Of a stretch of 64,000 nt of DNA, positions 1-64,000 are shown piece by piece. The position numbers and the translations under genes are program-made. A model generated the notes under the pieces. The model had not been told where the DNA came from. It was given only the letters and a program-made list of their open reading frames with translations, and made no database searches. The DNA lies in IMG/VR virus record IMGVR_UViG_3300031521_000018, positions 1 through 64,000 of that record, one strand, 5' to 3'. Positions within the stretch are counted from its first letter, which is position 1, and every line of letters starts with the position of its first letter. This DNA comes from a virus.

Positions 1-744
1 ACCAAATATTCTATTAATATCTGTAGATAACATTCCAGCAGTTACATAGGCATCTCGAAGGAGTTGCACATTTGCTTTTGAATCATTAGTCCATATAGGT
101 GTTTGTATAGATATATTATTAAATGAAAATATACAATCCGATGGAAATATTGTATATTTAAATGGAATGCCATCGACTTGAACATAAATACTATTAAAAC
201 TTTTAACAATAATAGTATTTAAAACCCAACCTTCTCTAAATGCACTAACATCATCTAAAACTGTACAATTAATTAAACTTGATTTACTAGAATAATTACC
301 ATTAACATATTTTTTAAAAAAAGTATAATAACATATTAACTGCTCTACGTTAGGTAAATCCTGCATAAAATGTACTCTTGTTAAAAAAGAGGTATAATTA
401 GGATTAAACATCTGTTTAATAGTATCAACTTTTAAATTAGCTAACCTATTAGTAGAAAATGTATAGTTAGAACTTAGTAATATCTGGTTACTATCATCTC
501 CCATTATAACTAAATAATTAGAAAATAACTCATTAATTACTCCACGAAAAACACAATATCTCATTCCACTTTTTTGTCCAGCTCTGAACATTCCTTTAAA
601 TGGATGTTCTCTTGTACCATCCCCCGAAAAATCATCACCAACATAAGTATGAATAAATACAGTATTAGTATTATCTAATAACTCTCCTTCACCAATAAGG
701 TCATAATTAATAGCATAACGAAGTTTAAATAAATTTGAACTCAT
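1..744 (-). CDS. Beta-helix-like virion/adhesin protein, 3' end outside window
   Basis: The minus-strand reading frame is open from an ATG at 744 to the window edge (248 codons), so the C-terminus is missing. Near residues 35-50 it has a stretch reading YVGDDFSGDGTREHPFKG. This is the G-x-G-T-x-x-x-P-F-K pattern that often opens a right-handed parallel beta-helix (pectin-lyase-like) domain in phage tail spikes and adhesins. The gene is the last of a minus-strand run of tail-fibre-type genes, and its ATG overlaps the stop of the 48-residue gene upstream (ATGA). A tail-spike or fibre role is inferred from this motif and from position. No catalytic residues can be assigned. Confidence 0.6.
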   Translation of the reverse strand, partial: MSSNLFKLRYAINYDLIGEGELLDNTNTVFIHTYVGDDFSGDGTREHPFKGMFRAGQKSGMRYCVFRGVINELFSNYLVIMGDDSNQILLSSNYTFSTNRLANLKVDTIKQMFNPNYTSFLTRVHFMQDLPNVEQLICYYTFFKKYVNGNYSSKSSLINCTVLDDVSAFREGWVLNTIIVKSFNSIYVQVDGIPFKYTIFPSDCIFSFNNISIQTPIWTNDSKANVQLLRDAYVTAGMLSTDINRIFG

Positions 745-887
745 AGTAATTTATTTAAAGGTAATTGATTTAATACTTTCTCAAATTCTTGTGCATATTG
801 AATAGTTTTAAATGGAAATTCAAGAGTCCCATTTTCAATAGTTTCAGTAGATTTTGGATTTATAAAAAATATATTAGTTATTTCCAT
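741..887 (-). CDS. Small protein with beta-helix entry motif
   Basis: This is a 48-residue ORF with an ATG at 887 and a TGA stop overlapping the next ATG as ATGA, which implies translational coupling. Its centre reads GTLEFPFKTIQYAQEF, the same G-T-x-x-x-P-F-K-T-I motif seen in the following gene and in beta-helix adhesins. It may be a short module detached from a longer adhesin or an independent fibre accessory protein. The tight packing (two bases after the stop of the gene at 890) supports it being real. Confidence 0.55.
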   Translation of the reverse strand: MEITNIFFINPKSTETIENGTLEFPFKTIQYAQEFEKVLNQLPLNKLL

Positions 888-889
888 AA

Positions 890-1147
890 TTATTTAATTT
901 TTAAGTAGAAGTCAGAACAAGCCCAATTACTTTGATCTCTATAAATATATTCAGGTTGTACCTGAATAGTAAATTCTCCAACAACTACAGTATAACTTTG
1001 TGGTCGATTAAATCTATCCAAGTAATCAGGAACTAACTTATCATTAATAAGAATATTTACATTCTGATTATACCAGGCTTGAAATTCAGTTGTTTGTTTT
1101 GAAAGGTTTTGATTTTCATCAAATTCTACAATATCATTTATTTTCAT
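890..1147 (-). CDS. Hypothetical protein in tail-fibre operon
   Basis: This encodes 85 residues with no signal peptide or membrane segment. It is mixed alpha/beta in appearance, with an Asn/Asp-rich N-terminus and a central hydrophobic beta stretch (YTVVVGEFTIQV). It lies six bases after the large fibre gene and two bases before the next small gene, so it is co-transcribed with adhesin genes. I do not recognise a family; a small fibre-associated or chaperone role is possible from context only. Confidence 0.5.
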   Translation of the reverse strand: MKINDIVEFDENQNLSKQTTEFQAWYNQNVNILINDKLVPDYLDRFNRPQSYTVVVGEFTIQVQPEYIYRDQSNWACSDFYLKIK

Positions 1148-1153
1148 ATTATA

Positions 1154-3589
1154 TTATGTTAGAATAATTACTGCATTAGCATTATTTAGACCTGCTTTAA
1201 TAAGAACATCATTAATTATTAGTTCTTGTCCAGCAAGTAGAATTATACCTATAATTGTAGTTTGGTTATAAGTAGTAGTTCCTATTGTTACAGAAATTCC
1301 ATTACAGTTAGAAGCTAAATTTATTTCTGTAATAGTTCTATCTTTAGTATTAGGATATAATTGTGGAAGTATCATTCCATTAGCTCCATTTTTACTTACT
1401 GCAATTTTTATAGATGAATCTCCACTACTTGGAGGAATGGCAGCAATAGCATCATTTACATATACCTTAGTAGCATATTCACTAAGTGCTAAATTAGGTA
1501 TTTGTGTAAAATATTTAAACCAAATAATTTCTGAGTTTCCATTATAACTTTGGTCATTTATTGTAATAATATTATCTACTAATGATATAATAGGAATTGA
1601 TTGAAATACCCCATCGTTTGGAAAGTGTATATTTAAAATACCTTCTTTAGAAATAGGTGGATAACTTAATCTCATCACTGCATCCACACCTGGAGTTCCA
1701 GACACATAGGTAGCTAACTCATCAATAATCATAGTATCTTGTCTACCCATTAATTGACCATATTCAAATACAGCTTTGGCAGAAGCATATTGTAAATCAG
1801 TGGAGGTTGAAGATACTACAATAGCTTTATTAGATACATCTTCCTTAGCAGAGTCGTGGTGTATAGTTCCAATTTTTTCAAATGCTACTGTGCTTGGGTC
1901 AAATCCATCATATATATTTTCATAAGCCCCATCTCCTTCAACACGTACTGTGTTTAAAGTTATACCAAGAACTACCAATTTTACCAAATTATAAGAGCCT
2001 ATTTTTACAATTTTTGAATATACTCCATTTGAGTAATCTTCCTGTTCTGAAAGTAAAAACAAATCACCATCACTTAAATCATCTATAATCGTACTAGTTG
2101 CACGAAATGTATTATTTGTTGATGGTACGAGAGTAATGTTTTCTTTTAAAATTGCTTTTACAGATATATCTGAGTAATTAGGAATTTCAGGTATATCTAC
2201 AACAGTTGAATCAATAGTCCATGTACCTTGAGTATAAATAGCAAAAACTGTATTGCCTGCGGGAATTAATATACCATTAAACGTTATAGGATTTGATGTT
2301 ATAGATATAATAAAAGTTACCGATTTTGCAGTATCACCCAATGACGGAAAAATTACACTTGTACCATCTACATCAGCACTTATTTTAAAATTTTCGGCTG
2401 TACTTACATTAACTGTATAATTTAAATGACCTAAAATAAGTTTTATTTCCTCGGCTTCTACAGGAATTATTGCGGGTTGTGCAGTACCATAAATTGTAAA
2501 TTCTGGCTTTGGGTCATTGGGTGCTGAAACGTTTACAGTACGATAATAAATTTTATCCATTGTATCAACCCTTTGCTTAACATTAGGTGCTACAAATTGT
2601 CCTATATAAGTTCCACCCAAGCTTCCAATATTTCGGTAATTTCCCGAATTCAAGAATGTATCAAAGAAAGCTAATGTGTTTGCTGTTATAGTATCAGTAC
2701 CCCCAATTTCAAACAATTTACTACCATTCCACATATAATTTTTGGAGTTATATATGTAAATAACACCCGATAATGGGATAATTCCTATTGGAGGATTTCC
2801 ATTAACATGGACTCCAAATTGAAATTGTCCACCACCTAGTTGAGCCTGATAAATTAAGTTTGTGGTAGAATCATAGTAAAAATGATTTGTACTTGAGTAT
2901 GTTAAATGTGGCTGATCTGTTATAGATTCAAGTGTTACCTTACCAACTTTGTTTGACAGATTTACTAATAGTTCATTTATAGAGCCAACAACAAGCTTAG
3001 AAACAGTGTTTAATGTTTCATCTATTTTGTCTTGTTTATCAGACATGTTTGCAACACTATTTTCTATAGATGTAAATTTGGATAGGTATGTTATTATGGT
3101 GTCACCTGATAGATTTCCACTTTTATATATTTTTTTAGTTTCAGAATTATAAATTACATTTCCACCCTCTGTTGATAAAAGTATAGTTTCTATTACGTTT
3201 TTACTAGTTATAGGTGTATAAGCAGTTGGAACATCAAATTGAGTACCCGAAGCAGAATTTATAAAATGTATAGTAAGAAAAACACTTCTCCCGAACTTAT
3301 TATAAGATATAAATTCAGAGCCTTGTATAATAGTTGAGTTTTTAACGGAATCATCAATTATTATTCTACCATCTCGTCCTGGCTTTCCTATATTATTGGT
3401 TGATACATCGCCTTTGCTTATTCGTTGTTCTATTTTTTTGGTAATAAAATCAACGAAATTAATGTCAGCTATTTGAGATAACGATGAAAAATTTGTATTT
3501 ATTATCTCAATAGCCTGTTCAAGTGTGGCATTTTGAGGCATTTCAACAATATCAATATGGTCTATTCCATTTAAATCGTATTGTGTCAT
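1154..3589 (-). CDS. Large tail-fibre / receptor-binding protein
   Basis: This 811-residue protein has the composition of a trimeric fibre: beta-rich, many Ser/Thr/Asn/Gly residues, few charges and almost no Cys. Near residues 67-72 is a short collagen-like GKPGRDGR stretch. Around residues 600-615 it has STDLQYASAKAVFEYG, a pattern recurrent in Bacteroidetes phage and prophage fibres (S-x-T-D-x-Q-Y-x-S-A-K-A-V). Several internal segments look like repeated beta modules, for example stretches ending in LLAGQELIINDVLIKAG and LIPAGNTVFAIYTQGTW. It follows the 1555-residue virion gene in the same operon. Host-receptor binding is inferred. Confidence 0.7.
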   Translation of the reverse strand: MTQYDLNGIDHIDIVEMPQNATLEQAIEIINTNFSSLSQIADINFVDFITKKIEQRISKGDVSTNNIGKPGRDGRIIIDDSVKNSTIIQGSEFISYNKFGRSVFLTIHFINSASGTQFDVPTAYTPITSKNVIETILLSTEGGNVIYNSETKKIYKSGNLSGDTIITYLSKFTSIENSVANMSDKQDKIDETLNTVSKLVVGSINELLVNLSNKVGKVTLESITDQPHLTYSSTNHFYYDSTTNLIYQAQLGGGQFQFGVHVNGNPPIGIIPLSGVIYIYNSKNYMWNGSKLFEIGGTDTITANTLAFFDTFLNSGNYRNIGSLGGTYIGQFVAPNVKQRVDTMDKIYYRTVNVSAPNDPKPEFTIYGTAQPAIIPVEAEEIKLILGHLNYTVNVSTAENFKISADVDGTSVIFPSLGDTAKSVTFIISITSNPITFNGILIPAGNTVFAIYTQGTWTIDSTVVDIPEIPNYSDISVKAILKENITLVPSTNNTFRATSTIIDDLSDGDLFLLSEQEDYSNGVYSKIVKIGSYNLVKLVVLGITLNTVRVEGDGAYENIYDGFDPSTVAFEKIGTIHHDSAKEDVSNKAIVVSSTSTDLQYASAKAVFEYGQLMGRQDTMIIDELATYVSGTPGVDAVMRLSYPPISKEGILNIHFPNDGVFQSIPIISLVDNIITINDQSYNGNSEIIWFKYFTQIPNLALSEYATKVYVNDAIAAIPPSSGDSSIKIAVSKNGANGMILPQLYPNTKDRTITEINLASNCNGISVTIGTTTYNQTTIIGIILLAGQELIINDVLIKAGLNNANAVIILT

Positions 3590-3602
3590 ATTAATAATTA
3601 AT

Positions 3603-6600
3603 TTATAATAATGTTAAACTATACACCAAACTCAATGATTGGTCTGTGTATTTATTTAGTATTATTTCCGAATATCCATTTCCGAAGTCTGTTTTTACAG
3701 AATAATCTGTAATTTGTTTGTAATTTGTTTTAGTTAAGTATGATTCAGTTACTTGACTTATATTTACATTGCTTAAACTATCATTCCTTGTGTAAATTTT
3801 TATCAAATTTATAGAATATAATTTAAATATTTTATCAATAATCAATCCAATAAATTTTTCAAAGTCTGAATTTATTATTGAATATTTGAATATTTGGTCT
3901 TTAATTGTGTCATACATTATATCTTTTAACAACATTTTGTAATTTATACGTATGTTTAATTGATTATTAGCTGAATCTTTGGTATAGTACAATGCCGATT
4001 TATCTATTAAATTTGTCTGTGATGAAACACTTTTAAATGATGAAGAAAATATATTAAACGGCAATTTTATATTTACAGAATTTAAAAACGTTTTTAAAAA
4101 ATCAAATTCCTGTGAACTTGAAATATTAACAAATTTGGATGTATATTGGTTGTCGTAAAGTGTATATTGGTTATCAAATATATTTTTGAATATGTCTATT
4201 TTGAATCTGTCTATGGAATTGTTTAACTCATATTTTTGATTATTTTTGATATTGTATCCATACAGAACATAAGGAAGGTATTTGTCGATTTCAAGGTTGG
4301 ATTCTAGCAAAGTTTGTGAATTACCAATCCTGCTAATATCATTAGAATAAACCGTTGGCTCAAGAATAATCTTGGAATCCAATTTTAATTTTGATTCCTC
4401 TATAGTTTCGCTAGCTATTTTTGTTTTGAAATTTATAACATCAAAAGTTTCGGGGTAATATTCACCCGATAACCTTACAAAATCATATTTATTTTGCTCT
4501 AATTTGTTAGATTTGGTATTGTAAGTTACAGGTAAGTTAAGCTTTGTATGTTGAATCATAAGCAGCTTATTTCCGTCATTAATTACCGAATTATTGATAT
4601 AGCTTTTATTTTCTTGTATTAATCTAAAAAACGATGATGCTGTTAACAGTTGCTGTAATTTTAAATAAATGTCCTGACCACCGCCTATAATCAAGATATA
4701 AGCCAAATCTGTAATATATTGATTATCCATTCCAAACACCACACCTGTACCCTTGGCATATGAATTAACAAATTCTGATAGCTGATATTTATAATCCTCT
4801 AACCTTGTTATTATATATTCCAAATTGTTTATGTGTATATCATTCATAGTCATCATATTCTCAAGTACTGATCTTGCTATTGGTGCTATATATTGTTTAC
4901 TTTCATCTATTAATATTGATAAGTCTTGTGTTGACTGTAAGATGTTTCTAAGGTACAGTGGGTCTGTTTTTAATTTCAAAGCTAATTCTTGTTCATCAAA
5001 GTTAAAAATAGACCTTAATTTATACCCAAATGTTTTTGTCACAGCCACATTATCAATGAATATATTGTATGGTAATGTTGATAAGTCAAACGGTTGACCA
5101 TAAGCTTTGTTTGTCTGATCATTTATTATATTATTACCAACAACTGAAACCAAAGACCGCATCATGTACATATAAACATAATCGGGTCTTTGGTTACCAT
5201 TCTTATCTATAATTTTGTAGTCATTGATTTCAATATTTATACACATACATATTGATTTGTATGTGTGATTGGTGGATATATCAACGTCAAGAAGTCCATT
5301 ACCAACAGATTTTTTTACGTTTAATATAACAGCAAATTTATAATCTGAGTAATCAATACCATCTGAAACAATCCTATATTTTATGCCGTTAAAAAACACA
5401 TCATATTGATTATCATATGTTTTATTAAAAGTCGACCATCTTTGTTGATAATTAACATCATACATTACATCATCAATATTGGCGGAATATACAGTGAAAT
5501 ATCTAGTGAAATAGTCAACAGTATTTACCTTGTGTAGTTCTGATTCAAAATATTTGTCGAAATAGTATTTGTTATTCTTTATATCATCAGGCAAAATTAA
5601 TTCAGGATATGATGAAAGATAAAACCACTCATTTGTAAAATATTCCTGATTTGGTGCGAACATATCTATTGCAGGACATTGATTTGTTTCACCAAATGCG
5701 GGTGATATATTAAGCCTATAATTATCGCCTCTTACATCCTTTTCTTTCATAGACCATCTATTTATAATAAAAGGTAATAATTTGCTATCCTCATATATTT
5801 TATTAACGTCTTCTTTCATTCGTTTGTATTCGTTTATATAATCGTATGAAAGAATATACTTTATTTTATCCTCTTGAACAACAACAGTTTGTATAAAATT
5901 TTGTGCACGTTTAACGTAATAATCGTCATACGAACCACCATTGACTACATCATATGGTATCCATTGATTTGTTGATTCATTAATTACATCATCAGCCAAA
6001 GTAAGAGTCCTAACAACATAGGGAACGGATGTAGCATCCTTATAAACATTGAGTTGGTATGAAAACTTAGTTGAATCGTTATTAAGACCATAAAACCCCG
6101 AAAAATTATAAATTTCAGAATCATTATAATATTTCTTATTAACTATAATTGGAATACCATCTACAACAGAAAAATGTGATTCCTCGGCTGTGAATTCAAC
6201 AAATATTCCTGATGTACTTGTATCGGCTTGATACACAATACCGTTATGATTTATGCTAGTTGGAAGTGTATTATATGAGAATAGGTAATATGTTTCTCCA
6301 ATAACAAGTTGACCATCAACAACATTAAAGTATTTGTTATATTCATTCAAATGTGGATTTTTATACTGTTCCTCAAAATCAGTAAAAAATGATTTTATTG
6401 GTAACATATCAAAAGCACACCTTTTGAAAATTTTATCTTTATATAAGTACACCTTATTTTTTTGTGTAAACAGAACTTCATCTGATGTATTACTTACCGT
6501 AACTGATATGTAATTATCCAATTCAAGGAAATTTATAATTTCATTATCATCAGATGAATTAACAAAATCCAAATCAAGGAAATTTGAAAAATTTTTTATC

Positions 6601-8270
6601 CTTGATAATTGACCTGACATAGTTTGTATATAAGATGATTTATCAAACAGAGATTTATCTGATTTGCTTATTAAGAACCTATGATTTTTAGACTTTGCTA
6701 TTCCTGTAAAATGAGAATTCTCTATATATATTGAATTTTCACCAAATTGACATGAATATTTAAGCTCTAAATCAATATCGGGAGAAAAAGTTAAATAGAA
6801 GTAAATCTTATTACTATTCCAAAAATATTTAACGTTGCTTATACCAATGTTATTTAAAACGTTATTTAATGTTTTACACATTCTTTTAGCAACCTCAGAA
6901 ATAGAGCCTATCGGGTTGTAATAATTGTATATAGAACCATATTTAATCCAATTTTCATACAAATAATCACCCTGAGATAAATTATCAAGTTCATCACCAA
7001 TTATGCTTGCTATATATTCACCATTTTTGAATATTTGTAATTCGTCACTAGATTTCAATTTATCTATAACTTCTAAACAAATTGAACTAACTCCATTCGA
7101 ATTTACTCTTTTTGATTGTATTGTGCTTATAAGTACAGGTGAACTATCAATTACAGTCTTTGGTTCTTTGGTATCGTTATCAATTATATGTAGTTCTTTG
7201 GTATAAACATCTCTTACATAATGTAATATATCCATTTCCTCTAAAACAGGCATTTTAATATTATCCTCAGATAATTCATTTACATAAAGACCAAAATATC
7301 TATTAAATTGATAATCATTAGATGTATTATCATCAAACAAAAATTCAAAATTTATAAGATTTGACAAACATATACCATTTCGCATAAATCCATCAGTTAC
7401 AAATCTATCAAATTTTGAAACCTCCATTTCTTTTTCCAACAGGTTTTCAAAGTTTTCTTCTACAGTTATTATTTCGCCTTTATCCTTAGAAATTCCTGTA
7501 TAATACAACCTTTTATCATTAAAGTCAACCCTTAATGGTGCTTCTGAAAATTTTGAATTGGATGTAAGTTTAGATAGATATGTTGAAATTGAAGAACCTT
7601 GAAAGTCAAATACCTTTACAATGTTTGACTTTTTAATGTATGAAGAAAATATATCCTGATTGATATCAATAACAGGTTCTATGTAATTTAGTACCTTGAC
7701 ATTTTTGGACTTACTTACAACATAGCTTTCCGATGTAGCCACAAAAATGTCTGAATGTTTATAGGTTATTCCGTTGGAAATTATATTATCATCCGATGTA
7801 GTAGACTGTATGATATATTTGTTACCTATAATTAGTGAACTTTGATTTATTTTTTCATCACCAATACCATCAACTTTGAATACAACAAGATATTTAGGTA
7901 ATATTTTCCCTATAAGTAATGGTGCAAATATCTTTAATTGCTCAGTATGTAATTTTGATGTACAATTATCAGTTCCGTATGAGTACAGCATATGAAACTG
8001 CTCAAGCAAATTTGTTTTTTGTGAATTTACATCATTTTCCTGAACATTATAAAATATATCATTTGGTATAGACTTGTATTTGTTGTATATATCATTAACA
8101 AATTCACCATCTTTATCTATAACAGGATTACTAATGATAGATGATTTCAATGTTTGATTTGCGGGTATTAATTCCAAGAATAATTTATCGGAAGAATCAA
8201 CAACAAGTTTTATGTTTCCTGTTAACCTAGCATTGGAACTCAACAGTAGCGATGATTTATTATCAAGCAT
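3603..8270 (-). CDS. Very large virion structural protein (1555 aa)
   Basis: This is the longest gene in the window. The product is soluble-looking, Tyr/Asn/Ser/Asp-rich, without signal peptide or transmembrane segments, and mostly alternates short beta stretches with polar loops. I recognise no enzymatic motif. Its size, its position immediately upstream of the fibre gene and a TTTAAATA box 14 bases before the ATG all suggest a late structural protein, perhaps a baseplate or fibre-network component. The ATG at 8270 follows the ligase terminator at 8296-8332, so it heads its own transcription unit. Confidence 0.6.
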   Translation of the reverse strand: MLDNKSSLLLSSNARLTGNIKLVVDSSDKLFLELIPANQTLKSSIISNPVIDKDGEFVNDIYNKYKSIPNDIFYNVQENDVNSQKTNLLEQFHMLYSYGTDNCTSKLHTEQLKIFAPLLIGKILPKYLVVFKVDGIGDEKINQSSLIIGNKYIIQSTTSDDNIISNGITYKHSDIFVATSESYVVSKSKNVKVLNYIEPVIDINQDIFSSYIKKSNIVKVFDFQGSSISTYLSKLTSNSKFSEAPLRVDFNDKRLYYTGISKDKGEIITVEENFENLLEKEMEVSKFDRFVTDGFMRNGICLSNLINFEFLFDDNTSNDYQFNRYFGLYVNELSEDNIKMPVLEEMDILHYVRDVYTKELHIIDNDTKEPKTVIDSSPVLISTIQSKRVNSNGVSSICLEVIDKLKSSDELQIFKNGEYIASIIGDELDNLSQGDYLYENWIKYGSIYNYYNPIGSISEVAKRMCKTLNNVLNNIGISNVKYFWNSNKIYFYLTFSPDIDLELKYSCQFGENSIYIENSHFTGIAKSKNHRFLISKSDKSLFDKSSYIQTMSGQLSRIKNFSNFLDLDFVNSSDDNEIINFLELDNYISVTVSNTSDEVLFTQKNKVYLYKDKIFKRCAFDMLPIKSFFTDFEEQYKNPHLNEYNKYFNVVDGQLVIGETYYLFSYNTLPTSINHNGIVYQADTSTSGIFVEFTAEESHFSVVDGIPIIVNKKYYNDSEIYNFSGFYGLNNDSTKFSYQLNVYKDATSVPYVVRTLTLADDVINESTNQWIPYDVVNGGSYDDYYVKRAQNFIQTVVVQEDKIKYILSYDYINEYKRMKEDVNKIYEDSKLLPFIINRWSMKEKDVRGDNYRLNISPAFGETNQCPAIDMFAPNQEYFTNEWFYLSSYPELILPDDIKNNKYYFDKYFESELHKVNTVDYFTRYFTVYSANIDDVMYDVNYQQRWSTFNKTYDNQYDVFFNGIKYRIVSDGIDYSDYKFAVILNVKKSVGNGLLDVDISTNHTYKSICMCINIEINDYKIIDKNGNQRPDYVYMYMMRSLVSVVGNNIINDQTNKAYGQPFDLSTLPYNIFIDNVAVTKTFGYKLRSIFNFDEQELALKLKTDPLYLRNILQSTQDLSILIDESKQYIAPIARSVLENMMTMNDIHINNLEYIITRLEDYKYQLSEFVNSYAKGTGVVFGMDNQYITDLAYILIIGGGQDIYLKLQQLLTASSFFRLIQENKSYINNSVINDGNKLLMIQHTKLNLPVTYNTKSNKLEQNKYDFVRLSGEYYPETFDVINFKTKIASETIEESKLKLDSKIILEPTVYSNDISRIGNSQTLLESNLEIDKYLPYVLYGYNIKNNQKYELNNSIDRFKIDIFKNIFDNQYTLYDNQYTSKFVNISSSQEFDFLKTFLNSVNIKLPFNIFSSSFKSVSSQTNLIDKSALYYTKDSANNQLNIRINYKMLLKDIMYDTIKDQIFKYSIINSDFEKFIGLIIDKIFKLYSINLIKIYTRNDSLSNVNISQVTESYLTKTNYKQITDYSVKTDFGNGYSEIILNKYTDQSLSLVYSLTLL

Positions 8271-8295
8271 ATTTATTTTTGATTATTTAAAAGTC

Positions 8296-8332
8296 AAAGA
8301 CCATATACTTTTGGTTATAGTATACGGTCTTT
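8296..8332 (-). terminator. Terminator after ligase gene
   Basis: A 14-bp hairpin (arms 8296-8309 and 8319-8332, 9-base loop) lies between the ligA stop and the next ATG. The single mismatch becomes a G-U wobble only in the minus-strand transcript, and the minus strand continues into a T-rich tract. It therefore fits termination of the ligase operon. Confidence 0.7.
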
Positions 8333-8351
8333 TAATCTTTTAAATCGATTC

Positions 8352-10451
8352 TTAGAACAAAGATGTTTTATCGTTTTCTGTATTAATTATATTTTCTGCA
8401 GTAGGTTCAGTAGCTGTAATCCCCAACATTGTGTTGAGTTCCTGTTCATCTATTATTTTTATTCCCGCTTTTTCGGATTTAGTTACTTTTGTTGTAATAA
8501 CCAATTTATCTTTAACAACTAATGTAGTTATATCAAGCGAAAATGAATTCTTTATTTTGCCACCTCTTGAAACTATTAATTTTTCAGCTTCTACACTTCT
8601 AAAACCCGTAAAACAGAATTTTTGACCCATTAGTTCATCAGATATATCCCCTGTTTCAGACGAGGTATCTTCCTTTGATTCATTAATGTCATAAATATTC
8701 GCATACCATAAAACAAAAGGAATAATACCTTTGACAAAGATTAAAGCTGTTTTTTCAGCATATCCACCAACGTTTTTAATTTCATCAAGTGTTAAATTTC
8801 TCAATTTCTCAATATTGTTGAACGTGATGCCATATTTCTCAAGTACCCAAGATATTTTAGTTTCGGCAAGATTTGGAAATAAGTTGGTTGCCGACATAAG
8901 TAATGCCAAAGATGCATTATTGAATGCATTGTGAATTGATGAATATGTAATTTCTGCTTTCCTTTCACCGAAATTTTCAAACTTATTGAATTCAGATTCA
9001 GGTGTGCGAAGTATGGTGGTGATAAAATCAAGGTAATATTGGCTGTATTTATAAATTTCAACTTGAAATTGCCTTATTAATTTTTCCCCAATATTTTTAG
9101 CTTTAATTTGGGTAAAAAAGAATTCAACACGTTTGTGGAATATTTCAGGACAATTTTCGTTGCTACATCTCATTGTAACCTCATTTTCATTATAATTTAT
9201 GTGTGTATCACAATAAGGACATTTACTAGGTAATATATCCGCTATAAGCATAGATTCATAAGAATCAAATACCTCATTGCTCTGATATGTAAGGACTTTA
9301 TAAACCCTCGGTATTATTTGACCACCTCTTTTAATAATAATATCAGCACCAACAGAGATTTTGCTTTTACGAATGAAATCAATGGTATCAACAAAGATAT
9401 TCTTACCACATTCAGCACCATCAAGCATAACCAAATCTGTACTTATGCATGGGTTAAATTGTCCATCTTTATCAATAGGAAATTGTATTGAACGTATTTT
9501 TACTGTTGCTCTGTCACCGAATGTATCCTCATTCTTATAGGCAACAGTAAATTTAGGATTACCTTTAGTATCATATCCAAGCTGATTTCTTATTTCGGCA
9601 TCATCTATATCAATTACCAGTCCATCAATTACGAAAATTTCAGACCATTGCTTATAAAGTTCATAAAACCTATCCTCAAGAACTTGCTTATCATAATTTT
9701 CAGAGATAATAATCTCGATATAAGGAACTTTATAAATATGGTTAAATTGTGAATTTAAATAATCAAGTATATGTGTCTTATTTTGTTCTTTAAGTGATTT
9801 ATCATAAACACCATACCTAACATAGTAAATATCTTTAAGCGATTCAGTTGATTCAGAAAGTGGGTTTAATTTACCCGCAACCATATTCCTTACATTTTTA
9901 TATACATCAGAATATTTTGGCTTGAATATGTCGTTTGGCATTATAAATTCACCAATATGATAAAATTCATCAAACACAGCTGAATCGGAAATGATATTTT
10001 TGTTAATATGGGTAAAATGATTGTGTACAGGATAAGCCTCGTTATCCTTCCCTTTAATGGTTACTATTCTATGACCTTGCTCAATTGTATCTTTTTGGTT
10101 ATTATTAAGAATCCCCGACACCCCGTCATATTTTGGTGTTGCTATTAATTTTTTCCCAAGTAGATTGTTTTTGACAATCCATTTCATAAAATCATCCATT
10201 GTGGTAATTTTATTAATGCCTGTCATTGGCAAAAGATTTTCTACTTTTTCACCATTTAACTTAAGGTATTGTACCTTACCATCTATGGAATTTATGTGTT
10301 GACCTGTAATTTCTACATATTTATAGTAAAGTTCATCAAATACTTTATCAGAAATTTCAGGCAAACCCATCCGATATAGATTGTTTAGACGAATTAATTC
10401 ATTCTTAAGACTTGATAAATTTTCAAATTGTTTATCTCCTATTGTTATCAT
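8352..10451 (-). CDS. ligA: NAD-dependent DNA ligase
   Basis: At 699 residues this is close to the usual LigA length. Domain Ia at residues 25-48 contains ISDKVFDELY (family pattern ISDxxYDxL). The nucleotidyltransferase motif KYDG lies at 107-110, with Lys107 as the adenylated residue. A four-Cys zinc finger (CPYC ... CSNENC) is near 400-422, followed by helix-hairpin-helix sequence, and a BRCT domain starts near residue 607 (GQKFCFTGF ... SRGGKI). It seals nicks using NAD+, releasing NMN and AMP. T4 itself uses an ATP ligase, so the NAD type is a difference from the T4 prototype. The start overlaps the stop of the 70-residue gene upstream. Confidence 0.95.
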   Translation of the reverse strand: MITIGDKQFENLSSLKNELIRLNNLYRMGLPEISDKVFDELYYKYVEITGQHINSIDGKVQYLKLNGEKVENLLPMTGINKITTMDDFMKWIVKNNLLGKKLIATPKYDGVSGILNNNQKDTIEQGHRIVTIKGKDNEAYPVHNHFTHINKNIISDSAVFDEFYHIGEFIMPNDIFKPKYSDVYKNVRNMVAGKLNPLSESTESLKDIYYVRYGVYDKSLKEQNKTHILDYLNSQFNHIYKVPYIEIIISENYDKQVLEDRFYELYKQWSEIFVIDGLVIDIDDAEIRNQLGYDTKGNPKFTVAYKNEDTFGDRATVKIRSIQFPIDKDGQFNPCISTDLVMLDGAECGKNIFVDTIDFIRKSKISVGADIIIKRGGQIIPRVYKVLTYQSNEVFDSYESMLIADILPSKCPYCDTHINYNENEVTMRCSNENCPEIFHKRVEFFFTQIKAKNIGEKLIRQFQVEIYKYSQYYLDFITTILRTPESEFNKFENFGERKAEITYSSIHNAFNNASLALLMSATNLFPNLAETKISWVLEKYGITFNNIEKLRNLTLDEIKNVGGYAEKTALIFVKGIIPFVLWYANIYDINESKEDTSSETGDISDELMGQKFCFTGFRSVEAEKLIVSRGGKIKNSFSLDITTLVVKDKLVITTKVTKSEKAGIKIIDEQELNTMLGITATEPTAENIINTENDKTSLF

Positions 10452-10660
10452 AATGATTTATATTTGTGTAAGTTTTTCAAATATTTAATTAAGTAATTTT
10501 TTGAATTTGGATAATTAGTGCAAACAAATTCCTCAATATCTTTTCTATCAAAATCAGCATTATATAAATAATCTATCATATCTGATGGTGCTTCATCTCC
10601 AACATTAGTTTTTCTAAGTAATTCCAATGCTGTGTCTGATAAATCTTGGTGTTTAATCAT
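10448..10660 (-). CDS. Small hypothetical protein coupled to ligase
   Basis: This encodes 70 residues, helical and charged (MIKHQDLSDTALELLRK...), with no membrane segment. Its stop overlaps the ligA start (ATGA, 10448-10451), implying translational coupling and a shared transcript. It is the first gene of the ligase operon. I recognise no family. Confidence 0.6.
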   Translation of the reverse strand: MIKHQDLSDTALELLRKTNVGDEAPSDMIDYLYNADFDRKDIEEFVCTNYPNSKNYLIKYLKNLHKYKSL

Positions 10661-10911
10661 AATTTTCTATATTTTAAAATTATTAAATCATATATTAATT
10701 CCCACAAAAATCGTGCCAAGTTTATTATTATATATGTCAATTCGTGTATTTATTAACAAAACTTAACAGGAAAACCAAAATTTTAACATTATTTAACATC
10801 ATGCATGTATATTTGACATTATTTTATAAATACAAGGCAGCCAACGTATCATCACGACATGTTGGCTGCGGGGAGAAAAGAAGAAAGAAGGAGCACGAGA
10901 AAATTTTTAGT
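10661..10911. other. Intergenic region with a 9-bp hairpin
   Basis: This 251-bp gap separates the polyvalent-protein gene from the ligase operon, both on the minus strand. A perfect 9-bp inverted repeat (10837-10845 GCAGCCAAC and 10861-10869, 15-base loop) lies 43 bp after the upstream stop. On the minus strand it runs into T/A-rich sequence, so it may be that gene's terminator. The remaining AT-rich part probably carries the promoter of the ligase operon. A TTGACA and AT-rich stretch is present on the minus strand near 10740, but the spacing fits no consensus well. Confidence 0.4.
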
Positions 10912-13900
10912 TTACATGTATTGTAAAATTATGTTCTTTGGGAATATTTCTTTAACCTCTGCATCAATAAATTTTTGTATATTATCCTCAAAAGTATCTG
11001 CATCAGATTCATCCTCTGTTTCAGTATAACCTTTGATAAAACTGTTTACATAATCAATATCCATGTATTCATCAAAAATTTCTTGAGGCAAATCATATCC
11101 ACCTCTAACAATAATAGCCTGAACTTTATAAATCTTATCATCTTGATCACTTTCATTTACTTTACCTTTAAGACCAATGATCTTTTTAAATTCATCTATT
11201 GATAAATCTGTCATAAGATTAAAAGTACTATCGGCATTGCGTTTTAGAGTTGCAATATGATTATCTTTCCCAACATAAACCAATACCAAATTTTCAGTAT
11301 CAATTGTGTTAAAATTATTACCACCGCTTGACTGTAATTTTAACACAATTGAATTATCAACTTGTGTATATTCATGGCTAAATTCTTTAGATTTTGATAT
11401 TTGATTTGCCACATTATCTCCAAAGTCCTCATTTACTGATTTAGTAGGGTCAACACCCATTTGATTGGCATAATCATCAATTTCTTCCATTGAAATCCAT
11501 TCAGGTTTTTCAGTAAATGAATCCCATAATGCTTTCATAAGTTCTATTTGCTTGGCTTCATCATCCATAAACAAATGTTTACTACTCTTACCACCATTAC
11601 CTAAGTAATATTCACAATCTGATTGCATTCTTCCAAGTAACTGATATTTGAATTTATCATCCTTTTGAGTATATTCTGATAAGTAATTATCACCAACATT
11701 TTCATTAATTGGTTTTGAGCTATCAATCAAAGATTTTAATTTGTCTAAGTCCCAATACCATGTATCATTTATAGATGGTGCTTTATAAACTTTTGTTTCC
11801 TGTCCACCACTTGTATCAACTTTACTATGGATTGTTACACCGTTATACTCAGTATTATCATCTTCATTTACAGCATTTGGATTATTCAAAGCATTTAACA
11901 TACTTTTTGCCGTAACCAAGTCATTACCATCATAAACAATTTGATCATCAATAGGTTTTGTTGTATCTTTGACAATAAAATTTCCGTTTTCTGCATTTTC
12001 CATAGTTCCACGAGAATTATTATCATTACCCTCGTTGACTGAATCTAATTTGAGATACTGTTTAAGTTTATCCTTTTTAATAGTTATTGTTTTATCATAA
12101 TCATCAGTTGCTTTACTAGTTCCATTTTTGAATCCGATGGTAAAATCATCACCATCTTCTTTAAGTATAGTTCCTGTTCCATTCATTACACCTGACAAAG
12201 CTTGTGCTTTAAATGAATCACCAACAGCACATTCATTAATTTTTCCTTTTTTGTCAACATTATCAAGATTTGTAATTTTTACTGATTTTTCATCAAGCTC
12301 AACCTGAAATACTGTACCAAATTTTTCATTAGTATCACGACCTGCAGTTTTTAAAAATAATTGTTTGCCCTCACCACCAACAGGTGCATCAAGGTCAAAT
12401 TTCAAGACACCTTTACCATCCCAATCATTTATTTTTGTCCTAGCAAGTTCTGTTGCAGCGGTATAAGATTCAGAATTTGTATCCTCATTAACAGCATTGT
12501 CTTTCATAAATGTTGAATTCCATTTATTTGCAAATTCATCGGCAGCAGCAACAGCCTCAGCAACTGTATTAAACTGTTTATCTTTTAAACCTCTGAGTTC
12601 ATTTCTGTACTCATTAAACTCTTGAGAAGTTATCGCTGAATGCACGCTACCTTCATCAACTAAGAATTTACTTGTATTTTTATCAAGTACTATAGACATT
12701 GACTTGATTCTAAGATTAGAATCTTTCAAGGTTTTATCATTACCATAAACTTTGTGATAATTTCCTTCAACACCTTTATTGTCTTCAACGCCATCAATAG
12801 TGTGTTTATAAGATTCTTCCAAACCATTACCATAACTTGTAAGTTCTTGTAATTTTGCTTCATAATCGTTAGAATCCTCATTTATTGATTCAACCGATTT
12901 ATAGATTTCAAAAGTTTTGCTTATAATATCCTTATAACCCTGTTCATCGATCATTGAATCATCTTCACCAATATAACCAAGCTCTTTAGCTATCCAAGTT
13001 GAAACCCTATCAATAACACCCGCCTTTTTATCAGCGTTTTGTAGTTCAGCACCCACTTTGGTAATAAGTTCATCTGAAAGTTCAGGAAATTGACCCTTTA
13101 TTTTATCAATTAATGAATTATCTGATTCATTTACAGAATCATTGTACCAAGCAAATGATATGTCATACCAAAATTCACCATCAATATCAGATTTAAATCT
13201 TTTAACATCCTTATTAAACTCGTATCTATCAACCAAATTATATGAAATATTATTACATTTTAGATATAAATCAGTTTCATGATGGTCGATTTCTTCGGGC
13301 AACATATGTGCTTTAGCTTGTGCAAAAATATCAAAATCATTACTTTCATTTACACTTTCAGCCACATAATCAACAATACCAGATTCAAAATATTTTACAG
13401 CTAAATCATTAAGATTGTTTTGTAAATCTTTATCAATACCATCTTTTCCATCAGGAGAATTTAATTCTATATACACACCATATCCTGATATTGTATCTGA
13501 ATCTTTTGAAATAGTCAAATCAATTGTTCCGCCATTATAAAAGAAATCATTTAAACGGACTTCATCAAATTTATCCTTATTTTTTTCAACAAAATTTGAG
13601 TCAAAGTTATCATAAAGTTCCTGTGTGGAACTTAAGTCGAAAGTTCCAATATTTAAATCCAAGTCAGAACTTTCGTTTATTTTCCTTGACAAGTGATAAT
13701 ATTTTTGCTCAAGTGCTGAAAATTCCTCGTTGATTTTTTGACACGAAAGCTTACCTTTACCATTTTCAAAAACTTTTCTAGCCTCAACAAACAATCGGTT
13801 GTTTTCCTTACGATAATTTTCAAGTACAGCAAATATTTCGCTTTTTTTGCTAACTATATTTTTTAAGGTTACGAATTCAAAATTATTATGAGCTATATGA

Positions 13901-14049
13901 TTGTCTGATAAAAATCCATTCAATTTTTCATTAATAGCTTTTGAGTCTTTGGAATTCAAAATTTTGTGGTTTTCGTTTACAAATTTTTTAAAATTCGCTT
14001 TAACCTCTGTAGTGCTATTATCAACTATTTTTTTAACTTTGGTGATCAT
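10912..14049 (-). CDS. Polyvalent multi-domain protein with serial [VI]NE processing motifs
   Basis: This 1045-residue acidic protein is built of short modules. Residues about 800-870 (RMQSDCEYYLGNGG ... KPEWISMEEIDDYANQMG) strongly resemble LPD11, a domain of large 'polyvalent' proteins of phages and conjugative elements. Residues 243-302 (PEEIDHHETDLYLKC ... GEFWYDISFAWY) look like another recurring module. The tripeptides VNE or INE, usually followed by S, D, N or G, end at residues 26, 41, 108, 126, 235, 308, 391, 522, 606, 673, 729, 783, 874 and 966, mostly at domain borders. T4-type prohead proteases cut after (I/L)xE. I therefore infer a head-packaged, protease-cleaved, possibly injected polyprotein. 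Confidence 0.7.
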   Translation of the reverse strand: MITKVKKIVDNSTTEVKANFKKFVNENHKILNSKDSKAINEKLNGFLSDNHIAHNNFEFVTLKNIVSKKSEIFAVLENYRKENNRLFVEARKVFENGKGKLSCQKINEEFSALEQKYYHLSRKINESSDLDLNIGTFDLSSTQELYDNFDSNFVEKNKDKFDEVRLNDFFYNGGTIDLTISKDSDTISGYGVYIELNSPDGKDGIDKDLQNNLNDLAVKYFESGIVDYVAESVNESNDFDIFAQAKAHMLPEEIDHHETDLYLKCNNISYNLVDRYEFNKDVKRFKSDIDGEFWYDISFAWYNDSVNESDNSLIDKIKGQFPELSDELITKVGAELQNADKKAGVIDRVSTWIAKELGYIGEDDSMIDEQGYKDIISKTFEIYKSVESINEDSNDYEAKLQELTSYGNGLEESYKHTIDGVEDNKGVEGNYHKVYGNDKTLKDSNLRIKSMSIVLDKNTSKFLVDEGSVHSAITSQEFNEYRNELRGLKDKQFNTVAEAVAAADEFANKWNSTFMKDNAVNEDTNSESYTAATELARTKINDWDGKGVLKFDLDAPVGGEGKQLFLKTAGRDTNEKFGTVFQVELDEKSVKITNLDNVDKKGKINECAVGDSFKAQALSGVMNGTGTILKEDGDDFTIGFKNGTSKATDDYDKTITIKKDKLKQYLKLDSVNEGNDNNSRGTMENAENGNFIVKDTTKPIDDQIVYDGNDLVTAKSMLNALNNPNAVNEDDNTEYNGVTIHSKVDTSGGQETKVYKAPSINDTWYWDLDKLKSLIDSSKPINENVGDNYLSEYTQKDDKFKYQLLGRMQSDCEYYLGNGGKSSKHLFMDDEAKQIELMKALWDSFTEKPEWISMEEIDDYANQMGVDPTKSVNEDFGDNVANQISKSKEFSHEYTQVDNSIVLKLQSSGGNNFNTIDTENLVLVYVGKDNHIATLKRNADSTFNLMTDLSIDEFKKIIGLKGKVNESDQDDKIYKVQAIIVRGGYDLPQEIFDEYMDIDYVNSFIKGYTETEDESDADTFEDNIQKFIDAEVKEIFPKNIILQYM

Positions 14050-14071
14050 TGTTGTATATTTTAGTTAATTA

Positions 14072-15070
14072 TTATTTTAAGAGTTTGATGTTATTAAGGT
14101 TTTTCCCCGAAACCATATAATAGTTTTCGTTTATTCCTTTTATTATATTTATATTGGATAATGATGTTAGTAATCTCCTACATTCATTTATAGGAAACAG
14201 TTTTGTATATAATATCAAAAGATTTTCGTTTATTCTTGTGCCATATTGGCTTTGTATTGATTGCCAAAATTGGTCAACATCTGATTGAGTTGAATTATTA
14301 CTTACTAGTAATGAATCTTGTTGTTCGGGTGAAATAGGTGATAAATATCGTGAAATCTGACCCGCAGGGTGTCTTACCACCTCTTCTGAAAGTTCAGACC
14401 GCATGGAAAATCTAAAGCTAGCTGTATAATCACCCGTAAATATAGAATAAAGGAACGTAATGGATTGATCATCCATTTCTTCCAATTTCCTTATTTTATC
14501 AGATACATTATCACTTTCCAAAATAGCATCATTTCCTAAAATATCTCTTGTTATACTTGCCGATTCAACATTCTCAATAAATCCCTTATCAAACATATTT
14601 TTTGAATCGAAGTATTCAATTATAGATTCTCTTACGCTTTCTTTGAGTTCACAGCTAAGCTCAATATCATAGACATTATTGAAATTGATAGATGATTCTA
14701 TATTCAACAAAATTTGGTTTATGCTTGATAAGTCAATAGCAGTAAGATTATCAATATCAAAATACATGAGTTCTTGATAAGTAAAGAAATTTGAAAGAAA
14801 GACCGTTAAATCTATTTTTGATTTAAAATAACTTCTACAACAATCTAAAATAGAACTATATATAAGACTCAACTGTGGCTCTGAAAGATTGGGTAATTTT
14901 TTAATAAGCGAATCAGTATCTTTCCCATCTATAAATTCTCTTATGATATTAAGTAATATCATATCGGAATCAGGAATGTTTACATCATTTATTGCAGAGT
15001 CAATTTGATTTAATAAATCAAAGGTTTGTGATTCTCTGATTTTGTCTTGTATAAGGTCAATTATTTCCAT
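14072..15070 (-). CDS. Hypothetical protein upstream of polyvalent gene, with C-terminal INE motifs
   Basis: This is a 332-residue, mainly helical, acidic protein without membrane segments. The last 55 residues hold three INE tripeptides (residues 280-282, 294-296 and 313-315), the motif repeated in the next gene of the operon. The gene therefore may also be processed in the prohead. It lies 22 bp upstream of the polyvalent gene, and its own start is preceded by a TTTAAATA box (15097-15090). A head-internal or core protein is a reasonable guess but no family is recognised. Confidence 0.5.
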   Translation of the reverse strand: MEIIDLIQDKIRESQTFDLLNQIDSAINDVNIPDSDMILLNIIREFIDGKDTDSLIKKLPNLSEPQLSLIYSSILDCCRSYFKSKIDLTVFLSNFFTYQELMYFDIDNLTAIDLSSINQILLNIESSINFNNVYDIELSCELKESVRESIIEYFDSKNMFDKGFIENVESASITRDILGNDAILESDNVSDKIRKLEEMDDQSITFLYSIFTGDYTASFRFSMRSELSEEVVRHPAGQISRYLSPISPEQQDSLLVSNNSTQSDVDQFWQSIQSQYGTRINENLLILYTKLFPINECRRLLTSLSNINIIKGINENYYMVSGKNLNNIKLLK

Positions 15071-15143
15071 AATTTTATTTTATTTTATTTATTTAAACCC
15101 AAGCAAATTTCATATATGTAAATAATAAAATAATTTTACAAAT
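15071..15143. promoter_or_regulatory. Divergent promoter region with late-type box
   Basis: This 73-bp AT-only spacer separates a minus-strand and a plus-strand gene. TTTAAATA is read on the minus strand at 15097-15090, 19 bp before the ATG at 15070. A related TGTAAATAATAAAAT lies before the plus-strand ATG at 15144. T4 late promoters are TATAAATA, so a similar sigma-like factor is plausible. Confidence 0.4.
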
Positions 15144-16499
15144 ATGATAGATGCTGTAGTAATTTTTAATCCTGAAATAGAGCTTTCTGAATTATCCGTA
15201 CCAAATTCTGAGGAAAAGAAAGAATATAACAGTACAAACCCAAATATGGCTTTGGGTTTGTACTCACCTATAATACAAATAAATGATAAATATTTCGACC
15301 ATTATTCAATAACAAGTTCTGTAATAGAGGTAGGAGATTTTTTGCCAAAGTTAACTATATCTATTAAAGATGATGAAAGAATATTATCAAATCAAGCGGC
15401 TGTAACTGATTCCATAGTTAAACTGTTTGTTAGAAGTAAAAATAAGGATTTCAAGCCAATAAGGCAAGATTACAAGATTACATCTTTTTCAAAGTTTGAT
15501 TCAATAGTTTATATAACGGCTGTTTTAAATTTACCTGATCTATTCAATGAAAAGATAATAAGTTATGGTAAATTATCAAGCTTTGATACATTAAAGAAAA
15601 TAGCCAAAGATTTAAAATTAGGATTTGCATCAAATGAAACGTCAACCAACGATTCAATGTGTCATGTTTGTCCGTCATTATCATTATCAGATTTTATACA
15701 AAATGACATAATACCATCAATTTATAAAGATGATAGTTCTTTCTTTAAAGTATTCATAGATCAGTTTTACTATCTTAATATAATAGAAATCAATAAAATG
15801 GTAGTTACAGATGGAGAATTACAAAAAATAACGTCAATAAAGGAAATAGCCCTTGGTGATGTTATGAATGGTGAAGAGGATGATGGAACTTTAGAGGAAT
15901 TTTTCTTACATAATATAGATGATTTCGGTAGAACCAATTTTATAGCCGATTACAACAATAAAAATAGCTTAGGTAGTGCTATAAATAGCATAGGTAGTAA
16001 ATTGTATTTACAAATGTATGAAAAAACCGATGAAGAATTCAAGGAATTTTATATAAAACCTCTATTAACTGAGGGAAGTAAAGAAAAATATAAAACAAAT
16101 GAAATAATAAATGAAATAATAAAGACTGTGCATTTTGGTGAGCAAAACAACATAAACGTTCATAAAAATTATTTTGCCGCTAAAGGGCTTAATGAGATAA
16201 ATATAACCTCTCTACTTAATTATAAGCTATCAGTAAGTTTAACTACAATAAACCCCGCCATTAGATGCTTCATGCAAATTCCAATAATCATACAAAACAG
16301 AGATGTAGATCAATTTTTACATAACGACCCAAATGACGAAAATAATGATCTACAATATAATGAAAAATTAAAAAAAGAAATAGTTGTTGATAAGTTTGTT
16401 AGTGGTTTTTATATATCAACAAAAATAAGATATATATTTACAGGTATGAACATAATTACGATGGATATAGATTGCAATAAGAGAGATTTTGCTGAATAA
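15144..16499 (+). CDS. Baseplate hub-like protein (gp27/gpD type)
   Basis: This encodes 451 residues. Residues about 35-130 resemble the first barrel of hub proteins (a beta-rich stretch ending in KLFVRSKNKDFKPIRQDYKI). The segment near 143-215 (LSSFDTLKKIAKDLKLGFASN, followed by SLSDFIQNDIIPSIYKDD and SFFKVFIDQFYYLNIIEIN) matches the way phage hub or late-control proteins place a short helix-rich insertion before a 'sole ID' domain. The gene lies alone on the plus strand among minus-strand virion genes. A role at the centre of the baseplate, threading the tube and spike, is inferred. The assignment rests on pattern memory, not a search. Confidence 0.5.
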   Translation: MIDAVVIFNPEIELSELSVPNSEEKKEYNSTNPNMALGLYSPIIQINDKYFDHYSITSSVIEVGDFLPKLTISIKDDERILSNQAAVTDSIVKLFVRSKNKDFKPIRQDYKITSFSKFDSIVYITAVLNLPDLFNEKIISYGKLSSFDTLKKIAKDLKLGFASNETSTNDSMCHVCPSLSLSDFIQNDIIPSIYKDDSSFFKVFIDQFYYLNIIEINKMVVTDGELQKITSIKEIALGDVMNGEEDDGTLEEFFLHNIDDFGRTNFIADYNNKNSLGSAINSIGSKLYLQMYEKTDEEFKEFYIKPLLTEGSKEKYKTNEIINEIIKTVHFGEQNNINVHKNYFAAKGLNEINITSLLNYKLSVSLTTINPAIRCFMQIPIIIQNRDVDQFLHNDPNDENNDLQYNEKLKKEIVVDKFVSGFYISTKIRYIFTGMNIITMDIDCNKRDFAE

Positions 16500-16504
16500 A
16501 TATA

Positions 16505-17974
16505 TTATATTGAAATCTTACAAGTAGAATAATTGGCTATATACTCAATAGGTGTAGTATCAGACAAAACAGCATTAACAAGTCCGCTTACACCCCAATT
16601 TACTTCATTTGTTTGACCACCAAAACGCCTAGTAGTCTGTATAAAAAATCGGTTCATTGGCACAACAGTATTAGCGGGTATGTTAATACTAAAACTTTGA
16701 GCGGGTATAGTTAATGTCCAAGTATTGTGATCATTAACTATCGTACCTGAAACCAAAGTTTTACCCAAAACATAAAAAACAGCTGAATTTAAATCTTGTT
16801 CGTATTGGTAAGTATCATCCGCAATACTTTCTATAGTACTTAATGATATGCTAAGCGTTCCAACTATATCTCTTTTGGCGGTTAATGTTCCATCAGGATT
16901 AATAGTAAATAAATGCATAAAATTAGCATCGCTGCCAATAGGTAATGGTAATTCAATATATGGGTTGCCTGAATAAAAATCATTTCTTGATATTGTCAAG
17001 TTTTCAAATACAGATGGAATGTCATAACTATAAGCAGCATTTGGTGTTATTTCAACTGTAAACCCAAGTGTTGTTTTGGATATAGTTCTAAACTTTGCAT
17101 CCATGCCATCTGCTGAAAATTGTATGATATAATTAGCAGATGGTAAGGGTCGTACAAATACTACTGAGTAATCTCTTGCCGCACCTCCATAAATACTCAT
17201 TATATTTGCTCTTTGATATGCACTACTATCACCCGATAATACTTGCTTTCCTGTACCATCCCACCAATAATCACTTTCATAATCATTTATAATAAACAAA
17301 TTTGTACCAACTTTCATGTTAATAGGTAACGCATCTGAATCGTTTATCGGTACGCCACCTGTACCCGCTATCCAACTATCTAGTTCAGCAACAGTATGAA
17401 AGGCATATGACACTGTTGCACCTTGAGCTATTTCCTTTGTAAGTGCCAAATCTGTTGCTTTAGCAAACCATGTTACAGGTATTTTACCAAGCAATTTATT
17501 AGTATCAAATACGGCTATATGTGTTGCGGCTGATTGAATAACACCCTCTAATTTATTGATGAATAAACCTTCTGAACCCGTTGTAAGCAAAGGTTCATCT
17601 TGATTAAAAATTATAAAATACCCATTTGATATTCCGAAAATTCTGTCACCTCTATAATCAAGAAACATCAAATCTTCATCAGTTTTCTGTCTAAACAGTT
17701 TTGATGTGTCGATGGTTACAGTATTGTCTTCATTTATGATGAAATAATCCTTAAGGTAACTTCTATTTATAAGTTTCATGAATTCATTTTTGAATTCAGT
17801 AAAAGTTCCGTTGAATTGTGATGGTATACTATTTGTTGGATTTGATAGGTTTACATTACCATCCTTGTCCAAATTCGGTCCAATATTTGATAATGCAGGA
17901 TATAATGAAAAATTGATCATGTTCAACATTTCATCTACTTGTCCACCTGTATAAGGACTTTTATGTTCAGACAT
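16505..17974 (-). CDS. Tail-fibre-like protein
   Basis: This is a 489-residue beta-rich protein. Residues 195-250 (HTVAELDSWIAGTGG ... INMKVGTNLFIINDYESDYWWDGTG) are typical of fibre modules in Bacteroidetes phages, where a K-V-G-x-x-x-x-I-x-D-x-x-x-D-Y-W-W-D-G unit recurs. The N-terminal 60 residues are helical and could be the virion attachment region. It is convergent with the hub-like gene (six bases between stops). Receptor or virion attachment is inferred. Confidence 0.65.
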   Translation of the reverse strand: MSEHKSPYTGGQVDEMLNMINFSLYPALSNIGPNLDKDGNVNLSNPTNSIPSQFNGTFTEFKNEFMKLINRSYLKDYFIINEDNTVTIDTSKLFRQKTDEDLMFLDYRGDRIFGISNGYFIIFNQDEPLLTTGSEGLFINKLEGVIQSAATHIAVFDTNKLLGKIPVTWFAKATDLALTKEIAQGATVSYAFHTVAELDSWIAGTGGVPINDSDALPINMKVGTNLFIINDYESDYWWDGTGKQVLSGDSSAYQRANIMSIYGGAARDYSVVFVRPLPSANYIIQFSADGMDAKFRTISKTTLGFTVEITPNAAYSYDIPSVFENLTISRNDFYSGNPYIELPLPIGSDANFMHLFTINPDGTLTAKRDIVGTLSISLSTIESIADDTYQYEQDLNSAVFYVLGKTLVSGTIVNDHNTWTLTIPAQSFSINIPANTVVPMNRFFIQTTRRFGGQTNEVNWGVSGLVNAVLSDTTPIEYIANYSTCKISI

Positions 17975-18011
17975 ATGCGTTAGTTTTAATAATTTTATTT
18001 ATTTATTAAAA

Positions 18012-18848
18012 CTATCTATTGAATACTGATGTTAGATCACCTGAATCATCGGATTGTAAAGGCACTTTACCCATTATATCAGATATAGCATTCCAAAATT
18101 CTTGTGGGCAATATTGCGAAATATCATCCACAAGCTCTTGAAATTCAGGTAATTTTCTTACGTGTGTGATATTTACAGAGGTCATTATACAATCATCATT
18201 ACCAATCATTGCACAATATCCACCAAAATTACCATTCTTTAATTTTTTTCGTGCAAATGATAATGCCTCCTCTATTGTTATAAATTCTGTTAATACCAAT
18301 TGTGTCTGCCTCATTTGGGTTTTCATCATTGTAGTACCCAAGTTTTTAGTATGGTCATTTTGCTTGATTCCAACACGCACAGCATAAGATTGATCATCTT
18401 TCATATTGTATGCAAATTGTAAGAAAAGTAAATCGCCATCTATTTCATTCTCCTCACCATATAATTTAATAACAATTTCCCTAAAATAGTTTCCATCATA
18501 ATTATTTTCAAGACATGTCCTTACGTTATCGGGTATAAAAAGCTCAACTAAGCAATGATAATACCATTTAGCTAATTCGGGTACTATTACTTGATTTGAC
18601 CTGAACATAGCAACCTGAACCATTTTAAAAAAAGAATATTCATCTTCTATAATTGATACTTTTCCTATTTCATCAATGGTCATAGGTAGAACCTCAAAGA
18701 TGTTTATGACTGAATAATCACCACCCGTTCCCTCAGCCAAATCTATTGAGTGTACAAATCTCCTACGTTCATCTTTAAATCTTGATATGTCAATAGATGA
18801 ATGAACTAAGAAATACATATCAAGATCAAGCAGTGTTTCAGAATACAT
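18012..18848 (-). CDS. Terminase large subunit, nuclease domain only
   Basis: These 278 residues align by eye with the C-terminal half of T4 gp17. SIDLAEGTGGDYSVINIFEV corresponds to gp17 LDCSEGRGQDYHALHIIDV and holds the first catalytic Asp. CLENNYDG matches IELNSTG (catalytic Glu). IKQNDHTKNLGTTMMK matches the MKQTKRTKAVGCSTLK region, and GNDDCIM matches YHDDLVM (last Asp). The protein begins at the linker that joins ATPase and nuclease in gp17. The ATPase part is encoded 21 kb away (39500-40588), so the terminase works as separate polypeptides. No intein sequence is visible at either end. It cleaves concatemeric DNA during packaging. Confidence 0.85.
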   Translation of the reverse strand: MYSETLLDLDMYFLVHSSIDISRFKDERRRFVHSIDLAEGTGGDYSVINIFEVLPMTIDEIGKVSIIEDEYSFFKMVQVAMFRSNQVIVPELAKWYYHCLVELFIPDNVRTCLENNYDGNYFREIVIKLYGEENEIDGDLLFLQFAYNMKDDQSYAVRVGIKQNDHTKNLGTTMMKTQMRQTQLVLTEFITIEEALSFARKKLKNGNFGGYCAMIGNDDCIMTSVNITHVRKLPEFQELVDDISQYCPQEFWNAISDIMGKVPLQSDDSGDLTSVFNR

Positions 18849-18941
18849 AGAGTAATTTTTGTTTTTTATAATATATTTGCCTTTAATTAATCAACTATAT
18901 ATTATATTTTAAGTTATTTAAATAAACAAAATAAATTCTAT
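18849..18941. promoter_or_regulatory. Divergent promoter region
   Basis: This 93-bp, nearly pure A/T spacer lies between the terminase nuclease gene (minus) and a virion gene (plus). TTTAAATA at 18917-18924 is 17 bp before the plus ATG at 18942, in line with the same box before other structural genes. Confidence 0.4.
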
Positions 18942-20468
18942 ATGTCAAAAGCTGTTATAAGATTACAAGACGAGGTATTGTTAGAATACAATTATGCAGA
19001 AACAAATGAAAATGCTGTAAATAATGGCTTATTCGTTGTTGAAAATTTACATGATAATTCAAAGACAGTATTAAAGCCAAATCAAGATAGGTATACTGCA
19101 GAAGAAAATTCTAACAATCTAACCTTACTCAACGAGGATGGTGTATATGATTTATTAACAGTTGATTCAGATATACACAAAATAATTCCTAGTATATCTG
19201 ATACCTTTGTTATGAAGTACAATACTGTAAGGATAAATATAGCATCAGGATTCAATTTTATTGGTCATGATGGATTTAATCTGAAAGTATTCACTTATAC
19301 AAAATCGGGTCAAAAGGTGTACTTTGCCAATTTTGTGTATTTAAGAAAGTTTGCTGAGCTAATACAATATAATTCAAAGCCTATAAAATTATCAGAGGCT
19401 GTATTTGATAAATATATAGAGCTACAAATTCCTTCGCTTGAATATTGGTTAGAATTACAGAATGTTGAAAACGAGGATATATTATCAATTTTCAACGATA
19501 AATTAATAGTCGAAAATTCTTTATATTTTGAATATTCACTCATTCAGAATGGTGTTTATAACAACGGTTTTTATCAGTTTTTGTTGGTTGACACAATCAC
19601 AAACCAATTTATAACTCAAAACAAGTATACATCTTTGGCAGGATTTGTACAATTAGCTATCGATGGTGATTATTTCGAATTTCAGTTACAATATAATAAT
19701 GATCAAATTGAGGATTTCATTTTTAAGCTAAATTCCATTCCAGGAAATAATTTTTATTTAATTCATACTATTAAAGTAATTGAGCAGATAGGTGATGAAT
19801 ATATAATCACTGATGAATATACTACAATACAAAATTCAAATTATCAAAGATTGTATAAGTTCAAGCCTGTTATACAAAATTCAAGTCTATCATCAATATC
19901 AATAGATTATTCAGTACAGCTAATTAATAATGTTGATGGTATGGGTGTTACAATAGAATCATCTGTTTCAACTCAGGAAATATTCAGATTTAGCAATAGG
20001 CTTGTAAAACTTGATATACCATTAACTAAATTTGATGTTTACAATCACATCTCAAAATCACAGAGGAATATACAACAGCAAATTGACGAGGTAATAAAAA
20101 CAGTTGTAGTTAATCAATATGTTGAAAGATTGTCATTGAAAACTAACGGTGGAATATTAGAGATAGCACCACTTAAAAATAACTTGCTTTTATCGTTTAT
20201 TGATGAATCAAACGCACTGATTGAAATTTCAAACAGCCTTGTGTATTATCTTGTATTCCCAAACAAGTCGGCAAGTAGAATAGAAATTAAAGAAACTGTT
20301 AATTCATCAGTCAACAAGTCAAAAGGTCAATTGCTGTTTGTAATAGAAGAATCCACATCAAGTCAAATTTATGCTATTGGTAGTGGTAATTTATGTTATG
20401 TAATTGGAAAGTCAACTAACGGAAACAATGAGTCAATATTTAGTAAAATGTCCTTTACTTTGGATTAA
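18942..20468 (+). CDS. Virion-type protein of unknown role (508 aa)
   Basis: This is a soluble, beta-rich protein with many Asn, Tyr, Ser and Ile residues and no signal peptide. A short helical stretch near residues 370-395 (HISKSQRNIQQQIDEVIKTV) precedes a C-terminal beta domain. This is the layout of fibre, whisker or neck appendage proteins. It has its own late-type promoter box and faces the terminase nuclease gene divergently. I recognise no family; a structural role is inferred from composition and location. Confidence 0.5.
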   Translation: MSKAVIRLQDEVLLEYNYAETNENAVNNGLFVVENLHDNSKTVLKPNQDRYTAEENSNNLTLLNEDGVYDLLTVDSDIHKIIPSISDTFVMKYNTVRINIASGFNFIGHDGFNLKVFTYTKSGQKVYFANFVYLRKFAELIQYNSKPIKLSEAVFDKYIELQIPSLEYWLELQNVENEDILSIFNDKLIVENSLYFEYSLIQNGVYNNGFYQFLLVDTITNQFITQNKYTSLAGFVQLAIDGDYFEFQLQYNNDQIEDFIFKLNSIPGNNFYLIHTIKVIEQIGDEYIITDEYTTIQNSNYQRLYKFKPVIQNSSLSSISIDYSVQLINNVDGMGVTIESSVSTQEIFRFSNRLVKLDIPLTKFDVYNHISKSQRNIQQQIDEVIKTVVVNQYVERLSLKTNGGILEIAPLKNNLLLSFIDESNALIEISNSLVYYLVFPNKSASRIEIKETVNSSVNKSKGQLLFVIEESTSSQIYAIGSGNLCYVIGKSTNGNNESIFSKMSFTLD

Positions 20469-20902
20469 TTACTAATATAAATCCTTCTTGATGTCGTTTT
20501 AATCACTTTTATTTTATTCTTCTTAAGAACAGTAGAAATATAATTTGGTGTACCACATACCTCATTCAAATCTATAAACGACATACCATCGTCATCCTTT
20601 TTAAATATGAAATCATTTGCACAGCCATCAAAAGCTACCTCGACTTTTTTAATCAAGTTCCTTTGACCCGATGTATAATGTTTTTGTGGAGAATAATAAT
20701 AATTACACACCTCTTCAATCTTATCAAATTTTTCATGTGTGCAATTATTAAAAACGAATTTAAATTCTATGGGCTTAAATACACCACCCAATGTTTTTAA
20801 TTCATCCGAAAAAGGAGGATTGTAATCAAATTCAGAAACCTCACATGTGTTTATTATGCATTTTAATTTTATTGTACCGATTAATTTGATTTGATTTCCC
20901 AT
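20465..20902 (-). CDS. Hypothetical protein, end of clamp operon
   Basis: This is a 145-residue mixed alpha/beta protein with six Cys, no clear zinc-finger spacing and a basic C-terminus (KKNKIKVIKTTSRRIYISN). It is the last gene of a minus-strand run containing the MazG-like and clamp-like genes, so a replication or late-transcription role is possible. Its stop overlaps the stop of the convergent virion gene by four bases. No family is recognised. Confidence 0.5.
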   Translation of the reverse strand: MGNQIKLIGTIKLKCIINTCEVSEFDYNPPFSDELKTLGGVFKPIEFKFVFNNCTHEKFDKIEEVCNYYYSPQKHYTSGQRNLIKKVEVAFDGCANDFIFKKDDDGMSFIDLNEVCGTPNYISTVLKKNKIKVIKTTSRRIYISN

Positions 20903-20924
20903 TTTTTAAAATCTTTTACTAAAA

Positions 20925-21605
20925 TTATGTCCTCTTATTCAATGCTAAAACTATTTTATTTTGAGTTTTATCATCCAAAGACTTGAATATTTTCTTTACA
21001 TCTATTTTCATGTAATTTGAAAAGGATACAAAAACATCATATATTGTATCCTTGTCAACAGAAAATCTTGATATCAATTCATCAAACAAAAATTTAACGT
21101 CTTTGTTTGTAATATTTTTGCATGAATTATCGTTTGGAAGCAAGTCATTTCTATCGATAAGCTTTATTGAATCCTTGCCATGGTTGTGAATCAATACTGT
21201 ATTATCGTTAAAAACATATTGAACCTCGTATAATTCATTTAAATATAACACAGAAGAACCGCTTTCTATGAATTCTATTGACAAATCTCGTATATAAGCA
21301 TATTTTTCATGTTTGCTAGATATATCTTTTAAATACCCTACAACTCTTTCATAAATAAACTTACTACCATAATAATTCTCAGGGTCTGATAATTCTTCAT
21401 TAACCTCTACGCAAGCATCTATGGCAAATGACATAGGTGCTTGTGTAGAAATAATATAATCAGATTCAGATGTTTGCTCAGAAAATTCTACGTTTTCGTC
21501 AATATCTAAAAATGATTCATCAAACTCTGAATCTAATTCATCAAACTCTGAATCTAATTCATCGTTCGGTTGTTCAACTATTTCATCGTTATTTTGCAAC
21601 ATCAC
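20925..21605 (-). CDS. Acidic-headed hypothetical protein following clamp
   Basis: These 226 residues start with a very acidic, low-complexity segment containing a tandem DELDSEF duplication (from a 21-bp DNA repeat). A compact alpha/beta region follows, then a basic helical C-terminus (KKIFKSLDDKTQNKIVLALNKR). It overlaps the clamp-like gene by 17 bp, which suggests linked function, for example a clamp partner or late-transcription co-activator as gp33 is in T4. That idea is contextual only. Confidence 0.5.
   Translation of the reverse strand: MMLQNNDEIVEQPNDELDSEFDELDSEFDESFLDIDENVEFSEQTSESDYIISTQAPMSFAIDACVEVNEELSDPENYYGSKFIYERVVGYLKDISSKHEKYAYIRDLSIEFIESGSSVLYLNELYEVQYVFNDNTVLIHNHGKDSIKLIDRNDLLPNDNSCKNITNKDVKFLFDELISRFSVDKDTIYDVFVSFSNYMKIDVKKIFKSLDDKTQNKIVLALNKRT
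21515..21556. repeat. Tandem 21-bp duplication
   Basis: Two identical 21-bp units (21515-21535 and 21536-21556) lie inside the coding sequence and encode the doubled DELDSEF unit. They are consistent with slippage or recent duplication in a disordered acidic segment. Confidence 0.85.
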
Positions 21606-22434
21606 AGCTTACTAGGTATTTTTTGGGTTTTGTTCCACGTTCAATTTCCTCTTTTTCCAAATTTATTTCCTCTATGTATGACATATAAATGCCTCTTGAG
21701 GATTTATAAATACTTATTTTATGAGAATTAGATTTATCCAATAGTTTAATCATTATATCAAAGCAGTGAATTTCTTTTTCCTCTCTCATTACATCTACCT
21801 CACCAACAGCATATTCCCATTTATTTTCATATGATGCAATTACGAAATTACCATCAACACATTTTAATGTAAATTTGTTGAAATCACCCGTTTTATTTAG
21901 AAGATCTGTGTCCTTATCTATCGCCAACAGTTTTAAAATATTGGTTATGTCCAAGCTTGACAAATTAAACACCATAGAAGAATTTGATACCTCTGAGATA
22001 ACTGTGTCCCATATCTTCGTATTCATATACTGAATATTACTAAATTCACCAAGGGTCAATTTATTTTTTAATTTACCAGATTTAATATTCAGTATATGGG
22101 CTATGAAATTTCCATCTATATCCTCACTGTATTGTATATCTCCACCAACAAAATTATATTCGTTTGCGTTGTATAATTCAAATACTTTTGTTAATTTATT
22201 AACGTCGTTTATTGGAAAATATATATGCTTGTATTGCTCCAACCCCTCGAATATATCATTAATACCAATTTCAACGAATTTAATATAGGTTTTTATTTTT
22301 GCATGTGATTTACATACCAACCTGTCACTCTCAAAATCTATAATTTCTTTTTCCTTAATATTAGTACTAGATAAATATTCAATAAATTTCTTAACGTTTA
22401 ATTTATTAAATTTCAGGGTTTTCAGATTTTCCAT
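21589..22434 (-). CDS. Sliding-clamp-like protein (gp45-like)
   Basis: These 281 residues show the repeating beta-beta-alpha pattern of processivity clamps. The second half parallels T4 gp45: FNLSSLDITNILKLLAID then FTLKCVDGNFVIASYE, then HCFDIMIKLLDKSN and a closing beta strand KYLVSCDVAK, in the same order as gp45 IKAEDLQQLLRVSRG, IAITVKEGKIVINGF, NFIINMANMKM and YVVALEAD. gp45 is 228 residues, so this version is longer. It overlaps the MazG-like gene upstream by 29 bp and the next gene by 17 bp, forming a tight replication operon. Recruitment of DNA polymerase is inferred. Confidence 0.55.
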   Translation of the reverse strand: MENLKTLKFNKLNVKKFIEYLSSTNIKEKEIIDFESDRLVCKSHAKIKTYIKFVEIGINDIFEGLEQYKHIYFPINDVNKLTKVFELYNANEYNFVGGDIQYSEDIDGNFIAHILNIKSGKLKNKLTLGEFSNIQYMNTKIWDTVISEVSNSSMVFNLSSLDITNILKLLAIDKDTDLLNKTGDFNKFTLKCVDGNFVIASYENKWEYAVGEVDVMREEKEIHCFDIMIKLLDKSNSHKISIYKSSRGIYMSYIEEINLEKEEIERGTKPKKYLVSCDVAK

Positions 22435-23020
22435 TTTTTTCGTTTTTTTGTATTAATTCTTTTATTAATTCTTTTTCTTTTTCCTTATTTTTATTCACAA
22501 ATACATTCAAATTTTTCCTACCGTCAGGGTATCTTGATTTCAGTTTAACCATATTGGCTTCCATAACCTCTTCGAAATTAGTACCTACTAATCTCATTAT
22601 ACCAACATAGTAAAATAAATTATCTGAAAGTTCATCAATCATTCTCCATTTCTCATATGGTGCACCGAAATATACGTTTTTCTGCAAAAGACCTAAAACC
22701 TCGTTTGATTCAATGGAATTTCCCATACACATATTAAGTAAATCAAGAATAATTTTATTACCTGATTTATTATTCATTATCTCCTGACCAACATAATTTA
22801 CATATGTTTCTATATAATCATAATCTTTTACAGATGGTAATATTTCAACAGATGCTAATGAAGTCTTGGTAATTATAAGTTCTATACCAAACAACCTTAT
22901 GACTTTAGTTTTATATATAACCAAATTGCTCCCTTTAATCTCAACAGCTAAATTCTTATTTTTACTATATTGGTTTGTGATATCAAGTAATTCTGCTGTG
23001 GTTTTGATAGTATATTTCAT
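22406..23020 (-). CDS. MazG-like nucleotide pyrophosphohydrolase
   Basis: The C-terminal part of this 204-residue protein is a MazG-type all-alpha module. It has an ExxE motif at 104/107 (ESNEVLGLLQKN), then ELSDNLFYY with Glu130 and Asp133, and then FEEVMEANMVKLKSRYPDG, the family's closing helix. Such enzymes hydrolyse (d)NTPs to (d)NMPs plus pyrophosphate using Mg2+. In Z-genome phages the MazG-type MazZ makes dGMP from dGTP as substrate for PurZ, which fits the PurZ-like gene at 42.6 kb. The first ~70 residues form an extra beta-rich domain I do not recognise. It is transcribed just ahead of the clamp-like gene. Confidence 0.75.
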   Translation of the reverse strand: MKYTIKTTAELLDITNQYSKNKNLAVEIKGSNLVIYKTKVIRLFGIELIITKTSLASVEILPSVKDYDYIETYVNYVGQEIMNNKSGNKIILDLLNMCMGNSIESNEVLGLLQKNVYFGAPYEKWRMIDELSDNLFYYVGIMRLVGTNFEEVMEANMVKLKSRYPDGRKNLNVFVNKNKEKEKELIKELIQKNEKNGKSENPEI

Positions 23021-23064
23021 GTATAACTTTTAATTTTTATATTTATTATGAGTTTTTATTGTCA

Positions 23065-23107
23065 AACATAGATAAAGCCAAGGGTTACCCTTGGCTTTAT
23101 CTATGTT
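23065..23107 (-). terminator. Strong terminator hairpin
   Basis: This is a perfect 20-bp stem (23065-23084 and 23088-23107) with a 3-base loop. It lies 15 bp after the stop of the repeat-containing gene and before the MazG-like ATG at 23020. It separates these two minus-strand units. Confidence 0.85.
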
Positions 23108-23121
23108 CAAAATTTGTGTTT

Positions 23122-23760
23122 TTACTTTAAGCTTTCTTCTATTTTGGCTGCATTTTGCTTCTGAGCATCGGCAACGTTTTTAGTAACTACTTTTGTGGGT
23201 TTTGTGGGCTTTACAACAGGTGCTTTGGTTTCCTCTGTCTTAACTGCTTCCACAACAGGTGCTTCCACAACAGGTGCTTCCACAACAGGTGCTTCCACAA
23301 CAGGTGCTTCCACAACAGGTGCTTCCACAACAGGTGCTTCCACAACAGGTGCTTCCACTTCTTCCACAACAGGTGCTTCCACAACAGGTGCTTCCACTTT
23401 TTCCTCCTCAGCAGTTGGAAATTGAACTTCCAAAACCGATATTGTTGGCATTAGTATACCTGTTTTGTTGTTAACAACATAAAATTTACATTTATCTATC
23501 GTCAATAATGTCAGAGCACCCATAAAAAATTGAGTTGTTTTAACATTGTCTTCAAATAAATGACGTAAATTCTTTACAGATTTACCGTTTAATTGCCTTA
23601 CATTAGTAAAGTTTTTTCTGACAATACTTTCTACCTCTGATAATATTTCATCAGATATGTTTTCGTCAAAATTAGGTGTAATGTACAAATCACCAACTTG
23701 TATCGATGAATTGCTAATTTTTGCACGTGACAGTACAAAATTGTTTGCTAGATTTTTCAT
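23122..23760 (-). CDS. Protein with VEAPV tandem-repeat tail
   Basis: This 212-residue protein has an N-terminal ~115-residue globular region of unknown family (MKNLANNFVLSRAKISNSS...). It is followed by nine VEAPV pentapeptide repeats and a basic, Thr/Lys/Pro-rich tail ending KIEESLK. Pro/Val/Glu/Ala repeats form extended rods or linkers in virion and surface proteins. A TATAAATA box lies on the minus strand at 23795-23788, about 28 bp before the ATG, and a strong terminator follows, so the gene is probably expressed alone and late. Its function is unknown. Confidence 0.6.
   Translation of the reverse strand: MKNLANNFVLSRAKISNSSIQVGDLYITPNFDENISDEILSEVESIVRKNFTNVRQLNGKSVKNLRHLFEDNVKTTQFFMGALTLLTIDKCKFYVVNNKTGILMPTISVLEVQFPTAEEEKVEAPVVEAPVVEEVEAPVVEAPVVEAPVVEAPVVEAPVVEAPVVEAPVVEAVKTEETKAPVVKPTKPTKVVTKNVADAQKQNAAKIEESLK
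23246..23397. repeat. 15-bp in-frame tandem repeat array
   Basis: Nine near-identical 15-bp units (GCTTCCACAACAGGT on the plus strand), with one short interruption near 23358-23365, encode VEAPV pentapeptides in the minus-strand gene. The near identity at DNA level suggests recent expansion. Copy number is likely to vary between isolates. Confidence 0.9.
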
Positions 23761-23790
23761 TTTTCTAATTTTTAATTTATTTTAATTTAT

Positions 23791-25413
23791 TTATATTGGT
23801 ATCAGTCCCATGAATATTTTTCCTTTATCACAGCATGAATTAAGAAATTTTAAGAATACAAGATTTAACGGTGACATTCTATACATTGGTGGAAATGCAT
23901 CTTCCAACATTGGTGCACTTTCAGTTATGTTAGTATTAATGTCAATAACGGCTTGTGAATCACCTATATATTGAGGTAAATTAAATCCTGTTGGTACAGT
24001 TTTAGAACCTTGGCTCTCCTCTATTAGTTGCTTTCCACCCCTAAACAGTACTTCCCAAGTTGATTTTGTTTTACCATCTACTACCATTACAACAGGTGCT
24101 ATAGCCAAACCATTTATTGTTAGCCAAACTACTATGTTTGTACTTCCGATTGGTATAGTAAGCAAATGAATGTAAATTATAGGTAATTTAACGGGTGCAC
24201 CAACGGGTGTTATAAATCCTACAGTCCAATGATTTGGTAACAATGATATTAAGTTTAAATATGTAGTCCATACCATCCAATAAGTCGGTAGGAATATATT
24301 GTATTCATCTGAATTAATAGGAATATCCTTGAGATTTTCTTTATATTGAGCTTTGTTATTTGTTACCGATTCATAAAATCCTTTATTTGAACTTGTACAA
24401 GGAATAATTGATAATTCATATATTAGTTCATATTTGATTTGATCTAAATCAAACATATCAATTATAGAAAAGTATTCGGATAAGTTTTTTTGTAGTGATG
24501 TGTTAAGAGATTTATAGTACTCAATTATTTCATCATCTGTCTTTAACGTTATACTTATCCCCGAAATTAGTTTTTTATTAGTTATTTCAGAAATATTTCC
24601 ATTAAAATAAGTATTTATAATACCCGATGATAAATTATAAATTAGTGGTTGTGGTAGTAAAGGAGTATTGACAGTTTTGTATAATTCACCAAGTACACCT
24701 AATAAAATATTTTTAAATGTTAGTAACCTTGTGTATATTATAGTTTTTATATCCACAGTTCCATCACCTATATCACTATCAGACAACTTGTTTAAATCTA
24801 CAAAATATTTTATTACATGAGATATATTTGTATTTTGTGTGGTTTTATATTCCTTTTTAATAATTACAGACCTTATCATATCATCAAATATATCATGTAT
24901 GCCATAAGACCTAATTCCTGATTGTAAATGATAATTTTTAATACGTGGAATAAGGCTGTAATAATTATCAGAGTTCAAAGATAAATTAAAACATTGATGT
25001 GATTTGTTGTTTTTTTCAAGTATAGTGTTGTATATTGTTATTTCTATTAAATTTAACAATATTTTTTGTAAAGGTATTAATTGATTTTTATTCAACCTAT
25101 CTAAACTTGCCTTTGAAAGGTTTAAAGCTACAGTTTGTATAATATCTAGACAATTCTTCCTTTGTTCGTCTAAATTTACATCTTTAAGTAACGGTGAATC
25201 AGATAGTATAGAACTTATTATGTCATTTATGCCTTTTACATCTTTTACATTGTTGAATTTGGGTATTACAGGAACACACCCTTGTAATATATCAATAGGT
25301 TCACCATTTTTTGGAATCCTGCAGGTATCTAGTTCCACAACGTTTTTATCAAGGTTAACTAATTCTTGATAAAGGTCTTCGGGTAATATAGATTTTAATA
25401 ATTCGTTATCCAT
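23791..25413 (-). CDS. Virion-type protein of unknown role (540 aa)
   Basis: The first ~380 residues are helical and Asn/Leu/Ile-rich. The last 150 residues contain hydrophobic beta stretches (TVGFITPVGAPVKLPIIYIHLLTIPIGSTN is one region, near 395-425) and end in a short helical segment. The hydrophobic part might be membrane-active or buried in an assembly, but no classical signal peptide is present. It is the last gene of a three-gene minus-strand operon that starts with a baseplate-type gene. A virion role is inferred from neighbours. Confidence 0.5.
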   Translation of the reverse strand: MDNELLKSILPEDLYQELVNLDKNVVELDTCRIPKNGEPIDILQGCVPVIPKFNNVKDVKGINDIISSILSDSPLLKDVNLDEQRKNCLDIIQTVALNLSKASLDRLNKNQLIPLQKILLNLIEITIYNTILEKNNKSHQCFNLSLNSDNYYSLIPRIKNYHLQSGIRSYGIHDIFDDMIRSVIIKKEYKTTQNTNISHVIKYFVDLNKLSDSDIGDGTVDIKTIIYTRLLTFKNILLGVLGELYKTVNTPLLPQPLIYNLSSGIINTYFNGNISEITNKKLISGISITLKTDDEIIEYYKSLNTSLQKNLSEYFSIIDMFDLDQIKYELIYELSIIPCTSSNKGFYESVTNNKAQYKENLKDIPINSDEYNIFLPTYWMVWTTYLNLISLLPNHWTVGFITPVGAPVKLPIIYIHLLTIPIGSTNIVVWLTINGLAIAPVVMVVDGKTKSTWEVLFRGGKQLIEESQGSKTVPTGFNLPQYIGDSQAVIDINTNITESAPMLEDAFPPMYRMSPLNLVFLKFLNSCCDKGKIFMGLIPI

Positions 25414-25414
25414 A

Positions 25415-25666
25415 TTAATTTATAAGGTCTGTATCTTTATCAACACATATGTTTACTCTAGATTTAATAGTCTTAACACCAACAATCATAAAATCCAAGC
25501 AGCTGTCTATAAGCTTTAATATATCTTGGAGAGTTTGATTATTACTATTTTTTATAATATTGGAAATAGAATTTTTCATTATATTACCTCTATAATCATA
25601 CCCAAGATTTTTAACATTATCTTTTCTATGTTTTAATGACTTATATATAGAATAATCTGAGTTCAT
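25415..25666 (-). CDS. Small hypothetical protein between virion genes
   Basis: This is an 83-residue, basic N-terminus, helical protein (TLQDILKLIDSCLDFMIVGVKTIKSR). It lies one base from each neighbour in a virion operon. No family is recognised. The extremely tight packing and intact frame support a real gene. Confidence 0.5.
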   Translation of the reverse strand: MNSDYSIYKSLKHRKDNVKNLGYDYRGNIMKNSISNIIKNSNNQTLQDILKLIDSCLDFMIVGVKTIKSRVNICVDKDTDLIN

Positions 25667-25667
25667 A

Positions 25668-27290
25668 TTAGTTTATTTTTTGATTTGTATTTCCAATAAA
25701 CAGGGTTTCCCTTAACAATTTAATTTCATCAGTACCATCCAAGATCATGGTAAGTACTTTCTTCCTCAAATCCTCATTTTGTGCTTTCTTGGTTTCTTCC
25801 TTTAAATTTATTGCGTATAATGATTTGATACCTGAGTTTATGTTTTTAATATCAGGCATAAACTCAGAGATAGCTCCTTTTGTATTTATAACATTAGTAT
25901 TATCACTAACAATGTCGGAAGTAGGCTGTATAACATTGTTTTGATTTATTAAAAGTGATGCAAGCCTTTCATTATCGGCATTTCTTTTTAAATTACCTGT
26001 TTTGTTAGTAGAATTAGCTTCCAAATCGTCTATAAAACTATTAAGCCCATCATTTACATTTTTAGATACCTTATCAAGTTCATCACCTATTAATCTATTA
26101 ATTATATTAGATGGTGTATATTCAGATATTATTTCTTTACCAAGAGTTTCTAATTTGGAAACTCCAAAAGTTATGGTGTTTTCGACTTTACTTGTAACTT
26201 GCTTTATTAGTCCGTTTGCTGTTTTAGCCGCCTCTTCTTTTACTATATCAAGAGCCATATCAAATATACCTTTGTCAGATTGTTCTGACTTGACATTAAA
26301 CCTATTTAGTTCTGATTCCGTGTCATAATTTACATCATTAACCAATGGGTATATTTCATCATAATATTTATAAACATGAGAAAATGGATGTAAATTAGTC
26401 AAATGAAAAGACATTTTACCAAGACACATACCTATTTCGTTTTCGGGTGATTTAGGAGATTGATTACTTATATTCGACAAGTATTTATTTATATGCTCTG
26501 ATTCAAAGCTACACTTATTAAACCTAATAGCATAAGCACCTATATATTTGTTAAGCAAAAACATTGAATCTTTATCAAGTACATAATTTATATTAGTATC
26601 ATCAAGATAATTGTCACTAATTATGTTATATACAGTCTTGAATTTTCTTACCTCAGAAATATAAATTATTAAATCGAAGTACAATAAATTTATAGGAACT
26701 ACCCATTTAAGTTCTGTAAAATCATATACCGCATTTATGTAATCATGCATCATTGCCGATATAAATAGGTCTACAGATTCATATGTTTTTATTTTTAATT
26801 TCCTTTCATAATATGATCTATGCCCTTCTATTTTGTACAAATCACCCAATCCCGATAATTCTTGTAAATAATATGGATATTCCTGTACAAGAAGTTTAAA
26901 AGACTCAATAAAATTAAGTAATTTTTTGGCTCTGTCTTGTTGATTTATTGATAAAAGATATGCAAATGCCGATTCCTCCTGTTCTTCGTTAGAATCAGCA
27001 ACAGTAATATTAAACAACGGGCTTGATAAGTTTGGAATCAATTTAAATCCTAGTAAAGTAGGGTCATCTGCATATTTTAATACAACAGTGTCCTTATTTT
27101 TAATATTACTATCACCCCTAGATTTCTTGTAATTGAAACTTGAATTGAAAAATCTTTCTTTGCCATTATCAAGAAATTTATCCTGCTCATTTCTTTTCTT
27201 TTCTACATCGGTAAATAAAGAATCTACCCCAAGCAATTTATTAATAGCACCACCCGATTTGATATTCTCGTATGTTTTTGATAAATCCAT
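25668..27290 (-). CDS. Baseplate/tail structural protein candidate
   Basis: These are 540 residues from the ATG at 27290; an in-frame TTG two codons earlier is less likely. The region near residues 70-95 (DPTLLGFKLIPNLSSPLFN) and the block near 195-225 (DFTELKWVVPINLLYFDLIIYISEVRKFK) resemble a structural protein type I recall from large phages, where D-P-T-x-L-G-F and V-P-x-N-L-x-x-F-x-x-x-I-x-I-x-E-x-R recur. The C-terminal third is Ser/Asn-rich and helical. It heads the operon 25668-23791 and has a TTTAAATA-type box upstream. A baseplate or tail-tube initiator role is inferred. Confidence 0.5.
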   Translation of the reverse strand: MDLSKTYENIKSGGAINKLLGVDSLFTDVEKKRNEQDKFLDNGKERFFNSSFNYKKSRGDSNIKNKDTVVLKYADDPTLLGFKLIPNLSSPLFNITVADSNEEQEESAFAYLLSINQQDRAKKLLNFIESFKLLVQEYPYYLQELSGLGDLYKIEGHRSYYERKLKIKTYESVDLFISAMMHDYINAVYDFTELKWVVPINLLYFDLIIYISEVRKFKTVYNIISDNYLDDTNINYVLDKDSMFLLNKYIGAYAIRFNKCSFESEHINKYLSNISNQSPKSPENEIGMCLGKMSFHLTNLHPFSHVYKYYDEIYPLVNDVNYDTESELNRFNVKSEQSDKGIFDMALDIVKEEAAKTANGLIKQVTSKVENTITFGVSKLETLGKEIISEYTPSNIINRLIGDELDKVSKNVNDGLNSFIDDLEANSTNKTGNLKRNADNERLASLLINQNNVIQPTSDIVSDNTNVINTKGAISEFMPDIKNINSGIKSLYAINLKEETKKAQNEDLRKKVLTMILDGTDEIKLLRETLFIGNTNQKIN

Positions 27291-27342
27291 TGTCAATGAT
27301 TTATTTTATTTAAAGTTATGTTTTTAAATAAAATAAAAATTA
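27291..27342. promoter_or_regulatory. Divergent late-type promoter region
   Basis: This 52-bp A/T spacer lies between divergent genes. TTTAAATA at 27323-27330 precedes the plus ATG at 27343. On the minus strand TTTAAATAAAATAAA is read from about 27313, before the ATG at 27290. Both resemble the T4 late consensus. Confidence 0.4.
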
Positions 27343-27876
27343 ATGAAGCCTTTAAAATTATCTGAAAATAATGTTATTATAAAAGTAAGTTCCAAACCTG
27401 TTTTTGAGGCTATGGGTTCTGTGAAGTTAGATCAACTTATAAAGGCTATTAACACAAGGCAATATATTAGTTTTTATTATACCGATAAAACAGGTGATGG
27501 CACTAGCGGTCCAAGGTTTGGTGAACCATATGCCATAGGTTACAGAACAAATAAAAAAGGGGAAACTGTAACATATATGAGATTTTATGTTATATCAGAC
27601 ACATTAAAAGATGATTCCATAACTGATAAATTAGCTAGACACAAATCAAAATCTCAAAAATCTAAAAATCTAAAAACAGGATTTGCAAAAAAGTCGGGTT
27701 GGAGAATGTTTATAGTAGATGATAGGTACATTAAAAATTTATTTCTTACAGGCAAAAAATTTTCAATGTACCGTTCAGGTTATAATGATTCAGGCGATAA
27801 ATTTATAACAACTATAATAGCACAACAACCAAAGTCGAGTTTCCCAAAAGGTGAAAACACGGATACCAATTTTTAA
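27343..27876 (+). CDS. WYL-like domain protein with possible capsid-targeting leader
   Basis: In this 177-residue protein, residues 30-140 look like a WYL-type SH3-like barrel: LIKAINTRQYISFYYTD, then FGEPYAIGYRTNKKGE, then MRFYVIS, then SGWRMFIVDDRYIKNL. WYL domains bind ligands and regulate, and this one has no attached HTH. The N-terminus contains KPVFEAMG; VFE followed by A matches the (hydrophobic)-x-E rule of T4-like prohead proteases. The first ~23 residues could therefore be a cleaved head-targeting leader. It is convergent with the guanylate kinase gene (4-bp overlap of stops). Confidence 0.55.
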   Translation: MKPLKLSENNVIIKVSSKPVFEAMGSVKLDQLIKAINTRQYISFYYTDKTGDGTSGPRFGEPYAIGYRTNKKGETVTYMRFYVISDTLKDDSITDKLARHKSKSQKSKNLKTGFAKKSGWRMFIVDDRYIKNLFLTGKKFSMYRSGYNDSGDKFITTIIAQQPKSSFPKGENTDTNF

Positions 27877-28355
27877 CCATTATTGATTATAATATAATCA
27901 AAGTCTGTATATTCCATAAACAGACTGTAGTCGGCAAAAAGTCTGTCATTTATATTTTCCTCAGACATTCCTCGTTTCAATAATCTTTTGTATATTATAT
28001 CTTCATCTGATTTCACCCAAATTACTGTACATTTATCTCTATCCTCTTTTGTTAGCTGCTTAAGACCATCAGGTGACATTATGAATAAGTTACATTCGTT
28101 GAAGTCCTCCCTTGATGTTCCGTAATATGCACTACCAAAATCAGAGTATTGCAGCATTTCACCATGCTCAATTTTTCTTTTAAAATCGTATTTTGACATA
28201 AATCTATAATCCTCACCATTGATTTCACCATTTCTTGGTAATCTAGAGGTACAAGATATGCCAAATTTAAAATTAAGAGTATACTGAAAGTTTTTCCTTA
28301 AGAAGTCTTTACCCGATGCACCCGCACCTATTAAAATAATTTTTTTACCAAACAT
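27873..28355 (-). CDS. gmk: Guanylate kinase-like (d)NMP kinase
   Basis: This is a 160-residue P-loop kinase. The P-loop is at residues 10-17 (GAGASGKD, with Asp instead of Ser/Thr after the Lys, as in T4 dNMP kinase). The GMP-binding region SCTSRLPRNGEINGEDYRF fits the S-x-T-x-R-x-P-R-x-G-E-x-x-G-x-D-Y family signature, followed by SAYYGTSRED. It ends at DYIIINNG, so it lacks the last ~25-30 residues of cellular guanylate kinase. It phosphorylates GMP/dGMP. Host guanylate kinase also converts dZMP to dZDP in the Z-genome pathway, and this gene sits 4 bp after the deaminase-family gene, so that role is plausible here. Confidence 0.85.
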   Translation of the reverse strand: MFGKKIILIGAGASGKDFLRKNFQYTLNFKFGISCTSRLPRNGEINGEDYRFMSKYDFKRKIEHGEMLQYSDFGSAYYGTSREDFNECNLFIMSPDGLKQLTKEDRDKCTVIWVKSDEDIIYKRLLKRGMSEENINDRLFADYSLFMEYTDFDYIIINNG

Positions 28356-28359
28356 GACT

Positions 28360-29373
28360 TTACTGATTTATAAATGAATATTTGGAAACCGCTTCAAAAT
28401 CAGTAACAGAACCTTTGAAATTTTGGAACAACCATTTATCTTTTATATTATTTTGTATTGTTTTCAAATTGTTTTCAAAGTTTCCATTAAATATATGACC
28501 ATCAGAACATAAAAGCAATTGAATGTTGTTGCAGACAGCTTTATCGATTATTTTTTCAATATCCTCTTTATCAATTGCACTTGTTTTCAAATTTGAGTTA
28601 GGACAAAATTCAATTGGTATGCCATTAGAGGCTATAATATCAACAGCAAATTTTGAATACAACAAAAATTGTACACCATGACCTATTCTGTCAATACTTT
28701 TAATTATGTTTTTGAAATTAGTTAACGAATTTCTATCGCTCTCGTCAGGCACATCTTTAATAATTTCACCAAAATGTAAGGTTATTTTAAGACCATTTTC
28801 CTTTATAAATTTGAATGCTTCCTTATAAAATCCGTTTAAAAGGTTGGATGAATAATCTAAATGATACCCCGAAATATCTACTCCTACAATACCAAAATTT
28901 TTGAATTTAACCGCTTTTTCAAATATAATTTTTGTGAGTTCTATGGAAAATGATTGATCTGATTCAATTATCAAACCACATCGCAAGTCTTTGAATATAG
29001 CCTTTGCTTTCTGCAATCCATTACAAGCAGACATTATTATTGTATCCAAATCATATAGACCTTTTTGATTTCTCAAGGCAGGGTTTAGCTTTAATTCAAT
29101 AAGTCTATATCCATGGTTAATATATAAGTCCTCAAGAACATGATAAACAGAAAGTTCTATTGATTGCGGATAAGAACAAATTTCTTGAATCATTTTATAT
29201 CTACCTAAATATCCTGTCAAAGATTTATCCTCATTTGCACCATTAAAAATTGTATCAGAAAATTTGTCATAATCCTGATACTTTTTGATTTTTAATCCTC
29301 TATCATAAGCTATAGAAAACAATGTTTGTGGTAATGTAGAACCACCTAAATGAGTATGGAATTCAGCGTACAT
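28360..29373 (-). CDS. Adenosine deaminase-family aminohydrolase
   Basis: At 337 residues this is the usual length of ADA-like enzymes. Zinc ligands and catalytic residues can be placed: H6 and H8 (HTHLGGS), H200 with catalytic E203 (LHFGE), H232 (RIGHG) and D291 (LCSDGHIF). It probably deaminates adenosine, deoxyadenosine, or an (N6-substituted) AMP-type substrate; sequence alone cannot choose. It is transcribed with guanylate kinase. Together with MazG-, PurZ- and PurB-like genes it could drain the dA pool so that 2-aminoadenine replaces adenine. That is inference; Z phages described so far use DatZ for this step. Confidence 0.8.
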   Translation of the reverse strand: MYAEFHTHLGGSTLPQTLFSIAYDRGLKIKKYQDYDKFSDTIFNGANEDKSLTGYLGRYKMIQEICSYPQSIELSVYHVLEDLYINHGYRLIELKLNPALRNQKGLYDLDTIIMSACNGLQKAKAIFKDLRCGLIIESDQSFSIELTKIIFEKAVKFKNFGIVGVDISGYHLDYSSNLLNGFYKEAFKFIKENGLKITLHFGEIIKDVPDESDRNSLTNFKNIIKSIDRIGHGVQFLLYSKFAVDIIASNGIPIEFCPNSNLKTSAIDKEDIEKIIDKAVCNNIQLLLCSDGHIFNGNFENNLKTIQNNIKDKWLFQNFKGSVTDFEAVSKYSFINQ

Positions 29374-29375
29374 AT

Positions 29376-29642
29376 TTATACAAGTTTATTTTTAACCACG
29401 ATATTTTCGAAATCATGATTTGATTCTTTAATTAAATTATCAATATCATGCAATTTAATATCTTTAGTTGTTTTGCCTTTAATAAAGTCAGATATCTTTT
29501 CAATAAGCATTGCATCTTTCATATCTACAGAAACACCAATAGTTCTGTATGCCAACACAAGTGCAGTATAATGACCTATTTGAAATTCAGTGCTTTCAGT
29601 GCTTTCAGTTTTGTTTTCTATATCCATGTCCATGTTTTTCAT
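29376..29642 (-). CDS. Small hypothetical protein heading deaminase operon
   Basis: This is an 88-residue acidic protein beginning with a Met/Asp/Glu/Ser/Thr-rich stretch containing TESTESTE. A helical domain follows (HYTALVLAYRTIGVSVDMKDAMLIE). It lies two bases upstream of the deaminase gene, so it is probably the first gene of the three-gene nucleotide operon. No family is recognised. Confidence 0.5.
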   Translation of the reverse strand: MKNMDMDIENKTESTESTEFQIGHYTALVLAYRTIGVSVDMKDAMLIEKISDFIKGKTTKDIKLHDIDNLIKESNHDFENIVVKNKLV

Positions 29643-29723
29643 TATTTTATATTATCTGATTTTATATTATCAGCTTTATAAAATAATCAAATGTTTTATA
29701 AATAACTAAAAATAGTATTAAAT
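29643..29723. promoter_or_regulatory. Divergent promoter region with TATAAATA
   Basis: This 81-bp AT-rich spacer has TATAAATA at 29697-29704, 20 bp before the ATG of the virion gene at 29724. That is an exact T4 late-promoter consensus at the expected distance. The other side serves the nucleotide operon. Confidence 0.5.
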
Positions 29724-31514
29724 ATGTCAAGTGCTTCAACAGATTTTAATAGCTTATCGAGTCCATCAGCCTCAATGAACCTTGGTAAATCACCTATCGT
29801 TGGTGGTATACCTCAGAAAAAATCATATGTTAATGATTCATTCAAAGGTTTAAAACGTGAATCAAAAGACCCCGTTAATAAACCAAAAGCATCATTGGTT
29901 AAGGGAAATGGTATGAGGATGTATACATCAGAAGGAAAAGCCGATAAAAGTTATACTGTAGGTCAAAATGTGAAGGGGGTAAATTCTTTATTCAATAATT
30001 ATATTTTGTTCACACATTCTTTTTGTAATGGAATAAATGATTTCTATGACAAACAGGGTGAAAATGGTGTGTTTGGACATGTAGAGGATAAACCTGAATT
30101 AACTATAGGAAATTTGTTAGCTGATTTTACACCCGACAAATCGCCATCAATGCCATATTTTGCCAATGATTTTTTATATGCAAAATACTATGATAAAATA
30201 CCTCTTAATAGGTTATTAACATTAAGAAGGTTTGCTTATCCTGTATATGATAATTTACAGTTTTCAAATACAAATCGTAATGATATAAAGCCAATAGCTC
30301 AAGCAATTACGTATTTTGGTGACCCAACAGATAATAAATTATCTTCTTTATTTTCCATAACAGGAAGTATCTCTTGGAAAAATGTATCATCTCAGATATG
30401 GGATGAAGCAAATCAAAACATACCAACACTTGAATCTCAAAAAAATGCTGTAACAGGGTTTGTTCCAACTCTTGGTGGTAGGCTTAGTGGAATAAATCTT
30501 AAGGGTTATGTTGGTCAGGGAATGGATATGGCATCAAGGGCATCTACTTTTACAGGAGATTCTCAAACATCCGATTTGTCAGGTGCTAGCAATTCAAGAA
30601 TAGATGCAATAAAGGCATCTAGAGATTTTTCATATATTCACAAGGTACTAGGTCCAATAAATGTGATAAAGGATACAATGACTAGAGAATCAGGAATTGG
30701 TGCTGATTTATCTTTCAGATTAAAATTTGAATATGAATTAAAATCATATAAAAATATAAATCCAAAGTTAGCAATGCTTGACCTTATTGGTAACATGTTA
30801 GCACTTACATTTTATCACGCTAAATGGTGGGGTGGTGCTAACAGGTTTACACCTCGTGTTATGGAGCAATTTGGGTTTTTGGGTGATTATCATAAGCTTT
30901 ATTCGGGTGATTATGGCGGATTCTTTAAATCTGTAGCGGGAAATATAGGAAGTGTTATGGGGAAAACAGGAAACGCACTTTCGGGGTTGTGGCAAAGTAT
31001 GATGTCAGGGAATTTTCAATCATTATTTTCTAATTTATTAGGTGGTGGGAAAATTGGTGGAGATAAAATGCTTGATATGGCAACTAAAAAATCAAGACCA
31101 AATATTGTTGCTATACATTCACTTGTATCGGGTGCACCTGTTGGTGAATATCACCTAGTTGTTGGCAATCCCTATAATCCAATTTATACAATAGGAAATT
31201 TAATTTGTGATTCTTTTACAGTTACGCCTAGCGATGAACTTGGATTTGATGATTTCCCAACTAAATGGACTTTGGAAATTAGTTTGAAAAGAGCTAGAAA
31301 AATGGATAGTGGTGATATTCAGGCTATATTAAATGCGGGTCAGGGTAGGACATATTTACCACTTTCGGGGATGTTAGACGAGATAATTGGTGATGATGAT
31401 AAGCTAAAAACTAATTCAGAGGGAACTGCTGTTGAATTCCAAAATGGAGATGTCAAGAATGGTCTGAGCATAAACGCAACAGATGCACAGGGTGCGGGTG
31501 GTGTTGTTTATTAA
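29724..31514 (+). CDS. Virion structural protein (596 aa)
   Basis: This is a large Gly/Ser/Asn-rich protein with a disordered N-terminus (~70 residues). A Gly/Met-rich region lies near 400-450 and a well-ordered C-terminal domain near 460-560. The C-terminal pattern PVGEYHLVVGNPYNPIYTIG, DELGFDDFPTKWTLEI and RKMDSGDIQAILNAGQGR resembles a C-terminal module I recall from large-phage virion proteins. It is placed just upstream of the gp6-like baseplate gene and has a T4-like late promoter. A tail/baseplate role is inferred. Confidence 0.55.
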   Translation: MSSASTDFNSLSSPSASMNLGKSPIVGGIPQKKSYVNDSFKGLKRESKDPVNKPKASLVKGNGMRMYTSEGKADKSYTVGQNVKGVNSLFNNYILFTHSFCNGINDFYDKQGENGVFGHVEDKPELTIGNLLADFTPDKSPSMPYFANDFLYAKYYDKIPLNRLLTLRRFAYPVYDNLQFSNTNRNDIKPIAQAITYFGDPTDNKLSSLFSITGSISWKNVSSQIWDEANQNIPTLESQKNAVTGFVPTLGGRLSGINLKGYVGQGMDMASRASTFTGDSQTSDLSGASNSRIDAIKASRDFSYIHKVLGPINVIKDTMTRESGIGADLSFRLKFEYELKSYKNINPKLAMLDLIGNMLALTFYHAKWWGGANRFTPRVMEQFGFLGDYHKLYSGDYGGFFKSVAGNIGSVMGKTGNALSGLWQSMMSGNFQSLFSNLLGGGKIGGDKMLDMATKKSRPNIVAIHSLVSGAPVGEYHLVVGNPYNPIYTIGNLICDSFTVTPSDELGFDDFPTKWTLEISLKRARKMDSGDIQAILNAGQGRTYLPLSGMLDEIIGDDDKLKTNSEGTAVEFQNGDVKNGLSINATDAQGAGGVVY

Positions 31515-31553
31515 TTTTTGTAACAATATTAAATAATCAAAAGCATACTAAAT

Positions 31554-31838
31554 ATGAAAAGATTAAAGGTGTTTGAATCACAAGATCAAAAACTTAATAT
31601 GGTTGATACATTAAGAGGTGGGGAAGGTGATAATACTGATGATTCAACATTTGACCAAGAGGAATTACAAGTTGGATGTTTGGTTGAGGTTGAACATACT
31701 AATAACCCATCAATAGCAAAGGAAATTGCAACAGATCATTTATCACGTGTAAATAATTATTATCATAAATTAATGGCTGCGGGATTGGTTGATGAAAAAG
31801 ATGCTTTGGATTTGGCTAAATCATTTGGATGGAATTAA
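31554..31838 (+). CDS. DUF5661-like small protein with possible prohead cleavage site
   Basis: In this 94-residue protein the C-terminal ~55 residues (VGCLVEVEHTNNPSIAKEIATDHLSR then NYYHKLMAAG) match the small family annotated as DUF5661, in which V-E-x-E-H-T ... A-x-E-I-A-x-D-H-L is conserved. The N-terminus MKRLKVFESQDQ places VFE followed by Ser at residues 6-9, a plausible prohead-protease site like that in the 27343 gene. It lies between two virion genes on the plus strand. Confidence 0.6.
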   Translation: MKRLKVFESQDQKLNMVDTLRGGEGDNTDDSTFDQEELQVGCLVEVEHTNNPSIAKEIATDHLSRVNNYYHKLMAAGLVDEKDALDLAKSFGWN

Positions 31839-31899
31839 AATCAAAGTTAAAATTATTAAAAATAAAAAATTAAAAATATTAAGGATTATAAAAATATTA

Positions 31900-31959
31900 T
31901 ATAAATAAGTTCAAATGGGATTACCAATTAATTTTGATAGTCCCATTTAAGTATAAATA
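31900..31959 (+). promoter_or_regulatory. Two TATAAATA boxes and a hairpin before baseplate gene
   Basis: The 136-bp gap after the DUF5661-like gene contains TATAAATA at 31900-31907 and again at 31952-31959, the latter 15 bp before the ATG at 31975. Between them is an 8-bp perfect inverted repeat (31913-31920 AAATGGGA with 31941-31948), which may terminate the upstream transcript. Confidence 0.5.
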
Positions 31960-31974
31960 AATTAAAATAACAAC

Positions 31975-33606
31975 ATGGCTGTTAATAATGATAATTTAGA
32001 AAATAAATTAATACCTAAAAACAAGGTAAAAGCTATAGATTCTATAAATGAACTTACTAATAATTTAATTATTAGATTCAAAAACAACCTTAGGTCTTTC
32101 ACATATGCCTCAAGTTTTGGTCAAATAATACTTGTATTACAAAATCACGTTAATAATATTTTCTATTATATTAACGACTCAGCAACTCAATCTAATTTTA
32201 AAACAGCTAACAGAATACATTCTGTACATGGTCTTGCAAGATTACAAGGTCACAACGCTTTTAGAGGTTCATCGGCAAGGGGAAGTATTATACTTATTAG
32301 AAACCCATCAATAAATATAAGTATAGCGGGTGACAAAATACACATACCTAATTACACCAAAATACAGAATTTGGAAAATGGTTTACAGTATACAATATTA
32401 ATGAATACTGATTTCAAAACATTCAATATAAATGATACAAAGGAATTACAAATACCTATTGTAGAAGGTGTTGTAGAAACTCATACATTCACAGGAACAG
32501 GTACAAATATACAAACATATGAATTACCAAACTTACAATTTCAAATGTATGATGATTCATATGTTGAGGTAATGGTTAACGGTAAAATATATGAGCAGTA
32601 TATTTCGCTGTATGATATACCATATGGTGCTGCAGGGTGTTTAGTTAAAACGGGTATGACATCAGGTGTTGATATAATATTTGGGAAAAACAATTTCCAA
32701 GAGATTCCACCTTTAGGCTCTGAAATAAAAGTAAATGTACTTACAACCAATGGAAGTATAGGTAATTTATTCAATTCAAAAACAACTTGGAAACTTAATG
32801 ATACATGCTTTGATGGTAATGGTAATGAATTAAGTCTTGATGATATTTTTTATGTAAACAACAATATATTACCTTGCCTTGGTGCTGATTCAGAGGATAT
32901 AAATTTAACAAAAATTTTAGCACCAAACATTTCAAGAAGTTTTATATTACATGACAAAAAGTCAATTAATTATTTCTTTAAAAAGATGAATTATTTTTCG
33001 TCAATCAACATATTTAAGAAAACTATTGATAATATAAACGAATATTCTGTGTACTTAGTACCATCTTTGATTAACAGGTTAATAACAGGTGAAAATTATT
33101 TTACTATATCTTTAGATAAATTTTTATTATTGGATTATGAAAAAGCTCAAATTTTATCACAGATACAGGAGTCAGGTATTGAATCAGCCAATATAACTAT
33201 GGAACTTATAAATCCTCTTATACAGAAGTTCGCAATGATGATTTACTGTGAATTGGAGGATGGTGTGGATGCCGATATATCAAATATGATGATTACAAGA
33301 CAAAATATTTTAAATATTATAAGTAATTATTTGTTGAATAGAGAATCAACATCAGACATAATACATTCTGAAATAGTGTCACTTATTAACGGATTAGATA
33401 ATATTTATTCCGTTAAGGTTATATTATTATCTCAAGATAGCAAATACATAGATTCTTTAGGAAATATAAAAGTCGATAATAATCAAATAGCAGTTATAAG
33501 AGGTGATTGGACTGACAGCAATAATGTATATTTTAAGGATGAATTTGACCCATTGAATGATTATATGGGGTGTGTAAACATAAATATAGAGAGATTCCAC
33601 TCATAA
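31975..33606 (+). CDS. Baseplate wedge protein, gp6/gpJ-like
   Basis: At 543 residues, the N-terminal half follows the baseplate-J/gp6 layout. Helical residues 1-80 (FASQ-like region SFTYASSFGQIILVLQNHVN) lead to TANRIHSVHGLARLQGHNA, then a beta domain with RGSSARGSIILIRNP ... GDKIHIPNYTKIQN. These proteins form the wedge ring of the contractile-tail baseplate. The C-terminal part is helical and lacks obvious motifs. It ends 5 bp before a bidirectional terminator. Confidence 0.6.
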   Translation: MAVNNDNLENKLIPKNKVKAIDSINELTNNLIIRFKNNLRSFTYASSFGQIILVLQNHVNNIFYYINDSATQSNFKTANRIHSVHGLARLQGHNAFRGSSARGSIILIRNPSINISIAGDKIHIPNYTKIQNLENGLQYTILMNTDFKTFNINDTKELQIPIVEGVVETHTFTGTGTNIQTYELPNLQFQMYDDSYVEVMVNGKIYEQYISLYDIPYGAAGCLVKTGMTSGVDIIFGKNNFQEIPPLGSEIKVNVLTTNGSIGNLFNSKTTWKLNDTCFDGNGNELSLDDIFYVNNNILPCLGADSEDINLTKILAPNISRSFILHDKKSINYFFKKMNYFSSINIFKKTIDNINEYSVYLVPSLINRLITGENYFTISLDKFLLLDYEKAQILSQIQESGIESANITMELINPLIQKFAMMIYCELEDGVDADISNMMITRQNILNIISNYLLNRESTSDIIHSEIVSLINGLDNIYSVKVILLSQDSKYIDSLGNIKVDNNQIAVIRGDWTDSNNVYFKDEFDPLNDYMGCVNINIERFHS

Positions 33607-33610
33607 AAAC

Positions 33611-33645
33611 AAAATAGTCCGAGAAACAATTTCTCGGACTATTTT
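33611..33645. terminator. Bidirectional terminator
   Basis: A perfect 16-bp stem (33611-33626 and 33630-33645) with a 3-base loop is flanked by A-runs on the left and T-runs on the right. It lies between the convergent baseplate gene (plus) and SSB gene (minus), and should stop transcription in both directions. Confidence 0.9.
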
Positions 33646-33672
33646 TAATTTATTTGCTTTTGGTATTAGTTA

Positions 33673-34971
33673 TTAGTTAATATCATCAGGCAAATTGTCA
33701 AAGTTTAAATCACCAAAGCCTTTTTGATCAGTTTGTGTAACTGATTTTACAGCAGTTTCTACAGGTTTTTCATTTGCGGCAATAGTTTCTACAGGATTTG
33801 CTTCTATAACGGTTTCTACAGGTTTTTCACTTGCGGAAACAGTACCTGCATTGTCTTTCAATGACTTGAATTTCGATGTAGTGTCAACAGATGCTTTATC
33901 AGTTGTTGTTTCCACAACTTTTGGTTGAGTTGTTGTTTCCACAACTTTTGGTTGAGTTGTTGTTTCCACAACTTTTGGTTGTTCGGCAACTTTTGGTTGT
34001 ACCTGTGTAGTTCCCTGTTGTAATCCTACAGCCTGTTGACCTTCGGCAACTGTTGTAACATTATTGTATTCGGGTACGTACTGAGTTCCAAAAACTTCAA
34101 AATACAATTCACAGAATTCTTTATAATACTGTTCACCAAATGCTATTTTAATGCAATTGATTAACAATTTAGCATCTTCTGCTGTTGTTTCTTTGTAGTA
34201 CGTTTGTGACAGGTCAGGGGAATTTGTCTTTAAAAAATCAAAAACTTGTTTTCCTGTTTCTTGGTTAAATTCTTTGATTGTAGTTTTACCACAATCAAAT
34301 GAAATACCACAAAGACCATCATTGAAAGAACTTTGTTCATATGTTGGCATATTTTGATTTCCCTCTGATACCACAATAGTTAAATCTTTACCATTAATAA
34401 GGTCAAACGGCACAATCGGCTTTCTTTTGAGAATTGGGTCACCCTTTAATAATTGATCAAGTTTAACGTTAAGGATTTTGCCATATCTCAAAATTTTGAT
34501 TTTACCATTCAATTCAGGGTGTTGTGGGTCATCATAAATCAAAAACAGGGAATAATTGTAAGTATTGCGTTTAAGCACTTCCAACCGTTTTGATAATTGT
34601 ATTGGGGTGTTTTGGTCGTAATTCTTACCTTTATCGTACACATGCTTCATATATGCTGCAGTAGCTAAATCCTTGAGTTTAGGATTATTACTTGGTGCAT
34701 CTACATAAATTCGGGCTTTAGGGTCATTTGGGTCAGGAAGATAATACATATGTTTGGTAACACGGTCACGCCTGATTTCTCCACAATTAACATCGGGAAC
34801 TAATCTGCCTGTTACTACATAGCGACCATCTTTTACCTTTTCATCGTCAAGTTTTAATGCCAAAAAATCCTCATTAAAATTGCTTGATGTTGGTTGTTCA
34901 AAATTTTCTGCTGTTACCGCAAAAATTCCGCCAAATTCAAAATTTTCAGTTTGTTCAATTTTTTCACTCAT
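33673..34971 (-). CDS. Single-stranded DNA-binding protein, gp32-like
   Basis: This is a 432-residue protein (T4 gp32 is 301). The core NYSLFLIYDDPQHPELNGKI ... ILRYGKILNVKL, then PIVPFDLINGKDLTIVV and YEQSSF, parallels gp32's OB-fold region (YWALLLVRKDN ... FRYGKKI, PFDLWEGANF, YDES-F). The C-terminus is a low-complexity linker with three QPKVVETTT repeats and ends in the acidic tip GFGDLNFDNLPDD, as gp32 proteins do for partner binding. Two Cys-containing stretches exist, but a gp32-like zinc site is not evident. It coats ssDNA in replication and recombination. It is the last gene of its unit before the terminator. Confidence 0.75.
   Translation of the reverse strand: MSEKIEQTENFEFGGIFAVTAENFEQPTSSNFNEDFLALKLDDEKVKDGRYVVTGRLVPDVNCGEIRRDRVTKHMYYLPDPNDPKARIYVDAPSNNPKLKDLATAAYMKHVYDKGKNYDQNTPIQLSKRLEVLKRNTYNYSLFLIYDDPQHPELNGKIKILRYGKILNVKLDQLLKGDPILKRKPIVPFDLINGKDLTIVVSEGNQNMPTYEQSSFNDGLCGISFDCGKTTIKEFNQETGKQVFDFLKTNSPDLSQTYYKETTAEDAKLLINCIKIAFGEQYYKEFCELYFEVFGTQYVPEYNNVTTVAEGQQAVGLQQGTTQVQPKVAEQPKVVETTTQPKVVETTTQPKVVETTTDKASVDTTSKFKSLKDNAGTVSASEKPVETVIEANPVETIAANEKPVETAVKSVTQTDQKGFGDLNFDNLPDDIN
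33901..33981. repeat. Three exact 27-bp repeats in SSB linker
   Basis: Three consecutive identical 27-bp units code for the QPKVVETTT repeats in the linker between the OB core and the acidic tail of the gp32-like protein. Exact identity suggests recent expansion of a flexible tether. Confidence 0.9.
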
Positions 34972-35183
34972 TTCAATAGTTTTTTAATTATACAATAGTT
35001 TTCAAAAATTCAAAATATTTTATACCGTTACAAACCAAAGATTTTCAACACTACATGGATTTCATACCATGATAAAAATTCTATATATCGTGACTTATTG
35101 AATTCTGCTAGGTTCGGGTATCAATCACACTTCCCTAGCTAGCCGTTCTAATGAGTATTGAACTATAGTGCCGAAAATTTTGG
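34972..35183. other. Gap after groEL with several inverted repeats
   Basis: These 212 bp lie between the groEL stop and the SSB start, both on the minus strand. Visible structure: CATGG/CCATG arms about 35055-35071, and GCTAGG/CCTAGC arms about 35107-35140. The sequence CCGAAAATTTTGG (35172-35184) lies at the groEL stop and may be a terminator. Local GC is higher than in other gaps. I tested it by eye as a tRNA and it does not fold as one. It presumably also carries the SSB promoter. Confidence 0.35.
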
Positions 35184-36782
35184 TTATATTAAGATGTCCT
35201 CGACTTTCATCGCTATATTGTCGGTAAGTAAAAACATTGTAGCTACGGAAATAGCATTTTCTATACAATTCCTTATTACTTTTGTTGGGTCGATAATACC
35301 ATCCTCGACAAGGTTTGCTAATTCACCATACATATTAATACCATTATTGTCATCTAATATGTCATCTATAATCAGCTTATCAATATCGGAAATACACAAG
35401 TTGCTTAACAATTTTCTTTTTATTGATTCCGATGCCGACTTAATCAAATTGCCTGAAATTGAATAAGGTGGTAATTGATAAGCAGCCTTTATGTATGATG
35501 CACCCGCACCAACCGATACACCTTCCTCAATAGATGATTTAACGGCAGCTATTGCATCATCAATTCTATCCTTTACCTCATAAATTTCTGTATCGGAATT
35601 ACCACCGATTTTAATCGTAGCTATATTTCCCTTTGCAAAAGATAGCAAATTACGTTTCCATTGAATAGCCTCATTCTCTTCGGGTGAACCTGTTTCAATC
35701 ATAGACTTTATATTTTCCTCTATTTGACAAATTTTTGTATCAAGATTAGGCTTATTAATGTCATATATTTGAATATTTGTTTCATCTTTACTCACTACAA
35801 TTTTTTGAGCAGAGCCAATAAACTTAGAACTGAATTCAGCTAGCTTAGTACCAGACTCAATATAAAAAGGTGTTGCTAATGTAGCGGATGCAATCATTGA
35901 CAAATAATCTTTTCTTCTTTCACCGTAAAATGTTGGTTTTATCAAACATATTTTCATCTTTTGGCTCATATGATTGGCAATCATAGTCTGAACAGCTTCA
36001 CCCTCAATATTCTCACCAATTATAAGTAATGATTTATAATTGGTATTGGCTATACTAAGAATTTTTAACATATCAGAGCCTTTTGAAATGTTGTGGTCTG
36101 TTATAATTATACCACAATCTGTTAGCTCAGAAATCATCTTATTAACATCTGTCATGAACATATAACTAGAATATCCCGAAGCTATTTTAATCCCGCTTTG
36201 TATAGTTATTGATGTTTCAGTTGATGGTGATGGTTCAACCATTATAGTTCCATGTTCATTTCCGAATTTATCATATGCCGATGCAATCAAATCGGATATT
36301 CTAACATCTCCATTTGTAGAAATCATGGCAATGTTTCTAATATCCTTATTTGTTTTTGAAATTATTGAATGATCCTTAATATATTCAATCATCAAATCCT
36401 TTGATTTGTTTAAATCATCACGGAGTTTATGAACATTAAAATCAGGATTTGATTTCAAAAATTCATTTATCTCTTTCATAAGTGCATAAGCAAACACAAC
36501 CGTAGATGTAGTGCCATCACCCGCATTTAATGCCGTTCTCATTGATGATTGCTTGAGCAGGTTACACCCTATGTTTTCCCATTCATTTTCAAGTTCTATA
36601 AATTTAGCAACAGTGACACCATCTTTTGTGGATTGTATGATTCTTTCATTTAAATGCTTGAGTAATACGTTTTTGCCTCCAGGACCTAGTGTAGATGATA
36701 CAATATCACATAATTGTTTTGCACCATAAAGTATCGTATCTCTTGCCTCAGCACCTGTTTTTATTTGTACTTTGTCATTCAT
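35184..36782 (-). CDS. groEL: Phage GroEL-type chaperonin
   Basis: At 532 residues this is near the cellular length. Signatures: LGPGGKNVLL (residues ~31-40, ATP site), DGVTVAKFIELE (~55-66), AGDGTTSTVVFAYAL (~86-100, ATPase Asp) and EGVSVGAGASYI (~405-416). Sequence is divergent from bacterial GroEL, and the Gly/Met-rich C-terminal tail is absent. A GroES-type gene lies 85 bp upstream in the same unit, so the phage carries a complete chaperonin pair. It probably folds the major capsid or other virion proteins, as T4 does with host GroEL plus gp31. An encoded GroEL is uncommon in phages. Confidence 0.93.
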   Translation of the reverse strand: MNDKVQIKTGAEARDTILYGAKQLCDIVSSTLGPGGKNVLLKHLNERIIQSTKDGVTVAKFIELENEWENIGCNLLKQSSMRTALNAGDGTTSTVVFAYALMKEINEFLKSNPDFNVHKLRDDLNKSKDLMIEYIKDHSIISKTNKDIRNIAMISTNGDVRISDLIASAYDKFGNEHGTIMVEPSPSTETSITIQSGIKIASGYSSYMFMTDVNKMISELTDCGIIITDHNISKGSDMLKILSIANTNYKSLLIIGENIEGEAVQTMIANHMSQKMKICLIKPTFYGERRKDYLSMIASATLATPFYIESGTKLAEFSSKFIGSAQKIVVSKDETNIQIYDINKPNLDTKICQIEENIKSMIETGSPEENEAIQWKRNLLSFAKGNIATIKIGGNSDTEIYEVKDRIDDAIAAVKSSIEEGVSVGAGASYIKAAYQLPPYSISGNLIKSASESIKRKLLSNLCISDIDKLIIDDILDDNNGINMYGELANLVEDGIIDPTKVIRNCIENAISVATMFLLTDNIAMKVEDILI

Positions 36783-36867
36783 TTTTTTAAATTTTATATA
36801 TTTTTGTTATGTTAGTATTATGAAAATGATTTAAATTAAAGGAAAGTATATCGTCTGCAGCAGAGGG

Positions 36868-37152
36868 CTATTTTTTGGTTATGATTAATAAAATATCACC
36901 CTCTTCCATAACCCTATATTTTTTGCTTTCGATAGTTAACTGAGTACCTGAAAATCTATTAAACATTACTCTTTTACCAACAACAGTATTTTCACCTACA
37001 CTTTCACCTACACCGACAATTTCACCAAGAGTTTGGTCTGTATCATCAATTTTTATAGCTATCAATCCGCTTTCGGTTTGTTCAATTTGTTCTTCAATTT
37101 TAACAAGTATTCTACTTTTAATTACATCTACTATTAATTTTTCACCTTCCAT
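36868..37152 (-). CDS. groES: GroES-type co-chaperonin
   Basis: This is a 94-residue protein of Cpn10 length. It has the beta-barrel pattern SRILVKIEEQIEQTESGLIA (mobile loop region around ESGLIAIKI), then GEIVGVGESVGENTVVGKRVMF and the closing EEGDILLIITKK. These match GroES landmarks (R-V-x-x-K, V-x-x-V-G-x-G, G-D-x-V-x-F, E-x-D-I-L). It caps the GroEL ring. It sits 11 bp after the polymerase fragment gene and 85 bp before groEL, which implies co-expression. Confidence 0.9.
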   Translation of the reverse strand: MEGEKLIVDVIKSRILVKIEEQIEQTESGLIAIKIDDTDQTLGEIVGVGESVGENTVVGKRVMFNRFSGTQLTIESKKYRVMEEGDILLIITKK

Positions 37153-37163
37153 AATATTTATTT

Positions 37164-38642
37164 TTAAGCTATTAATTTTTTAAGTTCTTCTATATCATGA
37201 GCAATATCATGATTAGCATATTTTGCCTTAACACGCTTTGTAAACAAGTTGTCTATGACAGTTCTAACACATCCATCTTTTTCACTTGTATATACTACAC
37301 CATTGTTAGCACGTATCATAGTGTTTTTATCATATGGTATTTGCTCACCTGTTTTTGTAACAACGGTTGTTTTATCGTCATATGTTTGACCTATATAAGT
37401 ATCAAGACCAACATTTAGGAATTGCATTATGGATGGATAAAGACTTTCGAAGTCATAAATGCCAATGTATTCATATAAGCCTATTGTTGGCTCAACAACA
37501 AAAGCACCCGCATAGCCTTCTTTTATGTTTTCTTCTTTTATAAATACCTTATTGTAAGTTTTGTAATAATAATCACTAAAGATTGATTCTATTATAATTG
37601 AAACCGATGTTCCCAAAAGTAAATCAACCTTTCCAATGTTGGTTATAGTTTGCATCAAGGAAAATATATCGGTTTTCTTGTCAATCATTTCTACAAGAAA
37701 AGCATCAGTTATACCATAAAAGCAAAATTTCTCAAAATCTGTGTCGTATAAATCTTGTAAGTTTCCATTGTATTCAATTTTGGTAACACCCAATACCTCA
37801 TTCGAAATAAACCCTAATGACATAGATGTTTTATACGCAACAGATTGGTCAAAGAATTCAAATATTTGCATATAATCAATAATTGGTCTATGCAATGGTA
37901 AATCTAATATTATTTTATTTTCTTTGTTGTATTTATCAGAAAGCGAATGAGAAAATGTTTTTCCTACAGGTGATATAATTTTTGCATAATCAATACCTGT
38001 TCTTTTACACCTATTAAAATAATATTGTGCATCAAATTTTAAAACATTCCAACCGAATATTACAGACATTTTGCTCATATAGTTTACGGCAAAATCGCAA
38101 TTCATGGAGTATTCATCTTTGTATTGACGGTATTTTAGATTTACTTGTTTAACTATTTTTTTATCCAATATTTTAGATAAATGAGCGTTTAATTTTATTT
38201 CAATTCTTTTTAATTGCTCACCCGTCAATTCCTTCATCCCAAATATAGTACCATTTCCATATTCATCACAAATAGTATGGAGTAATATTCTACCAATAGG
38301 ATTGGATGCCTCGGTATACACACCATTAACAGTTTCTGTTTCTATATCCCAAAACCATTTCTTTGGCTTGTTATCTGAAAATATTTTGTCCTGTAAATGC
38401 TGTGGTAAATTATTTATATATTCGTATTGCCTGTATTTTGTTAGATAATTTTTACGTATCTTTTTTACGGGTCTATCAAATTGAGATGTTATAGTAGGAT
38501 GTTTGTATCTATCATCTAATCCTGCTTCCTCCCAAACAAATTTTTCACTATCTGAAATTGGAATATTAACCAAGTCTATTTCACCATTTTCATTGAAATA
38601 GGAGATAGACATGTCATTAAATATTTGTTTTGAATTTATCAT
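37164..38642 (-). CDS. DNA polymerase B, N-terminal half (exonuclease to motif A)
   Basis: This encodes 492 residues; T4 gp43 is 898. The 3'-5' exonuclease is complete: WFWDIETE (Exo I), FGWNVLKFDAQYYFNRC (Exo II) and FYGITD (Exo III, YxxxD). Polymerase motif A follows as YDFESLYPSIM. The protein stops with ...DIEELKKLIA before motif B (Kx3NSxYG) and motif C (DTDS), so it cannot polymerise alone. No intein block A follows, and GroES starts 11 bp after the stop. The palm/thumb half is presumably a separate gene outside the window, as in the split gp43A/43B of some Aeromonas T4-like phages. The 5' gene order is compact. Confidence 0.88.
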   Translation of the reverse strand: MINSKQIFNDMSISYFNENGEIDLVNIPISDSEKFVWEEAGLDDRYKHPTITSQFDRPVKKIRKNYLTKYRQYEYINNLPQHLQDKIFSDNKPKKWFWDIETETVNGVYTEASNPIGRILLHTICDEYGNGTIFGMKELTGEQLKRIEIKLNAHLSKILDKKIVKQVNLKYRQYKDEYSMNCDFAVNYMSKMSVIFGWNVLKFDAQYYFNRCKRTGIDYAKIISPVGKTFSHSLSDKYNKENKIILDLPLHRPIIDYMQIFEFFDQSVAYKTSMSLGFISNEVLGVTKIEYNGNLQDLYDTDFEKFCFYGITDAFLVEMIDKKTDIFSLMQTITNIGKVDLLLGTSVSIIIESIFSDYYYKTYNKVFIKEENIKEGYAGAFVVEPTIGLYEYIGIYDFESLYPSIMQFLNVGLDTYIGQTYDDKTTVVTKTGEQIPYDKNTMIRANNGVVYTSEKDGCVRTVIDNLFTKRVKAKYANHDIAHDIEELKKLIA

Positions 38643-38648
38643 ATCAAT

Positions 38649-39167
38649 TTATATTTTAATCAGCCTTATAATGTCTAAAACAACTTTGATTAATTCAAAA
38701 TGGTTTATTAAAAACACAGATAAAAAGCTTACCAAAACATAACATATGAATCTTGAAAATGTATTTTTGTATAGTATTGGAACAAATTTAATATAAAAAA
38801 TGGCATTTTTAATTTCTTGATCAGAAGTAACTAAATATTTTTCCTTTCTTGTCTTCACCAAGCCATAAAGATTCTGAACAACCATTGCCTGTTCTAGTAT
38901 TGTTAAATATGTTTGTAAGTATTCATCAAAGTATTCAGATTCAACTTCTTCGGGTATAACTACAACTAAATACATAGTACCAAACGTTGATACTCTTAGG
39001 TTATTAATGGTATTTCCTTTGATAGTTATAGTATACTTTTCTTGAATATATTTTATTCCACAAATATTATAGAAACAGTTAATTGTATAGCTATATAATT
39101 TAACGGTCTTCCAATAAAACAAAACAAAACAAAACAAAAATACCGATATAAGCATTATTAGCCCCAT
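38649..39167 (-). CDS. Hypothetical membrane protein
   Basis: This is a 172-residue protein with a strongly hydrophobic segment at residues 3-20 (LIMLISVFLFCFVLFYW) and another near 138-160 (FICYVLVSFLSVFLINHF). The soluble region between them is about 110 residues. It lies between the terminase fragment and the polymerase fragment with 4-6 bp spacing. No family is recognised. Confidence 0.5.
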   Translation of the reverse strand: MGLIMLISVFLFCFVLFYWKTVKLYSYTINCFYNICGIKYIQEKYTITIKGNTINNLRVSTFGTMYLVVVIPEEVESEYFDEYLQTYLTILEQAMVVQNLYGLVKTRKEKYLVTSDQEIKNAIFYIKFVPILYKNTFSRFICYVLVSFLSVFLINHFELIKVVLDIIRLIKI

Positions 39168-39171
39168 AATT

Positions 39172-39453
39172 TTAAATTTCGATTAAATCAATTAAATATT
39201 GTGTAATCTGTGATTCTGTGTAATTTGCCTCTAGTGCATCGGGTAAAAATATTTCATCACCCATTTCAATAAGGTTTTTAAATGAATTACACATATAATT
39301 TAAAAAATCTCTTTGGTGTACATCTACTCTACTTAACGATTTTGATACATCATTTCTTATCATCTCAACATTCTCTAATGACAAGTTTATACCTTGATAT
39401 CTTTCAGATGTCTTCTTGATGGATTTCAATAGGGCAATAGTTTCATTTTTCAT
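39172..39453 (-). CDS. Small helical hypothetical protein
   Basis: This encodes 93 helical residues (ALLKSIKKTSERYQGINLSLENVEMIRNDV is its N-terminal helix region) with no membrane segment. It is located 46 bp after the terminase ATPase fragment and 4 bp before the membrane protein gene. No family is recognised. Confidence 0.5.
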   Translation of the reverse strand: MKNETIALLKSIKKTSERYQGINLSLENVEMIRNDVSKSLSRVDVHQRDFLNYMCNSFKNLIEMGDEIFLPDALEANYTESQITQYLIDLIEI

Positions 39454-39499
39454 TCCAATACTTGTTTTAAGTTCTTATATAATTACATAAATTGTGTTG

Positions 39500-40588
39500 T
39501 CAAGATGCATTGGAAAGCCGATTATTTGTAAAGTGTGATTGATATGATTTTAATGACTTCATAACATCAGATGGCAAAAGTAATTGTTGATTGGTATCAA
39601 AACTATTTCCATACTCTTGCTCAAATGCTTCCTCAGAACCTATGTTGGCTGTTTCCTCTTGTTTCCATTTATCATCTCTACCCTCAACATCAAACCAATC
39701 TACACGTATAGGATTGAAATAATTTTTACCAAGTAATCCATCAGTGTACAATTGCCAAAATAAATTTCTGCCTCTTGCTGTAGATGTAATTATCATCTTT
39801 GCTGTTTTTGACGATGACATTGTTGGAAAAATAGTTTGATAGAATATTTTTAATACCTGTGGGTCAATCAGTGCAAATTCATCACAGTAAAGTATACCGT
39901 TAACAGTAAGACCTGCACCCGCTTTCTCTGTTGCTGTTTCACCTTTTATTGAGCAGCCATTATCATATATTTTCCTCTTTTGATTATCAACACATATACC
40001 AAGTTTCATATAAAATGGCAAATTGTCGTATATTGTATCTATCTTTTCTATAAGTTCTTTAACTTTATCATCGGTTGCCGAAGTACATGCGACACCTTTA
40101 TCATAATTGGTAAGTAAATACCACATTATAAAAATACCTGATGTAATAGAATTATGGCTCAGTATATCATTAGAAAAATAACTCATTTCTCCTGAACCAA
40201 CTGTAACATCAAAAGTAAATTGTCTAGGTAATTTTTCTACTTTTACAACACGTGATATTCCTTGTTTTGTGATTAAAAATGTCTGCCTTGTTACGTTATT
40301 AGCATCAATTATCTGCATATTTGAATCATAAAACAAATGATTTACAGAACACTTTACAAAGCATCCATTTTTAGTAGTTATTTTAAGTATTTCGGCATTT
40401 GTCTTAATATGGACAGCCGATAAATATTGACCACCCTTTATACCGTTTACCAATAAATTATCTTTAGGAATAGAGGAACTAATTATACAGTCTTCCTCAA
40501 CTTTATATTTCCACAGATTATAATTTAAAAATATAACTATTTTTAATATAGCATTTAAAGTTTTTTCCAAAATTTCTAATAGTCCCAT
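39500..40588 (-). CDS. Terminase large subunit ATPase fragment with N-terminal C-intein
   Basis: These are 362 residues from the ATG at 40588; longer upstream starts would overlap the previous gene. Residues 1-146 are the C-terminal piece of a split intein: block B ITTKNGCFVKCSVNH (His84), block F FTFDVTVG, block G ILSHN (His145, Asn146). The extein begins with Ser147 of ITSGIFIMWYLL, which is the Ser of gp17's Walker A GKS. Walker B (ILYCDEFA) and motif III (ITSTARG) follow, ending GNSFDTNQQLLL. Upstream terminase residues, the Q motif and Walker A Lys must come from another gene ending in an N-intein. The nuclease domain is separate at 18012. Confidence 0.88.
   Translation of the reverse strand: MGLLEILEKTLNAILKIVIFLNYNLWKYKVEEDCIISSSIPKDNLLVNGIKGGQYLSAVHIKTNAEILKITTKNGCFVKCSVNHLFYDSNMQIIDANNVTRQTFLITKQGISRVVKVEKLPRQFTFDVTVGSGEMSYFSNDILSHNSITSGIFIMWYLLTNYDKGVACTSATDDKVKELIEKIDTIYDNLPFYMKLGICVDNQKRKIYDNGCSIKGETATEKAGAGLTVNGILYCDEFALIDPQVLKIFYQTIFPTMSSSKTAKMIITSTARGRNLFWQLYTDGLLGKNYFNPIRVDWFDVEGRDDKWKQEETANIGSEEAFEQEYGNSFDTNQQLLLPSDVMKSLKSYQSHFTNNRLSNAS
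40151..40588 (-). other. C-intein (atypically split, terminase GK|S site)
   Basis: This is codons 1-146 of the terminase ATPase fragment. Block A (Cys1) is absent while block B is present, so the split lies between blocks A and B. That is the architecture known from the AceL-TerL intein, also inserted in a phage terminase. A hydrophobic amphipathic leader (residues 1-33) precedes the intein fold and may help it bind the matching N-intein. Splicing would occur at Asn146/Ser147 (codon at 40150-40148). Confidence 0.82.
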
Positions 40589-40592
40589 TGTG

Positions 40593-41726
40593 TTAGTCCA
40601 TAAAGCTGCTAAATATATCCTCAGCGTTTTTTTCAACAAGTATTTCTTCGTCTTTAGATGATTCACTTTGAGTGTGAATTTTAAACGATGTTTCATACCT
40701 GTTTCTTTCATTATCTTTGATATTATTTCTTAAATTCTGATTGGGCGATAGAGGTATTAAATCATCAGCTTCAACAACCTCAGAAAGCTCCATTATTAAT
40801 TTTTTCCTATCATTGAAAACAGGTGTATCAGGTATTATAACCTCACCTTCCTCTATTCCTGACTGATTAACAAATTCACCATTAACATAATCTTTCTTGA
40901 GTTTTTTGAAAGATTCCTCGACATCAGACAAGTATTCCCTTTGATATTTACTCAAGGCTAATTGTGACATTTGTATTTTAGACAGTGATTCAATGTTTTT
41001 AGCTGTAGGATTTTTAATTACTTGTTTAAAAAATTTCTTAAGCACAAGCTGCGAAATCATCATTTGAGTATGAATCATTTGTATAGAATTCTCCTCAAAA
41101 TATAATTTATTTTTGAAATACGGAAATTTTTCTATAACACCTTTTTCGATATAAAGTTCAGCTATAGAGCCTAATAAGCTTTTTGCCTCTGTAAGTGCTA
41201 TAGATGATGCCTGTATGTATTTTTCCTCAGCTTGTAATACATCCTCATCATGTTCTTTTTCGTGTTCTTCATCTTCATCTTCATCATCAAATTTGGGTAG
41301 ATCACTGAAATTTGACTTTCTTTTTGGTTGACTTTTTACCAATGATGGGAGATATTGCTCAAATGTCCTTTCAAGTTGTTCAATAACTATATCCTCTACA
41401 TCATCCTCTGTATTTTCTATAACTTCCTTATTTTTGCTCATTAGTTTAGCATATTGTGAATATGCTAAAGCTCTTGAATCAAATAACAAGCTTTTTTCAT
41501 CAGCTAATAAATTACCTGATAAATCCGTGAAATCTATTCTCCATTTGCCCGAATTATCAGTATAAAATTGAGCCGCTTGTCCTTTATCAGGAAAATTAAA
41601 TTTTCGTTTAGATGCTTTAGACCTACCGTTAAATATATTAACAAAATATCCAACCGTGTCAGTTTTATACGGTTGTGATAATACTTGTTCAATAGGTTCT
41701 GTTGGTATTTTAATTATATTTGCCAT
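40593..41726 (-). CDS. Candidate terminase small subunit
   Basis: This is a 377-residue, highly charged and helical protein with an acidic patch (DDEDEDEEHEKEHDED near residues 150-165) and long coiled-coil-like stretches at 195-290. T4 gene order is 15-16-17; here it lies between a gp15-like gene and the gp17-like fragment, with 4- and 5-bp gaps. I therefore call it a gp16-like TerS by position. It is over twice the length of T4 gp16, and no DNA-binding motif is certain. It could also be a terminase accessory or portal-associated protein. Confidence 0.4.
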   Translation of the reverse strand: MANIIKIPTEPIEQVLSQPYKTDTVGYFVNIFNGRSKASKRKFNFPDKGQAAQFYTDNSGKWRIDFTDLSGNLLADEKSLLFDSRALAYSQYAKLMSKNKEVIENTEDDVEDIVIEQLERTFEQYLPSLVKSQPKRKSNFSDLPKFDDEDEDEEHEKEHDEDVLQAEEKYIQASSIALTEAKSLLGSIAELYIEKGVIEKFPYFKNKLYFEENSIQMIHTQMMISQLVLKKFFKQVIKNPTAKNIESLSKIQMSQLALSKYQREYLSDVEESFKKLKKDYVNGEFVNQSGIEEGEVIIPDTPVFNDRKKLIMELSEVVEADDLIPLSPNQNLRNNIKDNERNRYETSFKIHTQSESSKDEEILVEKNAEDIFSSFMD

Positions 41727-41731
41727 GAATT

Positions 41732-42526
41732 TTAATTAATATCTGAACTACCTAATAATTCGTTTCCCTCTTCTCCAACCGATTTCAAATATTCATCAAT
41801 ATGTATACTTTTAACTTTAGTATCAAGTTTTTGTGCTGTTGATTTATCAATTATAGGTCTTTTTGTATAAATTTCCAATTGCAATTTTAAAGATGGTAAA
41901 TCGCTTTGTGAATTGGCAAAAAATGAAAATGATCTACTTAATTGTTGTGTTTCAGGAAATGCAATTGTTAAAGGTATCTTTTTAAACCCTTTATAATCAT
42001 CTATATAAGTTTTCCTAGTTTTGTACAAGTTTTCTATTATAGCATCATATATTTTCAACCTATCTAGCTCTGATGATGCTTTTATTTCTAAATCCACCAA
42101 AAATGATTCAGGAAACCACACACCCCTTGCTGAATACGGAACTTGCGGTTGTACACCGTGCTCATTTTCTTCGTCTACAAAATATAAAATCCTTTCATTA
42201 CCGCCACTAACACTAGAATTTTGTACACCCGATTCTTTGACAGAAAATGTACCTGAGGGTATAGGCATTACATTACCCTCAGCTAATTGTTTCCCGCCAC
42301 TATATGGAAATCTGTGAGAATCTAAAAACATATCAGACAGAAAAGCCTGATCACCTGTATATGAATAAAACACAGGGCATTTAATAATTTCAGTTTTACC
42401 TTTTTTATGTCTTTCAAATTCAATTATGTCTGACATGAAAGATGTGAAAGAAACAATTACAGACCGTAAGAATACATTTTCGTAATTCTTTTTAACGTTC
42501 ATCTCATTATTGAATTCATCTGCCAT
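41732..42526 (-). CDS. Tail sheath stabiliser / completion protein, gp15-like
   Basis: These 264 residues compare with 272 in T4 gp15. The layout fits: an N-terminal NYENVFLRSVIVSFTSFMSD helix, KCPVFYSYTGDQAF (gp15 VPITYASKEHF), a beta region PESFLVDLEIKASSELD matching gp15 IYELSIFTRYEDD, and IPLTIAFPETQQLSRSFSF matching KIVLMSAAI...RRRIEWSLTF. It is the first gene of the TerS-TerL unit, as gp15 precedes gp16/17 in T4. It caps the tail tube before head joining. The assignment is by eye. Confidence 0.5.
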   Translation of the reverse strand: MADEFNNEMNVKKNYENVFLRSVIVSFTSFMSDIIEFERHKKGKTEIIKCPVFYSYTGDQAFLSDMFLDSHRFPYSGGKQLAEGNVMPIPSGTFSVKESGVQNSSVSGGNERILYFVDEENEHGVQPQVPYSARGVWFPESFLVDLEIKASSELDRLKIYDAIIENLYKTRKTYIDDYKGFKKIPLTIAFPETQQLSRSFSFFANSQSDLPSLKLQLEIYTKRPIIDKSTAQKLDTKVKSIHIDEYLKSVGEEGNELLGSSDIN

Positions 42527-42551
42527 AGCAATTTTTTATTATTTAAATATA

Positions 42552-42588
42552 TTTGAAGAGGATAATTATAACAATTATCCTCTTCAAA
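42552..42588 (-). terminator. Terminator after purZ-like gene
   Basis: A perfect 16-bp stem (42552-42567 and 42573-42588) with a 5-base loop lies 17 bp past the stop of the PurZ-like gene and upstream of the gp15-like ATG. It separates the two minus-strand units. Confidence 0.88.
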
Positions 42589-42605
42589 AGTATAATCAAT
42601 AGGTA

Positions 42606-44009
42606 TTATCTTGGAAAGCTAATAAATTCTCCAACCCATTTACCTGTTCCAAGTATTGAAAGTGATACGTTATCAAATTCATCGATAACATCAAAATTGC
42701 TTTCAAGCCACTCAATTACTTTGTGAGTAGTATCAGTTAATTTGGTTTTACCCTCAATCTCCTTATCAAGCCAATTACAGAAATTTAAAGATAGAAAAAT
42801 TTCAGAATCTTTAGATGGTCTGTTATATCTTATTGCATCAACAAGCAATTCTTTTGAGAATGTGGCTACTCTCCTTGGCATAAGAGTAAGCGATGTATAA
42901 ATTGCTTTTTTATCAATCACACCACCATATTGAGCCTCAACCTGTTCCCAAGTAAGTTCTTCCTGTGTTTCGGGTTTTTCCCATCCATTTCTATACCAAT
43001 CGCCAGAATAAGAATCAATTTCGTCATATGGAATATTTGGGTATTTTTCCAAATCAAATCCCGTAAGGAAAATATCCTTTTTGGTTATGACTTTTACCAA
43101 ATAATCTTCATTATCTTCGAAATTAAACAACCTTTCATCAAATCTTGCCTTAACCTCAGATAATGATAGTTCATTTGTAGTATAATATTGAATACCACCT
43201 TTTAAAACCCACTTTTTATTGTTTATTTTAATAGGGAATGTACGCAAGTTAATAAATACGTTACCCGCATAAAATGGTGGAATCATTGCATCATCCATGG
43301 CTGCAGTAATTGAGCAGTTACGTGCCGTTGTGTTACGTTTACTGTATGAAAGTCCACTTGATAATGCAAAGCCCTGAGCAATTTCGAAAAGCCCTGACTG
43401 ACCCGCATCAAGTCTGTCCATAATTTCACGTTCTGTATCACACAAAAAATCCTGTAATTCAGGATATTCATATGCATAAATCCTTTGATCAGGATTTCTC
43501 ATACATTTTTTGGCACGTACAGAACCCGCACCGCTAGCGGTTGTACCTGAGGTAACTGTTCCCTTTTGGCGTTCCTCGTTAACTTTACCCTCGTAATTAC
43601 AAACACCTGATTCAAAATCTCTGTCTTGCTTGGAAATAATCCCCGCCTTGTAATGAATTCTTACCTTGCCACGTGGTATACCTGTAAGTTCAATTTCCTC
43701 AAGCAATCTTTGAGGTTCAAAGGCAGCACCCTGAGCAACATATACTGCATCAAGTTTTTCATGATAAACAGATGATGTAGGAAGTACTTTGAATAAAATA
43801 ATTTTTTCTGTACCATCAGGAAATTTTTCCTCATAATAATGAGATGCATTTTGACCATTGGTTGAAACAGCAAAATTACAATTATTGCTGTATTTTACCA
43901 AATTTGATGCTAAAAGACCCTTTCCACTACTCCCAGCGAACCCATCCATAATGAATGAAATTTTCCCTTCTTTAAAAAAGGGGTTAAAAAGCGTTTTTGA
44001 ATGTGACAT
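42606..44009 (-). CDS. purZ: PurA-family synthetase, PurZ-like
   Basis: This 467-residue protein has the adenylosuccinate synthetase fold. The P-loop region is GSSGKG at residues 26-31, where PurA has GDEGKG, so the PurA catalytic Asp13 is Ser27. The same loss marks phage PurZ, which joins dGMP and Asp to make the 2-aminoadenine precursor. His57 (NGQNASH) matches PurA His41. GTVTSGTTASGAG and FEIAQGFAL align with PurA's GTTGRGIGP and FEGAQGTLL. The PurA TKLD and STGPDR guanine contacts are not evident, as expected if ATP/dATP is used. PurB, MazG-like and guanylate kinase genes nearby support the Z pathway. A divergent true PurA remains possible. Confidence 0.75.
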   Translation of the reverse strand: MSHSKTLFNPFFKEGKISFIMDGFAGSSGKGLLASNLVKYSNNCNFAVSTNGQNASHYYEEKFPDGTEKIILFKVLPTSSVYHEKLDAVYVAQGAAFEPQRLLEEIELTGIPRGKVRIHYKAGIISKQDRDFESGVCNYEGKVNEERQKGTVTSGTTASGAGSVRAKKCMRNPDQRIYAYEYPELQDFLCDTEREIMDRLDAGQSGLFEIAQGFALSSGLSYSKRNTTARNCSITAAMDDAMIPPFYAGNVFINLRTFPIKINNKKWVLKGGIQYYTTNELSLSEVKARFDERLFNFEDNEDYLVKVITKKDIFLTGFDLEKYPNIPYDEIDSYSGDWYRNGWEKPETQEELTWEQVEAQYGGVIDKKAIYTSLTLMPRRVATFSKELLVDAIRYNRPSKDSEIFLSLNFCNWLDKEIEGKTKLTDTTHKVIEWLESNFDVIDEFDNVSLSILGTGKWVGEFISFPR

Positions 44010-44012
44010 ATA

Positions 44013-44378
44013 TTAATTTTTATAAGTGTCTTTTAATTCTTCACCAAGTTCTTCATTAAAAACATCCTTGAGCTGAGTTAAAAAATCAATGTATGACGTG
44101 ATCTTTGATCTTTCCATAGTGGAATTTTTGTCGTTAAAATTCTCGATTTTCTTACGTTTTTCAATTAATTCATCAATTAATGATGTATACTCCAATATTT
44201 TCAGAGAAATGGTAGAACGGTTTACTACACCTTCAGAAATTTCAGAAATGGTGGTGTCAAAATGCTTAACCATCTCTGTAAAATACGTTTTATTGTAAAT
44301 TTCATCGAGAGTATTAAAAGATTTCTTGACTTGTAAACCGTTTTTTAAATTGGCTAATTTGTTAATAAGTTCTTGCAT
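44013..44378 (-). CDS. Coiled-coil hypothetical protein
   Basis: This encodes 121 residues, almost entirely helical with heptad-like Leu/Ile spacing (MQELINKLANLKNGLQVKKS, then SLIDELIEKRKKIENF). It lies 3 bp upstream of the PurZ-like gene and 43 bp after the gp47-like gene in one minus-strand unit. No family is recognised. Confidence 0.5.
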   Translation of the reverse strand: MQELINKLANLKNGLQVKKSFNTLDEIYNKTYFTEMVKHFDTTISEISEGVVNRSTISLKILEYTSLIDELIEKRKKIENFNDKNSTMERSKITSYIDFLTQLKDVFNEELGEELKDTYKN

Positions 44379-44421
44379 AGCTGTAATTAATAAATGGTTT
44401 AATAATGGTTAATTTTCCTTT

Positions 44422-45552
44422 TTATATATCCAACATTTTCACATTGTCTTTAGATATTTCATATAATTTGTTAAGGTTATTTATAATTTTATCCTTTGTT
44501 ACCGCTGAAATTTGAATTAGCTTCTTATCTATAATCACAGAATCTAATGATGTAACGTATTCTGACATAATATCTTTGATATCATCATTTATATCAAAAT
44601 CAACATTTTCATCAGAATTAGTTATTTCATTCTGTGAATATATTTTACCAACTTTTTGTTCATATTTAAGTGAATAGTAACCTGTAAGAAATTCAGTTAT
44701 CTTTACTGTACTTATTCTATTAAAATCATCAACAAACACGGAAACCCTGTTATTTTTAATTAAATCATTTGCATCGGTAACAGTCATATCCAATAAATCG
44801 GGAAGATATACATTTAAATATTTTGGTGATACATTATTTTCTATATATTTAAATGATTCATCGGCAATATTTATTATCATAATCTGTGGTTTGTTTTCCC
44901 ACTCATTTTTCCTTGTGTGATATGCTGCACCAACATAAACTATATTTTTGTTCTCTTGTGGCTTGTGGATGTGACCGATGATAGCATGCTTATACTTGGA
45001 AAAATGTGACATATTAATAGATTTTTCCTCGGTTACCATAATTCCTTCATGAGAAAATCCCGCTATATCATCATGACCAAACATATAATCAGCGTATTCA
45101 TCGTTTGATATAACCTCAGCTAATCCATCTTTATTTTCAATTGCGGGGATGAATGATACCTTTTTACCGCTTTTTGTTAAAAATCTTGTAGGCTGTCTTA
45201 CAACAATACAGTTACTTATGTATGATAGCACACGATTTGTTGTTATTGTTTGATTAAACTTATCATGATTACCCGTATCAACAACAACAATATTGTGCTC
45301 AGAAATTTTTTCGAACGTATCGAGTATTGAATCTTGTATTTCGGTTGAAATTAATGATCTGTTATCATATACATCACCAACTTGTATTATACCAACATTT
45401 TCAGCACCATATGCTTTATTCAACTTATCAAGAATCGGCAAAATAAATTTTCTAAAATAGTTAAGTGATATTTCTAACTCTTTCAGATCATTGCTATATC
45501 TACCAAAATGTAAATCACCTATAACAATATTTATATCGGGTATTGTAATCAT
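44422..45552 (-). CDS. Recombination endonuclease subunit, gp47/Mre11/SbcD-like
   Basis: This 376-residue metallophosphoesterase has all nuclease motifs in order: GDLHFG (residues ~12-17), GDVYDN (~58-63), GNHDKF (~96-101), YMFGHDD (His, ~155) and IGHIHKP (~192-198). It forms with the gp46-like ATPase (56055-58802) the Rad50/Mre11-type complex that processes DNA ends for recombination-dependent replication. In T4 the two genes are adjacent; here they are about 10.5 kb apart and on opposite strands. The C-terminal ~110 residues are the capping/partner-binding part. Confidence 0.85.
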   Translation of the reverse strand: MITIPDINIVIGDLHFGRYSNDLKELEISLNYFRKFILPILDKLNKAYGAENVGIIQVGDVYDNRSLISTEIQDSILDTFEKISEHNIVVVDTGNHDKFNQTITTNRVLSYISNCIVVRQPTRFLTKSGKKVSFIPAIENKDGLAEVISNDEYADYMFGHDDIAGFSHEGIMVTEEKSINMSHFSKYKHAIIGHIHKPQENKNIVYVGAAYHTRKNEWENKPQIMIINIADESFKYIENNVSPKYLNVYLPDLLDMTVTDANDLIKNNRVSVFVDDFNRISTVKITEFLTGYYSLKYEQKVGKIYSQNEITNSDENVDFDINDDIKDIMSEYVTSLDSVIIDKKLIQISAVTKDKIINNLNKLYEISKDNVKMLDI

Positions 45553-45651
45553 ATTATTGTTTTATACATTTATATTCACGTTATTACAATAGTATCAAAT
45601 CATGAAAACATAACTTAATTAAGCATATAAACATATAAACGTATAAAAATT

Positions 45652-46089
45652 ATGGACACCCCTGAAAGCACTAAAACAGAAGATAGTAATTTTTTTGACC
45701 CCGAATTGGAAGGTATATTAAAAGCCACTAGTGAGATATCAGTTACAGATAACTCAACAAAGGTAGATAATATAATGTTGAAGCCGAAAGACAGACCTGT
45801 GAGGCAAGAGGGAATAAATATGATTAAATCGGAATTTACAAAAAATACACCAAAGGTTGAAAGCACAATTATAGAAATTTTATCTAGGAAGTCAAAGATT
45901 CCTTTAAAGTCTACAATAAATCTACAGGTTTACGATAAAAAAACATTTAAATTTTTATTAGATTTGTTCGAACAGGATTTAAAGCAAGAGGAAATTATTG
46001 ATATAATAATAAACAATTTGGATATGGAGGATGTTAGAAAATCCATCAAGAGTACTTTGGAGTTTTATTACGGAAGAACATCAAAATAA
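45652..46089 (+). CDS. Hypothetical protein on opposite strand
   Basis: These 145 residues have a disordered acidic N-terminus of about 60 residues. A basic helical domain follows, ending KSIKSTLEFYYGRTSK. It is a single plus-strand gene between divergent gp47-like and convergent gp53-like genes, with an AT-rich 99-bp leader. No family is recognised; the N-tail plus helical domain would suit a small regulator or assembly factor. Confidence 0.5.
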   Translation: MDTPESTKTEDSNFFDPELEGILKATSEISVTDNSTKVDNIMLKPKDRPVRQEGINMIKSEFTKNTPKVESTIIEILSRKSKIPLKSTINLQVYDKKTFKFLLDLFEQDLKQEEIIDIIINNLDMEDVRKSIKSTLEFYYGRTSK

Positions 46090-46092
46090 AAT

Positions 46093-46794
46093 TTAAATTT
46101 CACCTGTTTTTATTTTAGCAAGTATTGATTGCCTTATTGATGTTGATAAGCCCTGAGATTTTGTTGCTGAATCAGAGCATTTTTTACTACTTACATTAGC
46201 ACCCAATATAACTTTCCCATCAATTATCTTAAGTTGATCAGATGTTGTCATGTTGGGTGATTTTATATAATCATCTAATGTTGATACCTTACCTGTTTTT
46301 GTATTAATTCCCGCATCATTTATATTGGATATGTCTGATAAAGTAACGCTAGATGGGTTACTTTGTCTTATCAGTTCCATAACACGCTTTTTGTCTTGAA
46401 CATTAATGTTCTTCGCAAATTCTATTTGCGATTTATTCTTTTTCTTCTTTGTTACCTCAGATGATTGAGAATTCACAGCACCAACAGCATCAGAAATATC
46501 AGGCATCATAACAATCATATCAGATGAAATAGAAAATGGATTGCTTATTTCACTATAAAACATCATTATATCGGCAACATTTTGATCTGTATATAATGCA
46601 TATGATACCAAATTTGGCTTACCTTCAAATTCGGGTGATATAATAAAAGTTCCATTATGATTGAAATTAACCGCCTTTTTGCTTGAAAAAATTTGATCTG
46701 TAAAGTCTATAATTTTATCAGCATTAATTTCAATCTCCTGTCTAGTTTCTATTGAGAAATATGTTATTGGTGAAATAGCTTTCTGCGTAACCAT
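46093..46794 (-). CDS. Baseplate wedge protein candidate, gp53-like
   Basis: This is a 233-residue protein. Residues ~60-100 (PNLVSYALYTDQNVADIMMFYSEISNPFSI then MIVMMPD) resemble the conserved part of gp53-type wedge proteins, where a helix ending in N-P-F-x-I precedes a short hydrophobic strand and P-D/P. T4 gp53 is 196 residues. The C-terminal Lys/Ser-rich segment is probably disordered, and the last helix is SIRQSILAKIKTGE. It starts one base into the previous stop (TAATG). Other baseplate-type genes in the window make the call reasonable. Confidence 0.42.
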   Translation of the reverse strand: MVTQKAISPITYFSIETRQEIEINADKIIDFTDQIFSSKKAVNFNHNGTFIISPEFEGKPNLVSYALYTDQNVADIMMFYSEISNPFSISSDMIVMMPDISDAVGAVNSQSSEVTKKKKNKSQIEFAKNINVQDKKRVMELIRQSNPSSVTLSDISNINDAGINTKTGKVSTLDDYIKSPNMTTSDQLKIIDGKVILGANVSSKKCSDSATKSQGLSTSIRQSILAKIKTGEI

Positions 46795-47015
46795 TACAAT
46801 TTTATTTTATTTAAAAATAAAATGATAATAATAAATACAATTAATGATGATAAGAAAAATATATATGAGGTCTTGAAAGCTTTATTTATTTTGTATAATT
46901 CTTTATATGGTATATTATGAAATAAATCATTATAAAGAATTATAGAACCCAAAACAAACGTGGATATAAATGGTATAAATATAAAAATTCCTAACAATAA
47001 TATAATAATAATCAT
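46794..47015 (-). CDS. Small two-helix membrane protein
   Basis: This is a 73-residue protein with two transmembrane segments: residues 2-26 (IIIILLLGIFIFIPFISTF) and 50-68 (YIFFLSSLIVFIIIILF). A ~22-residue polar loop and basic end lie between and after them. The size and topology would suit a holin, but many small phage membrane proteins look alike. It overlaps the next ATG by one base and follows PurB. Confidence 0.55.
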   Translation of the reverse strand: MIIIILLLGIFIFIPFISTFVLGSIILYNDLFHNIPYKELYKINKAFKTSYIFFLSSLIVFIIIILFLNKIKL

Positions 47016-47027
47016 AATCAGTTGATA

Positions 47028-48395
47028 TTAAAATGTTTTATAATCATTAAGGTCAAAGTTTATAAGTTTATCATACATTATCTTATTAATTACACAATCA
47101 GAATAAAGCTTAATAATAAAATTTCTGTAGCTAAGTTTATCTGTCAACTTTGTATCTTTCAGACGATTGAATATTGTTTCATAAGCGTCGGGTAATCCCG
47201 CATTTTTCATGAATAGCTGCAGATATTCAGCTGACATTTCATAATGATTATCTAATTCTTTGGTTATAAATTCTTCATTTAATGATGTTTTAGACAAGCC
47301 TCTACGTAAAGAATTTATGGCAACATCAAACATTGCGAAACTTTCAAATACCATTCTAATAGCAACAGAATCAGTCAGGTCACGTTGTAATCTTGATTTC
47401 GAAAATTTCTTGATATAAAATGAAAAATCAGATTCCATCTTTTCCATTATACCCTCACAATTTTCGAAATCTATTGGATTAGTTTTTTGAACCATCGTTG
47501 ATGAACCAATTTGACCATCATCTTTACTTTGATACAAATATCCTATTGAACAATAATGCCATAAATCTCGGCATAAATCAATACATATTGATGCAAGTTG
47601 TAAATATTCTTTAAGTAAATCAACCAAATATACCCAATTATCAACTTGAGTAGTATTCTCAGAACGTTTTAATGACATATTTACACTCAAGTTCAATGAT
47701 GTAAACCCATTAATAAATTTATCCATTAATTCATCTATGTTGGTAATACCTATTAGTTTCATAGATGAATTATTACCAACAGCACCACCAAACTTAACAC
47801 TTGGTTGTATATTAGTCAGATTGGTGAGTAAAGATGAGATTCTACTATTATAGTTTTTGTATATTAATTTTGAATTTATTGGTACAGCGGGTTGTCCGTG
47901 AGTGAATCCAATCATTAATACAGAATTTTCACAAAATACTTTATGTAACGAGTCCAATAACATTGTAATGTTAAATATCAATTCATTAGAAATATTTGAA
48001 AAAAGTGAATTTGATGATAGGCTTACTATATCTTGACTTGTAAGACCAAAATGTATGTATGATATAATTTTTATACCCTCAAGTTCTGATTTTGATGTGT
48101 AAAAATCAGAACTTTGAGCAACAGATTTTACATAATATTCAACAGCTTTTATATCATGCTTTGTTATTTTTTCAAAAGCATTAAATTTTTCTAAGTTGTT
48201 AAAAAGGTGTGAATATAGCTCATTAAGTTGTGAATTACTTGGTGGTATACCATTAATTTCACAAAGAAAGAGAAACCATTGAAATTCAGAATAAATTTTT
48301 GTGTTTATCTGATTCTCGTATGAACATAGTTCACGCATAACACCATCCTTACGGTATCTACTATCTATTGGGGATATTGATTTGAATTTTGACAT
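47028..48395 (-). CDS. purB: Adenylosuccinate lyase
   Basis: At 455 residues this is the same size as E. coli PurB (456), with matching landmarks: ISPIDSRY at the N-terminus, KHDIKAVEYY, HFGLTSQDI, THGQPAVP, GGAVGN and the signature GSSTMVQKTNPIDFEN. In the signature, Val replaces the usual Pro after SSTM. The catalytic Ser and His regions are present. The enzyme eliminates fumarate from succinyl adducts; in Z-genome phages host PurB converts the PurZ product to dZMP. A phage-borne PurB near a PurZ-like gene strengthens that pathway. It is followed by the two-helix membrane protein gene. Confidence 0.93.
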   Translation of the reverse strand: MSKFKSISPIDSRYRKDGVMRELCSYENQINTKIYSEFQWFLFLCEINGIPPSNSQLNELYSHLFNNLEKFNAFEKITKHDIKAVEYYVKSVAQSSDFYTSKSELEGIKIISYIHFGLTSQDIVSLSSNSLFSNISNELIFNITMLLDSLHKVFCENSVLMIGFTHGQPAVPINSKLIYKNYNSRISSLLTNLTNIQPSVKFGGAVGNNSSMKLIGITNIDELMDKFINGFTSLNLSVNMSLKRSENTTQVDNWVYLVDLLKEYLQLASICIDLCRDLWHYCSIGYLYQSKDDGQIGSSTMVQKTNPIDFENCEGIMEKMESDFSFYIKKFSKSRLQRDLTDSVAIRMVFESFAMFDVAINSLRRGLSKTSLNEEFITKELDNHYEMSAEYLQLFMKNAGLPDAYETIFNRLKDTKLTDKLSYRNFIIKLYSDCVINKIMYDKLINFDLNDYKTF

Positions 48396-48396
48396 T

Positions 48397-48810
48397 TTAT
48401 TTTAATAAAGTAAGAATTAAAAAAACAGTAGCGGCAACACCGCTTATATAGGTTGTTGATTTCCAAAACAAAGTTTTCTTTTGCTCAGATTTAATCACAG
48501 TTTTCTGATTGTCTATTATAAGATTATCATCTACACTATTTTTCTTTAAGTTCAATATTATTTCTGAATCGTTTTTGATTTCTCTCTTATAATTGGAAAT
48601 CAAAGTTGAATCATTAACAAATATTGAATCATTCACTGAGTTCAATTTTATAAACTTACTTCTGTCACGGAAAACTGTTGTAATGTCATCCATATCACAA
48701 ATTGTTAACTTAACATTTTTTATGCTGTCACAATTCCTTGACTGAGATAATGCTGACTGAGATAATATTATTATCACTGAAAGCATTATAAATTTACTTA
48801 CTTTTTTCAT
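48397..48810 (-). CDS. Exported membrane-anchored protein, spanin-like
   Basis: This 137-residue protein has an N-terminal signal (MKKVSKFIMLSVIIILSQSA, likely cleavage after ALS). A polar, coiled-coil-prone periplasmic region follows (SNYKREIKNDSEIILNLKKN) and then a C-terminal membrane segment (TYISGVAATVFLILTLL). It overlaps the N-terminally anchored gene upstream by 17 bp. Overlapping genes for two envelope proteins recall Rz/Rz1 spanin pairs, but the C-terminal membrane helix is not typical, so this is tentative. Confidence 0.5.
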   Translation of the reverse strand: MKKVSKFIMLSVIIILSQSALSQSRNCDSIKNVKLTICDMDDITTVFRDRSKFIKLNSVNDSIFVNDSTLISNYKREIKNDSEIILNLKKNSVDDNLIIDNQKTVIKSEQKKTLFWKSTTYISGVAATVFLILTLLK

Positions 48811-49156
48811 CTCTGTATTTATTAAGTTCTTTAATCATTTCTTTGTATGCCTGTTCAGGTGTATCAGATATTTGTTTGGTTGGAGTAATGTATATATTGT
48901 GCTTTACCAATTTTAGGCTATCAATTCGAAGAGTCAATATTTTATTTGAATTGATAATGCTGTCATTAACAGATTCAAATTTCTTGATAATAACATTTCT
49001 AACGGATATTTCAGATTCCTTATCCTTAATAAAAGCATTACTATCTTTAAGAGTAGAAGAGGTTCTAAAATACATTGTTGACATGATAATAAGTACGGTA
49101 CTTAACACGGTACTTAATATAATTAATATAATTACGTTTCTTGATAATTTTTTCAT
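48794..49156 (-). CDS. Membrane-anchored coiled-coil protein, i-spanin candidate
   Basis: These are 120 residues from the ATG at 49156; an in-frame ATG at 49186 would add ten residues. It has an N-terminal basic stretch and one transmembrane helix (VIILIILSTVLSTVLIIMST). A periplasmic helical region ends in EQAYKEMIKELNKYRDEKSK. The N-in/C-out anchor with a coiled-coil body is the i-spanin plan. It overlaps the next envelope gene. Lysis function is inferred only; no endolysin is seen nearby. Confidence 0.5.
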   Translation of the reverse strand: MKKLSRNVIILIILSTVLSTVLIIMSTMYFRTSSTLKDSNAFIKDKESEISVRNVIIKKFESVNDSIINSNKILTLRIDSLKLVKHNIYITPTKQISDTPEQAYKEMIKELNKYRDEKSK

Positions 49157-49235
49157 TTTATATTGTTTTAATATGTTTACATACATTAGAATATAAGGGA
49201 AATATATCCCGTAAATTAAGGAATATATCGTTTTA

Positions 49236-50861
49236 TTATATTACATCACCAAAGGTTTCTTTATTAAGTTCAGGGAATGAAGATTTTTTAATTTTCCTTA
49301 AGTTTGTAATTGGTTCACAATCATCAATAATGGTAAATGCTGATGCTTTCTTGACATTTTTTGTTAGCATTATATATTGATGAAATTGCTCTTGTATTAC
49401 ATAATTACTTAATCTTATACACCTTATATAATAGTTACCTTCATATAATTGAACTATGCTATTTGTGAATAAGATTTCGTTTTGTATGGTATTGTTGGTA
49501 TAATCAATCCTTTGTAATCCGTTGGCTGTAATACCATATATGAATTTTGATATGGTTTTGAATTGATTGTTAATGGATATCACGCAGCAAACAGAGCCAT
49601 TATAATCCTGAGGTATTTCTAAGTTAAAATCTTTTGTATTATCATTAATATATAGCTCAAAATTATTTCCTATTGATAATAATTTACAAGATAGTTTACT
49701 TTCGTTACGTTTCCCAACATTTAATATTACAGGTTTAATCCAAAACATGATAGATATACCACCATTTGAGTCCAAAAATACTTTTGGTTTGTATATAACC
49801 TGTGATGTTACAGCCGTCATGTCGTAAAAATGGCTGCTTATTAGCGATGAATTATATTTGAAATCATCATCTGATATTACTACTTTTTTGGATACCAATT
49901 CTCTAACATTATCATATACAACATCTTTCTCTATATTCTGCTGATAATTTGTACCGTCAATCATTTCCATTTTCTGCTGTTCTGTGTAGCCTTGTACCTC
50001 TATATGTTCCTTAAGGAAATCCAATGAATCTTCATCTTTTTCAATAGCGGAAATATCTTGGTACTTCTTTAGAACACAAACATTAAAATTACCAACCTCA
50101 TTTATACCATGTTCAAGATAGTTATCCTCTATATAATACATCCTGTTTAATTGCTTGAAGTAAATGTAATCGTAACTACGTGGATTTTCATTAACACCAA
50201 ACATTTCCTCAAAATATGTTTTCTCAATGTATATTTCAAGTTTTTCGAATTCGATTCCCCATTGAGAAAATTCATGTTTTGGTATAGGGGTTTTATTATC
50301 TGTTGCAACAACCTTTATTAACTTACTAGAAACAAGATTGTATAATGAATATTCTTTTAAGAAATCATCCTTTGTAGACATATCAGGATTAGTATGGAAA
50401 TACATAGCTTGTATACCATTATGTTTGTTAAGGAAGTAATTAAGGTCTGTTTCCAATTTAACTAATCCCTCACCCATTTCAGCATAATCAAGCATATTAT
50501 CTTCCGAAACACCCGATAAAAGAATGGATTCTCCCTGAGCTATTATATATGGTTTTGGTTTATCAGTTATAAATGTCATTTCCTCAATGGTAATTTGGCT
50601 TTCTACTGAGGATGAATATAATAATTTTAATTTAAGGAAAAATGGGAACTTTTCGAATGATTTATACCAATCTGTGTCTTCAACCATTATCCAATCAGTA
50701 TAAGTCCTGTCATCTTTAGAAATAGAATAGGAAATATTTATATCGGGTATTGAAATATAGTAACTTATTATAGAATGTGTAAAATCTAATATTTTGTATT
50801 TTATCTCACCAAACTTTATAATAAGTTCTGAGTCGGAGTATAATATTTCGTTGATCTTCAT
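49236..50861 (-). CDS. Virion-type protein with lectin-like C-terminal domain
   Basis: This is a 541-residue protein without signal peptide. The first ~300 residues are mixed and contain VNEN near residue 228 and INEV near 262. Residues ~350-500 form a jelly-roll-like series (GGISIMFWIKPV, LLSIGNNFELYIND, YNGSVCCVISIN), as in LamG/concanavalin-type domains of tail proteins. It is the first gene of the minus-strand run leading to spanin-like and PurB genes. Attachment or baseplate-periphery function is inferred. Confidence 0.5.
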   Translation of the reverse strand: MKINEILYSDSELIIKFGEIKYKILDFTHSIISYYISIPDINISYSISKDDRTYTDWIMVEDTDWYKSFEKFPFFLKLKLLYSSSVESQITIEEMTFITDKPKPYIIAQGESILLSGVSEDNMLDYAEMGEGLVKLETDLNYFLNKHNGIQAMYFHTNPDMSTKDDFLKEYSLYNLVSSKLIKVVATDNKTPIPKHEFSQWGIEFEKLEIYIEKTYFEEMFGVNENPRSYDYIYFKQLNRMYYIEDNYLEHGINEVGNFNVCVLKKYQDISAIEKDEDSLDFLKEHIEVQGYTEQQKMEMIDGTNYQQNIEKDVVYDNVRELVSKKVVISDDDFKYNSSLISSHFYDMTAVTSQVIYKPKVFLDSNGGISIMFWIKPVILNVGKRNESKLSCKLLSIGNNFELYINDNTKDFNLEIPQDYNGSVCCVISINNQFKTISKFIYGITANGLQRIDYTNNTIQNEILFTNSIVQLYEGNYYIRCIRLSNYVIQEQFHQYIMLTKNVKKASAFTIIDDCEPITNLRKIKKSSFPELNKETFGDVI

Positions 50862-51017
50862 AAAATATGCTTCATTTTATTATTTACATCGGTGCATGAT
50901 GCTTATGTCAATATTCTAAATATTTTTACTTATTTCAATACAATCCATAGCATATCTTATCGTTTTCGTTTGCAAAACAACTTCATAATCACTTATTGCT
51001 TCATGAAATGAATCAGT

Positions 51018-51121
51018 TGATTGGGGTAATGAAGTGATATCTTCGAAAAGAACTAAACAAAGTGGTGACTGCAAAGCAGGCATAGTTCATAAGAAGGTAT
51101 TATTAATTTTTACCCCAATCA
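51018..51121. other. Nested inverted-repeat element, possible structured RNA
   Basis: A perfect 12-bp closing stem (51018-51029 TGATTGGGGTAA with 51110-51121) encloses 80 bases. Inside are a 4-bp hairpin (51031-51034/51041-51044) and a 6-bp helix (51050-51055 GAACTA with 51083-51088). That helix encloses a CTGC-AAA-GCAG hairpin (51069-51079). This multibranch plan is unlike a terminator. It could be a small RNA, an origin structure or a recombination site; the strand is undetermined. Confidence 0.5.
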
Positions 51122-51262
51122 TATACAATTGGTGATTTGATTTAGATGTTATATAACTTATAATGATTGCTGTCAATGTGCTGTCATCTATGTCAACAGT
51201 TATCACATGTGAATACAGATATAGAATTTGTGTTCACTCATATTACAAAAAATATATGAATT

Positions 51263-51290
51263 TTCCATTGTTTCACGTGAAACAATGGAA
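51263..51290. promoter_or_regulatory. parS-like centromere site in 28-bp palindrome
   Basis: The central 16 bp (51269-51284) read TGTTTCACGTGAAACA, the canonical bacterial ParB-binding parS sequence, inside a perfect 28-bp palindrome. It lies 27 bp after the stop of the 51317 gene, so the palindrome could also act as a minus-strand terminator. The exact agreement with parS argues for ParB recruitment. No parA/parB gene is visible in this window. Confidence 0.65.
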
Positions 51291-51316
51291 TAAAAATTTA
51301 AATAAACAATTATTGC

Positions 51317-53065
51317 CTATTTATTGAAAAGCAAATCAAATCCTACATTATTTTGTAAGAAATTAGTTCCGCTCTTTTTATTAAAAAACTTTGATATAAA
51401 AATTTCTTGACTATTTTCAGACCTTACTGACTCGCAATCTTTCGTACTGTACATTATCGTAACTGAACTTTTGCCAAGAAATTTGTATAACATGTAATCT
51501 TCTACATGTGTTCCATTTATGAAATTTCTGTAATATGTATTCTTTGTGGATTTATACACCTCAAAATGAACATCTTTGAAATTTACATAAATATAACATG
51601 TTCTATTGTTAAATCTAACTTTAAAATGTTCTATCCTGTTCCCTAATTTTTGTAATTTTTGTAATTTTTCCTTTAACTCTTTGAAAGGATTACCTAATAG
51701 AGAAATGTTTAACAATTTATTGTTTCCGTATTTCTTTTTTATTTTTTTACCTATTTGCCAAGTTGTACTAACATGATTTAATATATCATATTCATTTTTC
51801 GGCTTAAGATAAAGATTATTGTTGTGTATATAATAATTTCCTCTAGGTTTAATAAATGATTTAACATTTTCTTCAACCAATATACTGTCAAAGTGATTTT
51901 TAAATATCAATTTTGACTTAACCATTTCATTTATTAAATCAACAGTTTTTGATCTACTTAATTTACAACACGATGAAAGTTCTGTATAAGATATACTTTT
52001 ATTTTCATGTTGTACAGCGTACATTATTCTAGTTTCAGCTAATTTTCGTTTTATTGAATGGTATGGGTTTGATTTTATAAAATCTAAATCAAGCTTGTAG
52101 CTTATTTCGGGTGTTATCAATAAATCCTTTACTATTGAATAATTTGATAACTGTAACCATTCATACTGATTTATAGTTTGCTTATTGTGTTCCTGTGTTG
52201 GTATTCTATCTTTTAATTGGCTTATATTTGGTCTAAAGGAATTTATTTTTATAGTCATATTGTTATCAAAGCTCAACATGCTTTTTAGATTGTTGAATTT
52301 TGATAACTTATCACAAAATTTTTTGTTTGATACCCTAAAAATTTTGTACCTGTTTATTTTTTGTATGTTTTTCCTTTCGATATTTTTATTCCTGTACTCA
52401 CCGAAATTATCAACATTCATATTATCGAATGTTGATAATAATATGTTAAATTGTTTCTTTATGTATGGCTCTAAGAACGACATTTTACGTTTTAATACTA
52501 TATCTGATTTAAGATAAAGCATTAAATTCTCAACGGATTGTAAAATTGTTTGTAAAGATTTATAATCCGTTTCTAACGAGAAAGATTTTTGTGATAACTT
52601 ATCAAACGTATTCAAATATAGGCTAGCTCTAGTATGTCTTTTCAATATTACTTTAGCAACACAAAAAGAATTATGTAAAAATTCTTTATAATTTGATATG
52701 TTGAAAGCTATTGAGCTATATTTTGTTAAAAAATCATTTAAAATTAATATATCATCTCCGCTTGATAAGTTATAAGAAATTAAAAAAGGCTTTACATAAT
52801 CAATCATAACAGACCTATAATCATCTATCATGCTATAATCATCTATCATCTGATTCTTTGATAAAAAATGATAATCAAATGCTTTGTTTATTAGTTTTAA
52901 TAGTGTAGGTTGATTGTATTGTAATTTTGATTGAAGTCTCGGCAAATCGTAAATTGAAAATATACCACTTTCGAATTCAGCTTTGAGTCTTAATATGAAT
53001 ATAAACAGATCATCCTCCAAATCTTTGTTTACTATATAACTTCTTGGTATTGATATTATACTCAT
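51317..53065 (-). CDS. Putative DNA-binding protein with winged-helix segment
   Basis: This is a 582-residue, very basic, Lys/Asn/Tyr/Phe-rich protein. Residues ~355-395 (SISYTELSSCCKLSRSKTVDLI followed by a short basic wing) look like a winged helix-turn-helix. The C-terminal third is beta-rich and basic. It stands alone between two non-coding regions (455 bp with parS-type site; 362 bp AT-rich) at the strand-switch point, as an origin-binding or partition-type protein might. I recognise no replication-initiator signature, so the function remains open. Confidence 0.5.
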   Translation of the reverse strand: MSIISIPRSYIVNKDLEDDLFIFILRLKAEFESGIFSIYDLPRLQSKLQYNQPTLLKLINKAFDYHFLSKNQMIDDYSMIDDYRSVMIDYVKPFLISYNLSSGDDILILNDFLTKYSSIAFNISNYKEFLHNSFCVAKVILKRHTRASLYLNTFDKLSQKSFSLETDYKSLQTILQSVENLMLYLKSDIVLKRKMSFLEPYIKKQFNILLSTFDNMNVDNFGEYRNKNIERKNIQKINRYKIFRVSNKKFCDKLSKFNNLKSMLSFDNNMTIKINSFRPNISQLKDRIPTQEHNKQTINQYEWLQLSNYSIVKDLLITPEISYKLDLDFIKSNPYHSIKRKLAETRIMYAVQHENKSISYTELSSCCKLSRSKTVDLINEMVKSKLIFKNHFDSILVEENVKSFIKPRGNYYIHNNNLYLKPKNEYDILNHVSTTWQIGKKIKKKYGNNKLLNISLLGNPFKELKEKLQKLQKLGNRIEHFKVRFNNRTCYIYVNFKDVHFEVYKSTKNTYYRNFINGTHVEDYMLYKFLGKSSVTIMYSTKDCESVRSENSQEIFISKFFNKKSGTNFLQNNVGFDLLFNK

Positions 53066-53427
53066 ATTTTTATTTGTGTTCCTGTTTATTTATATTTTTC
53101 AGTAAAAACATCCACACTATTATTAATATTCCAATCATACCTATATTTTCAAATTAAATTGACCATATAATAACAAATATACAACTAATATATTAAATAC
53201 AACTACTTTTGATAATGTATACTATTACAAAATATAAAGTGAAAAAGGCTTTTAGGTACATGATAATATATTGAACTGACCAATGAGTAACAAATTTTAA
53301 TAGGTATATGAAACAATGCATTTGGAATATCAAAAAACTTATTAGCTGATACTTTCTATAATATGTAAATAACCTGAACTCTGTAAATTAAAAAATATTA
53401 ATAAGCTAATTTTAAATTTTTAAACAA
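53066..53427. other. AT-rich non-coding divergent region
   Basis: These 362 bp lie between the basic DNA-binding-like gene (minus) and ribonucleotide reductase (plus). The sequence is almost all A/T with no clear hairpin, ORF or iterated site. It must contain promoters for both directions and could include an unwinding element. No cobalamin-riboswitch B12 box was seen ahead of the B12-dependent reductase. Confidence 0.45.
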
Positions 53428-55437
53428 ATGATTAACCCCGACAAATTATTATCAGATATTGTTGTTTTCACAAAATATTCTAGAACAACCGAAAATGTAG
53501 ATGGAACTAAAAGAAAAATGAATTGGGATGAAATAGTTGATGAATACCTAAAAATGATGGTACGCAAATACCCACATATTGAAGATGAAATACTTACAAA
53601 TGGAGAATACATCAAAAATAAAAAGGTATTTCCGTCTATGCGGGCATTACAATATGCTGGTATTCCCATAGAAAACAATCACGCTAGAATGTATAATTGT
53701 TCGGGCATAGAACTTGATGATATTAAAGTCTTTTCAGAGGTAATGTTTTTATCACTTTCGGGTTGTGGTGTTGGTGTTTCATTAAAGAAAAGGTGTATAA
53801 GTAAATTACCACCTGTAATACAACCTGCACAAGCAAAAAAATTCAGAATTTCTGACAATATAGAGGGTTGGGCTGATGCAATTCGTATGTTGGTGTATTC
53901 TTATTTTAGGGGCACAAATTATCCTACATTTGATTTTTCAGACATACGTAAAAAAGGTACTGAAATTAAAAAATTGCAATGTTTAGCTCCTGGTAGTTCA
54001 AGATTAAAGCAAGCTATAAGGGAAATTGACAAAATACTTAAAAATGCAATAGGAAGACAGCTAACATCAATAGAATGCTTGGACATTATAACTATTATTG
54101 CGGGTGCTGTTGTTTCGGGTGGAATACGTTCTGCAGCTATTATAATATTTGCTGATAAAGATGATTTGGATATAATTAATGCCAAGGGTATTGTACAATT
54201 CAAATCACATAAAATGATACTTACAGGTGACGATGGTTATAACGTTTATGAAATTACTACAAAAGATAATCTTACTCATATAGTAAAATTTCCATCTGAT
54301 AGTGTTAATGACATTGCAATGTTAAGACATAATCAGATTCAATGGTATCATGTTTACCCACACAGAGCAATGTCTAATAATTCAGTTTCTGAAACATATG
54401 ATAATATTACAGAAGATGAATTTAAGATTATAATGAGAAAATCAATATCAAACGGAACGGGAGAGCCAGGAATTTTATTTACTAATTCCGAAGATTTACT
54501 TTCAAATCCATGTGGTGAGATTGTCTTTGAGTCAGAATCGTTCTGTAATTTAACTACTATTAACGCCTATGATATTGATGATCAAGAGGATTTCAACAAC
54601 CGTTCTAGGATGTCTGCTTTTTTTGGAACTTTACAAGCGGGATTTACTGATTTTCATTATATCAGATATTCTTGGAAAGAGAAAGCACAAAGACAAGCAC
54701 TTCTTGGTGTTTCAATTACAGGTATAGCGGGTAGGAAAATTGATAATTTAGATGAAAGTTGGGCTGCAAAATGTGCAATAAATGAAAATGAAAGAGTAGC
54801 CAATTTGATTGGTATAAATAAAGCCGATAGAGTTACATGTATTAAACCTGAGGGTACTACAACGTTGGTAGCTGAGGCATTTGGTGCGGGTGTACATTCA
54901 GCATTTTCTGATAGATATATTAGAAGATTAAGGATACAAAAAGATCAACCTATTGCAGCATATTTAAAATCAATAATGCCTGATTTTATTGAGGATGATG
55001 TAATGGACTCCTCTAAATTGGTGCTTTCTCTTCCTCTAAAAAGTGCCGATGGCTGTATTACGGAAATGGAATCGCCTATTGAACTTCTTGAACGTATAAA
55101 AAGATATAATGTTAATTGGATACGTAATGGTCATAGAGTTGGTAAATCCTATAATAATGTTTCAGCAACGATACATGTTGATAACGAAGATGTAGAGGAG
55201 GTAATCGATTGGATTTGGAAAAACAGGTTTGAATGTGCAGGATTAACGTTATTACCTAAAACTAATAATTCTTATAGGCAAATGCCATTTGAAAAAATAG
55301 ACGAAGCACACTATGAATATATGATGTCCATGATGCCCGAAAAAGTTGATTTATCATTGGTAAACGTTTCAATAAATAAGGAAACAACACGTGAGGCAGC
55401 TTGTGCGGGTGGTAGTTGTGAAGTACATTCAGTTTAA
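53428..55437 (+). CDS. nrdJ: Adenosylcobalamin-dependent ribonucleotide reductase (class II)
   Basis: This 669-residue protein is of the monomeric class II type. It has MYNCSGIE (redox Cys region), SLSGCGVGVSLKK (substrate-binding Ser/Gly loop), NPCGEI (active-site Cys, residues ~355-360), EFGAGV-like AEAFGAGVHSAFS, and the C-terminal redox tail CAGGSC. No cobalamin-independent partner (NrdB) is needed; the enzyme uses host adenosylcobalamin and reduces ribonucleotides to feed phage DNA synthesis. It heads the plus-strand replication/recombination block and supplies dGTP for the proposed Z pathway. The sequence looks intact. Confidence 0.92.
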   Translation: MINPDKLLSDIVVFTKYSRTTENVDGTKRKMNWDEIVDEYLKMMVRKYPHIEDEILTNGEYIKNKKVFPSMRALQYAGIPIENNHARMYNCSGIELDDIKVFSEVMFLSLSGCGVGVSLKKRCISKLPPVIQPAQAKKFRISDNIEGWADAIRMLVYSYFRGTNYPTFDFSDIRKKGTEIKKLQCLAPGSSRLKQAIREIDKILKNAIGRQLTSIECLDIITIIAGAVVSGGIRSAAIIIFADKDDLDIINAKGIVQFKSHKMILTGDDGYNVYEITTKDNLTHIVKFPSDSVNDIAMLRHNQIQWYHVYPHRAMSNNSVSETYDNITEDEFKIIMRKSISNGTGEPGILFTNSEDLLSNPCGEIVFESESFCNLTTINAYDIDDQEDFNNRSRMSAFFGTLQAGFTDFHYIRYSWKEKAQRQALLGVSITGIAGRKIDNLDESWAAKCAINENERVANLIGINKADRVTCIKPEGTTTLVAEAFGAGVHSAFSDRYIRRLRIQKDQPIAAYLKSIMPDFIEDDVMDSSKLVLSLPLKSADGCITEMESPIELLERIKRYNVNWIRNGHRVGKSYNNVSATIHVDNEDVEEVIDWIWKNRFECAGLTLLPKTNNSYRQMPFEKIDEAHYEYMMSMMPEKVDLSLVNVSINKETTREAACAGGSCEVHSV

Positions 55438-55449
55438 TTTTATACAGAT

Positions 55450-55845
55450 ATGGCAAAAGAGATAACGGGTAATGAAACACCTGAGGAATTGATTCAATAC
55501 GACAAAAAAATTTTACAGACTATAAACACTGTAGAATTTTTAGGTGAATCGGTATTCAACAATCAATCAGGAAACTCCATTTATTTGGGTAATTTTTTAA
55601 TAAACGTTGATGGTAATGTTGACAAATCAACCATAACATTAAAACCTGATGCATCCATTACAATGTCATGTGATAATGTTTGTATGTTCATAAAAGATTC
55701 TAAAATAATATTATTGGAAAAAATTGAACCCACACAAGAAGTGTTTAATGCACAGCACTTGGTATTTACAAGTGGTGATATAAAAATAACCAACAATAAT
55801 GTCACCAATGTCGTTGTTGATTTTTTATTATATAAAGTAAAGTAA
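55450..55845 (+). CDS. Hypothetical beta-rich protein after nrdJ
   Basis: This is a 131-residue protein with an acidic N-terminus and alternating hydrophobic strands (IYLGNFLINVDGN, STITLKPDASITMS, LVFTSGDIKITNNN). It resembles a single beta-sandwich domain. It is 12 bp downstream of nrdJ and followed by a terminator, so it forms a two-gene unit with the reductase. The family is unknown; a virion decoration protein or small regulator are both possible. Confidence 0.5.
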   Translation: MAKEITGNETPEELIQYDKKILQTINTVEFLGESVFNNQSGNSIYLGNFLINVDGNVDKSTITLKPDASITMSCDNVCMFIKDSKIILLEKIEPTQEVFNAQHLVFTSGDIKITNNNVTNVVVDFLLYKVK

Positions 55846-55863
55846 AAAATATTACATAAACTT

Positions 55864-55893
55864 ATTAGGCTGTAGAAACTTCTACAGCCTAAT
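55864..55893 (+). terminator. Terminator after nrdJ unit
   Basis: A 14-bp perfect inverted repeat (55864-55877 and 55880-55893) lies 19 bp after the stop of the 55450 gene and upstream of the gp46 unit. In practice the two innermost pairs open to form the loop. Confidence 0.85.
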
Positions 55894-55944
55894 CTGTGTT
55901 AGACAACTAAGGACTAATATAAATATAAAAATGAAAATTGATAT

Positions 55945-56058
55945 ATGAAAGCTTATAAATTAGTTGAATATAAAGACAGCAAAGAAGGTAAACAGGAAAT
56001 TAAGCACAGAGACACCTGTAGAAAGAATAAGGCTAAACGAAAAAATAAAATCAAATGA
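55945..56058 (+). CDS. Tiny basic leader ORF coupled to gp46-like gene
   Basis: These are 37 residues (MKAYKLVEYKDSKEGK ... KRKNKIK), Lys-rich, with one Cys. Its TGA overlaps the ATG of the gp46-like gene (ATGA, 56055-56058), a typical translational coupling. It is the first ORF after the terminator. It may be a genuine small DNA-binding peptide or a leader controlling gp46 translation. Confidence 0.55.
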   Translation: MKAYKLVEYKDSKEGKQEIKHRDTCRKNKAKRKNKIK

Positions 56059-58802
56059 AAATAAAATCACTTACCCTGCAGAATGTAATGTTGTTTGGAA
56101 ATAACAAACAATTTATTGACTTTGAAAATTTATCCAATAATAACCAACCAACAATGAACATATTGTTGGGTAAAAATGGTAGTGGCAAATCATCATTGAT
56201 CAATTGCCTTAAATTAGGAATGTATTTTGATAAAGTTCCAATTAACGTATCAGAAATTTCAAATGATATAAATGGTAATGGTTATATCAAGGTGGAACTT
56301 GAATCGTTTAATAGTGTGTGGTCTATTGAGAGTAATTACACTAAATCATCCATGAAATCCATAATCATTACAAAAGATAATGTGATTTTGGATACAGGCA
56401 AGCTACCTGAAACCAAAAAATATATATATGAAAATATTTTAGATATTGAATACCATATATTTTCAAATATTGTATCGCTTTCAATGGCTGATTTTAAAAG
56501 CTTTATAGCAATGTCCGCCAAAGACACTAGACTTATCCGTGACAGAATATTCGGGTTCTATATTTTAAATGAAATGAATGAACAGAATAAAGTTGGAATC
56601 AAAAAATATGTAGATAAGTTAACGGAAAATACTATAAAAAAAGATTTCATAGAAAGCGAAATTGAAAAATTGAAAAATAGTTTAGATAGTGATGAAAGAA
56701 TATCAGAGCTTGAACAGGAAATAAAAATACTTGAAGAAGGAAATAAAATAAAAACTGAAATATCCAACAATAAAATTGTTTGTATAGAGGAATGTCAAAA
56801 AGAATATGATATAGCTCTTAAATATATTGAATACTCTACAAATGAACAGGCAAAAATAGCTATAAAATCTGAGGAACTTGAACTTGAAAAAGTTAAAGTC
56901 AATATAGATAGCCTCAGAAAATCAGAAAAAAAGAATTCGGAAGAAATAGATAATATTATTTCAGACATTCAGACATATTACAAGAAAAATTCTCTTAAGC
57001 AATATAATGACTACTTGTCGTTGTTATCAGAACTCAACTATAAGTCTTCTGAACAATCAAAAAAAGCTATAAAAATACGGGATGAATATAATCTCTTAGT
57101 ACAAAATAAATTGTATAATGATTTCAATAATATTATTGAAAAATCTATTGAGGATTTCAATAATATAAAAGAAACAAGGAATCAATATACAAGAGAGCTA
57201 AGCCTTAAAAATGAACTTTCAAAGCAATATGATGAACTTATTAATTTGCGTGATGAAGAGCAAATTAATATTAATTCAAAATCAGATAACGTAAAGAATA
57301 ATGAAAGGCTTATAGGTCTTTATAAATCGGGTATGTGTCCAACCTGTGAAACCTCATTCGAGGATGTTGATCATCAGCATAAAATAATTGAACTTGAGGA
57401 GCTTAATGAGAAATTTGGTAGGGAGCTTCCTATTTTAAAAGATTCATTGAAAGTTAAGAATGAAACGATTGTTAAAGTTGGTACTGATATAGATACAGCC
57501 AAAAGAAAAATGATTGAATTTAAATTAAAACTTAAATCAAATTTTAATCCTGTATCAGAAATTATCTTTAATACGCAACTTGCTAGCATAACAACAGACG
57601 AGGTAATTGAAACACTCACAAATTGGTATAAGCTGCTTAATACATATTTGGTAACTGAAAATATGATAAAATTTGGTAAAGATGATGAAATGCTTGCTAA
57701 TATGAAAGTAAAAATTTCTGAGGTATCTGAAAACATTGATGTTAAAAAACAAGAACTTGATAATATAAGCAAAGAATATAACGAAACCACATCAAAACAA
57801 AGAATATATCAAGGAGAGGTTGATAAATTTGATAAAACCAAATCAACTGAAATCAACCAACTTAAATATGGTCTTGTTGATATTACTGACAATAATGTTG
57901 CCGCAACAGAGAATAGACTTAAAGAACTTAAAGAGAAATCTATTTCAAAATTAATTGAATCTGAATCTGAACGCAAAGTAAATATAGAAAAAGATATAGA
58001 AAACCTGAAAAATCGCTTATCCAATGACGAAACACAATTTGAACAATGCATAACAAAATTTGACTCATTAGATACTGCTCAGATCAAACTGAAAGAATTG
58101 GAACTTAAATCTGAAATGGTTGCTAAAGAGAATAAAGAAATTAACAACGAAATAAATCAAAATCTTCAAACCATAAACAATAATAAGCTAATTATAACCA
58201 ACAATAAGGATTTAATGAAAGTTAAATTAATAGAATACAATAAACAGGTTGAAAATATTTTAAAGGAATATAATACCACCAATACAATATTGCTATTCTT
58301 AAAATTAATTGAATACTCACTTTCTGACAAAGGAATAAAAAGCTTTATAATTGGTAAAATTATACCATACATTAATCAATCCGTTAATCGTATACTTAAT
58401 CAATTTGATTTGCCTTTGGCTATAAAGTTTGATGATGAATTCAAACCCGCTATATACAGATTTGGGAACGATGTTTCATACAGAACGATATCTCTAGGTC
58501 AATCCAAAATGATTGATTATTCAATCATTATCACAATAATCAAATTTATTAAAAACAAATGCACAAATCTTAATGTTGTTTTCCTTGATGAAATATTTTC
58601 TTCATTACATGTTTCAATGTTACCAATAATACTTGAAATAACCAAAAAAGAAATAGTAGATGGTTTAAATATGGATGTGTTCTTGGTAAATCATTCATTA
58701 ATTAATCCTACATTTTTTGATAATAAAATAGAAATGACTGTGGATAATAATTTTTCTGAAATTAAAATAACAAACATGAGATCAGGTAATGAAAAAGGTT
58801 AA
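56055..58802 (+). CDS. Recombination ATPase subunit, gp46/Rad50/SbcC-like
   Basis: At 915 residues it is considerably longer than T4 gp46 (560). Walker A is LLGKNGSGKSS (residues ~36-46). Two long coiled coils flank a zinc hook with CPTC near residue 430. The ABC signature SLGQSKMIDYS lies near 810 and Walker B VVFLDEIFSS near 840. It pairs with the gp47-like nuclease (44422-45552) to resect DNA ends in recombination-dependent replication. It starts coupled to a 37-residue ORF, and the 3' end overlaps a small ORF containing a strong hairpin. Confidence 0.9.
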   Translation: MKIKSLTLQNVMLFGNNKQFIDFENLSNNNQPTMNILLGKNGSGKSSLINCLKLGMYFDKVPINVSEISNDINGNGYIKVELESFNSVWSIESNYTKSSMKSIIITKDNVILDTGKLPETKKYIYENILDIEYHIFSNIVSLSMADFKSFIAMSAKDTRLIRDRIFGFYILNEMNEQNKVGIKKYVDKLTENTIKKDFIESEIEKLKNSLDSDERISELEQEIKILEEGNKIKTEISNNKIVCIEECQKEYDIALKYIEYSTNEQAKIAIKSEELELEKVKVNIDSLRKSEKKNSEEIDNIISDIQTYYKKNSLKQYNDYLSLLSELNYKSSEQSKKAIKIRDEYNLLVQNKLYNDFNNIIEKSIEDFNNIKETRNQYTRELSLKNELSKQYDELINLRDEEQININSKSDNVKNNERLIGLYKSGMCPTCETSFEDVDHQHKIIELEELNEKFGRELPILKDSLKVKNETIVKVGTDIDTAKRKMIEFKLKLKSNFNPVSEIIFNTQLASITTDEVIETLTNWYKLLNTYLVTENMIKFGKDDEMLANMKVKISEVSENIDVKKQELDNISKEYNETTSKQRIYQGEVDKFDKTKSTEINQLKYGLVDITDNNVAATENRLKELKEKSISKLIESESERKVNIEKDIENLKNRLSNDETQFEQCITKFDSLDTAQIKLKELELKSEMVAKENKEINNEINQNLQTINNNKLIITNNKDLMKVKLIEYNKQVENILKEYNTTNTILLFLKLIEYSLSDKGIKSFIIGKIIPYINQSVNRILNQFDLPLAIKFDDEFKPAIYRFGNDVSYRTISLGQSKMIDYSIIITIIKFIKNKCTNLNVVFLDEIFSSLHVSMLPIILEITKKEIVDGLNMDVFLVNHSLINPTFFDNKIEMTVDNNFSEIKITNMRSGNEKG

Positions 58803-58956
58803 AAAACTACTTAAATTTGATAATGATTTGGAAATTGATTTTAGCTTTAGGAATATGTCTATTCCTAAAGCTAAAATTTCCAACATTATACCTGTGAAAA
58901 AAACCACCATTATTGATAATAAAAATAAAAACACCAAAAATGTCGGAATCTTCTGA
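58789..58956 (+). CDS. Small basic ORF bridging gp46- and UvsY-like genes
   Basis: These are 55 residues (MKKVKKLLKFDNDLEIDF ... NKNTKNVGIF), overlapping the end of the gp46-like gene by 14 bp and the start of the next by 17 bp. Such overlaps on both sides suggest a real, coupled small gene. However, an 18-bp hairpin lies within it, so the frame could also be fortuitous. Confidence 0.4.
   Translation: MKKVKKLLKFDNDLEIDFSFRNMSIPKAKISNIIPVKKTTIIDNKNKNTKNVGIF
58838..58877 (+). terminator. 18-bp hairpin within small ORF
   Basis: A perfect 18-bp stem (58838-58855 and 58860-58877) with a 4-base loop lies 35 bp after the gp46-like stop. It is as strong as the other terminators here but lies inside a 55-codon ORF and 62 bp before the UvsY-like ATG. 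It may attenuate transcription or protect the mRNA 3' end. Confidence 0.6.
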
Positions 58957-59464
58957 AAACATATATGACCTCAATAAACCAATTAAAAGCCTCATAAATT
59001 CTAATATATTATCAAATCATATATCTGAAATATCAGTTTTTATTGAAGAAAGGAAGGAACATGATGTTCAAAAAATATCCAAAAACATACAAGACCTTAG
59101 TTATAATTTGAAAAATGTTGTACTTCTATCAAAATCAAAAAACAGGTTTTATTATGATAGACAGACAATCATAATACGGAAACAGTGTATTATTGATGAT
59201 TTAATATGGTTGTCAAAGGATGTGGCTGTTATTAAGGAAAAAGAAATCAAAAAATATAAATTCGGAAACAATCCTGATGGTATAAAGCCATCAAACGATA
59301 CAGAAAGAAAGATATTTTTAGAATCAAATCTTTCACAGTATCAATATTGTATATCACTACTTGAAAATCATATAAATTTTCTAGTTGAAACAATTAAAAA
59401 TATTTCCGATATGACGTTTGGGCATGAATTAGTATTAAAATTAGAAGAATACCAAAAATTATAA
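58940..59464 (+). CDS. UvsY-like recombination mediator candidate
   Basis: These are 174 residues from the ATG at 58940; an in-frame TTG start nine codons earlier is less likely. It is helical, with a C-terminal half (ERKIFLESNLSQYQYCISLLENHINFLVETIKNIS) like UvsY, in which K-x-E-x-x-L-Q-Y-W-x-x-x-L-x-F is followed by a long helix ending near I-K-x-x-x-x-A-I-x-x. T4 UvsY is 137 residues and its gene lies next to uvsW; here a UvsW-like gene follows after one membrane protein gene. UvsY loads the recombinase onto gp32-coated ssDNA. The assignment relies on pattern and synteny. Confidence 0.42.
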   Translation: MSESSENIYDLNKPIKSLINSNILSNHISEISVFIEERKEHDVQKISKNIQDLSYNLKNVVLLSKSKNRFYYDRQTIIIRKQCIIDDLIWLSKDVAVIKEKEIKKYKFGNNPDGIKPSNDTERKIFLESNLSQYQYCISLLENHINFLVETIKNISDMTFGHELVLKLEEYQKL

Positions 59465-59467
59465 ATT

Positions 59468-59986
59468 ATGGGAAATTTAATATTTAAGCACATAAAAGAA
59501 ACATTAAAAAAAGAGGCTGCTTTGTGGGAAATATGCATGTCTGTTGTGTTTTTGTGTATTTTTTTGGCAAGCATATCGTGTATTAAAGATGCATTTATGA
59601 GTGCATTTTTATGTGGAATATGTGCATACGTTATCGTCTATAGTATTACTAAAATTATAATAATTTATCTTGACTTAAGGATAGACTATTGGAGGCAACG
59701 TATACATAATCGTGCATGTAGTACATATAAAGAGCTGATTGAATTCAGGAAAGAATATAATATGAAATATATAGAAACTAGGGAGTTTAACGAGGTGTTT
59801 GAACTACTTATAACAAGTAGCAACAAATATATAGTATCTAAAGCATGTGAATACTTTAAAAATTATAAAAGGTTCGGTTGTAAAGACAAAGACAATAAAT
59901 TTATAATTGCATTATTCACATATATTTATGATGTTGAAAGACTTGATGAAAGATACTTGTTTATACACAGAAATAATATAAATTAA
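59468..59986 (+). CDS. Hypothetical membrane protein between uvsY- and uvsW-like genes
   Basis: This is a 172-residue protein with two transmembrane helices near residues 20-40 (WEICMSVVFLCIFLASISC) and 45-67 (SAFLCGICAYVIVYSITKIIIIYL). A cytoplasmic helical C-terminal domain of about 100 residues follows. It is 3 bp after the UvsY-like gene and 1 bp before the helicase. No family is recognised. Confidence 0.5.
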   Translation: MGNLIFKHIKETLKKEAALWEICMSVVFLCIFLASISCIKDAFMSAFLCGICAYVIVYSITKIIIIYLDLRIDYWRQRIHNRACSTYKELIEFRKEYNMKYIETREFNEVFELLITSSNKYIVSKACEYFKNYKRFGCKDKDNKFIIALFTYIYDVERLDERYLFIHRNNIN

Positions 59987-59987
59987 T

Positions 59988-61574
59988 ATGATTGCTAAAC
60001 TATCTGATGATTTACAATATATAACTCTGTTTTTTGAAACAGAGGCTGAACAATTACAAACATCTGTTTACTTCAGGAAGAAAATAGATAATTTCCATTT
60101 TCTACAAAAGAAATTGAAAGCTAAAGGTAAAAGACTTGATGGTATTATAAACTATATGATAGGTGCTGATAAATTAAAGTCAACACAATGGTCTAATTTA
60201 ATGACTATGTGTGAAAGATTTGGATTTCCTATACAACTTCAAAATTTTGATAATCTAATAAGAGATAATATAACTTATGATCAGGTTAAAAAATTTTGCT
60301 ACAGCATGACAGAACATATCGATGATATAGTTCCTTATGATTACCAAGTAGAATCGATATACAATGCTTATAAATATAGGTTCTCAAGACTTGATGTTGG
60401 TACGGGTGGTGGTAAAACACTTACCATGTATTTACTAATGATGCTTCTTAGATATACAGGTCAGGCACATCACATACTTATTATAGAGCCTGACCCACAA
60501 TATGTAATACAAACATATCAAGAATTTACTGACTATTCAAATGGTAGATTCAACCTTAAGATGGGTATGGCTTATGGTGATTCAAAGGATAAAAAGAATA
60601 TAGGTAAATTTGATCATATAATTGGTAATTTTCAAACTTTGGCAAATTTAGATGAAACTTTTTTATCTAAATTTGATACAGTATTTTGTGATGAATCTCA
60701 TAGGTCTACATCATCATCCATAATGAATATAATTAAAAATTGTGGTGTACTTATGAACAGAGTTGGTCTATCAGGCTCACACCCAAAGGTTGGTGATAAT
60801 TCTGAACATTTCACAAACGAGGATAATTTTGGTCTTATATCATACATAATTTCAAAGAGGGATTTGGTTTCTGCAGGTGCTACAACAGATTGTAAAATAA
60901 AACAAATAATAATTGATTTTGCTAGTGATAAGGAAAAATTGCAATTAGCTATTGATAAGGAATATATAGATGACCCTGAGAAAAAATTAAGGTATGAACA
61001 GCAATTTGTAAGATCACACAGAAGACTTTTTGAATGGAAATGTCAATTGGTTAGTAAAATGAAAGGAAACACATTAGTTTATTTTACAGACAAGAAAGGT
61101 GGATATGGCAAACAAATATATGAAAGGCTTATTGAACTTAATATATACCAAAACCTTGGTAAAAAGATATATTTTATCGATGGTGATGTAGAGGTATCAA
61201 CAAGAGAAATAATAAAAAGCGAAATTAAAAATCATACTGAGGGTAACTGTATATTGGTTGCAAACTATTTAACTTTCTCAACGGGTCAATCAATCAAAAA
61301 CTTAGTTAATATTTTGTATGGTGAGGCATTTAAATCTAGTACAACTAATAATCAAACTATGGGTAGATTGGCACGTCTTTATGAGGGTAAAGATATGACA
61401 TATATTTATGATGTAGTTGAATCTACTAACACAAAGAAACAAAATTTGACAACAGGTAAATTGGAGTCAATTGTATCTTATATGCATAAATGGGGAAAGG
61501 AACGTTACTCCTATTATGTATCTGAGGAATTCGAGGTTGAACAAATAAAAATAAATATATCTAAAGACTATTAA
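59988..61574 (+). CDS. uvsW: UvsW-like SF2 helicase
   Basis: At 528 residues this compares with 503 in T4 UvsW. Helicase motifs in order: YDYQVESIYNA (Q-like), GTGGGKTLT (motif I, ~residue 139), IIEPDPQYVIQTY (Ia), FCDESHR (motif II), GLSGSHPK (III), NYLTFSTGQSIKNL (V) and QTMGRLARLYEGKD (VI). UvsW unwinds branched DNA and D/R-loops, and helps T4 shift from origin- to recombination-dependent replication. The N-terminal ~100 residues form a small extra domain as in UvsW. The locus resembles the T4 uvsY-uvsW region. Confidence 0.88.
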   Translation: MIAKLSDDLQYITLFFETEAEQLQTSVYFRKKIDNFHFLQKKLKAKGKRLDGIINYMIGADKLKSTQWSNLMTMCERFGFPIQLQNFDNLIRDNITYDQVKKFCYSMTEHIDDIVPYDYQVESIYNAYKYRFSRLDVGTGGGKTLTMYLLMMLLRYTGQAHHILIIEPDPQYVIQTYQEFTDYSNGRFNLKMGMAYGDSKDKKNIGKFDHIIGNFQTLANLDETFLSKFDTVFCDESHRSTSSSIMNIIKNCGVLMNRVGLSGSHPKVGDNSEHFTNEDNFGLISYIISKRDLVSAGATTDCKIKQIIIDFASDKEKLQLAIDKEYIDDPEKKLRYEQQFVRSHRRLFEWKCQLVSKMKGNTLVYFTDKKGGYGKQIYERLIELNIYQNLGKKIYFIDGDVEVSTREIIKSEIKNHTEGNCILVANYLTFSTGQSIKNLVNILYGEAFKSSTTNNQTMGRLARLYEGKDMTYIYDVVESTNTKKQNLTTGKLESIVSYMHKWGKERYSYYVSEEFEVEQIKINISKDY

Positions 61575-61595
61575 CAAAATTAAAATTTAAAAACT

Positions 61596-62075
61596 ATGAT
61601 GTACTTCAAAGCACTGATTAAAGAAGAAACCAAAACGGACTTCGGAATAGTACCAAAGACACAAGAATATTATATTCCCGCACTAAATTATACAGATGCT
61701 GAAAATATATTCAAGGAACTTATAAATCTTGATATGATATGTAAAGAATGTATATCTATTGAAAACAGAAAGCAACTTGAATTCAAAAAGATATTGAAGG
61801 AAGAAATTGAGGGTGTTGTTGGTGATGATAGCGATTTTTATTACAAAGTAGCCGTTAAATTTAGTACGGGTGAAGGTAATAAAACAGCAACCAACAATTT
61901 TTATGTTTCAAATGATAGCTGTGATGCATATAAAAAAATATCTGAATATATTAGCAAGGTAGGATATATGTCTGATAGTGAGATAATATCAATAGTTAAA
62001 AAGGATAGAATTAAAACAATCTTCGAAATGACTAACGAGGATTATAAATTGGCGTATGATAATATTGTTAAATAA
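61596..62075 (+). CDS. DUF4494-like protein
   Basis: These 159 residues start MMYFKALIKEETKTDFG and continue TQEYYIPALNYTDAENIFKE. This resembles the Bacteroidetes DUF4494 family, whose members open with a W/Y-F-x-x-K-V strand and a V-x-A-L-S-F-T-E-A-E motif. A second similar strand-helix unit follows (FYYKVAVKFSTGEGNK ... YVSNDSCDAYKKI). Its function is unknown. The family is largely confined to Bacteroidetes and their phages and plasmids, so it is one of the host clues. It is followed by a terminator hairpin. Confidence 0.6.
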   Translation: MMYFKALIKEETKTDFGIVPKTQEYYIPALNYTDAENIFKELINLDMICKECISIENRKQLEFKKILKEEIEGVVGDDSDFYYKVAVKFSTGEGNKTATNNFYVSNDSCDAYKKISEYISKVGYMSDSEIISIVKKDRIKTIFEMTNEDYKLAYDNIVK

Positions 62076-62093
62076 TTTAAAAATATGTGTATA

Positions 62094-62124
62094 TAAGACC
62101 TCTATTAAATTAATAGAGGTCTTA
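62094..62124 (+). terminator. Terminator before IntC-IntN gene
   Basis: A perfect 14-bp stem (62094-62107 and 62111-62124) with a 3-base loop follows the DUF4494-like gene and ends 9 bp before the ATG at 62134. It should isolate the intein gene from upstream transcription, or control it. Confidence 0.8.
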
Positions 62125-62133
62125 GAATATTTT

Positions 62134-62541
62134 ATGATTTATAAGGAATATAGGTCTTATAACATAAGTAAATTTGGGTATTTTGTAAACATAGATGAAG
62201 ATCAAGAGTCAAAAATAACCCATGTTCATTACACAGGTATAAAAAGATTATACAAACTTGAAACATATGGTGGTAAAACCTTATATGCCACCCAAGACCA
62301 TATACTTCCTATATATCAGGTTACAGAGGTGTTAAAAGGAAATGATAAATTTTTTTCTATTGCTGATCTCAAACACAAAATTGATATGCATACAGGCAGC
62401 AAATATAGTGTTATAAATTCAGGTGGATTCTGTGAGGAGGTAAAATCGATAGAAAAAATATTGGGATTTCATAGAGTATTTGACTTAACTATAAGTAACA
62501 AAATGCATGTATTCGTTGCTAATGGTATCAAAGTGCATAAC
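62134..62541 (+). other. C-intein region of the intein-only protein
   Basis: Codons 1-136, block B through block G, ending His135-Asn136. There is no block A, so it needs a separate N-intein, which is not found elsewhere in this window. Confidence 0.8.
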
Positions 62542-62715
62542 TGTGTAACTGCCGATACTGGTATAGAAATACTCAACAAAGAAACCTCAGAATTCAATCA
62601 CATTCCAATATTTGAACTGTATTATTCAAACATAAAATCTAAAAATTGGTTAACCAAATTTGAATATTGGTTAACAAAAACAATTTATAAAATAAATAAT
62701 AAAAACAAAGTGTAA
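62134..62715 (+). CDS. Intein-only protein: C-intein fused to N-intein, zero extein
   Basis: These are 193 residues from the ATG at 62134, just after a terminator; a longer reading from 62056 would overlap that hairpin and the previous gene. Residues 1-136 form a C-intein with block B (KTLYATQDHIL, His56), block F HRVFDLTISNKMHVFVANG and block G KVHN, ending at Asn136. Cys137 is then both the +1 residue and the first residue of an N-intein, CVTADTGIEI ... IPIFELYY. The N-intein resembles AceL-TerL's CVYGDTMVE block A and carries a basic, amphipathic tail. No extein lies between. Both pieces are of the atypical (block A | block B) split type seen in the terminase fragment. Confidence 0.82.
   Translation: MIYKEYRSYNISKFGYFVNIDEDQESKITHVHYTGIKRLYKLETYGGKTLYATQDHILPIYQVTEVLKGNDKFFSIADLKHKIDMHTGSKYSVINSGGFCEEVKSIEKILGFHRVFDLTISNKMHVFVANGIKVHNCVTADTGIEILNKETSEFNHIPIFELYYSNIKSKNWLTKFEYWLTKTIYKINNKNKV
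62542..62712 (+). other. N-intein region of the intein-only protein
   Basis: Codons 137-193. Block A is C-V-T-A-D-T-G-I-E. It is followed by an N-terminal intein helix and a Lys-rich tail (WLTKFEYWLTKTIYKINNK), and no block B. The terminase C-intein at 40151-40588 is the only partner-type fragment visible other than its own neighbour. Confidence 0.75.
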
Positions 62716-62725
62716 TTTTACGTTT

Positions 62726-63259
62726 ATGAAAGAAGCTATATTAACATGTGACCAATTAACAGTGTACTCTCCAAATTACCGTGTGAAAATTATTAAACGT
62801 GGACACCGTGGATTTGTTATAGATAATAGCTTTATAAAAATATTCTGTATATCTCATGATGGAATAACGTTTTCATATAAAATTGAAAATAATGATTTTG
62901 AATATACAGATAAAGAATATAAACGCAATAATATAGATGTAATCAAAAATTTTGTAACTGAAAGTAATGAAAAGGATGAATTATACACTTTACTTTCAAC
63001 CGTACTTCTCAATAATAGCATAAATATTTACTCCAAAGATATGTATGCTAAAGCCATACACAACATATGTTCATCTAAAACTTATAAAAGTGATATTCTT
63101 CCTATACCATGTGATGAATATAGCTTTTATGAACTAATAGAGGAATGGTACACAAATAATGAAAGCGAAAATGATGAAGAACTGTTAACCAAGATTTTAC
63201 AAATTCTTCTTTTTGAATGTGAAGCCAACAATATTGATATTAATAAATTATTTGTATGA
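62726..63259 (+). CDS. Hypothetical protein after intein gene
   Basis: This is a 177-residue protein with an N-terminal beta region (LTVYSPNYRVKIIKRGHRGF) and a helical, acidic C-terminus (NNESENDEELLTKILQILLF). It starts 10 bp after the intein-only gene and overlaps the next start by 4 bp (ATGA). No family is recognised. Confidence 0.5.
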   Translation: MKEAILTCDQLTVYSPNYRVKIIKRGHRGFVIDNSFIKIFCISHDGITFSYKIENNDFEYTDKEYKRNNIDVIKNFVTESNEKDELYTLLSTVLLNNSINIYSKDMYAKAIHNICSSKTYKSDILPIPCDEYSFYELIEEWYTNNESENDEELLTKILQILLFECEANNIDINKLFV

Positions 63260-63999
63260 CAAAGAAAGAATTTGTAAATTGGTTAATCGATGAATTAACT
63301 GAGGGTGGTACTATTCCCGCCTCACCTAAAGTCCATAGAATTGAAACCATAATTAATAACACAAGGGATTATTATTATGAGTTATCTGATTTATCTCATG
63401 AATTTTGCTATATAGTAATAAGACAAACAGCATTTAATACACCATTGTTCAAGGCAAAGCGACAAATAGCTATGCCTGATGCTACTCATGCTATAACTAG
63501 AATACGCACATTGTCAGGTAATTTTAATGATGGCTTGTATACAGGTAAAGACACAGATTTTAAGCAAACCAATTGGAATTTTGCAATGGGTATAGCGGGT
63601 GATTCAGGTGCTATGCTTACAGCCATAACATATAATTTTTATACATCATTTTTAACAAATTTTATGGTTAAAGATTTGATATATGATTTTAATCAGAATA
63701 CCCATATGATAACGGTTGATGGTCAAGATATGAAATCAAGTGTACTTGCTGAATGTAGTATGAAAATACCCGAAGAAATGTTATATAATGATGTGATGTT
63801 TAAGAAATATTGCCTTGGTAAATGTAAAGTGTCATTCGCCAATATCGTAGCATTCACAGATCAAAAATTGATTGGTGGTTATAAAATAAATTTTACGGAA
63901 ATTAAAAGTGATGGTAAAGATATGATAAAAGAAGTGGATAAATATCTTATGGACTACCAATTAAATTCTGCATCGCTTGGAATCATGTATACAGATTAA
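63256..63999 (+). CDS. Hypothetical protein, possibly structural (247 aa)
   Basis: This soluble alpha/beta protein is coupled to the upstream gene by an ATGA overlap. Its stop falls two bases inside the window edge, so it is complete. It contains a Gly-rich centre (FAMGIAGDSGAMLTAITYNF) and several Met/Phe/Tyr-rich strands. It may be a virion or packaging component, but nothing definite is recognised. Confidence 0.5.
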   Translation: MTKKEFVNWLIDELTEGGTIPASPKVHRIETIINNTRDYYYELSDLSHEFCYIVIRQTAFNTPLFKAKRQIAMPDATHAITRIRTLSGNFNDGLYTGKDTDFKQTNWNFAMGIAGDSGAMLTAITYNFYTSFLTNFMVKDLIYDFNQNTHMITVDGQDMKSSVLAECSMKIPEEMLYNDVMFKKYCLGKCKVSFANIVAFTDQKLIGGYKINFTEIKSDGKDMIKEVDKYLMDYQLNSASLGIMYTD

Positions 64000-64000
64000 A

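What the first reader, a model, noticed from the sequence alone, without database searches (positions are those of the whole stretch)
62134..62715. Intein-only protein: C-intein directly fused to N-intein with no extein
Asn136 ends one C-intein and Cys137 starts an N-intein, so the shared Cys is both +1 residue and residue 1. If its N-intein pairs with the terminase C-intein (40151-40588) and its C-intein pairs with an N-intein on a terminase N-terminal fragment, two splicing steps would join the terminase halves through a disposable protein adaptor. Such a zero-extein relay would be new. It could instead be a selfish remnant.
Basis: partly seen in the sequence, partly recalled or inferred. 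Interest (0 to 1): 0.9.

Follow-up and report, generated by a model that had tools for sequence, protein, structure and literature searches.

The report
Intein-only relay protein for phage terminase
Two related phages carry a small protein made only of two protein-splicing halves, which very probably acts as a throw-away middle link joining the two separately encoded pieces of the DNA-packaging motor's ATPase; such an extein-free natural adaptor does not seem to have been described.

Summary
The ORF at 62134-62715 encodes an intein C-half (…VHN136) fused directly to an N-half (C137VTADT…). It is not an assembly error: two more contigs carry it unchanged, and a sister phage (G001, 167 kb, syntenic) has a full-length 50%-identical copy with every splicing residue kept (dN/dS 0.36).

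The missing terminase (TerL) N-piece lies outside the window (contig 76990-77493). It ends …SSRQSGK and carries its own N-intein. Both phage contigs hold just these three intein genes, two N-halves and two C-halves.

Class tests pair them as a relay. The adaptor's N-half and TerL-C's C-half belong to the ordinary TerL split-intein family. The adaptor's C-half groups with DnaB-type inteins, and TerL-N's N-half lies outside the TerL-family range, towards DnaB type. So a second split intein appears to sit exactly at the TerL extein/intein junction, sharing its Cys. Two trans-splicings would give scarless GK|S TerL, matching 713 uninterrupted terminases.

A contiguous precedent exists: a phage tape-measure gene (L052) holds two back-to-back inteins with no extein.

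Splicing was not shown. Direct TerL-N/TerL-C cross-splicing remains possible, because atypically split inteins are promiscuous. Chemistry known; architecture apparently new.

The parts
62134..62541 (+). Adaptor, C-intein half of intein 1 (residues 1-136, ends VHN136); DnaB-type class
   Evidence: Pfam Intein_splicing E 3e-6; best PDB sequence hits are DnaB inteins; tree places it with DnaB inteins, SH support 0.994
62542..62712 (+). Adaptor, N-intein half of intein 2 (Cys137 to residue 193; Cys137 is both +1 of intein 1 and residue 1 of intein 2); stop codon 62713-62715
   Evidence: Closest relatives are N-inteins attached to TerL N-fragments of other phages (L082, 43% over 54 aa, E 2e-7 in a panel of about 120); TerL-class HMM 22-28 bits against about 0-2 for DnaB class
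62056..62133 (+). Possible N-terminal extension of the adaptor if translation starts at ATG 62056 (would add a helix LIEVLEYF)
   Evidence: Open frame in both phages; overlaps the upstream gene and a hairpin, so uncertain
62094..62124 (+). Perfect terminator-like hairpin between the upstream gene and ATG 62134
   Evidence: RNA fold z = -5.6; terminator scan, 14 pairs; absent from the sister phage
40151..40588 (-). C-intein half of intein 2 on the TerL C-fragment (ends LSHN, +1 Ser)
   Evidence: 64-69 bits to an HMM of TerL 'helix-class' C-inteins; closest solved intein gp41-1
39500..40150 (-). TerL ATPase, second part (extein SITSGIFIMWYLL...NNRLSNAS*)
   Evidence: PHROG terminase large subunit E 7e-19; 88% identical in the sister phage
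18012..18848 (-). TerL nuclease domain as a separate gene with no intein
   Evidence: tblastn and HMM with nuclease domains of huge-phage TerL, E 7e-32; 75% identical and syntenic in G001

Best explanation
The gene encodes a zero-extein splicing adaptor for the phage's own large terminase. Two different split inteins occupy the Walker A site of TerL in tandem, with no extein between them, and each is split between its N- and C-half. Intein 1 is DnaB-like: IntN1 is on TerL-N and IntC1 is on the adaptor. Intein 2 is the ordinary TerL intein: IntN2 is on the adaptor and IntC2 is on TerL-C. In one order, IntN1 and IntC1 associate and splice, with adaptor Cys137 as the +1 nucleophile, giving TerL-N-GK-Cys137-IntN2; IntN2 and IntC2 then splice and restore ...SSRQSGK-SITSG... 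In the other order, intein 2 splices first, giving IntC1-Ser-TerL-C, and intein 1 then removes IntC1. Both orders end in the same scarless TerL. All adaptor residues are discarded, so each terminase consumes one adaptor, and the Walker A site exists only after all three proteins have met. Shown here by sequence: the three genes, their junctions, conservation, and the class membership of three of the halves. Less certain: the class of IntN1. Inferred: pairing, splicing, order and obligate need. The likely origin is insertion of a second intein at the extein/intein junction of a two-piece TerL, followed by splitting.
For: (1) Both phages carry the same intein set. HMM and motif scans of both contigs found convincing intein hits in these three genes only: TerL-N (IntN), adaptor (IntC|IntN), TerL-C (IntC). 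(2) Adaptor IntN2 belongs to the family that, in many other phages, sits directly on TerL-N and pairs with a TerL-C IntC (panel of 120 loci, 52 two-piece pairs). Its nearest relatives are such TerL-N inteins (L082 E 2e-7, L148 E 8e-7), whereas the phage's own TerL-N intein is a poor fit (best outside its lineage E 4e-4). (3) Cross-validated class scores (DnaB-class minus TerL-class bits): adaptor IntN2 -26/-23 and TerL-C IntC2 -63/-62 are TerL-class. Adaptor IntC1 +6/+8 and TerL-N IntN1 (first 30 aa) +8.0/+0.7 lie outside the range of every TerL-class member (maxima -127 and -1.7). (4) IntC tree: adaptor IntC with DnaB inteins (support 0.994), TerL-C IntC with TerL inteins. (5) Mirror-tree matching (right for 86% of known system pairs, 79% within the helix class) prefers the relay pairing in both phages (sums 0.34 vs -0.01; 0.78 vs 0.27). 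(6) Adaptor dN/dS 0.36 (IntN 0.19), with T53, H56, H135, N136 and C137 invariant at 50% identity. (7) The predicted product junction GK|S matches uninterrupted TerL end to end (713 phage records cover at least 80% of the query). (8) A contiguous tape-measure gene has two inteins back to back with no extein (L052), and the joined product matches an intein-free homologue.
Against: No splicing data. TerL-N IntN1 is ambiguous: over its full length it scores slightly better with the TerL class (18.9 vs 14.9 bits; 11.1 vs 7.5) because of a TerL-like C-terminal helix, so it might also bind TerL-C directly. Atypically split inteins with short IntN can cross-react (PMC7090010), and GOS-TerL IntN is interchangeable with AceL-TerL IntN (PMC11766414). 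IntC1's DnaB affinity is moderate (22 bits against 14-17 for the TerL class, where true DnaB members differ by 70 bits or more). The AF2 model of the adaptor is poor (pLDDT 52). Host and expression are unknown.
Confidence: 0.7

Rival explanations
1. Direct splicing: the N-intein on TerL-N pairs with the C-intein on TerL-C in one step, as in ordinary two-piece TerL split inteins. The adaptor is bypassed or only modulates this, for example as a competitor or buffer.
For: TerL-N has its own N-intein at the right site with Cys1, and TerL-C has a complete C-intein. About 50 other phages appear to splice TerL in two pieces by this logic. IntN1 retains a TerL-like helix. Short atypical IntN fragments are promiscuous (PMC7090010, PMC11766414).
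Against: IntN1 is divergent from every TerL-class N-intein, while the adaptor's IntN2 is the orthologous one. The mirror-tree correlation for TerL-N/TerL-C is the lowest of the four combinations in both phages. Conservation of both catalytic centres in the adaptor is unexplained.
Confidence: 0.17
2. Selfish or remnant element: the adaptor is a leftover of a duplicated or rearranged intein with no role in making TerL.
For: Inteins are selfish elements. A DUF7487 gene adjoins the adaptor locus in G001 and has a homologue elsewhere in G000, which could be a mobile element (inference).
Against: Full-length conservation at 50% identity with dN/dS 0.36 and all splicing residues kept, in syntenic position in two phages about 65% identical in protein.
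Confidence: 0.05
3. Self-acting permuted intein (SICLOPPS-like order IntC-IntN): the two adaptor halves pair with each other in cis, as a decoy or self-cleaving protein.
For: The order IntC-IntN on one chain is that of cyclising inteins. Adaptor IntC also scores weakly with TerL-class models.
Against: The halves fall in different intein classes. With zero extein the same Cys would have to be nucleophile 1 and +1 of one intein, so nothing could be joined (inference). The AF2 model leaves the IntN undocked, but at low confidence.
Confidence: 0.04
4. The adaptor joins the halves of some other, unrecognised split protein or a host protein.
For: G000 is a 125-kb fragment, so other genes could be missing.
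Against: The syntenic 167-kb sister also has only TerL halves as possible partners. The adaptor IntN is of the TerL class.
Confidence: 0.04

Closest known systems
Atypically split TerL inteins (AceL-TerL, GOS-TerL, Cat-TerL; summarised in PMC11766414)
   Same: Terminase host gene; short N-intein lacking block B and long C-intein carrying it; trans-splicing logic; intein 2 here is of this kind
   Different: Those are two-piece systems in which each half carries a terminase fragment; here a third protein with no extein sits between the halves and a second, different intein is inserted at the same junction. The TerL insertion site of the named inteins was not checked
Engineered tandem protein trans-splicing with two orthogonal split inteins (PMC12707363; Shi and Muir 2005 as cited in PMC11766414)
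   Same: Middle segment IntC-X-IntN joined between two outer segments by two orthogonal split inteins
   Different: Engineered, with a middle extein; here natural, with X of zero length, so the middle piece is wholly discarded
Fractured genes with split inteins in phages (Dassa, Gorbalenya and Pietrokovski 2009; from own knowledge)
   Same: Phage gene broken at an intein, pieces at distant loci, an endonuclease-like gene nearby in some relatives (LR756500)
   Different: One split intein per break there; here two in tandem share one Cys
DnaB-type inteins (Ssp/Npu DnaB, PaV-LD phage DnaB)
   Same: C-half of intein 1 groups with them; the N-half has a CLSGDS block A like CLTGDS
   Different: Inserted in TerL not DnaB, split near the N-terminus, +1 residue Cys
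Back-to-back inteins in a phage tape-measure gene (L052, L041; found here)
   Same: Two inteins with zero extein between, Cys1 of the second serving as +1 of the first
   Different: Contiguous in one polypeptide and unrelated host protein; L041's second intein is cut short

Membership tests
Atypically split TerL intein (AceL-TerL type) | Inserted in the large terminase (in the panel built here, after GK of Walker A) | tested here: met
   SSRQSGK|C and HN|SITSG; joined product aligns to intact TerL
Atypically split TerL intein (AceL-TerL type) | Short N-half before block B, long C-half containing block B | tested here: met
   IntN 57-58 aa without TxxH; IntC with TQDH or SVNH
Atypically split TerL intein (AceL-TerL type) | Each half is attached to an extein fragment | tested here: not met
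   The adaptor has IntC and IntN and no extein
Atypically split TerL intein (AceL-TerL type) | Sequence class of the halves | tested here: inconclusive
   Adaptor IntN and TerL-C IntC in class; adaptor IntC and TerL-N IntN outside the cross-validated range
DnaB-type intein | Sequence clade with DnaB inteins | tested here: inconclusive
   Adaptor IntC groups with DnaB (support 0.994), but scores are far below true members
DnaB-type intein | Inserted in a replicative helicase | tested here: not met
   TerL N-fragment host
Permuted or cyclising intein (SICLOPPS order) | IntC and IntN on one chain are cognate | tested here: not met
   Different intein classes; mirror-tree prefers the other pairing
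Tandem trans-splicing relay | Two split inteins, middle piece IntC-IntN, both outer partners encoded in the same genome | tested here: met
   Three genes in both phages
Tandem trans-splicing relay | Spliced full-length product forms, dependent on the middle piece | not testable with these tools
   Needs co-expression or phage proteomics

The most novel reading that the evidence does not exclude
A natural, obligatory, consumable zero-extein relay: a protein made only of two non-cognate intein halves that joins two terminase fragments through two trans-splicing reactions in either order, leaving no trace, and so acts as a stoichiometric checkpoint on assembly of the packaging motor's Walker A site.
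Probability: 0.6. Interest if true: 0.9.

Novelty: new variant of a known kind. Interest (0 to 1): 0.8.

Why it matters
It would be a natural protein that does its job only by being spliced away entirely. It would show that inteins can invade the extein/intein border itself and share a catalytic cysteine, which makes stacking of inteins and its addiction logic testable. It would give a naturally evolved pair of compatible short-N split inteins for three-piece assembly with no middle extein. It also shows a phage building one motor protein from four genes (three of them joined by splicing, plus a separate nuclease), so a packaging ATPase could be withheld until every piece is present.

Tried and rejected
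Assembly or frameshift artefact: rejected, identical copies in independent contigs and a divergent homologue. Adaptor serving another protein: no other intein halves convincingly found in either contig. Simple tandem duplication of one intein: rejected, the halves belong to different classes and adaptor and TerL halves share only 12-14% identity. Net-charge complementarity of the helices as a pairing test: no informative correlation in the panel. AF2 of the adaptor with a two-row alignment: pLDDT 52, only the HINT core of the C-half is recognisable, Foldseek top match the DnaB intein 1mi8 (TM 0.33); it says nothing reliable on cis docking. Adaptor relatives in 84,980 bacterial and archaeal genomes: none; INPHARED phages: only a distant PaV-LD DnaB intein. 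Further zero-extein adaptors by HNC...[DN]T DNA patterns: none beyond this lineage, though only some codon and residue variants were scanned. PDB search with the short TerL-N IntN1: no intein hit. IQ-TREE run failed in my script; FastTree used instead. Literature search for natural tandem, nested or back-to-back inteins in the held open library: nothing matching; subscription journals are not held, so absence there is not proof of novelty.

Full report
WHAT IS THERE. The window is part of a 125,373-base IMG/VR phage contig (G000). The phage is T4-like (portal Gp20-type gene; terminase of the T4-like Pfam family). At 62134-62712(+) an open frame encodes 193 residues: a C-intein ending ...VFDLTISNKMHVFVANGIKVHN136, followed immediately by C137VTADTGIEILNKETSEFNHIPIFELYYSNIKSKNWLTKFEYWLTKTIYKINNKNKV. 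Pfam and NCBIfam recognise the C-half. The start may lie upstream at ATG 62056, but a perfect terminator-like hairpin at 62094-62124 argues for 62134.

THE PARTNERS. The terminase is encoded in pieces. TerL-C lies at 39503-40588(-): C-intein LSHN|SITSGIFIMWYLL..., and it ends before the nuclease domain. TerL-N lies outside the window at 76990-77493(+) and reads ...YRFNIFLSSRQSGK|CLSGDSIITVNNENITIKDFFENIYYYKINKPLAFLLRIKRFLQRKVNNQKLISTSTI*. The nuclease domain is a separate gene at 18012-18848(-) without an intein. Joining TerL-N to TerL-C at GK|S gives a sequence that aligns without a break to 713 phage records, so no residue is missing or left over: the middle link must contribute nothing.

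CONSERVATION. Two other contigs carry an identical adaptor. A sister phage, G001 (167,485 bases; syntenic, many proteins around 65% identical), has all three genes: adaptor 50%, TerL-N 68%, TerL-C 82% identical. The adaptor homologue has the same HN|C junction, and T53, H56, H135, N136 and C137 are invariant. Nei-Gojobori dN/dS is 0.36 for the adaptor (IntC 0.44, IntN 0.19), 0.23 for the TerL-N intein and 0.10 for the TerL-C intein (dS about 1.2-1.9, near saturation, so approximate). HMM and motif scans of both contigs found convincing intein hits only in these three genes, two N-halves and two C-halves in each.

WHICH HALF BELONGS TO WHICH. A scan of IMG/VR for TerL N-fragments interrupted by C after GK returned 120 loci. 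Most are two-piece atypically split TerL inteins, in a 'helix class' (N-half 44-73 aa) and a 'short class' (31-41 aa); 52 non-identical N/C pairs were extracted. The adaptor's N-half belongs to this family: its best relatives are N-inteins sitting directly on TerL-N in other phages (L082, 43% over 54 aa, E 2e-7; L148, E 8e-7), while the phage's own TerL-N intein finds nothing better than E 4e-4 outside its own lineage. TerL-C's C-half is a clear helix-class member (64-69 bits); the adaptor's C-half is not (14-17 bits). The adaptor C-half's best PDB sequence hits are DnaB inteins; TerL-C's is gp41-1. With 80 loci of DnaB-type inteins fetched from bacterial genomes I built class HMMs. Cross-validated DnaB-minus-TerL bits (G000/G001) are: adaptor IntN -26/-23; TerL-C IntC -63/-62; adaptor IntC +6/+8; TerL-N IntN -4.0/-3.6 over its full length and +8.0/+0.7 over its first 30 residues. 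True TerL-class members never exceed -5.0, -1.7 and -127 for full IntN, first-30 IntN and IntC. A tree of C-halves puts the adaptor with DnaB inteins (0.994) and TerL-C with TerL inteins. An independent mirror-tree test, correct for 86% of known system pairs (79% within the helix class), prefers TerL-N:adaptor-C plus adaptor-N:TerL-C in both phages. IntN1 is the least certain of the four assignments.

MODEL. The simplest history is a normal two-piece TerL intein (intein 2) into whose extein/intein junction a second, DnaB-like intein (intein 1) was inserted. Intein 1 uses the first Cys of intein 2 as its +1 residue, and both inteins are split after block A. That turns two genes into three and makes the middle product extein-free. 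Inferred chemistry: intein 1 first gives TerL-N-K-Cys137-IntN2, then intein 2 joins K to Ser of TerL-C; or intein 2 first gives IntC1-Ser-TerL-C, then intein 1 removes IntC1. Both routes give the same scarless TerL. Self-pairing of the adaptor would be sterile, because one Cys cannot be residue 1 and +1 of the same intein. A contiguous analogue supports the principle: in L052 a tape-measure gene reads ...GIKNEN|C...(HNH intein)...MIVHN|CIAWDTRIYD...(second intein)...IIQNN|SIMIDNAG, and the joined exteins match an uninterrupted homologue in Pseudomonas phage KT1 (64% over 50 aa).

WHAT IS NOT SHOWN. No splicing was tested. TerL-N IntN1 keeps a TerL-like C-terminal helix. TerL-type short N-inteins are known to be interchangeable (GOS-TerL and AceL-TerL, PMC11766414), and cross-reactions are commonest among atypically split inteins (PMC7090010), so direct TerL-N/TerL-C splicing is the main rival. 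The AF2 model of the adaptor is too poor to use beyond recognising the intein fold of its C-half.

NOVELTY. Two-piece atypically split TerL inteins are known, and tandem trans-splicing with a middle extein has been engineered (PMC12707363). I found no report in the held open-access library of a natural extein-free intein adaptor or of natural back-to-back inteins; subscription papers are not held. The chemistry is known; the architecture appears to be a new variant.

Noticed in passing
L052 (junction about 5899-5930, - strand) and L041 (about 11809-11840, + strand): A phage tape-measure gene with two complete inteins back to back and no extein between them (first with an HNH domain...VHN|C...QNN|S). 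L041 has the same first intein and then a cut-short second intein, possibly split. The joined exteins in L052 match an intein-free homologue.
   Followed up: partly
window 18012-18848(-); G001 151745-152590(+): The TerL nuclease domain is a stand-alone gene without an intein in both phages, so the terminase is made from four genes. How nuclease and ATPase are held together is unknown.
   Followed up: partly
L053-L172: At least 120 viral loci hold TerL interrupted exactly after GK of Walker A, mostly split by short-N inteins. The huge-phage-like class adds complementary helices at the split (IntN 'LTllEKiKikLY', IntC 'liklIElIEyRN'), perhaps an association zipper.
   Followed up: partly
L069: TerL fragments with C-inteins before the Walker A continuation (SHN|TT) and also before Walker B (IISHN|CVMMDEFAH): two intein sites in one terminase.
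   Followed up: no
G001 105342-106319(+) beside the adaptor; G000 82251-83252(-): A DUF7487 gene of unknown function (weak DUF559 nuclease similarity in G001) adjoins the adaptor locus in G001 but its homologue lies elsewhere in G000: a possible mobile endonuclease linked to intein movement.
   Followed up: partly
window 62094-62124 and similar hairpins at 23065-23107, 33603-33653, 42547-42593, 58838-58877, 51263-51290: Long, nearly perfect hairpins, several seemingly intergenic, probably terminators. The one at 62094 is only 10 nt before the adaptor's ATG and could also affect its translation.
   Followed up: no
G000 75653-76888(+), just upstream of TerL-N: A gene carrying only part of DNA polymerase B (YGDTDS motif, Pfam 152-237 of 453), also separate in G001: the polymerase may be fractured too, without a recognisable intein.
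   Followed up: no
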